Below, one piece after another: positions 1-33,738 of a DNA stretch of 33,738 nt. The position numbers were made by a program, and so were the translations under genes. This DNA comes from Candidatus Hestiella sp. (GTDB taxonomy: Archaea; Thermoproteota; Thermoprotei_A; Sulfolobales; Acidilobaceae): the NCBI GenBank assembly GCA_015522625.1, contig WALX01000110.1:1-33738 (forward strand). Direction: 5' to 3'. A model generated the notes under the pieces. It ran no database searches. It had not been told where the DNA came from and worked only from the letters and a program-made list of their open reading frames with translations. Position 1 is the stretch's first letter. Each line of letters begins with the position of its first letter.

Positions 1-160
1 CCTTTGCACCAAGGCTTAATGCTTCCTCTACAGCTTTTTTAGCCTCATCCCCATTTTTGTTGTATGAAATGATGATAGAAAAACCTTGAGAAGCAAACTT
101 CCTCATGACGGCCCTCCCTATACCCCTATCACCACCAGTAATGAAGGCTATTTCACTCAT
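1..160 (-). CDS. SDR-family oxidoreductase, N-terminal part only
   Basis: The protein starts at an ATG at 160-158, preceded by a strong GGAGGG ribosome-binding site (166-172 on the complementary strand), and runs off the left edge, so only about 53 residues are visible. It opens with MSEIAFITGGDRGIGRAV, the glycine-rich TGGxxGIG nucleotide-binding loop of short-chain dehydrogenases/reductases at about residues 8-15, followed by a first Rossmann helix and the strand SIIISYN. This is an NAD(P)-dependent oxidoreductase; the catalytic Tyr/Lys and the substrate-specific part lie outside the window, so the substrate cannot be told. It lies just downstream of the MDR dehydrogenase on the same strand and may be cotranscribed with it. 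Confidence 0.85.
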   Translation of the reverse strand, partial: MSEIAFITGGDRGIGRAVMRKFASQGFSIIISYNKNGDEAKKAVEEALSLGAK

Positions 161-211
161 TTCTATCCCTCCTAAAACGATGTAAAAAACAAGCTAAAGT
201 GACTATCGTCT

Positions 212-1159
212 TTAACCCATATTCAACACGGCCCTCCCTATGATACTTCCATGCATTATGTCATAGTAGGCTTGATTAATATCCTCGAAATTGTAAACCT
301 TGTAGAATGATCTCACCTTATCCATTGAGATTATTCTTATTGCTTCTTCATACTCTTCCCTTGTATATGCAGCGGAGCCTGTTATATTTATCTCGTTCAT
401 TACAATAAAGGCTGGCCTTGATAGGATTATATCCTTGCCATTAATATTCCCTATAAGAACGAGCCTACCTCCCATTTTAAGCGATAGCATGCTATCGTTT
501 ATTGTTATTCCGCCAACTATTTCAAACACACCATCTACCTTTCCCTCGCTTTTATAAAATTCGAAGGACCTCACAGGATAGGCGCCAAGGCCTTTCACTA
601 TCTTTTCCTTTTCATCCGATCTAACGTGGGCATAGACCTGATATCCCTTATCAATAAGGTATTGAATGCCATGTATTCCTACCCCTCCACTTGCCCCAGT
701 CACTAAGACCTTAGAACCTTTATCAAGGCCAGCTACCTTCAAAGCGTGTATAATAGTAGCTACGCCGCACGTAGCTGCTGCATACTTTTCAAGCCCTGAA
801 TCATTTAGCGGTATTAGGTTCCACATAGGAACGGAAATCTTTTCTGCATAGCCACCTTGGGTTTGTTCCCCTAGAATTGAATAGCAAAGCCCTTCACTAT
901 GAGAACCTTTGCAGGAGTTCGATACCCTTGCAGGAAATACAGCAACAGGCTTCCCTTTATACAGGCCAAATATTTCATGTCCTAGGATCAGGGGGGTTCT
1001 CAGGTTTTTAAATCCTCCTTTCCATGCAACCAAGTCCCTACCGCAGACGCCTACCGTCTTTATGTCTACTATTGCCTCGCCTTCTTTCTCCTTCAGGTCT
1101 ATGTACTCTATAGAGAAAGGTTTGTTAAATTCCCTAAGCACAGCCGCTTTTATCCTCAT
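212..1159 (-). CDS. Zinc-type alcohol dehydrogenase-like MDR protein
   Basis: A 315-residue medium-chain dehydrogenase/reductase. Seen: the VCGRD motif (C39), GHE (H61, E62) and C131, the expected catalytic-zinc ligands; a Rossmann loop TGASGGVG at about 154-161; and a C-terminal IIGRAVLN end typical of the family. The lobe that normally carries four structural-zinc cysteines (about 78-95) has only C83 and C92, so the structural zinc is probably absent. The family reduces or oxidises alcohols, aldehydes or enoyl compounds with NAD(P)H. Crenarchaeal acryloyl-CoA reductases are relatives of similar length, but I cannot assign a substrate. The start is ATG without a GGTG site; a TTTTTAAAA box at about 1191-1200 suggests a very short or absent leader. 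Confidence 0.88.
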   Translation of the reverse strand: MRIKAAVLREFNKPFSIEYIDLKEKEGEAIVDIKTVGVCGRDLVAWKGGFKNLRTPLILGHEIFGLYKGKPVAVFPARVSNSCKGSHSEGLCYSILGEQTQGGYAEKISVPMWNLIPLNDSGLEKYAAATCGVATIIHALKVAGLDKGSKVLVTGASGGVGIHGIQYLIDKGYQVYAHVRSDEKEKIVKGLGAYPVRSFEFYKSEGKVDGVFEIVGGITINDSMLSLKMGGRLVLIGNINGKDIILSRPAFIVMNEINITGSAAYTREEYEEAIRIISMDKVRSFYKVYNFEDINQAYYDIMHGSIIGRAVLNMG

Positions 1160-1402
1160 ACCAAAACCCCATTATAGTGCTTTTGAGAAAAGTTTTAAAA
1201 AGTTAAAGGCCCGCGCAAAATCCTCCCAATATATAACTGTAATTGAGACCAGGGCAACCACAAACCACCTGCAACAGTCTAAGAAAAGCTATATTATGCA
1301 TCCCCTTAAGCATTTAAAACTTATAATGCAAACCACATCTATTAATCGGCAAAAAGCATAAAGTAAGCGCCCAAGCCTAGCCAAGCCCTTGTAGTTTAAG
1401 GG

Positions 1403-2554
1403 TCATATAGCGTCCAATCCTTTTAGTTCCTTTAAGAGATCGTTGTATGCTATAATCCTTGAAACGTTCCTCGTGCCTAACGGGCCGGGCCTTTTCATGA
1501 AGAACTTATTTACGCTAGAGATGGTGCCCTTGTATTCCCTGTCAAGGAGTGCCTTTGTTATAGGGATTATGGATGCCATCGTACCGGCTAGGTTTGATTT
1601 ATCATTTATCCTACCAGTCACAACTATCTCATCCACAAAGCCCCCAAAACCTATGTATTCGATGTGCATTGCTATAAATTTCCTATCCCCGAGGGGTTCT
1701 AGGAAACCTGTTGGCTTGATGTAATGTGGGGCATCATAGCCGAGTATATCATTAACTATGCTTCCTTTTGTATTTTCCTTCGATTTGTTCCTCTCTGTCT
1801 CAGTAAGGCTCAGGAAGTCCATGTTACCCCCTATGTTAAACTGGGCTATGGAAGAAACCTTCCTGTTCCTTTCTGCCATGTGCTCTAGCATGTCAGCAGT
1901 AAGGGGGGTGGCTCCAGTAGCTGCATCATCACCAAAGACAAGTGACCCTACCTTTTCGAAGTAAGAGACTGCCCCAGGTGAATTCGCCACTAAGGGTGGG
2001 GTCAGGTTTATAAACGAGACCCTGTTGTGCAACCTGCTGTATTCTGCCGATGCATAAGCATATGAAATTGAGGCACCCCCCTTACACGTATCTCCAATGC
2101 TCAAGAATTCAGATTCGTTGCTTACCTGCACCTGTTTTTCCGTAGTAATTATATTCACAATAATATCTGGTTTAAGCCTGTTCAATAGTGAAATGAATTC
2201 ATTTATAGCAACACCGGCATCACCAATTATGTCATCGAGACCAGTTGCATCTACAGGCAAACCTTTCAGGCTATTGCAATGGATACCCCTCAGCACCTCT
2301 ATGTCCTTTAACGACTTTGGTATGTTACTGTCTTCCAGCATTTTTGAGGAGAGGGAATACATGTCAAGCCCTACCTTTTTGTTATCGACATCAAAGACCC
2401 CTACAACTTGTATATCCTCTGGCCTGTAGGATTTGAACATGCCAGCAAATGGAATGCCATAATTTTCAATTTCACCCATTTTTAGCTTCTCTATACCAGC
2501 CACAAAATACGCCGCGCCAGGACCTGCCCCCAACAACACAGCTCTAATCGGCAA
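1403..2554 (-). CDS. ino1: Inositol-1-phosphate synthase (Ino1 family)
   Basis: Converts glucose 6-phosphate to 1L-myo-inositol 1-phosphate with NAD+, the entry step to archaeal inositol phospholipids (and, in some hyperthermophiles, di-inositol phosphate). Seen: an N-terminal GAGPGAAYFVAG nucleotide loop, the family core GDDAATGATPLTADMLEHMA, then SIAQFNIGGNMDFLSLTE, and KENTKGSIVNDIL just after it, which match the archaeal form of the enzyme. About 383 residues, the usual archaeal length. I place the start at TTG (2554-2552) because GGTG lies exactly 6 bases upstream, as for many genes here; GTG at 2563 would add three residues. Next to no other inositol gene in the window. Confidence 0.93.
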   Translation of the reverse strand: MPIRAVLLGAGPGAAYFVAGIEKLKMGEIENYGIPFAGMFKSYRPEDIQVVGVFDVDNKKVGLDMYSLSSKMLEDSNIPKSLKDIEVLRGIHCNSLKGLPVDATGLDDIIGDAGVAINEFISLLNRLKPDIIVNIITTEKQVQVSNESEFLSIGDTCKGGASISYAYASAEYSRLHNRVSFINLTPPLVANSPGAVSYFEKVGSLVFGDDAATGATPLTADMLEHMAERNRKVSSIAQFNIGGNMDFLSLTETERNKSKENTKGSIVNDILGYDAPHYIKPTGFLEPLGDRKFIAMHIEYIGFGGFVDEIVVTGRINDKSNLAGTMASIIPITKALLDREYKGTISSVNKFFMKRPGPLGTRNVSRIIAYNDLLKELKGLDAI

Positions 2555-2644
2555 TAGCCTCACCTATCCAAATATACTATATTGGTATCTAGTATAAAAC
2601 CTTTCACTTTTTGAAACATAAGCGCGGATTTCATCCTCAAGAGG

Positions 2645-2917
2645 TTACTTCGAGAGGGCCTCAGCCGCTGCTATGTCTGGAGTGAAGCTTATGTATTGAA
2701 CCATGCTCCCCCTTATAAGGATCTTGCCAACCTTAGCTATAATTAGCTTCCCATCCTTAACCTCTATCGAATCGTCTAAAACTAGGTTCATTGTAGTGTC
2801 TGTCATCTTTAGCACACCGATAAACTCACTCCCATCCTTAAGCTTCACGTATACCTGCGTGTCCATGGCCTCTCTCAAATATTTCATTGGACTAACTGCT
2901 CTACTTTCGCTAGGCAA
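2645..2917 (-). CDS. Archaeal Lsm/Sm-like RNA-binding protein
   Basis: A small protein of about 90 residues with both Sm motifs: Sm1 at VYVKLKDGSEFIGVLKM through NLVLDDSIEV, and Sm2 at GKILIRGSMVQYIS (IRG is the hallmark). Members assemble as heptameric rings that bind U-rich RNA; the archaeal role is broad (tRNA precursors, sRNAs). The start is taken as TTG (2917-2915), 6 bases after GGTG; GTG at 2926 is the longer alternative. The promoter lies inside a perfect inverted repeat (2945-2988). The last residues after Sm2 (TPDIAAAEALSK) form a short tail of unknown use. Confidence 0.93.
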   Translation of the reverse strand: MPSESRAVSPMKYLREAMDTQVYVKLKDGSEFIGVLKMTDTTMNLVLDDSIEVKDGKLIIAKVGKILIRGSMVQYISFTPDIAAAEALSK

Positions 2918-2944
2918 CTCTAACACCCTTTTCTACACGGTTTA

Positions 2945-2988
2945 TTGAATGTAAATACACATATTTTAACCTTTTTCTTTACATTCAA
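2945..2988. promoter_or_regulatory. 11-bp perfect inverted repeat around the Lsm promoter
   Basis: TTGAATGTAAA (2945-2955) and TTTACATTCAA (2978-2988) are exact reverse complements with a 22-base centre. On the minus strand the centre holds the TTAAAATA box expected for the Lsm promoter, and the inner arm lies near where transcription should begin. It could be an operator, or a hairpin in the 3' end of the membrane-protein transcript that ends at 3000. The repeat is seen directly; the role is inferred. Confidence 0.55.
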
Positions 2989-2999
2989 GAAAACTATAA

Positions 3000-3752
3000 C
3001 TATTCCCTTATCTGACCATATTTCTTAAAGATATCATATAACCTCCTAGGGTTCTTAGAGTAGAACCTTATTTTGGTTATCGTCCTTTTTCCCTCCTTTA
3101 TTAGCTCAACAAACCTCCTTTCCTCATTTAGGGTCATGTTTATGTCCCTAGGCAAAGGAAATGCTATCCCCTTTGTAGTTACCAACCCCTTCATGACGAT
3201 ACCCCTATCTGTAATAGTATACTGCGAGGGCGTGTTTATCATAGGAAGCCTCTTTACCTTCCTGACTGCCCACTCCATGTTTAAAATTGTAATAACGAAA
3301 TAAACCTCAAAGTATATGAGGAATGCCAGGAAAAAGTCCAGCCTTATATTGGATCCTATATATGCCATTAACAAATTGCTCAGCGCCGGCACATACTTGA
3401 AAAATACGAAGAAGTATATAAGGCCGATGAACATACCTATCATGTTATACATGCTGAACTTCGATTGTTCTTGAAAGTCTGCCATAACCTGTTTGTCCTT
3501 CGTCTGAATGCTTCTAGTTTCATGCTCATGATACAGCCTTTTACCCCTAAGTACATCATCGGCCTTCACTTTCTTTCCAACTGGACTCCCACTAAGGTAG
3601 CTTTGTAAGAACATGCTTACAGCAATGAATATCATAACCAATATGAAGAGCATATAATTAATTCCAATAAACGCGGCGAGAACAGAATAGATTATCACGT
3701 AGACTTGATTTAGCATCATCGATCTAAATCTTTGTTCTACCATGTATGACAT
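3000..3752 (-). CDS. Crenarchaeal multi-pass membrane protein (DUF2208-like)
   Basis: A 250-residue protein with two hydrophobic spans near the N-terminus (about 14-50), a charged loop of about 50 residues (GKKVKADDVLRGKRLYHEHETRS), two more spans (about 102-122 and 138-158), and a soluble C-terminal region of about 90 residues containing YTITDRGIVMKG and a basic end (YSKNPRRLYDIFKKYG). The topology and length resemble the archaeal DUF2208 family, a recollection I could not test. The function is unknown; the C-terminal part looks like a small PH-like or regulatory beta domain on the cytosolic side. Start ATG with GGTG 5 bases upstream. Transcribed toward Lsm. Confidence 0.8.
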   Translation of the reverse strand: MSYMVEQRFRSMMLNQVYVIIYSVLAAFIGINYMLFILVMIFIAVSMFLQSYLSGSPVGKKVKADDVLRGKRLYHEHETRSIQTKDKQVMADFQEQSKFSMYNMIGMFIGLIYFFVFFKYVPALSNLLMAYIGSNIRLDFFLAFLIYFEVYFVITILNMEWAVRKVKRLPMINTPSQYTITDRGIVMKGLVTTKGIAFPLPRDINMTLNEERRFVELIKEGKRTITKIRFYSKNPRRLYDIFKKYGQIRE

Positions 3753-3875
3753 TGTCCCACCATGAGATTCTCATTCCTCTATAAAACTGTTTTTAGCTCA
3801 CCTTTTTAAATATAAATTAACAATATCGCTATATTAAGGGGGTAGCAGATAACCTCTAAGAAGCGTGGTTGCAAA

Positions 3876-5003
3876 ATGGAGGTAAAGGCCGGCCTTGGCT
3901 TGATAGGTGAAGAATTGGAAGTTAAAAGAAAACTTTGCATAACAATTGGAAAAGATGGCATAATAGAATCTATTGGAGGCTATAATGAATGCAAAAACTA
4001 CCTCGGCGGTGAAGGCTTGATCGTAATACCGCAGCCGGCAAACTCCCACGTCCATAGCGGCGACAACTCTTTTCCTGAATATGGTATCAGCGAGGGGTTG
4101 CACGAGCTTGTTGCATATCCTAATGGCTTGAAACACAGGTTGTTTAAAACCCTACCATATCAAAAAATCGTTTCAGGTATTAGGGAATTTTACATTACTT
4201 CCTATCTAATGGGTATGGGCCTCTTGATAGACTTTAGAGAAGGGGGAGGAGTGGGATGCCTGGCGTCTAAAGAGGCCTCAAGGGGTTTAGAGGATAAATT
4301 GAAAATAGTAACGCTTGGGAGGCCTGGGCCGAACTTTCCTGAGAATTGCGATGGTCTAGGAATATCTGCCCCCCTTGACTACGACCCAGACATGTTAAAA
4401 GTGCTCATAAAGCAACAAAGGTATTCCCAGACGCATGTAGCCGAGGATATGGAGAACAGGAGAAAGAGGGATCTTGAGCTGGCCATTGAATTAGGTTTTG
4501 ATACACTTGTTCATGGTACCTACCTCGAGGAGCAAGATATTGTAAAAATAAGTGATAAGGGGGTTAACCTGGTATTTTGCCCCTCAAGCAATCTATGGCA
4601 TGGCCTAAGGTTTCCTCCAATAGATCTGGCCATCAAACAAGGGATAACGTTTGCCCTAGGAACGGACAACGCCGCCTGGTCCCTACCAGATATATATAGG
4701 GAGGCAAACATAGCACTCCTATATTTAAGGTCTAAAGGGCTTAGAAGCGATGAAATAGCGAAGATCCTACTGAGGGCTTTGTTCATAAACGGCTATAAAA
4801 TTGTGGATATGACACCAAGTACAATTTCTGAAGGTAACAAAGCAAAGCTCCTTCTTATCGATGGAGAAAATTCTGGCATATTAAGGTCACTTAATACATA
4901 TAGTGCAATACTAAAGAGATCCCAATTCGGTTTCATAAGGTATAGAATAGACGGAGCGGATGTATTAGACGTGAAAATTACTAAAGACTTGAATTTGCAT
5001 TGA
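3876..5003 (+). CDS. Metal-dependent amidohydrolase (TRZ/ATZ-like)
   Basis: A 375-residue cytosolic hydrolase of the amidohydrolase superfamily. The metal-binding pattern is complete: HxH in NSHVHSGD (H58, H60), H188 in SQTHVAED, H214 in LVHGT, and D265 in LGTDNAAW. This order is that of the deaminase/chlorohydrolase branch (cytosine, guanine, S-adenosylhomocysteine/MTA deaminases and TRZ/ATZ), which remove ammonia or chloride from heterocycles. The second and third helices (GLHELVAYPNGLKHRLFKT) are shorter than in SAH deaminases, so the substrate is open. It has its own promoter, divergent from the membrane protein gene (AT-rich stretch 3800-3835). Start ATG at 3876. Confidence 0.85.
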   Translation: MEVKAGLGLIGEELEVKRKLCITIGKDGIIESIGGYNECKNYLGGEGLIVIPQPANSHVHSGDNSFPEYGISEGLHELVAYPNGLKHRLFKTLPYQKIVSGIREFYITSYLMGMGLLIDFREGGGVGCLASKEASRGLEDKLKIVTLGRPGPNFPENCDGLGISAPLDYDPDMLKVLIKQQRYSQTHVAEDMENRRKRDLELAIELGFDTLVHGTYLEEQDIVKISDKGVNLVFCPSSNLWHGLRFPPIDLAIKQGITFALGTDNAAWSLPDIYREANIALLYLRSKGLRSDEIAKILLRALFINGYKIVDMTPSTISEGNKAKLLLIDGENSGILRSLNTYSAILKRSQFGFIRYRIDGADVLDVKITKDLNLH

Positions 5004-5014
5004 CGCTATAGTGG

Positions 5015-5060
5015 ATAAAAAACAGCAAGAAAAACTCATAGTTAAAAAAGTTAAAAAAAG
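5015..5060 (-). terminator. T-rich terminator downstream of the SCP2 gene
   Basis: Read on the minus strand this stretch has three runs of six or seven T (TTTTTTT, TTTTTT, TTTTTT), the usual archaeal intrinsic termination signal. It follows the stop of the minus-strand SCP2 gene at 5107 by about 47 bases. Confidence 0.5.
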
Positions 5061-5106
5061 CCTTTGCAAATTATACGCTAAGTGATGCTCTCCTGCTTTG
5101 TAAGGG

Positions 5107-5448
5107 TTATTGCTTACCTAGACCGAGGTCTATTAACTTCTTTAGATTCACAGTATCTAAGACGTTTCCAGTAATTTTTAGTTGCCTTGACATAAAGGCT
5201 TTCATAGAATCTAACTCGCCGCTTACAATCTTCTTTATCACGTCAGGGCTTGCTGATAGCGTTGCTATAGGGTTAGGATGTTTACCGTCAGCTATCTTCA
5301 TAGTTCCGTTTGATATTTCTATGTAGAAATCCCCCACGCCTTCAACAACAAACTGGTATACCTTGTTCCACGACTTAATCTCCCTGTCCTTAGCTACAGC
5401 ATTCTCATAAATCCTCTGGAGAGTTTCCTTAAACTCATTAAGTGACAC
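5107..5448 (-). CDS. SCP2 sterol-carrier-like domain protein
   Basis: A 113-residue, single-domain SCP2 protein. Seen: the amphipathic N-terminal helix, the strands YQFVVEGVGDFYIEISNG and MKIADGKHPNPIATLSASPDV, and the family end FMSRQLKITGNVLDTVNLKKLI. SCP2 domains bind lipids or acyl-CoA esters in a hydrophobic tunnel. Start GTG (5448-5446) with GGTG 5 bases upstream. It lies head-to-head with the thiolase operon across a promoter region with palindromes; SCP2 and thiolase are fused in animal SCP-x, which makes the pairing suggestive of shared acyl-CoA work, though archaea do not use sterols. Confidence 0.88.
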   Translation of the reverse strand: MSLNEFKETLQRIYENAVAKDREIKSWNKVYQFVVEGVGDFYIEISNGTMKIADGKHPNPIATLSASPDVIKKIVSGELDSMKAFMSRQLKITGNVLDTVNLKKLIDLGLGKQ

Positions 5449-5529
5449 TTTTCCACCCTTTAATCATTTATATTAATAGAAAATAATTAAGATTGAACAT
5501 TAAAATCTATTGTGCATAGGAAGTTACTA

Positions 5530-5614
5530 GGTTTATAAACCCTACCTTTTTGACAAGGTTATAAACCTTTCCACTTATTACGTCTTAAACATTCCAAAAA
5601 TGAAAGTTATAAAC
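5530..5614 (+). promoter_or_regulatory. Thiolase promoter with repeated TTATAAAC palindromes
   Basis: TTATAAAC occurs three times, at 5533, 5559 and 5607. The first lies in a perfect 12-bp palindrome GGTTTATAAACC (5530-5541); the second in AAGGTT-ATA-AACCTT (5556-5570). The third copy lies about 43 bases before the TTG start and is the best TATA box for thiolase. The upstream two may be operators or the divergent SCP2 promoter. Confidence 0.55.
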
Positions 5615-5649
5615 ACCTTATGGACACTACTATACTCCTGGTGCTAAGC

Positions 5650-6843
5650 TTGGGTAGAAAAGTAGCAGTAGTGGGAACTGGTCATTCTAAGTTCGGTGTT
5701 AGGAATGATGTGAATTTGGCGGAGCTTACCTACGAGTCAATAAAACAAGCACTGAAGGAGGCAAACCTTGAAGCAAAAGAAGTCCAATACCTTGCAGTTT
5801 CAAATGTTGGCGGATGGAGCAGCGAACCCCTATCGGCTGTTGTGGTCTCAGAATATGCCGGCATGACAGGAAAACCGCTATATAGGATAGAAGCAGCCTG
5901 TGCTTCTGGGAGCGCAGCCGTATACAACGCATACAACGCCGTGGCCTCCGGTCACGTTGACATCGCCATGGCTACTGGAGTAGAGAAAATGAATGAAAGC
6001 TCTACGCCTACGGTAGTAGAATTCATAGGAAGGGCAGGAAACTACTTCTGGGAATTCGAAAACTTCGGTTTGACTTTTCCAGGCTACTATGCGCTTTACG
6101 CAACAGCATACATGGCCAAGTATGGTGCTACGGAAGAAGACCTATGCCAAGTCGCTATCAAGAACCATTACTATGCCAGCCTCAACCCCAAGGCACAATT
6201 CCAGAGGAAGATAGACATGCCAACATGTATGAACAGCAGGTACATAGCATGGCCTGTTAAACTCTTTGATTCTTCACCCATTACCGACGGAAGCGCTACG
6301 GTAATATTGGCAAGTGAAGAGGTTGCAAAGAAAATAACGGACTCGCCTGTTTGGATCCATTCTGTTGGAGCTGGATCTGGCAGCGCAAACCTCTCCAGGA
6401 GGGGTAACTTTACCGGCCTTAGAGCAGCAGAGCTTGCCGCAAAGATGGCCTACAAGAAGGCCGGGCTTGAGCCAGAAAACACGGCAAAGTATTTTGACGT
6501 AGCAGAAGTCCACGATTGCTTTACAATAGCTGAGCTAATGGCATACGAAGACTTAGGCTTTGTCAAGAGGGGTGAGGCCTATAAAGTCGCAAAGGAAGGC
6601 CAAACATACATAGGAGGCCTGATACCAGTTAATTTGAGTGGCGGCCTTAAAGCAAAAGGCCACCCGATAGGTGCTACTGGAGAAAGCATGATAGCAGAGC
6701 TCACCAAGCAGTTGCTCAATAAAGCGGACAAAGGAAGGCAAGCAACGATTAAAAACGGAAGGGCCATAGCACACAACGTTGGGGGTACAGGACATTATGC
6801 CTATGTGACAATCCTTGGGCTTGATAAGCCCAAAGATATTTGA
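5650..6843 (+). CDS. Archaeal thiolase (acetyl-CoA C-acetyltransferase family)
   Basis: About 397 residues from TTG 5650, which follows GGTG by 6 bases. Seen: the nucleophile in EAACASGSAA (C84), the VAEVHDCFTIAEL motif with its His, GGLKAKGHPIGATG with the catalytic His, and the HNVGGTGHYA glycine loop. This is the SCP-x-like archaeal thiolase that condenses two acetyl-CoA to acetoacetyl-CoA (first step of the mevalonate pathway) or cleaves 3-ketoacyl-CoA. The downstream DUF35 gene overlaps its ribosome-binding site with the thiolase stop, so the two are translationally coupled; in archaea thiolase, DUF35 and HMG-CoA synthase form a channelling complex. HMG-CoA synthase is not in the window, so a different partner or pathway is possible. 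Confidence 0.93.
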   Translation: MGRKVAVVGTGHSKFGVRNDVNLAELTYESIKQALKEANLEAKEVQYLAVSNVGGWSSEPLSAVVVSEYAGMTGKPLYRIEAACASGSAAVYNAYNAVASGHVDIAMATGVEKMNESSTPTVVEFIGRAGNYFWEFENFGLTFPGYYALYATAYMAKYGATEEDLCQVAIKNHYYASLNPKAQFQRKIDMPTCMNSRYIAWPVKLFDSSPITDGSATVILASEEVAKKITDSPVWIHSVGAGSGSANLSRRGNFTGLRAAELAAKMAYKKAGLEPENTAKYFDVAEVHDCFTIAELMAYEDLGFVKRGEAYKVAKEGQTYIGGLIPVNLSGGLKAKGHPIGATGESMIAELTKQLLNKADKGRQATIKNGRAIAHNVGGTGHYAYVTILGLDKPKDI

Positions 6844-6853
6844 GGTGAAGGAG

Positions 6854-7393
6854 ATGCCTAAGAGCCAGAAGGAGGAAGCGGAAAAATTCTTGAGTCAGCT
6901 CGAAACGTTTGCGAGCAGCATGAAGTCCAGCATAGGCCTGCCAATGATAGTTGATCCGAAAACAAACGTTGCTATATGGTATGACCAAAGGGAGCTGAAG
7001 CTGAGGTTTATGATAAGCGTTGAGAAGACGAGAAAGTTCTTCGAGTCCTTGTCTGAAGGAAAACTCATGGCCACGAAGTGCTCAAAAACAGGCGAAATAC
7101 TATTCCCTCCGCAGATTGATTGTCCAACTTCTATTGATAGCGAAGTCGAGTGGGTTCTGCTCCCAAAGGAGGGCGAGCTACTAACATATACAGTAATAAA
7201 CACCAAACCATTCAGCTTCTCCCATTACAACGACTATACTGTAGGGATAGCAAAGCTCACGAACGGAGTGCAGGTCCTAGCCTGGGTAAGAGAAACAGAT
7301 CCTAAAAAACTAAAAGTAGGTATGAAGGTCAAGGTAGAAATAGTCAAAAGAGAACCAGAGGGATATCTAACCTATGAGCTAGTTCCAGCCTAA
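6854..7393 (+). CDS. DUF35 OB-fold acyl-CoA-binding partner of thiolase
   Basis: A 179-residue protein; GAGGTG spans the thiolase stop and lies 6 bases before ATG 6854. Seen: an N-terminal helical part, FFESLSEGKLMATKCSKTG and PPQIDCPTS (the rubredoxin-like ribbon region), then the OB-fold strands LTYTVIN, VGIAKLTNGVQVLAWV and GMKVKVEIV. DUF35 proteins bridge thiolase and HMG-CoA synthase and bind CoA. The ribbon normally has two CxxC pairs; here each pair keeps only its first cysteine (CSKT, CPTS), so it probably cannot hold zinc. A longer N-terminal helix (about 60 residues before the ribbon) is also present. The stop overlaps the convergent PfkB stop by 4 bases. Confidence 0.88.
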   Translation: MPKSQKEEAEKFLSQLETFASSMKSSIGLPMIVDPKTNVAIWYDQRELKLRFMISVEKTRKFFESLSEGKLMATKCSKTGEILFPPQIDCPTSIDSEVEWVLLPKEGELLTYTVINTKPFSFSHYNDYTVGIAKLTNGVQVLAWVRETDPKKLKVGMKVKVEIVKREPEGYLTYELVPA

Positions 7394-8349
7394 TCCTTTA
7401 TTCCATGTTCTTTTTTATTTTCTTCTAGTTTATTTTCTTCTAGAAAACTCATTACCTCCTCATTAGTTGGTATGGCATTTGCCCCTAGCCTTGTTACCTT
7501 CAATGCGGCCACAGCCTGCGCATATTGTAAGGCAAACTTCATCTTCTCTCCCCTTGAAAGGCTGAGCAAAAAAGCTGAAGCGAAGGCATCGCCACTTCCA
7601 GTAGAGTCCTTGACCTCCTTCACCCTAAATGTAGGCATGTATCCTTCAAACTCATCAGAATTCGAATACAGTCCCCTAGGACCCATCTTTACAACAACTA
7701 TGTCCGGTCCCACACCCCTTATTGTCATGGAGCACTTTGCTGGGTCATCTATGCCTGTCAAGTTTTTGCATTCATGTTGGTTCAATAACACTATATCAAC
7801 GAGCTTTATAAGACCCTTTAGGCTGTTAAGGCCCTTTAGGCTCAACCTCCTACCAGGATCCCATGAGACGAAGGAGTTGTATTCCTTGGCAAGTATGGCA
7901 GCCCTTATGGAAGTATCTGGCCTCAAACTTGCAATGTGTATATATTTAGACCTAGATATTATATCTTCACTTATCTCGTTAGGCATTAGATTTTCGGCAC
8001 AACCCTTATAGCCATATAGGGAGATGTTGCCTCTCCTGTCAATGGTTACTATAGAAAAACCGCTTTCACCAAAGCAAACCTTCAAGCCTGAAATATCGAC
8101 CTTTGTCCTCATTAGATCATCTACTATAGACCTTCCAAAGGTGTCCAGCCCTACTTTTGCTATTATAGCAGAGTTCCCGCCCAACTTTTTTACATTTAGC
8201 GCTACGTTAATTGCCGATCCACCAGGTCCTGTTGATTGGGAAAGTATATCAGCCTCTTCATCAGGATTAGCAAAGTGGTCGACTATGAACCTTAAGTCCA
8301 TCAAGGCATGGCCAACTGATGTGACATCTATACCTTTTGCCTCTTCCAT
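7390..8349 (-). CDS. PfkB-family sugar kinase
   Basis: About 319 residues from ATG 8349 (GGTG 6 bases upstream; a TTG at 8361 is less likely). Seen: the GPGGSAINVALNVKKLGG motif 1, the ADP/ATP lid and the DSTGSGDAFASAFLL motif 2 with catalytic Asp, of the ribokinase/fructokinase fold. It phosphorylates a sugar or nucleoside hydroxyl with ATP. Just upstream on the same strand (gap 70 bases) is a DhnA-type aldolase, so its product may feed that enzyme: candidates are a 6-phosphofructokinase-like step or 2-keto-3-deoxygluconate-like kinases. The specificity is not readable from sequence. Confidence 0.9.
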   Translation of the reverse strand: MEEAKGIDVTSVGHALMDLRFIVDHFANPDEEADILSQSTGPGGSAINVALNVKKLGGNSAIIAKVGLDTFGRSIVDDLMRTKVDISGLKVCFGESGFSIVTIDRRGNISLYGYKGCAENLMPNEISEDIISRSKYIHIASLRPDTSIRAAILAKEYNSFVSWDPGRRLSLKGLNSLKGLIKLVDIVLLNQHECKNLTGIDDPAKCSMTIRGVGPDIVVVKMGPRGLYSNSDEFEGYMPTFRVKEVKDSTGSGDAFASAFLLSLSRGEKMKFALQYAQAVAALKVTRLGANAIPTNEEVMSFLEENKLEENKKEHGIKD

Positions 8350-8419
8350 GTCTAACACCAATTACTGTTGGTAGCAATTAATACCTTAATATATGTAGTT
8401 TTTAGCTTTTTAATATTGT

Positions 8420-9250
8420 TTATTTTTCTAGTTCCTTAACGGCCTCTTCTGGCATGGCATTCTCATGGACAACTTTCATTATAGCCCTCATCATACCCGA
8501 AATATTGCTGCTCCTGAACACATTCCTTCCAACAGCAACCCCACTACCACCAGCCGAAATAACGTTGTAAACGTCTTCTAAGAAATCAATTGGCTTCTCC
8601 CTTACAGCACCCCCGCTCATAACTACAGGTATGCCCTGTGCCATCTGGACCACCTTTGCAAATGTATCTTTACTCCCAGTATAGTACGTCTTTATCATAT
8701 CGGCTCCTACCTCGGCAGCAGCTCTTGCTCCATACATGACTACTTCTGGATCATACCTATTCTTTATTGCAGAACCCCTCGGATAAGCTAGTTGCAAAAG
8801 TGGCATCCCATAAGTATCTGCCTCCTCTCTGATAAAATACCATTCTTGAAGCATCAAATTCTCATAATCACTACCCCAATATACGGTCGCAGCCACGGCC
8901 TCTGCTGCCATAGAGATTGCTTCCTCTACGGATCCTAGCCTTGTTTGTAGGTATTGGGATTGCTGCGGCCTCAAACTAGTCTTTCCAGTAAGCTTCACTA
9001 TAAGGCTTACTTTATTAGCCCATATATCATGGGTAAGCCTCGCCATACCTGGTAGCAACATTATCGCGTCAACGCCTGCAGAAACTACCTTCTCTAGTAT
9101 TGTTTTTGCTAAATACCTATCCTCCTGAAAATCCGTTGGGCCATGCTCAAGGCCATGGTCGAAGGCGAATACAACGACCCTATCATCTTTTAAAATTCTA
9201 TTTAACCTTGTCGCCAGCCCCACGCTAGAATAACCTTTCATTCTGCCCAT
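8420..9250 (-). CDS. DhnA-type class I fructose-bisphosphate aldolase family protein
   Basis: 276 residues of a (beta/alpha)8 barrel. Seen: FAFDHGLEHGP (D31, H32), the Schiff-base lysine K187 in ADMIKTYYTGS, and the phosphate-binding MSGGA and SGVAVGRNVF loops. The archaeal class I aldolase cleaves fructose 1,6-bisphosphate to DHAP and glyceraldehyde 3-phosphate; the same fold includes ADTH synthase for aromatic amino acids and LsrF-like thiolases. The adjacent PfkB kinase favours sugar metabolism. Start ATG with GGTGA 6-7 bases upstream. It shares a 45-base divergent promoter region with the UbiX-like gene. Confidence 0.88.
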   Translation of the reverse strand: MGRMKGYSSVGLATRLNRILKDDRVVVFAFDHGLEHGPTDFQEDRYLAKTILEKVVSAGVDAIMLLPGMARLTHDIWANKVSLIVKLTGKTSLRPQQSQYLQTRLGSVEEAISMAAEAVAATVYWGSDYENLMLQEWYFIREEADTYGMPLLQLAYPRGSAIKNRYDPEVVMYGARAAAEVGADMIKTYYTGSKDTFAKVVQMAQGIPVVMSGGAVREKPIDFLEDVYNVISAGGSGVAVGRNVFRSSNISGMMRAIMKVVHENAMPEEAVKELEK

Positions 9251-9313
9251 AAACCTTCACCGCACGATTACCTATATAGAGCTAGGAACTTAAAAATGTG
9301 TTTGGTGAAGAAA

Positions 9314-9898
9314 GTGGAATGTAAGAAAGTAGCTGTAGCGCTGACGGGTGCAAGCGGGATCCATTATGGGCTAAGGCTTGTTGAAACGCTGTCCTCTATT
9401 GAAAAGGTAGAAATAGAAGGGATAATGTATTCAGAAAACGCCCTAAAGGTTGCAGAGGTGGAAGGTATTAAAAAAGAGGATTTTTTGAAGCTTTTGAGAA
9501 ACTATGGCAAGCTATATGGCGAAAATGACTACGATTCCCCTCTTGCGAGCTCGAGCTCTATACCAGACTGCATGGCAATATGCCCTGCTAGCATAAAAAC
9601 GATAGGGTTGATAGCAAACGGGATACCACTAAACTTAATATCTAGGGCTGGGCTAGCCTTTCTAAGGATGAAAAGACCGTTAGCAGTAGCATTTAGGGAA
9701 ACGCCATTAGGTTCCGCGGAAATAGAAAACCTCTTAAAACTTTCCAGGCTTGGAGCTATAGTTTTACCCCTATCCCCTGGTTTTTACTCAAAACCAAAGG
9801 GTATTGAAGATCTAGTAGACTTTATGGTAGGAAAGATACTGGATTCGCTCCACATATCAAACAACTTATACAAGAGGTGGAGCGCCGAAATGCCTTAA
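9314..9898 (+). CDS. ubiX: UbiX-like flavin prenyltransferase
   Basis: Makes prenylated FMN from FMN and dimethylallyl phosphate, the cofactor of UbiD-type decarboxylases. Seen: VALTGASGIHYGLRL (FMN loop), SSSSIPDCMAICPASIKT, RETPL and LGAIVLPLSPGFYSKP, the family signatures in order. Length about 194 residues, normal for the family. The start is GTG 9314, 5 bases after GGTGA; ATG 9296 is an alternative, possibly leaderless, start. Its partner UbiD is not in the window. Divergent from the aldolase gene. Confidence 0.9.
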   Translation: MECKKVAVALTGASGIHYGLRLVETLSSIEKVEIEGIMYSENALKVAEVEGIKKEDFLKLLRNYGKLYGENDYDSPLASSSSIPDCMAICPASIKTIGLIANGIPLNLISRAGLAFLRMKRPLAVAFRETPLGSAEIENLLKLSRLGAIVLPLSPGFYSKPKGIEDLVDFMVGKILDSLHISNNLYKRWSAEMP

Positions 9899-10043
9899 AG
9901 CACTAAAAGGATTGGTGCGCCTATTGACGTTACTTCATTAAGTAGGAAGTAATACATACAATAACGCAGCATTTTATAAAAACCCAAAATATTTATAGCA
10001 TCCAATAATGTCAGGAAATGCTAATAGAGGCGTTTGAGGCTAA

Positions 10044-10448
10044 CTAAAGTCTCCTTTTAGTCAGCTTCTCTACGTTACTCTCAACTCCAAGGTCTGTCTC
10101 TTCATTAAGTTCTTCCTCAAATGACCTTGCCCTTTTTGACCTCCTTTCGACGGCAAACGCACACCTACCGTCTGGAAGCATTGCCTTTTTCTCACAATAT
10201 GCATATCTGCACGAAGCCCCTATGCATCTGTCCCCGATCCAAGAGCACATAGCTACCTTTATCGGCCTGCCTCTGTAGTATTCCGTTGATATCCTCAAAG
10301 CCCTTTGACCACACCTGAAGAAGGGACACAGAGGATTGCATTTATCTCCAATGGGCCTTGGCTTTACCTCTCTTGTTTGGTAATAGCTAGATCCGTTACC
10401 ATTTGTGGGCTTCCCATGTCTTGAAGGCCCTGTAACATTTGATCCCAA
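10044..10448 (-). CDS. Cysteine-rich conserved archaeal protein
   Basis: About 134 residues from TTG 10448 (GGTG 6 bases upstream; GTG 10457 is an alternative). Eight cysteines: DKCNPLCPFFRCGQRAL, then MCSWIGDRCIGASCRYAYC, then DGRCAF. The core of about 60 residues could bind one or two zinc ions or an Fe-S cluster. The ends are low-complexity and charged: a glycine/serine-rich N-terminus and a basic/acidic C-terminus (ERRSKRARSFEEEL). No known family recognised. It follows endA on the same strand with a gap of about 50 bases, so a link to RNA or DNA processing is possible but not shown. Confidence 0.8.
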   Translation of the reverse strand: MGSNVTGPSRHGKPTNGNGSSYYQTREVKPRPIGDKCNPLCPFFRCGQRALRISTEYYRGRPIKVAMCSWIGDRCIGASCRYAYCEKKAMLPDGRCAFAVERRSKRARSFEEELNEETDLGVESNVEKLTKRRL

Positions 10449-10500
10449 ACCATACACCTCTGTTATGTAGCCTCTCCACCTACCAAACCCAAACTATATA

Positions 10501-11046
10501 TTAGGGTTTAAACCATTTAAATATTATGTATAACGCTTTCGTGTTAGGCCTTAAGGTAGACAATATAAAGGCCTTTTTCACACTATGGCTCAGCCTGCCT
10601 ATTCTCACGAGCTCTATTGGATCAAAAGGCCTGTCATATTCATGAAAGTGTATTATAAACGGTGCATGATCAATCCCAGGGCCCTTCCTGTAGGCTACAA
10701 ACTCTGAACCATATTTCAGTCCTGACCTGACAATTAACTTCTTGTCCCTAAGATTCCTATATACCTTATATAACCTCTCCTTTTTCTCATCGAAATCAAG
10801 CAACCGCTTTAAATCCTCAACATCCTTGACCTTATTGTTAGATTCATAAATCTCTATGAAACCTTTTTCAAATAGGTATAGGGCCTCATATGAATTTAAT
10901 ATCAAGGGCGACTTTATATCGCCTTCGCCCTTCACTTTTTCTGCATTTAGGGGTTTGCCATAGAAGCCCATAAAATAAATCTTCCTAGCACCAGTTACGT
11001 CCCTTATCAGCACAAGGCCATTCTGGTAATCAGCCCTTACAGACAT
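10501..11046 (-). CDS. endA: tRNA-intron endonuclease, catalytic subunit
   Basis: A 181-residue protein with the EndA C-terminal nuclease domain. The catalytic set fits: Y119 in EFVAYRKG, H127 in GIDHAPFIIHF and K157/K158 in RLSHSVKKAF. It cuts bulge-helix-bulge structures in pre-tRNA and pre-rRNA. Crenarchaeal enzymes of this size are usually the catalytic alpha subunit of an (alpha-beta)2 enzyme; the beta partner is not seen here. Its ATG follows the stop of the PhoU-like gene directly (TAA then ATG), so they are translationally coupled. Confidence 0.93.
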   Translation of the reverse strand: MSVRADYQNGLVLIRDVTGARKIYFMGFYGKPLNAEKVKGEGDIKSPLILNSYEALYLFEKGFIEIYESNNKVKDVEDLKRLLDFDEKKERLYKVYRNLRDKKLIVRSGLKYGSEFVAYRKGPGIDHAPFIIHFHEYDRPFDPIELVRIGRLSHSVKKAFILSTLRPNTKALYIIFKWFKP

Positions 11047-11718
11047 TTAGGCCAGCCAACTAATGCCTATCAATTTGATGTAGACAGAAGAGCTGTATAT
11101 GCAATCCATAGAGTCCTCTAGGTACTCTATGGCATCTTTTAGAAGCAAGAGCTTTGAGGGTTCAGCCTTATAAAATTCTAGTATCTTAGCCAAACCTGAT
11201 CTATAAATGGAATCGACCCTAGACTCAGAATCTGCAATCCTGCTAAACTTCTCCTCTATCATTTTTCTCTTTTCAGAACTTGCCTTCCTTACGGAAAGCA
11301 AGGATCTTAACAGGTCGACTAATGATCTAGAGGAGTTGTAAATCTCCTCCAAGATATATACAATGGTATCGTTTACCTCATCATAATGAGTGTCCCTCTG
11401 TGCCCCTTGGAGGAGTATCAACCTATAGACACCTGCGTCAAACTTATTTATCGCATTCTCAAGCTGCAAGGACGAATTTATGTAGAACTCCTTATATGGA
11501 AGCACCTCCAGCCTGCCGTTAGCCAGGTAATCGAATATCCTGTCCCTTGCCCTAGAGATTTTTTCCTTGGCTAACAACAGCTCCTGCCTATAGAGCTTTT
11601 CTATCCCCTCATTATCTTTCTTCGCAGCGGAGTAAAGTATAGATGATATGTTCTCTATTTCTTGGGCCATATCTTGCATCACTTCAATTATTGTTAACCT
11701 GGTTATACTTTCGCTCAA
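11047..11718 (-). CDS. All-helical PhoU-like/DUF47-type protein
   Basis: A 223-residue helical protein without membrane spans. The pattern of helices with spaced charged and leucine residues (AKEKISRARDRIFDYLANGRL, ESRVDSIYRSGLAKIL, DAIEYLEDSMDCIYSS) recalls the PhoU-like DUF47 fold, in which acidic helices bind metal or regulate phosphate transport. The match is by overall pattern, not by a decisive motif, so the assignment is tentative. Start TTG 11718 with GGTG 7 bases upstream. It heads the endA/Cys-rich run. Confidence 0.75.
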   Translation of the reverse strand: MSESITRLTIIEVMQDMAQEIENISSILYSAAKKDNEGIEKLYRQELLLAKEKISRARDRIFDYLANGRLEVLPYKEFYINSSLQLENAINKFDAGVYRLILLQGAQRDTHYDEVNDTIVYILEEIYNSSRSLVDLLRSLLSVRKASSEKRKMIEEKFSRIADSESRVDSIYRSGLAKILEFYKAEPSKLLLLKDAIEYLEDSMDCIYSSSVYIKLIGISWLA

Positions 11719-11779
11719 ACCTAGGCACCTCTTTCCATTAATATTGTGTTATAGAAAATAGATAAAAAGCTATCCCTTC

Positions 11780-11995
11780 CTAATAGTGTTTGTTCCACAG
11801 CTCTCCTATTCCCTAACTACTTTCGGCAAAGATCTTGAGAGGCCTAACTGGTCTTCTCCCCGTCCTAAAGGATGAGAGTTCTTTGTTGAGTATTTATTGG
11901 GCTGTTGCCGAACCTACTATAGCTCTATACTTGTCATAGAACTCTTTATATGCCTCTTTTAGATCAACTTTCAAAGAATCCTCTCTCCCTAGCAT
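11780..11995 (-). pseudogene. tnpB: Decayed IS200/IS605-type tnpB remnant
   Basis: Read on the minus strand from 11995: an ATG opens a 33-residue frame with FYDKYRAIVGSATAQ, which matches the N-terminal region of archaeal TnpB (GSATAQQ is a strong hallmark). The next codon is a TAA where Q is expected; the same frame then continues ILNKELSSFRTGRRPVRPL to another stop and ends near 11780. A hairpin at 11856-11876 (core CGTCC-TAAA-GGATG, one G-T pair) resembles the right-end/omega-RNA hairpin of these elements. The middle of tnpB, with the RuvC active site and zinc finger, is gone. The region 11719-12069 holds nothing else I recognise apart from promoter-like AT-rich DNA before 12070. Confidence 0.6.
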
Positions 11996-12069
11996 AGTTG
12001 ATTCCGTTCAAAAGTTTTCGGGATGTATAAATTTAAATTTTTAAATAAAAACTTATATGCGGTGATAGA

Positions 12070-12279
12070 ATGGATCGGGAAAAGGTTGCGGTTTATCTTC
12101 CAAAGGACTTATATGAAAGGGCGAAAAAGTATTTGGAAAACCAGGGGTCTTTCAATTCAATCGAGGAGCTCATTGAATTTATGTTGAATGAATTGTTGGA
12201 ACAGAGCAATGAAGAGACCATGAGCAAAGAAGATGAAGAGAAGGTAAAGGAGAGGCTGAAGAGGCTAGGATATTTCTAA
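12070..12279 (+). CDS. Small ribbon-helix-helix protein (CopG-like) 1
   Basis: 69 residues; GGTGAT precedes ATG 12070 by about 4 bases. The strand KVAVYLPKDLYERAKKYL and the helices around FNSIEELIEFMLNELL fit the ribbon-helix-helix DNA-binding fold, then an acidic linker and a VKERLKRLGYF tail. The same tail (IIERLKKLGYI) ends the second RHH protein at 13094. RHH proteins bind operators as dimers. It lies about 0.8 kb before that gene on the same strand, with cysC on the other strand between them. Its target is unknown; the paralogue pair around the sulfate genes suggests local regulation. Confidence 0.8.
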   Translation: MDREKVAVYLPKDLYERAKKYLENQGSFNSIEELIEFMLNELLEQSNEETMSKEDEEKVKERLKRLGYF

Positions 12280-12286
12280 CCGTTCT

Positions 12287-12325
12287 GGTTATCCGCTACT
12301 TTTGAAATAATCGTAGCTGATAACC
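12287..12325. repeat. Two-part inverted repeat downstream of RHH1
   Basis: GGTTATC (12287-12293) pairs with GATAACC (12319-12325), and inside it GCTAC (12295-12299) pairs with GTAGC (12313-12317); each side has one unpaired base between the two stems. A second weaker hairpin with arms CCCTC/GAGGG follows at about 12329-12351. It may be a transcript end or a transposon-end remnant. No gene is seen in 12280-12461. Confidence 0.5.
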
Positions 12326-12461
12326 TTCCCTCCCCATCTTTATTAGAGGGCTTTCGAAGGTAATAAAACTTCATATCTTCAGTTTTTTTAACTCGCTCCA
12401 AACCCCTTCGCTACTTCTCTAATTATGATTATGTGTATTTAAGTGCTTTGCTTGTTGCTAT

Positions 12462-13010
12462 CTATAAAACAACCTCCACGATGTTTTTAACAAATCGATA
12501 CAATGCGTCAAAGTTTTCTTGAAGGCCGCGTTTAGAGGTATCTAGAACTAAGTCTGGGTCGCTCGGCTCTTCATAGACATCATCTATACCAGTAAAGTTT
12601 TTTATATAGCCATTTAATGCCTTTTTGTATAAACCTTTTGGATCCCTTTTGATGCACTCCTCTACTGGACACTTTAGGTAAACAAGGTAGAATGCGGTAT
12701 CTTCCTCGATTATACTTTTTACCATTTTTCTGGCCTCTTCATATGGAGACACGAAGCTGCATATGGTTATAACACCATTCCTAGCCAAGAGCTTTGCTAT
12801 ATGAGACACCCTTACTAGGTGTTTGGTCCTTTCCTCTCTGGTAAAACCTGCTTGATCATCTATGTGTTTCCTAAACCAGTCACCATCTATAATCTCGCTT
12901 CTATACCCCTCCTCCTTTAGTTTATCCCTGAGCATTTTACCTAATGTTGTTTTCCCACTGCCTGGCAGGCCGGTTAACCATATGACTGCACCATTCTTAA
13001 CAAACTTCAT
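12462..13010 (-). CDS. cysC: Adenylylsulfate (APS) kinase
   Basis: 182 residues. Phosphorylates APS with ATP to give PAPS. Seen: the P-loop GLPGSGKT (14-21), IDGDWFRKHIDD, the FSVxR-like region ICSFVSPYEEARKM, VEECIKRDPKGLYKKALNG and EEPSDPDLVLDT, all in family order. The SFVSPY segment has the usual serine. Start ATG with GGTG 5 bases upstream. It diverges from the RHH2-sat operon, so both halves of sulfate activation share one intergenic region (13011-13093). No PAPS reductase or sulfotransferase lies in the window, so the use of PAPS is unknown. Confidence 0.93.
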   Translation of the reverse strand: MKFVKNGAVIWLTGLPGSGKTTLGKMLRDKLKEEGYRSEIIDGDWFRKHIDDQAGFTREERTKHLVRVSHIAKLLARNGVITICSFVSPYEEARKMVKSIIEEDTAFYLVYLKCPVEECIKRDPKGLYKKALNGYIKNFTGIDDVYEEPSDPDLVLDTSKRGLQENFDALYRFVKNIVEVVL

Positions 13011-13093
13011 ATATACACCCAGTGCATTGTATATATTTCATAGAGTTAAATATTATTATACCTCTTAATTAAATATAATTATAGGTGCGGATT

Positions 13094-13330
13094 GTGAAGA
13101 AAAAACTTGGGCCAAAGGGCCGGTACACAACAGTATCTATACCAGTAACGCTCTATGAAAGGATAAAGAACCTTATTAATGATACAGGCTTTTCGAGTGT
13201 ATCACAATTCGTGATATATGTTTTGAGGGAGATAGCAAGCAATATGGAAGAAGAGAAGATCTCCTCATCATTGACGGATGAAGAAAAAAACGAAATAATT
13301 GAAAGGCTGAAGAAATTGGGATATATATAA
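13094..13330 (+). CDS. Small ribbon-helix-helix protein (CopG-like) 2, sat operon
   Basis: 78 residues from GTG 13094, 6 bases after GGTG (GTG 13085 is inside that site). The strand GRYTTVSIPVTLYERI and the helices around GFSSVSQFVIYVLREI fit the RHH fold; a charged linker leads to IIERLKKLGYI, shared with RHH1. The next gene, sat, begins 11 bases after the stop with its own GGTG, so the two form one operon. An autoregulator of sulfate activation is the simplest reading, but no target site is proven; the divergent region with cysC is the obvious place to look. Confidence 0.85.
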   Translation: MKKKLGPKGRYTTVSIPVTLYERIKNLINDTGFSSVSQFVIYVLREIASNMEEEKISSSLTDEEKNEIIERLKKLGYI

Positions 13331-13341
13331 AGGTGGAAGCA

Positions 13342-14487
13342 ATGGTCTCTAGGCCACATGGCGGAAGACTTATAGATAGGACAAGGGTTGGAAGCAGCTT
13401 GGAAAGGCTTAGAGAAGAATCAAATTTTATGGAAAAGCTTGAGGTTAATGAAGGAAGGGCCTTCGATGTAGCAAACATAGCACATGGGGTCTACTCTCCT
13501 TTGGAGGGCTTCATGAACAGGAATGATTACGAATCCGTGTTAAACTCTATGAGACTTGAAGACGACACTCCTTGGACTATCCCAATAGTTTTGGATGCTG
13601 AGGAAAAACATCTAAAGGACTTAAGAGAAGGAGATGAGATAGCCCTTAGCTATAAAGGGAAAAACATAGCTATACTAAGGATAAACGAGATCTTTTCATG
13701 GGACAAGAAAAGGCATGCGTATAGCATATACAAGACCACTTCCAGTAAGCACCCGGGTGTATTAAAGATAATGAGCATGAAAGAAATGATGATCTCTGGA
13801 CCTATAACGCTACTAGAAGACCCCCAAGAGAAGTTTGAGAGGCAGAGGTTATGGCCTAAAGACACAAGGGTTTTGTTTGAGCACCTAAAGTGGAGTAGCG
13901 TAGTTGCGTTTCAGACAAGGAATGCACCTCATACAGGACATGAATACATTATGAAGGCTGCCCTCACATTTGCCGATGGCCTGTTCGTCAACCCTCTCCT
14001 AGGGTGGAAGAAAAAAGGTGATTTTAGAGATGATGTTATCGTTAGTGCATACAAGGCCTTGCTCGATAGATACTTTCCAAAGGAAAGTTACGTCTTTAGC
14101 GTATTGAGGATGGAGATGAATTATGCAGGTCCAAGGGAAGCCATACATCACGCGATAGTCAGGAAGAACTACGGTGCGACACACATGATCGTAGGCAGGG
14201 ATCACGCTGGGATAGGCGACTTTTATGGACCATATGATGCATGGAAAGCGTTTGAAGAGTTCCCTGACCTTGGCATAATCCCTTTGTTCATAAGAGAAGC
14301 CTTTTATTGCAAAAAGTGCAAAGCAATGGTAAATGAAAAGATATGCCCGCACGGGGAAGAGGATAGAATAAGAATAAGCGGTACGAGGATAAGGAAGATG
14401 CTAACAAAGGGGGAAAGGCCGCCTGAGTTTTTAATGAGACCTGAGGTTGTTGATGCGATACTATCGTTCGAAAAACCGTTCTTCTAA
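13342..14487 (+). CDS. sat: ATP sulfurylase (sulfate adenylyltransferase)
   Basis: 381 residues from ATG 13342 (GGTG 6 bases upstream). Makes APS and pyrophosphate from ATP and sulfate, or runs in reverse in sulfur oxidisers. Seen: the PUA-like N-terminal domain with HGVYSPLEGFM, the active-site QTRNAPHTGHE (Q191-N194, H197, H200), GRDHAGIGDFYGPYDA, a small zinc site CKKC...C..H near residues 325-342, and SGTRIRKML at the C-terminus. It forms an operon with RHH2 and is divergent from cysC. Its stop overlaps the stop of the convergent secreted-protein gene by 4 bases (CTAA). Confidence 0.95.
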   Translation: MVSRPHGGRLIDRTRVGSSLERLREESNFMEKLEVNEGRAFDVANIAHGVYSPLEGFMNRNDYESVLNSMRLEDDTPWTIPIVLDAEEKHLKDLREGDEIALSYKGKNIAILRINEIFSWDKKRHAYSIYKTTSSKHPGVLKIMSMKEMMISGPITLLEDPQEKFERQRLWPKDTRVLFEHLKWSSVVAFQTRNAPHTGHEYIMKAALTFADGLFVNPLLGWKKKGDFRDDVIVSAYKALLDRYFPKESYVFSVLRMEMNYAGPREAIHHAIVRKNYGATHMIVGRDHAGIGDFYGPYDAWKAFEEFPDLGIIPLFIREAFYCKKCKAMVNEKICPHGEEDRIRISGTRIRKMLTKGERPPEFLMRPEVVDAILSFEKPFF

Positions 14488-15764
14488 ATCCAACCATAGT
14501 TCCTTGCAAGAGGAATATAGATCGCTAGGCCTATGAGGATTGCTATAAATGCAAATTCGCCGAAGGTTACATACCTGTTAACTTGAAACGTAAGGTAAGA
14601 TGTTTTTATTGCATTCGTTTTTATTAAATGCCCATGGCCCTTCCCGACATATGCGCTATTAGGTATTATACTTGCGGTAGTTGTATTGTAATGCAATTTC
14701 ATTTCCACAATACGGGCCTTTGAAACAATAGGAATACCACTTATAATCCAGCCTATTGCGTTCTTACTTCCTATATTACCGCTCATTGTGCTATTAACAT
14801 AAATTCCGCCGGCATATGAAGCGTTGTCTATTGAAAAGTTTCCAGTAAACCAAATACCTCCCATAAATGTTCCTTCCCTAGCCAATGAAAATGGATAGGA
14901 GAGGCCCACTAAGGAGGTATGTACATGCTTGTTTTCAGTTATTACAACATAATAACCAAAGCCTAAATTAGGCCGATAATAAACACAATAACCGTTTAGC
15001 TTTCCTGTCCCTATGCCTATGAAACCTGGCTTTCCACCTAAAACCAATATATAGGATTCGTTTTTATTGTAGTTAATTACTACTCCATAGTTTGAATAGT
15101 TGTAGGTAGTGGAACCGACCAAATAAAGGCTACCATCATTGACAAAAGAACTATATATCTTATACTTAGCAGGGAGCGATGCTACAATTGCTTCCTTCCC
15201 ATTATTTATAAATATAACTATGTTATTACCAAAGGTCAGGACATAGCTTCCGTTATACTTATTTATTGAAGTAGGGCTGTAGGATATATACACCATTATG
15301 CTGCTTGATGTTACACCGTTCTTAGAGATGTTTATTATATATGGAAAGCCGTGAGAATTCCCCGCCGCAACAACATTTTTGCCACAGTAAAGCGCTGTAG
15401 AAGCATTCAAGCCCTTGAAAGTATAGACCTCATAGGTTGCAGTCGCTGATACCTTTACAATAGACGGCTGGTTCCTATAAATACCGGATATTACAAGGCT
15501 TCCGTATCTATAACAGGCATTTTTTCCATTAAGACCAATAATATATGCCTCTGAGTTTGGGAGCAAAACAACAGTTTCATTCCCACCACTTAACACACTA
15601 AGGGATCCAACATTTCTTGGCAAGTAATATATTAGTGTCTTGTTTGTCTTTAGTAATATACCCTCATCGCTTTTTGCAGAAACACCATATACAGAAAAAA
15701 ATAAAGAGGCTATGATAAACATGGCAAAAATAAACACCACTGGGATTACTCTACTTCTAAGCAT
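14484..15764 (-). CDS. Secreted, membrane-anchored protein with repeated beta-strands
   Basis: About 426 residues from ATG 15764, with GGTG 9 bases upstream; GTG 15776 is possible. Seen: an N-terminal signal sequence (basic LRSR, then VIPVVFIFAMFIIASLFF), a long exterior region with many N-x-S/T sequons (NKT, NET, NAS, NIS, NGS, NYS, NFS, NST) and short strands ending in G, and a C-terminal transmembrane span (FAFIAILIGLAIYIPLA) with a short basic tail. The strand pattern could be a beta-propeller, but no blade motif is clear. No known family recognised. It follows the 15786 gene by 21 bases and is probably cotranscribed with it. Confidence 0.8.
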   Translation of the reverse strand: MLRSRVIPVVFIFAMFIIASLFFSVYGVSAKSDEGILLKTNKTLIYYLPRNVGSLSVLSGGNETVVLLPNSEAYIIGLNGKNACYRYGSLVISGIYRNQPSIVKVSATATYEVYTFKGLNASTALYCGKNVVAAGNSHGFPYIINISKNGVTSSSIMVYISYSPTSINKYNGSYVLTFGNNIVIFINNGKEAIVASLPAKYKIYSSFVNDGSLYLVGSTTYNYSNYGVVINYNKNESYILVLGGKPGFIGIGTGKLNGYCVYYRPNLGFGYYVVITENKHVHTSLVGLSYPFSLAREGTFMGGIWFTGNFSIDNASYAGGIYVNSTMSGNIGSKNAIGWIISGIPIVSKARIVEMKLHYNTTTASIIPNSAYVGKGHGHLIKTNAIKTSYLTFQVNRYVTFGEFAFIAILIGLAIYIPLARNYGWI

Positions 15765-15785
15765 AGAGTCTCTCACCTAAAAAAA

Positions 15786-17216
15786 CTAAATATGTTTTCT
15801 AGCAAGTAACGCAACTATTATACCTATAATGATTACACCAGCAGTCGTCCCGCCTATCTCGGCTACCTTGGTATTCTTGCTACCAAGGAGCGTAACGGTG
15901 ACGTTTGGTAAGTTACCTATCGTGGTATGCGTTGGTTTGATGGAAACCCCTTTTCCTACAAGCGTTACGCTTAAGTTATACAAACTCCTTATCTGTGAGG
16001 ATGCCTTGATGAACCCATTCTGTTGTAATATGCTCGATACATTCCCTATTAAGTAGTCTAAGGAGACCAGGTTTTCCTTCGGGCTTGTCGCACCTTTATA
16101 TGCTATTCTTGGTGTCTTTACTTGATAGCTTACCGTTTCTCCATTAGACGAGACATTTATGCTCAATGAGCTGGGAACTGCTACAACATAGTGGTCGCTT
16201 ATAAATGAGTTTATCTGCTTCGAGGCATTAACTGCTTTTTCTATCCTTGAAACATTGATACCCTTCAGAGTAGCGAACCTCTGAAGCCTGTGGGTGTTAA
16301 AGTTGAATGGTGCCTTGAAAGTATTACTATAGGTTTCGTTAATATAGAGATTAGTCTCAGCTACGCCGCCATGTTGATAGAATGAGAACTCCGATAGCCT
16401 ATAGCCTGGTTGCAAGAAGTTGTTTATCAACATGTTTATTAGCATGGTAGCGTTGCTCTGCGAGCTTGTCGTGGCGTTAAAGGTCATATGTAATGATAAA
16501 GAAAGGCTATTGTTCCCAACGCTAAGTTTGTAGTACGTGACGTTTAGGCCACTTATGTTAAGCGTTTTCATTATGCTGTTTAAGTTTAAGCTGCGGTGTG
16601 CAAGGAGCTTCAACAACACAAAGCTTTTGCTATAAACAAGGTTGCTGTATTCGCTATAGTTGGAGAACATGCTCTCAAATGTAAAGTTGTGGGAGCTCTT
16701 AGAAACGTTCCAAGAACCTTGGATGGAGATGTTTATGTAGTATAGCTTGTTCACAGCATTAGCCTTAACCGTTACATTATCATGGGAGGTTGCATTAAAG
16801 TTGCTTGATAAAACCTTATAGGAGAGCTTCAAGACACCATAGCCACCATTTGAATAATGATAACAAGAAGTCTTAACCTCTTTTAAGGTTATGTTTGGGT
16901 TAGCCTTCCTGACAACGTTTAAATTGATTATCTTGGAGGAGTTTAAGAATGACTCTTTAAAGTTAAAGAGGTATTTGCTGTGAAGCATATGCCCTCTAGC
17001 CTTTGCAGTTCCATTTAGCAAGAGGGATATAGAGTTTGGATAGACAATAATATAGCTTTCCTTTGTGTAGTTTTGCGTGCCCTTAAAGCTATTCATTTTT
17101 GGTGCGCTAAGATACACGTTTTTATTAGCTTTACTAAACGATATTGTAGGTAGGATCATCCCAACAGCAATAAGCATAATTAGGCTGAAGGCCAACAGGT
17201 AATTCTTTGACATCAT
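15786..17216 (-). CDS. Secreted, heavily sequon-bearing surface protein
   Basis: 476 residues. Seen: a signal sequence (LLAFSLIMLIAVGMILPTISF), about 420 exterior residues rich in Asn, Ser and Thr with more than 20 N-glycosylation sequons, and a C-terminal transmembrane span (TTAGVIIIGIIVALLA) followed by RKHI. Only one cysteine lies in the exterior part. No enzyme motif seen. Such proteins are common on crenarchaeal surfaces as S-layer-associated or anchored glycoproteins. ATG 17216 follows GGTG by 9 bases. It is the first gene of a likely two-gene operon whose promoter region borders the IS607 relic. Confidence 0.8.
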   Translation of the reverse strand: MMSKNYLLAFSLIMLIAVGMILPTISFSKANKNVYLSAPKMNSFKGTQNYTKESYIIVYPNSISLLLNGTAKARGHMLHSKYLFNFKESFLNSSKIINLNVVRKANPNITLKEVKTSCYHYSNGGYGVLKLSYKVLSSNFNATSHDNVTVKANAVNKLYYINISIQGSWNVSKSSHNFTFESMFSNYSEYSNLVYSKSFVLLKLLAHRSLNLNSIMKTLNISGLNVTYYKLSVGNNSLSLSLHMTFNATTSSQSNATMLINMLINNFLQPGYRLSEFSFYQHGGVAETNLYINETYSNTFKAPFNFNTHRLQRFATLKGINVSRIEKAVNASKQINSFISDHYVVAVPSSLSINVSSNGETVSYQVKTPRIAYKGATSPKENLVSLDYLIGNVSSILQQNGFIKASSQIRSLYNLSVTLVGKGVSIKPTHTTIGNLPNVTVTLLGSKNTKVAEIGGTTAGVIIIGIIVALLARKHI

Positions 17217-17326
17217 TCTGTTTACACCCGATATATATTAAATGTTCGATAGCTTTATACCTTTCTCTAAATATTAAGGGGTATGAACAGTAATTTTGTT
17301 AGGGCTGTTCAGTATAGGTTGAAGAA

Positions 17327-17796
17327 ATGTCAGAAGAGAGGTTGCTAAAGCCTAGGGAGTTCTGCAAGATTGTTGGCATCGGCTACGCCTACACTAAAGC
17401 AATGGGTTCGTGAAGGTAGAGTTAAGGTTTATCGCACAGCTACTAATAGATGGAGGATACCGTATAGCGAGGTAGAAAGGGTATTAGGAATAAAGCGTGA
17501 AGCCAAAGAAGCTAGAGCTATCATATACGCTCGTGTAAGTTCTCCAGAAAAGAAAGGCGATTTGGAGAGGCAAATACAATACTTAATGCAATACTGTAGC
17601 GCTAAAGGCTATAGGGTTGTAGATGTTTTAAGCGATGTAACTAGTGAGCTTAATGCTAATCGTAGAGGTTTAATGAAGCTCTTTGATTATATAGTAAATA
17701 GATAAAGTAAATGCAGTAGTTGAATACAAGGATAGGCTAACTAGGTTCGGGTTTGAATATCTAGAATATTTCTTCAAAGAGTATGGCGTCTCAATA
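17327..17796 (+). pseudogene. tnpA: IS607 serine recombinase TnpA, frameshifted
   Basis: The ATG at 17327 opens REFCKIVGIGYA, the MerR-like helix-turn-helix start. One extra base (a T near 17389) shifts the frame; the next frame continues TLKQWVREGRVKVYRTATNR and reaches the resolvase core AIIYARVSSPEKKGDLERQI with the catalytic serine intact (ARVSS). A second shift at about 17703 (one extra T) breaks the frame after FDYIVNR; the third frame resumes KVNAVVEYKDRLTRFGFEYL up to YGVSI, where tnpA ends abruptly and joins tnpB. Removing the two extra bases would restore the family sequence. Confidence 0.8.
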
Positions 17797-18022
17797 ACCT
17801 ATATAAATCCTAGAAATACCTCTAAGCTCTGCCCAATCCATAATGCTACGATAATTTACAGTTCAAGGATTGGGAAGTGTAGCAAAGGAAAAAAGCTTTG
17901 GCATAGGGATGTAGCTGCTTGCTGGAATTTTTAAAGCCTTGAGAGGTTATGAAAGTGGTGCTCCAAGCCCCTCAAAGCTTAGATGTGTCCCCCGTGCCGT
18001 TGGGGACGAATGCCACCCATAA
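17797..18022 (+). pseudogene. tnpB: TnpB C-terminal fragment fused in frame to TnpA
   Basis: From about 17797 the same frame as the tnpA tail reads NPRNTSKLCPIHNA, then GKCSKGKKLWHRDVAACWNF: the TnpB zinc finger and the third RuvC motif (HRD). A third shift at about 17930 (one extra T) leads to KALRGYESGAPSPSKLRCVP and the end ECHP at 18022. The N-terminal RuvC part of TnpB is missing, so no nuclease can be made. Confidence 0.78.
17987..18007 (+). repeat. Hairpin at the tnpB 3' end (omega-RNA-like)
   Basis: GTCCCC (17987-17992) pairs with GGGGAC (18002-18007) across a 9-base loop. In IS605/IS607 elements the guide RNA overlaps the tnpB 3' end and ends at the element's right border; this hairpin is in that place. 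Whether it is still transcribed is unknown. Confidence 0.45.
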
Positions 18023-18118
18023 TAGGGATTAGTAAGTCTCTTCTTAAGATACCATCTAAGAACAAACAGCATAAGCTTAAAATTTACACTATATACAACA
18101 AAAAATGAGGTTTGAGGC

Positions 18119-20443
18119 ATGAATACTTTTCAATCCCTAAAGGTAAAGAGGTATAATATATGCATGGACTTTGACGGAACAAAGTATAAGGGTGTTGAAA
18201 GGATAGAGATGGCAAGCGATGGGGATGTGATCCTAGATGCAGTAGGACTAGAAATAAAGGGCGCAAAGGTAAACGGGAGGAATGTAGAATTTAAACAAAA
18301 CAATGACCACGTTGTAATAAAATCCGGCTCATTTTCTGGTACCCTAGAGGTAGAGTTTAGCGGTGAAGCAATCGAAAGGCTTGTAGGGATCTACAAGGCC
18401 AAGTATGGCGATGATTATGTAATATCAACGCAGTTTGAGGCTGTTCACGCCCGCAGGATGTTTCCATGTATCGACAACCCAGCCTATAAGGCGACCTTTA
18501 GGATCACGCTAAAAATAGCAAAGGACCTACACGCCATATCTAACATGCCTATTAAGAGCGTAGAATATGAGGGAGACAAGAAAATAATAAGTTTCTACGA
18601 AACCCCACCCATGTCAACGTATCTTTTATATGTAGGCATCGGCAGGTGGGAAGAGCTAGGCAAAGGAAAGATAATTATCGCAGCGACAAAGGGCAAAACG
18701 GCCATGGGCGAGTTCGCGTCCTGGATAGCCGAAAACTCTATTGATTTCTATGAAAGATACTTTGGCTTTCCATACATGCTTCCTAAAATGCACCTCATAG
18801 CCGTTCCAGAATTTGCCTTTGGGGCGATGGAAAATTGGGGAGCAATAACCTTTAGGGAATCCGCTATGCTTGCAAAAGAAGATTCCGGGCTAGGTCAATT
18901 GAAAAGGGTTGGAGAAGTTGTGGCCCATGAGATTGCCCACCACTGGTTTGGAGACCTAGTGACTATGAAATGGTGGGATGATCTATGGCTTAATGAAAGC
19001 TTCGCTACCTTTATGGCCTTTAAGGCAGTCGATTCCTTTATCCCCTCATGGAAGATGTGGGATGACTTTCTAGCAAGGGAAACTAGTGGTGCAATGCTAA
19101 GGGATTCCCTCTCTACTACGCACCCAATTCACGTGGAGGTAAAGGATCCCGAAGAGATAGAAAGGATATTCGATGACATAAGCTATGGGAAAGGCGCAAA
19201 CATATTAAGGATGATAGAATACTTCCTTGGCGAATCCTTCAGGGCAGGCCTGAGCAACTACTTGAACCACTTTAAGTATTCAAATGCAAAAGCCAACGAC
19301 CTATGGGAATCCTTGCAGGCCTTCAGCAACTATCCAATAAAAGAAATGATGAACAGCTGGATCATGCAGCCTGGATATCCATACATCAAGGTAAGCCTTG
19401 AAAATGGAAAGCTTTTACTTGAGCAGCACAGGTTTTCACTAGTAAGCAAGCTTGACGACAATACATATATGATACCAATAGCGATGAAAGTCAACAAGAA
19501 GAGACACGACTTTATGATGGACAGGAGGCTAGCCGAAGTCGAAATAAGCGAAGTGGAAAGCCTAAAGGTAAACCTGGACAGGAGCGGGTTCTATAGGGTC
19601 TTTTACAATATTAGCAAAGACCTGATAGAAGAGATGAATCCAAAGGAGAAATGGGGTATGATTAACGACTACTACAACTTCCTCTTAGCAGGCCTTTCAA
19701 GCCTTAACGATTACCTAGAGGTGGTCAACAAAAACATAGAAGAAAACGCTTACTTACCGGTTGAAGAAATGTCCTCAGAGCTGTTCAACCTAACAATATT
19801 TAACAAAAACATTTTCAAAGACCTCGCCCTAAAGTATCATTCGAAGCAATATGAGCTACAAGGCAAGCTAAAAGACATAAACTCTAGGTACTTAAGGGGC
19901 AACATAGCGAGGAGACTTGCTATATTAGACAAAGACTTTGCCCAAGAGCTCTCTAGCATGTTTGGCAAGGAAGTAGAGCCAGATATGAGGGAGGCCATTT
20001 ACACAGCATACGCCGTTGCGACAAGTGACTTTGAAAAGCTCAAGGAGATGTATATTAAGTCAGAACTGGATTCTGAGAAGATCAAGTACCTAAGGGCCAT
20101 GATGTTTATGTCGGATCCCTCAGAGGTCAGTAAGGCTTTAGAATGGGGGGAGAAGAACGTAAAGCTACAAGACCTCCTAATATTAATGACCTCTTCGCTA
20201 AATGAAAGCGCAAGACATGTGGCTTGGAACTGGTTCAAGTCGAGCGGGTTTAACAAGCTTAGCAAGGCATTTGAAGGTACTGCAATACTAGGGAGAAGCC
20301 TAATGAGAGTAATACCCTACTTTGGCTTAGTAAATGATAAGGAAGTAGAAGAATTCTTTACTAACAGCCCCTTATCGCAAGACCCAGGCGTTAGATCTGG
20401 ACTAGAAATAATGAAAGCATACATAAAAATATCCAAGATATAG
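18119..20443 (+). CDS. M1-family zinc aminopeptidase (tricorn factor F2/F3-like)
   Basis: 774 residues. Removes N-terminal amino acids from peptides made by proteasome-like proteases. Seen: GAMENWG (235-241), the zinc site HEIAH (H270, E271, H274) plus the distal E293 in LNESF, and a long helical C-terminal domain. No signal sequence, so it acts in the cytosol. The start ATG 18119 has a weak AGGT site; an AT-rich box at about 18075-18085 is the likely promoter. It lies just downstream of the IS607 relic. The S9 peptidase follows after 37 bases and the peptide importer is in the same window, consistent with peptide catabolism. Confidence 0.93.
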   Translation: MNTFQSLKVKRYNICMDFDGTKYKGVERIEMASDGDVILDAVGLEIKGAKVNGRNVEFKQNNDHVVIKSGSFSGTLEVEFSGEAIERLVGIYKAKYGDDYVISTQFEAVHARRMFPCIDNPAYKATFRITLKIAKDLHAISNMPIKSVEYEGDKKIISFYETPPMSTYLLYVGIGRWEELGKGKIIIAATKGKTAMGEFASWIAENSIDFYERYFGFPYMLPKMHLIAVPEFAFGAMENWGAITFRESAMLAKEDSGLGQLKRVGEVVAHEIAHHWFGDLVTMKWWDDLWLNESFATFMAFKAVDSFIPSWKMWDDFLARETSGAMLRDSLSTTHPIHVEVKDPEEIERIFDDISYGKGANILRMIEYFLGESFRAGLSNYLNHFKYSNAKANDLWESLQAFSNYPIKEMMNSWIMQPGYPYIKVSLENGKLLLEQHRFSLVSKLDDNTYMIPIAMKVNKKRHDFMMDRRLAEVEISEVESLKVNLDRSGFYRVFYNISKDLIEEMNPKEKWGMINDYYNFLLAGLSSLNDYLEVVNKNIEENAYLPVEEMSSELFNLTIFNKNIFKDLALKYHSKQYELQGKLKDINSRYLRGNIARRLAILDKDFAQELSSMFGKEVEPDMREAIYTAYAVATSDFEKLKEMYIKSELDSEKIKYLRAMMFMSDPSEVSKALEWGEKNVKLQDLLILMTSSLNESARHVAWNWFKSSGFNKLSKAFEGTAILGRSLMRVIPYFGLVNDKEVEEFFTNSPLSQDPGVRSGLEIMKAYIKISKI

Positions 20444-20458
20444 TTTTTTAATTTTTTA
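20444..20458 (+). terminator. T-rich terminator after the aminopeptidase
   Basis: Two T-runs (TTTTTT and TTTTTT) follow the TAG stop directly, the standard archaeal termination signal. The next gene starts at 20481, so some read-through or a very close new promoter is needed. Confidence 0.5.
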
Positions 20459-20480
20459 ACAAAATGCGGTGGTGAAGTTC

Positions 20481-22406
20481 TTGGCAAGGGACTTAAAGGC
20501 TGAAGATCTATCAAAGATAGTCCTAGTTTCAAACCCAAGCATATCTCACAACGGCTTGAAAATAGCATTTCTTGTCTCTAAGCTAGACATTAAGGGAAAC
20601 AACATAAAGAGCAACATATGGATCTATGATAGAGAAGGGGTATACCCGCTTACAAGCGGTCCTAGAGACTATTGTCCATCATGGTCATATAACGATAGCC
20701 TGATTTCTTACGTAACGAAAAAGAAAAAGGGTTTTAGCCTAAAGGTATTGAAGATCGGGCACGAAAAATATGAAATAGCTTTTTCTAGACAGCCAATAGA
20801 GTCTATTAAATGGTCCTCCGACAACAAATCAATCATATATCTATCAAGGTCTGATGATAAGGAATGGAAAAACTACAATGATAGGGAAGCGCTAATCGTA
20901 GATACAATACCGCCATATTTTAATGGTGAGGGTTTTATATTTGATAGGCCGAGGAACATATTTATGATCTCTTACCCCCATGGCGAGGTCATGCAGCTAA
21001 CTAACAGCAAATATGGGATAAACTCCTTCGATATATCGCCGAACGGTGAAAAGGTTGTCTACTCAACCCAACAGGACGAGCTAAAGCCGTACCTAAACGA
21101 AATAAGGGTCTTGAATTTAAGGACAAGTGAAGACATAGGCATCATAAAGGATTACATGATAGAACAAGTCCTATGGAGCCCTAAGGAAGAAAAGGTAGCA
21201 TTCTTAGGTAACAAACTAGAAAAAGGCTTTGCTACGCATATGAAGCTTTATATAGTCAATTTAAAGAATGAGGAGGTAAAGCAAGTATGGCCGGGGTTAA
21301 ACAGAAACATAGAAAATTCTATAAACAGTGATGTGAGGGGTCCTTCCTGTAACGCTACTATGGCATGGGGCGAAGATAATCGTATCTATTTCCTGCTGAG
21401 CGATCAAGGGCATGTACACCTTTATGCTGCAAACGAGAAAGGAAACCTCAAAGGTGTGCTGAGGCCAAAGAATTATGTTATAGACGAATTTTCCATATCT
21501 GATAGTGGGCAAATAATAGCCTACACTAAGATGTCTGATAGGGAACCTAAAGAGATCTATTATTATGACGGTTTTTCTGATAAGAAAATCAGCGAGTTTA
21601 ACAAAAGCTTTATAGAGAGGTATCACCTTTCTAATGCAAAGTATTACAAAACTAAGTCGGAGGATGGCTCAGAAATAGACTATTGGGTGCTGCTACCGGA
21701 GGCATTGAAAGAAGGTAACCCATGGATATTATACATCCATGGAGGGCCTAAAACATTCTATGGATATTCGTTTAATTTCATATTCCATTATCTTTCTTCA
21801 AGGGGCTTCGCAGTAATATATGGTAACCCGCACGGTAGTGATTCATACACAGAAGAATTCGCAGACATAAGAGGTAAGTATGGCGAAATAGACTACGCGG
21901 ACCTTATGAGCATTGCTGATGATGCATTAAAGCAGGTCAAACAGCTAGACCCAGAAAAAGGAGCTGTTGCAGGCGGAAGCTATGGCGGATTCATGACAAA
22001 TTGGATAGTAACTAAGACGAATAGGTTTAAAGCAGCAGTAACCGAAAGGAGTTGCAGCAATTGGTTAAGCTTTTATGGCTCTAGTGACATCGGATGGTAT
22101 TTTACGCAGGATCAGCTAAAATCAAGAAACCCATGGTTGGATCTTGAAAAGTTCAAGGAGAAGAGCCCCTTATTCTACGCAGATAAAGTTACCACACCCC
22201 TACTAATAATGCATGCCCTAGAAGACTATAGATGTCCATATGAGCAGGCGCTTCAGCTCTTCGTTGCTATGAAGAACTTGAGTAGCGAGGTAAGGCTTGC
22301 CCTCTTCCCTAAGGAAAACCACGATTTAACTAGGAGTGGAAGGCCCAAGAGCAGGGTCAAATACATGGAAATACTACTTGATTGGCTCGAGAAACACCTC
22401 GAATAA
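20481..22406 (+). CDS. S9-family prolyl oligopeptidase/acylaminoacyl-peptidase
   Basis: About 641 residues from TTG 20481 (GGTG 6 bases upstream; GTG 20469 is an alternative). N-terminal beta-propeller of repeated strands (residues about 20-370), then an alpha/beta hydrolase domain. Seen: the oxyanion motif YIHGGP, the nucleophile GGSYGGFM (S500), D582 in HALEDYRCP, and H614 in KENHDL, the full triad. It cleaves short peptides or removes acylated N-terminal residues in the cytosol. It sits just after the M1 aminopeptidase. A T-run follows its stop. Confidence 0.93.
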   Translation: MARDLKAEDLSKIVLVSNPSISHNGLKIAFLVSKLDIKGNNIKSNIWIYDREGVYPLTSGPRDYCPSWSYNDSLISYVTKKKKGFSLKVLKIGHEKYEIAFSRQPIESIKWSSDNKSIIYLSRSDDKEWKNYNDREALIVDTIPPYFNGEGFIFDRPRNIFMISYPHGEVMQLTNSKYGINSFDISPNGEKVVYSTQQDELKPYLNEIRVLNLRTSEDIGIIKDYMIEQVLWSPKEEKVAFLGNKLEKGFATHMKLYIVNLKNEEVKQVWPGLNRNIENSINSDVRGPSCNATMAWGEDNRIYFLLSDQGHVHLYAANEKGNLKGVLRPKNYVIDEFSISDSGQIIAYTKMSDREPKEIYYYDGFSDKKISEFNKSFIERYHLSNAKYYKTKSEDGSEIDYWVLLPEALKEGNPWILYIHGGPKTFYGYSFNFIFHYLSSRGFAVIYGNPHGSDSYTEEFADIRGKYGEIDYADLMSIADDALKQVKQLDPEKGAVAGGSYGGFMTNWIVTKTNRFKAAVTERSCSNWLSFYGSSDIGWYFTQDQLKSRNPWLDLEKFKEKSPLFYADKVTTPLLIMHALEDYRCPYEQALQLFVAMKNLSSEVRLALFPKENHDLTRSGRPKSRVKYMEILLDWLEKHLE

Positions 22407-22480
22407 TTTTTTAATACACATAAATGGTTTAAAAACCACTTATTAGCTTTAAATCATAAATAGTTACCTGGTGGTATTTA

Positions 22481-23182
22481 TTGGGCGAAGAAAATAAAAA
22501 AGTTGTCATAAAGGTTGAGATACCTGAGGATGACTACAAAGTACTATCAAAAATAGCTAAATCGAGTGGATATAGCCTCACAGTTGATTTCATAAAAGAT
22601 GCCATACTCTCCTTGGCTGAGTCAGGCGAAAAAAATATCTCCAAGAGAGAGATCACAGAATACATATCAAGGAGGATAGAGAAGGTTGTCCAAGACCTTT
22701 TAAATCCATTCACACAGAAAATTGATAGCCTATCATCGAGAATAGCAGAGTTGGAGGAAATGATGGAAAGCATTGGTGGAGGGAAGGAAGAGCATCAATA
22801 TAAACATCAACCAGAAAGGGAGACCAAACCACAAAAAAGGAGAACTGCGTTAGAGGTATTGAAAGAACAGGGAATAATATTTTCTGAGTCTGTTCAATGG
22901 CTTAGGTCACCCGAGGCGTACTTCAAGAAGCTTGAGGCCGGGGGAGCAGTAGTTCTAAACATAGATGACGAAAAAGTTGCGATGGATAGGGAGTATTGGG
23001 AGAGGTTTAAGGCAAAGCTAGAAACTATAGCCATTCGTGAGCCTAAAGAAGTAGAGGATATACTTGTATCGGAATTTGGCGAGAATGCCTCTAGGTTATT
23101 TGAAAAGCTATCTAAAAAAGGGCTCGTCTATTACGATGATGATTTAAACTTCTGGTTGGTGTCCGAAGAAATAAACCGTTGA
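22481..23182 (+). CDS. RHH-coiled-coil protein with C-terminal winged-helix-like region
   Basis: 233 residues from TTG 22481 (GGTGG 6 bases upstream). Three parts: an N-terminal ribbon-helix-helix-like segment (VVIKVEIPEDDYKVLSKIA to about residue 45), a coiled coil (IEKVVQDLLNPFTQKIDSLS and SRIAELEEMMES, about 60-105), a basic flexible linker, and a C-terminal region (LKEQGIIFSESVQWL to the end) with helices and a strand pair typical of a winged helix, ending YYDDDLNFWLV. I do not recognise the family. A DNA-binding scaffold or regulator is the likely type. It is alone, between the S9 peptidase and a gene-free stretch. Confidence 0.8.
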   Translation: MGEENKKVVIKVEIPEDDYKVLSKIAKSSGYSLTVDFIKDAILSLAESGEKNISKREITEYISRRIEKVVQDLLNPFTQKIDSLSSRIAELEEMMESIGGGKEEHQYKHQPERETKPQKRRTALEVLKEQGIIFSESVQWLRSPEAYFKKLEAGGAVVLNIDDEKVAMDREYWERFKAKLETIAIREPKEVEDILVSEFGENASRLFEKLSKKGLVYYDDDLNFWLVSEEINR

Positions 23183-23606
23183 TAATTTTCATTCCCAAGC
23201 GTTCCTCGCTTACCGTGACTCTTATTTTTAGATATTTTTAATCACGGTAAGTGATTCGTCATGCTTCCTCTCGAAGCCCTTCAGCGCAGAGGCTCATTAC
23301 CCTACAGCTCTCGGAACCCCGAGGTCATCAATAAAGTTTTATAATTCTCTGAATTTATAGGTTTTAAGATTATGTTCATAGCACTACGAGGCAAAGAGCA
23401 CACACCCAGCATCTATGAGACCCTTCAAAGAAGCACCCTCAAAGCCTCTGCCGTGGAAGAAGCCGCACTTGTTATATCCTATTATCCTTGGTTTCCACCT
23501 AAGAACCTACACAGACCTATCTAACTATAAACACAAAGGTCAACGCAAAACTTTTTTGTATGAATTCCAAAGAAGGTCTTGTGTAAGCATTTCAGGTGTA
23601 CGTGTT
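23183..23606. other. Gene-free stretch with hairpins, possible transposon debris
   Basis: A 424-base stretch with no convincing gene. It holds an exact 10-bp inverted repeat CTTACCGTGA/TCACGGTAAG (23209-23218, 23242-23251; 23-base loop), a CCTCT/AGAGG stem (23267-23292), and a CTCGG/CCGAG stem (23310-23323). Between them a 27-codon frame from 23261 reads LPLEALQRRGSLPYSSRNPE. Another open frame runs through 23415-23606 into the next gene but looks like non-coding read-through. Hairpins at the end of a broken frame resemble the IS605/IS607 right ends seen elsewhere here. Confidence 0.5.
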
Positions 23607-24542
23607 GTGAAGGTAAAGGAAATAATGAGGTTTATGGCAGATATGACTTTGAGAACAGGCTTTCCAGTTCCGGTACCCCGAGGCTTCTCCTACAAGTGGG
23701 CTGAGAGCTATGGGTTTAATAGAAAGGGAGAAGTCATGCTCTATACGGGCGCCCTCTACCAGCTAGTTCCCTACATAGAATCGCTTTCCGCCTTTTTAAA
23801 AAGCATTGAAAGGAGTGATATCGGTGCATTCTTGGCCCTCAGAACAGCCAGCCACCTACCTGCTGGGCTTTTAGCAGGCCTCCTGCCAGAACCCGACAAA
23901 AAATTAGTAGACTTTTCAAATAAAACCCTGAAGTCTATCGCAGACCTATTGATCAAAAACGGTGTAGAATTTTCCTACCTGTATGAGGATGATATATACA
24001 GCGGCGTGTTGCTCTACGATATGGGATTGGTAGAAGAGTTTGGCGAACATGCAAAAAAGGTATACTCAAGGCTAAAAGGTAGAGGGGTTAAGAAAGTAAT
24101 TACTGTAGACCCGCACACCTACAGCATCTTAGCAAAGACCTACCCTAAATTTATTGATGGCTTTTCTTTAGAGGTAACAAGCTATATGGAGCTTATAAAA
24201 AAAGTTACGAAAAAAGTAACCCTAAACTCCTTAACGATCCACGATTCATGCATATATGCAAGGGAGTTGAATATAATAGATGTGCCCAGGAAGCTTTTAG
24301 AGAGTGCAGGCTACAGCATCGTAGAGCCGAGGAGGAATAGGGAATACACATTCTGCTGTGGCGGCCCTGTGGAAATGCTATCGCCTTCCTTGGCAAGTGC
24401 AATAGCCGATGACAGGATGAAAGAGCTCTCAGAGAAGTCAAAAAACATTGTTACCATGTGTCCTATTTGCTTTATAAACTTTTACAGGATAAAACATAGG
24501 TATAAAGGAGTTGAGATACACGATGTATCTAGCCTAATATAG
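23607..24542 (+). CDS. CCG-domain Fe-S protein (LutA/HdrB-like)
   Basis: 311 residues from GTG 23607, about 9 bases after AGGTG. The C-terminal half has a complete CCG site: HDSC (C215), FCCGG (C250, C251) and MCPIC (C285, C288), which in LutA, GlpC and HdrB binds an Fe-S cluster. Those proteins usually have two such sites; the N-terminal half here has no cysteines, so only one cluster is expected. It is the electron-transfer partner of the next gene, 10 bases downstream with a clear GGTGGTGA site. The pair resembles LutAB, which oxidise L-lactate or another 2-hydroxyacid; the physiological substrate is not known. Confidence 0.85.
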   Translation: MKVKEIMRFMADMTLRTGFPVPVPRGFSYKWAESYGFNRKGEVMLYTGALYQLVPYIESLSAFLKSIERSDIGAFLALRTASHLPAGLLAGLLPEPDKKLVDFSNKTLKSIADLLIKNGVEFSYLYEDDIYSGVLLYDMGLVEEFGEHAKKVYSRLKGRGVKKVITVDPHTYSILAKTYPKFIDGFSLEVTSYMELIKKVTKKVTLNSLTIHDSCIYARELNIIDVPRKLLESAGYSIVEPRRNREYTFCCGGPVEMLSPSLASAIADDRMKELSEKSKNIVTMCPICFINFYRIKHRYKGVEIHDVSSLI

Positions 24543-24552
24543 GTGGTGATTT

Positions 24553-25743
24553 TTGGATCTACTTGAAAATATAATAAATGACTCGATAAGATTCCTTTCC
24601 AACAGGGGATACCAAGAGGCGCTTTCAAACGCTATATCTAATTCCGAGGCTAGGTTCTTCAATATGCTAAAGCGGCACGGGAATATAAAAGAACTGGCCA
24701 AAGAAGTAGAAGAGACGAAGAAGGAAGTTCTTTCAAGCATTGACTACTATATAGACAAGGTCGTGGATTCCTTTAAGGCTGCAAACGGCGTAGCCCATTA
24801 TGCGGAAAGCGGCAAAGATGCCCTGGAGATAATTGACAAGATAATCGGGGACAGGAAAAGAATACTATTATCAAAAAGCATGACATGCGAAGAGATCGGA
24901 CTTAGAAAACACTTACAGCAAATAGGAAAAGACGTTTGGGAAACCGACCTTGGACAGCTGCTAATACAACTTGAGGGAGGAAAGCCAATGCATGCCACAG
25001 CCCCAGTTATACACATGACCCTAGAGCAAATAATAAAGCTGGTAAGGAGCAAGCTTGGGATGGATGTAAGAGAAGATGAATCCCCCCAAGATATTGCGGG
25101 AAGGCTTAGGGTATTCCTTAGGGAAAAGTTTATAAAATCCGAGGTCGGGATAAGTGGCGCAAATGCCGTCTCTGCCGATACTGGTTCTGTTTTTTTAATA
25201 GAAAATGAAGGGAACATCAGGCTTGTTACCTCATTACCTCCCCTGCACATTGTACTTGCAGGAATAGAGAAGATTGTACCAACGATGATGGATGCGTTAA
25301 AGCTTGTTATGGTCCAGTCTTCATATGCCGGCCTCTTCCCGCCCTCATATATAAACGTGGTGTCTGGCCCAAGTGCAACAGGGGACATTGGTCACAGAAA
25401 AGTATATGGGGCTCACGGCCCAAGAGAGGTCCACTTGATCTTACTTAACAATGGAAGAAAGGAAGCAAATAAAAACGTTTTCTTAAGGGAAGAACTTAGG
25501 TGTGTTAGATGCGGGAATTGTCAGATATTCTGCCCGGTTTGGAACCACGTTGCCAATACTTGGGGAGGAAAGGTCTATGGAGGGCCGATGGGCGTCATAT
25601 GGACTGCTATTACTGAAGGAATAGAAATTGGTAGCGAGATCTCACAGCTCTGCCTAGGCTGCAAGAGGTGTGATTTGGCCTGTCCAGTAGAGATACCCTT
25701 GTCTAGCATAATACACTACCTTAAGACACAATTCAGGAAGTAG
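24553..25743 (+). CDS. LUD-domain 4Fe-4S protein (LutB-like)
   Basis: 396 residues from TTG 24553. The LUD domain (about 60-300) is followed by two 4Fe-4S motifs: CVRCGNCQIFCP (C317, C320, C323, C327) and CLGCKRCDLACP (C367, C370, C373, C377). LutB works with LutA and LutC to oxidise lactate to pyruvate, passing electrons through the clusters. The LUD core keeps SKSMTCEEIGL and SADTGSVFLIENEG, the usual family segments. A LutC partner is absent from the window. A possible dehydrogenase subunit for 2-hydroxyacids, co-operonic with the CCG protein. Confidence 0.9.
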   Translation: MDLLENIINDSIRFLSNRGYQEALSNAISNSEARFFNMLKRHGNIKELAKEVEETKKEVLSSIDYYIDKVVDSFKAANGVAHYAESGKDALEIIDKIIGDRKRILLSKSMTCEEIGLRKHLQQIGKDVWETDLGQLLIQLEGGKPMHATAPVIHMTLEQIIKLVRSKLGMDVREDESPQDIAGRLRVFLREKFIKSEVGISGANAVSADTGSVFLIENEGNIRLVTSLPPLHIVLAGIEKIVPTMMDALKLVMVQSSYAGLFPPSYINVVSGPSATGDIGHRKVYGAHGPREVHLILLNNGRKEANKNVFLREELRCVRCGNCQIFCPVWNHVANTWGGKVYGGPMGVIWTAITEGIEIGSEISQLCLGCKRCDLACPVEIPLSSIIHYLKTQFRK

Positions 25744-26103
25744 CGCTTAAGAAGGTAAATAAAGGACTAGTAACAGTTTCTTGGGTAAAGGTTTTTTATA
25801 GGTCTGCATAGTTTTTATTCTGAAGATGACCTGTGGAGCCTACTTCCTAGAGGCGAAGGAGGCTTGCCATTTGCTTCTCAAAGGTGTTTATAGCTTTAGT
25901 GTGGTTTGTAGTCATGATGAAACATAGAGAAGAGACGTAACTCATCCTAGCGAAGCCTATAATGATATAGGATGGGAAATGGATTAACCCTTATATCTCT
26001 CAGAAAGGGCTAAAAGCATAGGAGGCCAAACTGCCTGCGTGAAGGTGCCCCGTGTCCCGGGTTCATGTGTGCGCAGGAGGCCTCCCAGAAGAAGGTGAAA
26101 GCA
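25744..26103 (+). other. Gene-free stretch with GC-rich hairpin; ncRNA or TnpB relic
   Basis: A 360-base stretch without a supported gene. A TTTTTTATA box (about 25792-25800) could start a transcript. It then holds a stem CATCCTA/TAGGATG (25943-25949, 25968-25974) and a GC-rich nested hairpin: GGAGGCC/GGCCTCC (26021-26027, 26079-26085), CCTGCG/CGCAGG (26034-26039, 26072-26077), TGAA/TTCA (26040-26043, 26062-26065). The 65 bases from 26021 are about 68% G+C in AT-rich surroundings, typical of structured RNA in thermophiles. One frame there reads GGQTACVKVPRVPGSC, faintly like the TnpB end at 17960-18022 (VPR..G..C), so an IS right-end relic is the other reading. Confidence 0.5.
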
Positions 26104-26883
26104 ATGTTCATAGTACTAATAGGTACTGCAGGTTCTGGAAAAAGTACCCTGGCCTCCTATTTGAAGGCAACAATCGAGGCCTCGGGGAATGTAGTGGTGA
26201 ACCTAAACTTCGATCCTGCAGCCGAGTCCCTGCCCTATGAAGCAGACATAGACATTAGGGACTATATCAAGGTTGAAGATTTCATGGCCAGAGGTTATGG
26301 GCCAAACGGTTCAATGATAGCGGCCGTTGACTCAATAATAAACTATGCAAACAAAGTGAGGGAAGAAATCTATTCATACAGACCTGATTTCGTTATCATA
26401 GACACGCCCGGGCAGCTTGAGCTATTTGCCTATAGAATAGGCGGTCCAATAGTCCTAGAGTCAATAGTAGAAGATGAGAAGGCCGTTGTAGTCTTCCTCA
26501 TGGATTCGATATTTTTTGACAATCCAGCCGACATGGTTTCCATACTTACCCTCGCAAGCTCTGTCAATACTAGGCTCAAAAGGCCCCAAATAAATGTGAT
26601 AAGCAAGTCCGATCTAATAATTAGGGAAGTGCTTGAGAAAGTCATACCGATGATACATGAAGAAGGTTACCTAGAATCCATGCTCAGGGAGAGCAACGAT
26701 ATAGATCCACAGGTTCTAGGCCTGTCAATGAGCCTTGCCAGGGTTCTATATGAATCAGGATATTTCGGTGAGATAATCCCTGTTAGTGTCTATGATGAAA
26801 TCACTATTAAGAACCTTTACGGTAAAATACAGGAAATACTGAGCCAAGGAGAAGACAAGAAAATCTATGATACCTATGCATGA
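26104..26883 (+). CDS. GPN-loop GTPase
   Basis: 259 residues from ATG 26104 (AGGTGA about 6 bases upstream). Seen: the P-loop GTAGSGKST (7-15), the GPN insertion GYGPNGSMI (GPN at 66-68), DTPGQ (100-104) and the base-specific SKSDL. The archaeal/eukaryotic GPN family forms homodimers in which the GPN loop completes the partner's active site; eukaryotic members help assemble RNA polymerase II. The archaeal role is likely RNA polymerase or ribosome assembly but unproven. It stands alone after the structured region at 25.8-26.1 kb. Confidence 0.93.
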   Translation: MFIVLIGTAGSGKSTLASYLKATIEASGNVVVNLNFDPAAESLPYEADIDIRDYIKVEDFMARGYGPNGSMIAAVDSIINYANKVREEIYSYRPDFVIIDTPGQLELFAYRIGGPIVLESIVEDEKAVVVFLMDSIFFDNPADMVSILTLASSVNTRLKRPQINVISKSDLIIREVLEKVIPMIHEEGYLESMLRESNDIDPQVLGLSMSLARVLYESGYFGEIIPVSVYDEITIKNLYGKIQEILSQGEDKKIYDTYA

Positions 26884-27080
26884 GTTTTATGCTACGAAAG
26901 CAACTACCGTTCACGCACTATATACATAGTTTAGCAGAATGTCCTATTTTAGTAAAAAGTCATCTATCCAATTTTTTAATGCAGGCTAGAAGTGCTTTAA
27001 CATTTTTACCTATTGGGAAAAACTGAAGGTTAATAATAGGCCAAGGACTATTAGCAAAATGAAAAAAAGAGGTGTAGGAG

Positions 27081-27923
27081 TTGGGTAGCTTTGGATTAAC
27101 ACCTATCGTAGTCAAGCCATGCAGGGTAGTATCTATAATGAGTGGTGGGCCTGACTCAACATGTTACACCAACTTGTGGCTCTCAAGAGGGTGCGATGTT
27201 CATGCATTAACGTTCATTTACGGTCAAAAAGGACGAAAAGAGGTAGAGGTATCAAAGAAAGTTGTGCAGAGGTTAACAGAATTCTCCAAGGGAAACAAGG
27301 GATATGGTAGGATAGTGGAACACAAAATAATTGATATGTCATTTATGGGCCAGTTATGGAAAAACACACAACTTACTGATGAAAACATAAACGTAGAAAA
27401 AAGGTACTCCCCGAGCGTTGTCGTGCCAATCAGGAATGTCGTAATGCTTTCCGTATCTGCAGCCTACGCCTACAGCCTCTTGCAACTATACAATAACAAA
27501 ACCTATGTCATTTATGGCTCGCATTACGACGATATAGCACCTAGGGAAGATACTAGGGAACCTTTATATCCGGACTGCAGCCCCGAGTGCATAGAATCGT
27601 TACAGAGCGCCTTTAGGATATGCCAGTTTAGGAACCAGAGAAGCATAGAAATTTGGTCACCTAGCAAAGAGGGGATGAAAAAAAGCGAACTAATAAAAAG
27701 CTGCTACGAAAAAGTCAAGGACATCATCTATGAGACATGGAGCTGCTATCTAAGCCTCGATTATCATTGTGGGAGGTGCGAATCATGCAGGAATAGGCAC
27801 GGGGCCTTTGAGGAAGCCGGAGTATTGGATTGCACAAAATACTTAAATCCGCCAGGCAACCCAAAAGATTTTAAGAAGGTCAACGGATACTACATAGATA
27901 AAAGGTGCGAAAATAGAATATGA
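27081..27923 (+). CDS. queC: 7-cyano-7-deazaguanine synthase (QueC)
   Basis: 280 residues from TTG 27081 (GAGGTG, 6 bases). Converts 7-carboxy-7-deazaguanine to preQ0 with ATP and ammonia, for archaeosine in tRNA. Seen: the PP-loop SGGPDST (21-27), [37 protein letters not shown], and the zinc site C-x7-C-x2-C-x2-C in [16 protein letters not shown], followed by NRHGAF. QueD, QueE and ArcTGT are not in the window. The 197 bases before it hold no gene I can see. Confidence 0.92.
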
Positions 27924-27958
27924 AGGAGGAAAGTAGCTTCAGTTCATAAGTTCAGAGG

Positions 27959-28144
27959 TCACTTTGAAACTTCAGAGAGAAGCTGCAACAGCCCTCTTAT
28001 TCCTATCATAGCACCCGCCAAGCTTAATGACAAACCAATTACTAATAACCACAAATTCGAAAACTTAACCCCTAAATAGGCAAATGCTAGAGACAAAACA
28101 AGCAATGATATACCTATTATTATCTCCGTGAAATACCCCTTCAT
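27959..28144 (-). CDS. Small two-span membrane protein of the Opp operon
   Basis: 61 residues with two transmembrane helices (ITEIIIGI... 7-26 and 31-50) and short polar ends (KGYFTE, LLSEVSK). It starts 9 bases after the stop of the ATPase gene on the same strand, so it is probably cotranscribed. It lacks the GGTG signal of its neighbours. No function known; it might be a small accessory subunit of the transporter. The coding status is likely but not certain. Confidence 0.6.
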   Translation of the reverse strand: MKGYFTEIIIGISLLVLSLAFAYLGVKFSNLWLLVIGLSLSLAGAMIGIRGLLQLLSEVSK

Positions 28145-28153
28145 TTTCCGAGC

Positions 28154-29143
28154 CTAATACAAATAACAAGCGACTTCATGATCAGATGCCACCTTCTTGA
28201 GCTTTGGCATTTCATGCAGGCACCTCTCGCTAGCATAGGGACACCTATGATAAAACGGACAACCCTTTGATTCAATTTGAGCTGCTTCGGCCTCCTTTAC
28301 ATCAATCCTTTTTATCACGTCTTTCGTTTCTGGACTTATCTTTGGATATGCCTGTATCAACGCCTTGGTGTATGGATGGAGTGGGTCCTTAAGCACAGCA
28401 TTTATACTTCCGGCCTCAACTATCTTCCCTCTATACATGACCAACATCCTCTCAGCTACAAGCTTTGCAATAGGAAGCTCGTGGGTTATAAATAGCATAG
28501 AAATGCCTGTCTTCCTGTTTATATCCTTAAATAGCTCGACTATTTCTCCCTTCAAAGATGCGTCTAGCATTGTTACGACTTCATCAGCTACCAAGAACTT
28601 TGGATCAAGGGAGATTGCCCTTGCTATATTTAACCTCTGCCTCTGCCCGCCAGAGAGCTGGAAAACGTAATTCGGCAGTATATCAAGTGGAAGCCCCACC
28701 ATAGTTAAAGAATCTTCTATTTTGCTCTGCATTTCCTTTTTGCTAAAGCCAGCATATTTTAAAGGCATGCTTAAGGCATCATAAACCTTCATGTATGGAT
28801 CTATGGAGGAATAGGGGTCTTGGTAGATCATTTGCAGCTCCCTCCTTATATGCTTAGGTACCTTTGACTTGGCATCAATAATTATTGGTGAGCCATCCCT
28901 GTTATATATAACCTGACCAGAGGTAATTCTCTGTAGCCCTATCATAGTCCTTCCCAAAGTAGTTTTGCCAGACCCGCTCTCGCCTACTAGTGCCAGCACT
29001 TCCCCTTTCTTTATCTTAACATCTACATCGTCTACAGCCTTTGTTACCTGTTTTTTGGCAAGGAAACCTCCCTTTACAAAGTATACCTTTAGGTTCCTCG
29101 TTTCCATTATAACGTTAGGATCAATATAACCAACACGCGACAT
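28154..29143 (-). CDS. oppF: Oligopeptide ABC transporter ATPase (OppF-like)
   Basis: About 329 residues from ATG 29143 (GGTG 6 bases upstream; GTG 29152 is inside that site). Seen: Walker A GESGSGKTT, the Q-loop MIYQDPYSS, the signature LSGGQRQRLNIARA, Walker B LVADEVVTMLDAS and the H-loop FITHEL, plus the oligopeptide-type C-terminal segment with CPFYHRCPYASERC, in some members an Fe-S or metal site. Walker B continues as D-E-V-V rather than the usual D-E-P. It forms the ATPase pair with OppD, whose 3' end overlaps its start by 23 bases. Confidence 0.92.
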   Translation of the reverse strand: MSRVGYIDPNVIMETRNLKVYFVKGGFLAKKQVTKAVDDVDVKIKKGEVLALVGESGSGKTTLGRTMIGLQRITSGQVIYNRDGSPIIIDAKSKVPKHIRRELQMIYQDPYSSIDPYMKVYDALSMPLKYAGFSKKEMQSKIEDSLTMVGLPLDILPNYVFQLSGGQRQRLNIARAISLDPKFLVADEVVTMLDASLKGEIVELFKDINRKTGISMLFITHELPIAKLVAERMLVMYRGKIVEAGSINAVLKDPLHPYTKALIQAYPKISPETKDVIKRIDVKEAEAAQIESKGCPFYHRCPYASERCLHEMPKLKKVASDHEVACYLY

Positions 29144-30065
29144 TCCTATCACCTTCTATTTTCTTGAGTTCAGGCTCCTTTCTCCTACATATGTCCATAG
29201 CATAGGGACACCTATCGCTAAACCTACAACCACTTGGGAGGTTTGCTAGGTCTGGCATAAAGCCTGGTATACCCTTTATATAGTCCTTGTTGATGTCTGC
29301 TATTGCCTCCATAAGAAGCTGAGTGTATGGATGCTTTGGGTTTTTATATATATCAAGAGAATTGCCACTCTCCATTATACCGCCAGCATACATTATATAG
29401 AGCTTGTCAGAAATTTCTGAAAGCAAGGCCATGTCATGTGTTATGAATATTATCGAGAGACCTAGGTCTTTCTTCAGCGTCTTCAAAAGGTTTATGATCT
29501 TTGCCTGTGTAATTACATCTAATGCCGTTGTGGGCTCATCACATATCAGTATCTCGGGGTTCAAGGCCAATGCCATCGCAATAAATGCCCTCTGTTTCAT
29601 CCCACCAGAGAGCTCATGAGGATACCTGTCCGCAACTGATGGATCCAGCTCTACCATCTTTAAAAGTTCCTTCACCCTCTCCTTAAAGTCTCCCTTGTAT
29701 TCATGAACCTCTAGCACCTCTTCTATCTGCTCCCCTATCTTAAATACAGGAGTGAAACCGTTTAACGAGCCCTGGAATATCATCGCTATTTTCTTCCACC
29801 TTATTTTGCTATTGAACTCACTCTCACTATACCTTAATATGTCATCTCCATGATAGAAAATTTTCCCATCAACGATCTCACCAGGCGGTGCTATAAGCCT
29901 CATTATTCCTAATGCCAAGGTACTTTTACCGGAACCACTCTCTCCTGCCACTCCAACAACTTCCTTTTTGTTTAGCTCGAGGCTAACCCTATCAACAGCC
30001 TTTCTTACCCCCTTCGGGGTATAGAAATGTATCGAGAGGTTTTCTATTGAGAGTATTGGCGACAT
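29121..30065 (-). CDS. oppD: Oligopeptide ABC transporter ATPase (OppD-like)
   Basis: 314 residues. Seen: Walker A GESGSGKST, Q-loop MIFQGSLNGF, signature LSGGMKQRAFIAMALAL, Walker B LICDEPTTALD and FITHDMALL, and the C-terminal CRFSDRCPYAMDIC motif. Start ATG after GGAGGTAGGT. The coding sequence overlaps the next gene by 23 bases, typical of coupled translation in this operon. Energises peptide uptake through the two permeases. Confidence 0.92.
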   Translation of the reverse strand: MSPILSIENLSIHFYTPKGVRKAVDRVSLELNKKEVVGVAGESGSGKSTLALGIMRLIAPPGEIVDGKIFYHGDDILRYSESEFNSKIRWKKIAMIFQGSLNGFTPVFKIGEQIEEVLEVHEYKGDFKERVKELLKMVELDPSVADRYPHELSGGMKQRAFIAMALALNPEILICDEPTTALDVITQAKIINLLKTLKKDLGLSIIFITHDMALLSEISDKLYIMYAGGIMESGNSLDIYKNPKHPYTQLLMEAIADINKDYIKGIPGFMPDLANLPSGCRFSDRCPYAMDICRRKEPELKKIEGDRNVACWLY

Positions 30066-30066
30066 G

Positions 30067-31416
30067 TTACCTACCTCCGAATATACCCCTTTCTATTGAA
30101 AACCCTATGATCACGAAAGGTATTGAAACAAGTATTATCATAAGCCCTGGGAACAAGATCCACCACCACCAGCCGTTGACTGCTGCAAAGTTCTGCTCAG
30201 CCCCGTTCAGTATGGCCCCCCATGTTATTAATCCAGGCGGCGCCAATCCGAGAAATGCAAGCGTCTCTACAAGTATTATCCCTGCAGGCACACCCAACGC
30301 CGTATAGGCTATGGCAAAGGGGGTTAACCTAGGCATGAAATGCGTGAAGAACGTCCTATACGAGGGTATGCCTAAAACCTTGTCTGCCTCTACATACACT
30401 TCCTTCCTTATTGATTGCGCTGAGCTCCTTGCTATTATTGCATAAAACGACCAAACTAAGAAAGATATGAAGAGGGCTTCCATGAGCAAAGTAGGCCTCA
30501 TCACATATGACATCACGACTAAGAAGGGAAGTATTGGGAGGGAAAGCATTACAAGCGTTACCCAATTTATCGCTGAATCCGTCTTTCCTCCAAGATAACC
30601 TGATATTCCACCTATTATAACGCCTCCTATGACAGAGATGATAGAGGTTAGGAAGCCTATTTCTAAGGCATTAGGCAGTCCTAGAAGGATGCCAATACCA
30701 AGTGGCCTACCATATATGTCAGTCCCGAATATTCCATAGGCATTTCCCTCCAAGTAAAGCTTGTTAGCAACAACCTTGGTGTGTGGAGGGACGACTAGCG
30801 TTATCTTAGCTTCGTAAGTACCTTTTTCCACAGTCCCATTTAGAAGACCCTTACCCTCGTAACCGAAGAGGGCCTTAGAAAGCGTTGAAGCAACTACCCT
30901 TGGGGGTACATAGCCTATTTGGCTACTTATATAAGAATCCAGCGATGAGATATAGGAAAGGAGATCCGTCGCTTCACTTGGCGAGGACTGGCTAAGGGTT
31001 ACCTGCGCCCCGTCAGGTTTCTTCCAGACTATGTTTATTGTTTCTATGGGGCTTGAAGTGCCCACATAAAAGACTACATCTGAGGGCGCGCTGCCCTTGT
31101 TCCACCTAAACTTGTAGTCTACTTGCACAACTTCATAGCTACTCGATGAATACAGCGTCTTGGGCTTTGATACAAACGCCTTTGTCAAGAAAATCTTGTT
31201 TGGATTGAAATATACCATCCATGCGGGCATTGCAACCTTTGGGTATGCCCTCCAATAGTTTGCGTTGTTCCATTCCGAAGCGACATTTTTGTATGCAGCC
31301 ATACCGTAAATGGACAATACTATGAATAGTATTATCATGGCAACCCCTATTATACCAGATTTGTTCTTCAATACTGTGTTCAAATAGAGCTTAATCCCCG
31401 TTTCCGCGCTCGACAT
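30067..31416 (-). CDS. oppC: Peptide ABC transporter permease (OppC/DppC-like) with exterior insert
   Basis: 449 residues. Transmembrane helix 1 at about 20-42 (SGIIGVAMIILFIVLSIYG), then an exterior region of about 190 residues before the remaining five helices. The EAA loop EVYVEADKVLGIPSYRTF contacts the ATPase. The family usually has about 290 residues with almost no exterior loop here, so the insert is unusual; it holds no motif I recognise (KFRWNKGSAPSDVVFYVG, PPHTKVVANKLYLEGN). Start ATG 2 bases after the stop of the upstream permease gene. Partner of the OppB protein in the membrane. Confidence 0.9.
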   Translation of the reverse strand: MSSAETGIKLYLNTVLKNKSGIIGVAMIILFIVLSIYGMAAYKNVASEWNNANYWRAYPKVAMPAWMVYFNPNKIFLTKAFVSKPKTLYSSSSYEVVQVDYKFRWNKGSAPSDVVFYVGTSSPIETINIVWKKPDGAQVTLSQSSPSEATDLLSYISSLDSYISSQIGYVPPRVVASTLSKALFGYEGKGLLNGTVEKGTYEAKITLVVPPHTKVVANKLYLEGNAYGIFGTDIYGRPLGIGILLGLPNALEIGFLTSIISVIGGVIIGGISGYLGGKTDSAINWVTLVMLSLPILPFLVVMSYVMRPTLLMEALFISFLVWSFYAIIARSSAQSIRKEVYVEADKVLGIPSYRTFFTHFMPRLTPFAIAYTALGVPAGIILVETLAFLGLAPPGLITWGAILNGAEQNFAAVNGWWWWILFPGLMIILVSIPFVIIGFSIERGIFGGR

Positions 31417-31418
31417 CG

Positions 31419-32480
31419 CTACTCACCCACCTTCAACCTTGGATCCAAATACCCCTTTACCAGTTCATCGATAAACAACGCAAGCAAGAGTATAACGGTT
31501 AAAACAAATGTTATACCCAGTATTACAGGCAAGTCGTTAGATAATATGGCAACATACGTGAGCCACCCTAAACCATGCCAGTTGAAAACAATCTCAGTTG
31601 TGAGTCCACCAGCAAAAGAACCTGCTATAGCAAGGGCTACCTGGGTTGATATCGCAGGCGAAGCTGTTTTAAGGATATGTCTATAGAGTATCCTAGAATC
31701 TGAAAGACCCCTGGCCTTTGCAGTAACGACGAAATCCTCCTTTGTAGTGCTTATCACCAGGCTCCTTATAATATATGCAAAACCGCCCACGTTAACTATG
31801 GTAAATGCAAGCAGGGGTAGGGCCATATGATATAACATGCTCGCAGAATACATTAGGGGATTCTTTGGCGGAGGAACTGATGTAATACCACCTGGTGGAA
31901 ATGCATGTATCCCATAAGCTAACGCCGCTATAAACAAAAAGCCCAGCCACCAAGTTGGCAAGCTAGAGTGTATAACAGCTATTGTTGGAACTAGCTTGTC
32001 CCAAAATGTCCCTGCATACCTAGCTGAGAGGAGGCCTATTATCGTGCCAGCGAATATAACTATCAGGGTACCTGTGGTAAAGAGTATTATTGTATATGGT
32101 AAATAAGCAGCTATTATTGCAGAGACCTTGCGGCTACCTGATGGAGCTGTTAGGTAGTATGCATTTCCAAAATGGAACGTTATTAAATTATACATCTGTA
32201 TAAAATATTTTGCATAGACAGGCCTGTTGAGGCCATAGGAAGATATAAGCTGTGCCTCATACCTATGTACCTCAAGGTTTATCTTCGTCATATTAAGGGT
32301 ACCATGACCAGAAGCATGCTTGAGTATTGCCTGCTTGAAATGTAGGGCCTCATCCTGTATGGTCTTCCTAAGTACTGTTTGTATTACAGGATAGGTAAAT
32401 ACATATAATATGCTCATGGCAGCTATTAGAACAGTAATGTAGACTATGACCTGCTTCGCTAGGTAAGTTCTATATCCCAT
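31419..32480 (-). CDS. oppB: Peptide ABC transporter permease (OppB/DppB-like)
   Basis: 353 residues, six predicted transmembrane helices beginning QVIVYITVLIAAMSILYVF, and the EAA loop VVTAKARGLSDSRILYRHIL. The first loop (about 60 residues, VLRKTIQDEALHFKQAILKH) is exterior and Arg/His-rich, as in DppB proteins. Start ATG with GGTG 8 bases upstream. It is followed by the second permease and both ATPases, the standard gene order after the binding protein. Confidence 0.92.
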   Translation of the reverse strand: MGYRTYLAKQVIVYITVLIAAMSILYVFTYPVIQTVLRKTIQDEALHFKQAILKHASGHGTLNMTKINLEVHRYEAQLISSYGLNRPVYAKYFIQMYNLITFHFGNAYYLTAPSGSRKVSAIIAAYLPYTIILFTTGTLIVIFAGTIIGLLSARYAGTFWDKLVPTIAVIHSSLPTWWLGFLFIAALAYGIHAFPPGGITSVPPPKNPLMYSASMLYHMALPLLAFTIVNVGGFAYIIRSLVISTTKEDFVVTAKARGLSDSRILYRHILKTASPAISTQVALAIAGSFAGGLTTEIVFNWHGLGWLTYVAILSNDLPVILGITFVLTVILLLALFIDELVKGYLDPRLKVGE

Positions 32481-32559
32481 ATCCTAGGCACCTCAATGAC
32501 GAGACCCCTATTGTAAATAAACAAGAAAAAGGGTTAAAAAGTATGCCCTAAGAAAAAAA

Positions 32560-33738
32560 TTATTTCCTTCTAAAACTAAATCCTAAAGTTATTGCAACCA
32601 ATATTAACGTTACTATTGTTACTCCTAGTATTGCCCAATATGAAGAACCACTCGTTATGGCGTGGGTTACCGTGCTCGTATATGTCTTGGTAAACGTTGT
32701 TGTTATTGGTATTATTGTCTTTGTTGTGGTTGTCTTTGTTGTGGTTGTTGTCTTTGTAGCGGTAACTGTGGTTGTTGCCGTTTTCGTTGTTGTTTTCGTT
32801 GTAGTGGAAGTGGTAGCTGTTGTGGTTGTCTTTGTTGTGGTTGTTGTCTTTGTAGTTGTGGTTGTGGATATGGGTTTTGTAGTCGTAGTAGTGGTTGTTG
32901 TGCTTGTAGTAGTGGTTGTAGACGGTAACGCTATTAATGTGTAGACATTAGGATTAAGGAATATGTTTTCATGCGTATACTTATATATCCTTAGGTAATA
33001 TTTACCGTTGAGGTTCTTAGGCAAAGTTATGCTGAAGTATCCATTCGAATTCGTCGTCACATTATACACCTTGACGATCTTACCTTTACTGCTTACTAAC
33101 TGCACATATACAATAACGTTAGGTGCGGGTGTTGTCACTTTAGAACCATCTGGCGTCTGCATTACTTGACCAATAAGCGTCTGCCCACCGTAAACGACCG
33201 AGGGGATACTAAACTTTAACGAATATATCATCGGTGTCATAAATACCACGCTTGGCAATGAGAGGTGGAAGTTTGGATTCCTTATGAGCACAGCACCACC
33301 AGAGGTCTTGCTGAAGCTTACTAGGATAAATGGCCCATCGCTTACGAAGGCATTTCCATATTTGTTAATGAAGTTTATCAGCAAATTGTACCCTTCCTTT
33401 GCCTGAGTTGGATTAACTAATTGTACTCCACTAAGGTTTTGCACTTCAAGCAAAGTCTTTGGTATGTAATCAGTAGCGGAGAGGTTCTTTAATGCCTGGA
33501 GCATGTTTGACACATCTGCAGGACTAACTATGCTCAACCAATCAATACCTTTCGATTGCGCGGTAGGCTTGTCCCAAGCCGCCAATCCCTTAGATACTAC
33601 TGCATTCATAGCTTTGTATTCTTGCCATGGATATAGAAAGGCTGGGCTGTGACCGCCTAATGGTAAGAAGTTACCTAGCAACGTCTCTGCTGCATTTAGT
33701 GGATCAAAGAACTTGACATCGCCCCATATCTCTATTGC
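32560..33738 (-). CDS. Membrane-anchored peptide-binding protein, C-terminal part
   Basis: The open frame runs past the right edge, so at least the N-terminus is missing; about 392 residues are seen. The first part (IEIWGDVKFFDPLNAAETLL, YGNAFVSDGPFILVSF) fits the C-terminal lobe of family 5 peptide-binding proteins. Then comes a beta-sandwich domain (GGQTLIGQV to NGYFSITLPKNLNGKYYLRIY), a Thr-rich linker of about 80 residues with Lys spacers, and a C-terminal transmembrane span (SSYWAILGVTIVTLILVAI). This arrangement anchors the binding protein outside the cell as in Sulfolobales. It heads the importer operon. Confidence 0.88.
   Translation of the reverse strand, partial: AIEIWGDVKFFDPLNAAETLLGNFLPLGGHSPAFLYPWQEYKAMNAVVSKGLAAWDKPTAQSKGIDWLSIVSPADVSNMLQALKNLSATDYIPKTLLEVQNLSGVQLVNPTQAKEGYNLLINFINKYGNAFVSDGPFILVSFSKTSGGAVLIRNPNFHLSLPSVVFMTPMIYSLKFSIPSVVYGGQTLIGQVMQTPDGSKVTTPAPNVIVYVQLVSSKGKIVKVYNVTTNSNGYFSITLPKNLNGKYYLRIYKYTHENIFLNPNVYTLIALPSTTTTTSTTTTTTTTKPISTTTTTKTTTTTKTTTTATTSTTTKTTTKTATTTVTATKTTTTTKTTTTKTIIPITTTFTKTYTSTVTHAITSGSSYWAILGVTIVTLILVAITLGFSFRRK
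32721..32855 (-). repeat. 38-bp direct repeat in the Thr-rich linker
   Basis: An exact 38-base segment occurs at 32722-32759 and again at 32818-32855, 96 bases (32 codons) apart, within a low-complexity stretch made almost only of G and T on the plus strand. It codes for Thr/Lys runs (TTKTTTT) of the binding-protein linker. Such tracts can expand or shrink by slippage or recombination in steps that keep the frame. Confidence 0.6.

Follow-up and report, generated by a model that had tools for sequence, protein, structure and literature searches.

A predicted class-wide small RNA gene of the Sulfolobales and near relatives with candidate antisense arms against helices 68 and 69 of 23S rRNA

Results

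A predicted small RNA gene ahead of a GPN-loop GTPase gene

The 33,738-nucleotide stretch of archaeal DNA analysed here (the window) contains a predicted stand-alone gene for a structured RNA, usually present in a single copy and distributed throughout the class (the order Sulfolobales and its near relatives). The RNA is probably transcribed from its own TATA promoter and probably acts in trans in ribosome biogenesis, and is best read from its sequence as a candidate H/ACA-like rRNA guide or chaperone for helices 68 and 69 (Table 1). The initial annotation had drawn attention to a 65-base segment of about 68% G+C in AT-rich DNA, and indeed no 65-mer of the window exceeds the G+C content of positions 26021-26085 (67.7%, against a window average of 41.6%), which is reached by 3 of 33,674 65-mers, all at the hairpin. 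Folding reproduced the nested stems of 7, 6 and 4 bp described there, namely an outer stem GGAGGCC/GGCCUCC, an inner stem CCUGCG(U)/(G)CGCAGG of 6 bp plus a U.G pair and a 4-bp apical stem, with a minimum free energy of -35 kcal/mol for 26005-26095. The folding energy of the hairpin alone was unexceptional (z -1.65; 15 of 200 shuffles equally good); the case for a hairpin RNA is founded on comparative covariation. Covariance models built stepwise matched the window at 26017-26089 (R1) and 26018-26086 (R2 and R3), and TATA-like hexamers clustered 40-50 nt ahead of the inner stem across 71 loci. ARAGORN detected no tRNA or tmRNA in the window. The Rfam search that had been suggested for this region gave no family at the gathering cut-off in the window with Rfam 15 and, once E-values were relaxed, still no match to the RNA, either in this part of the window or at nine relative loci, consistent with an RNA not listed there.

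Table 1 Features of the predicted RNA gene, its surroundings and its second scaffold copies.
Feature	Position	Strand	Remarks
Non-autonomous IS607-type element, 217 bp	25766..25982	+	Separate from RNA gene
TATA-like box of RNA gene, TTATATC	25991..25997	+	43 nt before inner stem; conserved in G002
Predicted small RNA gene, about 70-75 nt	26016..26090	+	Covariance model and same place in G001-G004
Outer stem 5' strand GGAGGCC	26021..26027	+	Position of the arm antisense to 23S helix 68 in other lineages
Inner stem 5' strand CCUGCGU	26034..26040	+	Covarying
Non-bulged (G-A) strand of kink-turn-like internal loop	26041..26042	+	A in 60 of the 62 sequences that have a letter in column 32
Apical stem-loop CCCCG-UGUCC-CGGGU	26048..26062	+	Loop consensus N-G-U
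Kink-turn-like bulged strand GUGU	26067..26070	+	Consensus R-U-G-A/U/G; R-U-G invariant in 71 of 71
Inner stem 3' strand GCGCAGG	26071..26077	+	Covarying
3' tail GGCCUCCC	26079..26086	+	Outer stem in Caldisphaera; homologous tail antisense to 23S helix 69 in most lineages
GPN-loop GTPase	26104..26883	+	Pfam ATP_bind_1, E 1.2e-52
Pyrodictiaceae second scaffold copy	L125 1571-1648; L255 1692-1759; L252 1023-1100

The RNA is conserved across the class, covaries and changes neighbours

The hairpin was found at the same place, upstream of the GPN-loop GTPase gene, in all four congeners (G001-G004), with the two strands of the outer stem changing in step (GGAGGCC/GGCCTCC, GGGGACC/GGTCCCC and GGGATC/GATCCC), and the RNA also precedes this gene in many other Acidilobaceae genomes. 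It was detected in 50 of 60 relatives with R1, in 163 of 214 genomes of the order Sulfolobales with R2 and in 176 of 229 genomes of the class with R3, the last including 109 of the 122 good genomes, mostly as a single copy. A phylum-wide search of a 398-genome sample returned one match among about 320 genomes outside the class, which doubles as a false-positive control. Searching with the hairpin at the DNA level outside the genus gave short chance matches and one region of genome G041, recognised as the paralogue described below, and a 19-mer pattern scan of named genomes also matched unrelated GC-rich bacteria, as expected at that length. We take G003 to be Caldisphaera lagunensis, G016 Aeropyrum pernix, G022 Acidilobus saccharovorans, G050 Ignicoccus hospitalis, G051 Pyrolobus fumarii and G203 Sulfolobus acidocaldarius. 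The predicted RNA gene is placed at 755448-755520 (+) in S. acidocaldarius DSM 639 and at 523961-524039 (-) in A. pernix K1.

The comparison for compensating base changes proposed in the initial annotation revealed strong stem covariation across the class. In the inner and apical stems 89-99% of cells were paired and double changes were frequent; double-change pairs numbered 21 against 14.7 in shuffles, and the covariation score was 0.350 against 0.171 for shuffled alignments and at most 0.108 for slid controls. Twenty loci used for neither R1 nor R2 showed like covariation, in an alignment made by the model itself. Pairing of the outer stem amounted to 64-66%, a count less reliable than those for the inner and apical stems because the initial alignment of the outer stem mixed two registers. 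Together with the class-wide distribution, the covariation backs the earlier reading as a stable ncRNA of a thermophile.

In the window the hairpin ends shortly before the ribosome-binding site of the GPN gene, whose start is likely the ATG at 26104 (preceded by GGTGA) and not the start at 26065 chosen by the ORF caller, inside the hairpin; alignments of the GPN protein to most relatives begin at about residue 12-14. Outside the Acidilobaceae, and in part of that family too, the RNA adjoins other genes, e.g. an RHH/CopG gene, and this diversity of neighbours indicates a gene of its own. The RHH/CopG-like gene adjoins the RNA gene in four families (L266, L106, L097, L123), and in Sulfolobaceae the TATA-like box of the RNA lies inside its 3' end.

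A non-autonomous IS607-type element ends upstream of the RNA gene

The first ~200 bases of the interval 25790-26100 belong to a dispersed repeat. The same genome contains 12 further matches to it, partial or full and several of them at contig ends, and this repeat family stops before the hairpin. The segment 25766-25982 is composed of a left end, a tnpB tail and a right-end hairpin; its part 25870-25982 matches an IS607-type element at the right end and at the 3' end of tnpB. Both of its ends match an autonomous element on another contig, which encodes a serine recombinase (Pfam Resolvase and HTH) and a TnpB with a Cas12f1-like TNB domain, and the nearest relative, G002, has an empty site at this position with hairpin and promoter present; from these end matches and the empty site the segment is recognised as a non-autonomous IS607 derivative. 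An apparently autonomous IS607-type copy with a serine recombinase and a short TnpB lies at L328 (G000:C133:50500-52600). The element was inserted about 10 bp upstream of the TATA box of the RNA gene and ends 38 bp upstream of the hairpin. The TATA-like box formerly placed some 220 bases upstream exists (ggttttttatagg, about 25790-25803) but belongs to the element, and the 7-bp stem described in between (catccta...taggatg, about 25943-25975) is real but part of the mobile-element remnant. The alternative that the hairpin is the tail of a third TnpB (the KVPRVPGSC frame) was correct insofar as a tnpB tail is adjacent, at 25870-25982, but does not hold for the hairpin, which is conserved class-wide without TnpB.

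A kink-turn-like loop at a guide-like distance from the arms

In the internal loop the 3' strand carries an R-U-G that is invariant in 71 of 71 sequences, with a nearly invariant A opposite, the pattern that at sequence level marks a kink-turn's bulged strand. The second pair of the loop varies (G.A, G.U, A.A or A.G), extra nucleotides lie beside it, and some lineages depart from a strictly defined K-turn. Between the arms and this loop lie about 7-11 stacked pairs (the number varies with the lineage and with the counting of the closing wobble and G.A layers), in agreement with the 8-13 bp of H/ACA guides. An A-N-A was present at offsets of 13-17 nt, where an ACA/ANA box was looked for, in 5 of 71 RNAs against 17.4 expected from base content, and the alignments contained no conserved C (RUGAUGA) or D (CUGA) boxes near the ends.

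In most lineages both arms are complementary to neighbouring sites of 23S rRNA

Matches of both arms to 23S rRNA fall at one homologous place in species of several families. About 15 of 16 positions pair between the tail GGGUCACUCCCGGCCU and AGGCCGGGAGUAACUC, a segment made up of the 5' strand of helix 69 and its loop as far as C1916 (E. coli numbering, assigned by eye). The 5' arm, of which UGAACCCCGGU is an example, is complementary to ACCGGGGUUCA in helix 68 (up to 11 of 11 bp), about 20 nt upstream of the helix 69 site. For the tails of at least 11 of 26 RNAs, the helix 69 place ranked first or second among about 3,000 positions of 23S rRNA; for the 5' arm, the homologous place ranked first to third in about 9 of 26. 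In A. pernix, Pyrodictium, Ignicoccus, Staphylothermus and others the tail duplex runs through C1916 and stops short of U1917, ending just before a uridine as in H/ACA guides; this feature is weak in Caldisphaera, the genus of the window. Immediately 3' of the candidate target uridine, pairing seen by inspection was limited to GGU with A1919-C-Y (3 bp); the long complement of the 5' arm is in helix 68, upstream of the tail site, which is the reverse of the order in H/ACA guides.

Arm and rRNA letters change together between species, GGGAGU occurring with ACUCCC and GGGGGU with ACCCCC, and likewise GUUCA/GAAC, GUACA/GUAC, GUCCA/GGAC and CCAGGG/CCCUGG. When arms and rRNAs were swapped between species, ignoring phylogeny, 3 of 20,000 swaps paired as well as the own-species combinations for the 5' arm and 6 of 20,000 for the tail (G090 being offset by an indel). 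Predictions written before further 23S genes were fetched, in a test that drew on the 5 of 30 genomes with a usable 23S gene, were borne out in 4 of 4 cases for helix 69; for helix 68 two were exact and two were kept by G.U pairs.

Duplex energies in A. pernix, Pyrodictium and AG1 ranged from -28 to -32 kcal/mol for the tail and were about -21 kcal/mol for the 5' arm. Complementarity to rRNA is weak in Caldisphaera, Acidilobus and Sulfolobaceae, with duplexes of -10 to -17 kcal/mol in Caldisphaera and Sulfolobaceae; the tail of the window gave -10.3 kcal/mol with the 23S rRNA of G002, no 23S gene having been found in the window's own assembly. In Caldisphaera, the window's genus, the arms pair with each other in a 7-bp stem. 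They appear to have drifted to this state, so that a function of the RNA in this genus would rest on homology.

Paralogues and neighbouring RNAs

Pyrodictiaceae harbour a second copy of the scaffold whose tail AGGCUCCACCCCU is perfectly antisense (13 of 13 nt) to AGGGGUGGAGCCU of 16S rRNA; the L125 and L255 copies sit in a ribosomal-protein operon, between the L23 and L22 genes. Reuse of one scaffold with varied antisense arms is the pattern expected of a family of guides.

A second RNA type was also observed in Ignisphaera relatives (L257 1521-1592, L256 1641-1716, L258 1649-1717), with the tail GGACCCCCC and a possible 23S match, UGACUAGGGGGUCCU. An Acidilobus sp. (G030) has two RNA copies 3.2 kb apart with differing tails (L110 1431-1504 and 4696-4765). 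In Sulfolobaceae (L266-L279) a conserved C/D-box-like motif, ATGATGTAGCAGGGACGTACTGA, lies 30-60 nt downstream of the RNA and perhaps marks an adjoining C/D sRNA.

Discussion

The central intersubunit bridge is formed by helix 69, which carries uridines that are modified universally. We propose that the RNA is a guide or chaperone directed at this region, given its H/ACA-like layout and a tail that stops before U1917, together with the lack of an ACA box and a reversed 5' arm. With no ACA box and a 5' arm pairing upstream, it cannot be filed as an H/ACA RNA. In the proposed mechanism, L7Ae would bind the kink-turn-like loop, the two arms would clamp helices 68 and 69 of pre-23S rRNA, and the RNP would either position Cbf5 on U1917, just beyond the 3' duplex, or chaperone the folding of the two helices. 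Base modification and chaperoning seem about equally likely roles for such an RNP.

An RNA acting as a chaperone only, its arms holding helices 68 and 69 apart or together in 50S assembly without modification, is a serious contender, if short of probable. The length of the antisense arms (11 and about 16 bp), the closeness of their sites (about 20 nt), the non-H/ACA order and the missing ACA box all suit it, and chaperone roles have been proposed for archaeal sRNPs (PMC3608112); against it stand the exact stop of the 3' duplex before U1917 and the match of the scaffold, whose kink-turn-like loop is 7-11 bp away from the arms, to H/ACA-like guides. The tail GGGUCACYCCC resembles, by inspection, GGAUCACCUCC, which we take to be the well-known 16S 3' end, and could thus belong to an sRNA that regulates translation by Shine-Dalgarno pairing, the rRNA match being a by-product. 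This is improbable, as the tail extends well past the 16S-like part and tracks helix 69 changes between species, and the idea of an anti-Shine-Dalgarno tail fails in Sulfolobaceae and Caldisphaera, which lack UCACC.

A cis-acting leader or riboswitch of the GTPase gene would also suit the position of the RNA, which in many Acidilobaceae precedes GPN and in the window ends shortly before the ribosome-binding site; the initial annotation had considered a long regulatory leader. That reading is now very improbable and largely refuted by the differing positions across families: the RNA precedes GPN in only part of one family, lies elsewhere (e.g. by the RHH/CopG gene) in other families and even within the same one, and usually occurs once per genome with its own TATA signal. 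An omega RNA or TnpB-element tail, suggested by the IS607-type remnant ending 38 bp upstream, is hardly credible, the hairpin lying outside the genomic repeat, accompanying its promoter at the empty site of G002 and being conserved class-wide without TnpB.

Extending the guide-or-chaperone reading, we suggest tentatively, as a somewhat unlikely scenario, that this class-wide family of kink-turn hairpin RNAs, which have neither ACA nor C/D boxes, may form a third kind of archaeal guide or chaperone RNP directed at rRNA. Their two long antisense arms would clamp helices 68 and 69 of pre-23S rRNA and keep the intersubunit bridge blocked until the end of assembly; paralogues would serve other rRNA sites, e.g. 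the 16S site in Pyrodictiaceae. An RNA that is usually single-copy, occurs in almost every good genome of the class, covaries with helices 68 and 69 and is absent from Rfam constitutes a concrete candidate for a helix-69 guide. In the open literature searched, no such guide was found described for this archaeal class; an earlier description in a subscription journal is possible. In Sulfolobus acidocaldarius, where the candidate would be testable, sRNA libraries list unassigned L7Ae-bound RNAs (PMC5539422).

In haloarchaea, Psi1915 and Psi1917 of helix 69 have been attributed to Cbf5 with an sRNA (PMC2584109). With canonical archaeal H/ACA sRNAs the new RNA would share the target region, a 3' guide stopping just before U1917 and, in Caldisphaera copies, a 7-bp lower stem, but it lacks the ACA box and the regular two-sided pocket. 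Archaeal box C/D sRNAs have been proposed as double-guide rRNA chaperones (PMC3608112), and they resemble the new RNA in having two antisense elements that contact nearby rRNA segments and a kink-turn-like motif; unlike them, it has no C and D boxes and carries a rigid hairpin between its arms. The H/ACA-like sRNAs sR203-sR210 of Pyrobaculum consist of a kink-turn hairpin with free arms (PMC4652768). The new RNA differs from these in lacking an ANA/NCA box, in its much longer arms, in a 5' arm that pairs upstream and not downstream of the tail site, and in forming one class-wide family absent from Rfam. It resembles them in being a single hairpin of Thermoproteota, without a lower stem in most lineages, with a kink-turn-like element 7-11 layers above single-stranded arms that would pair with rRNA.
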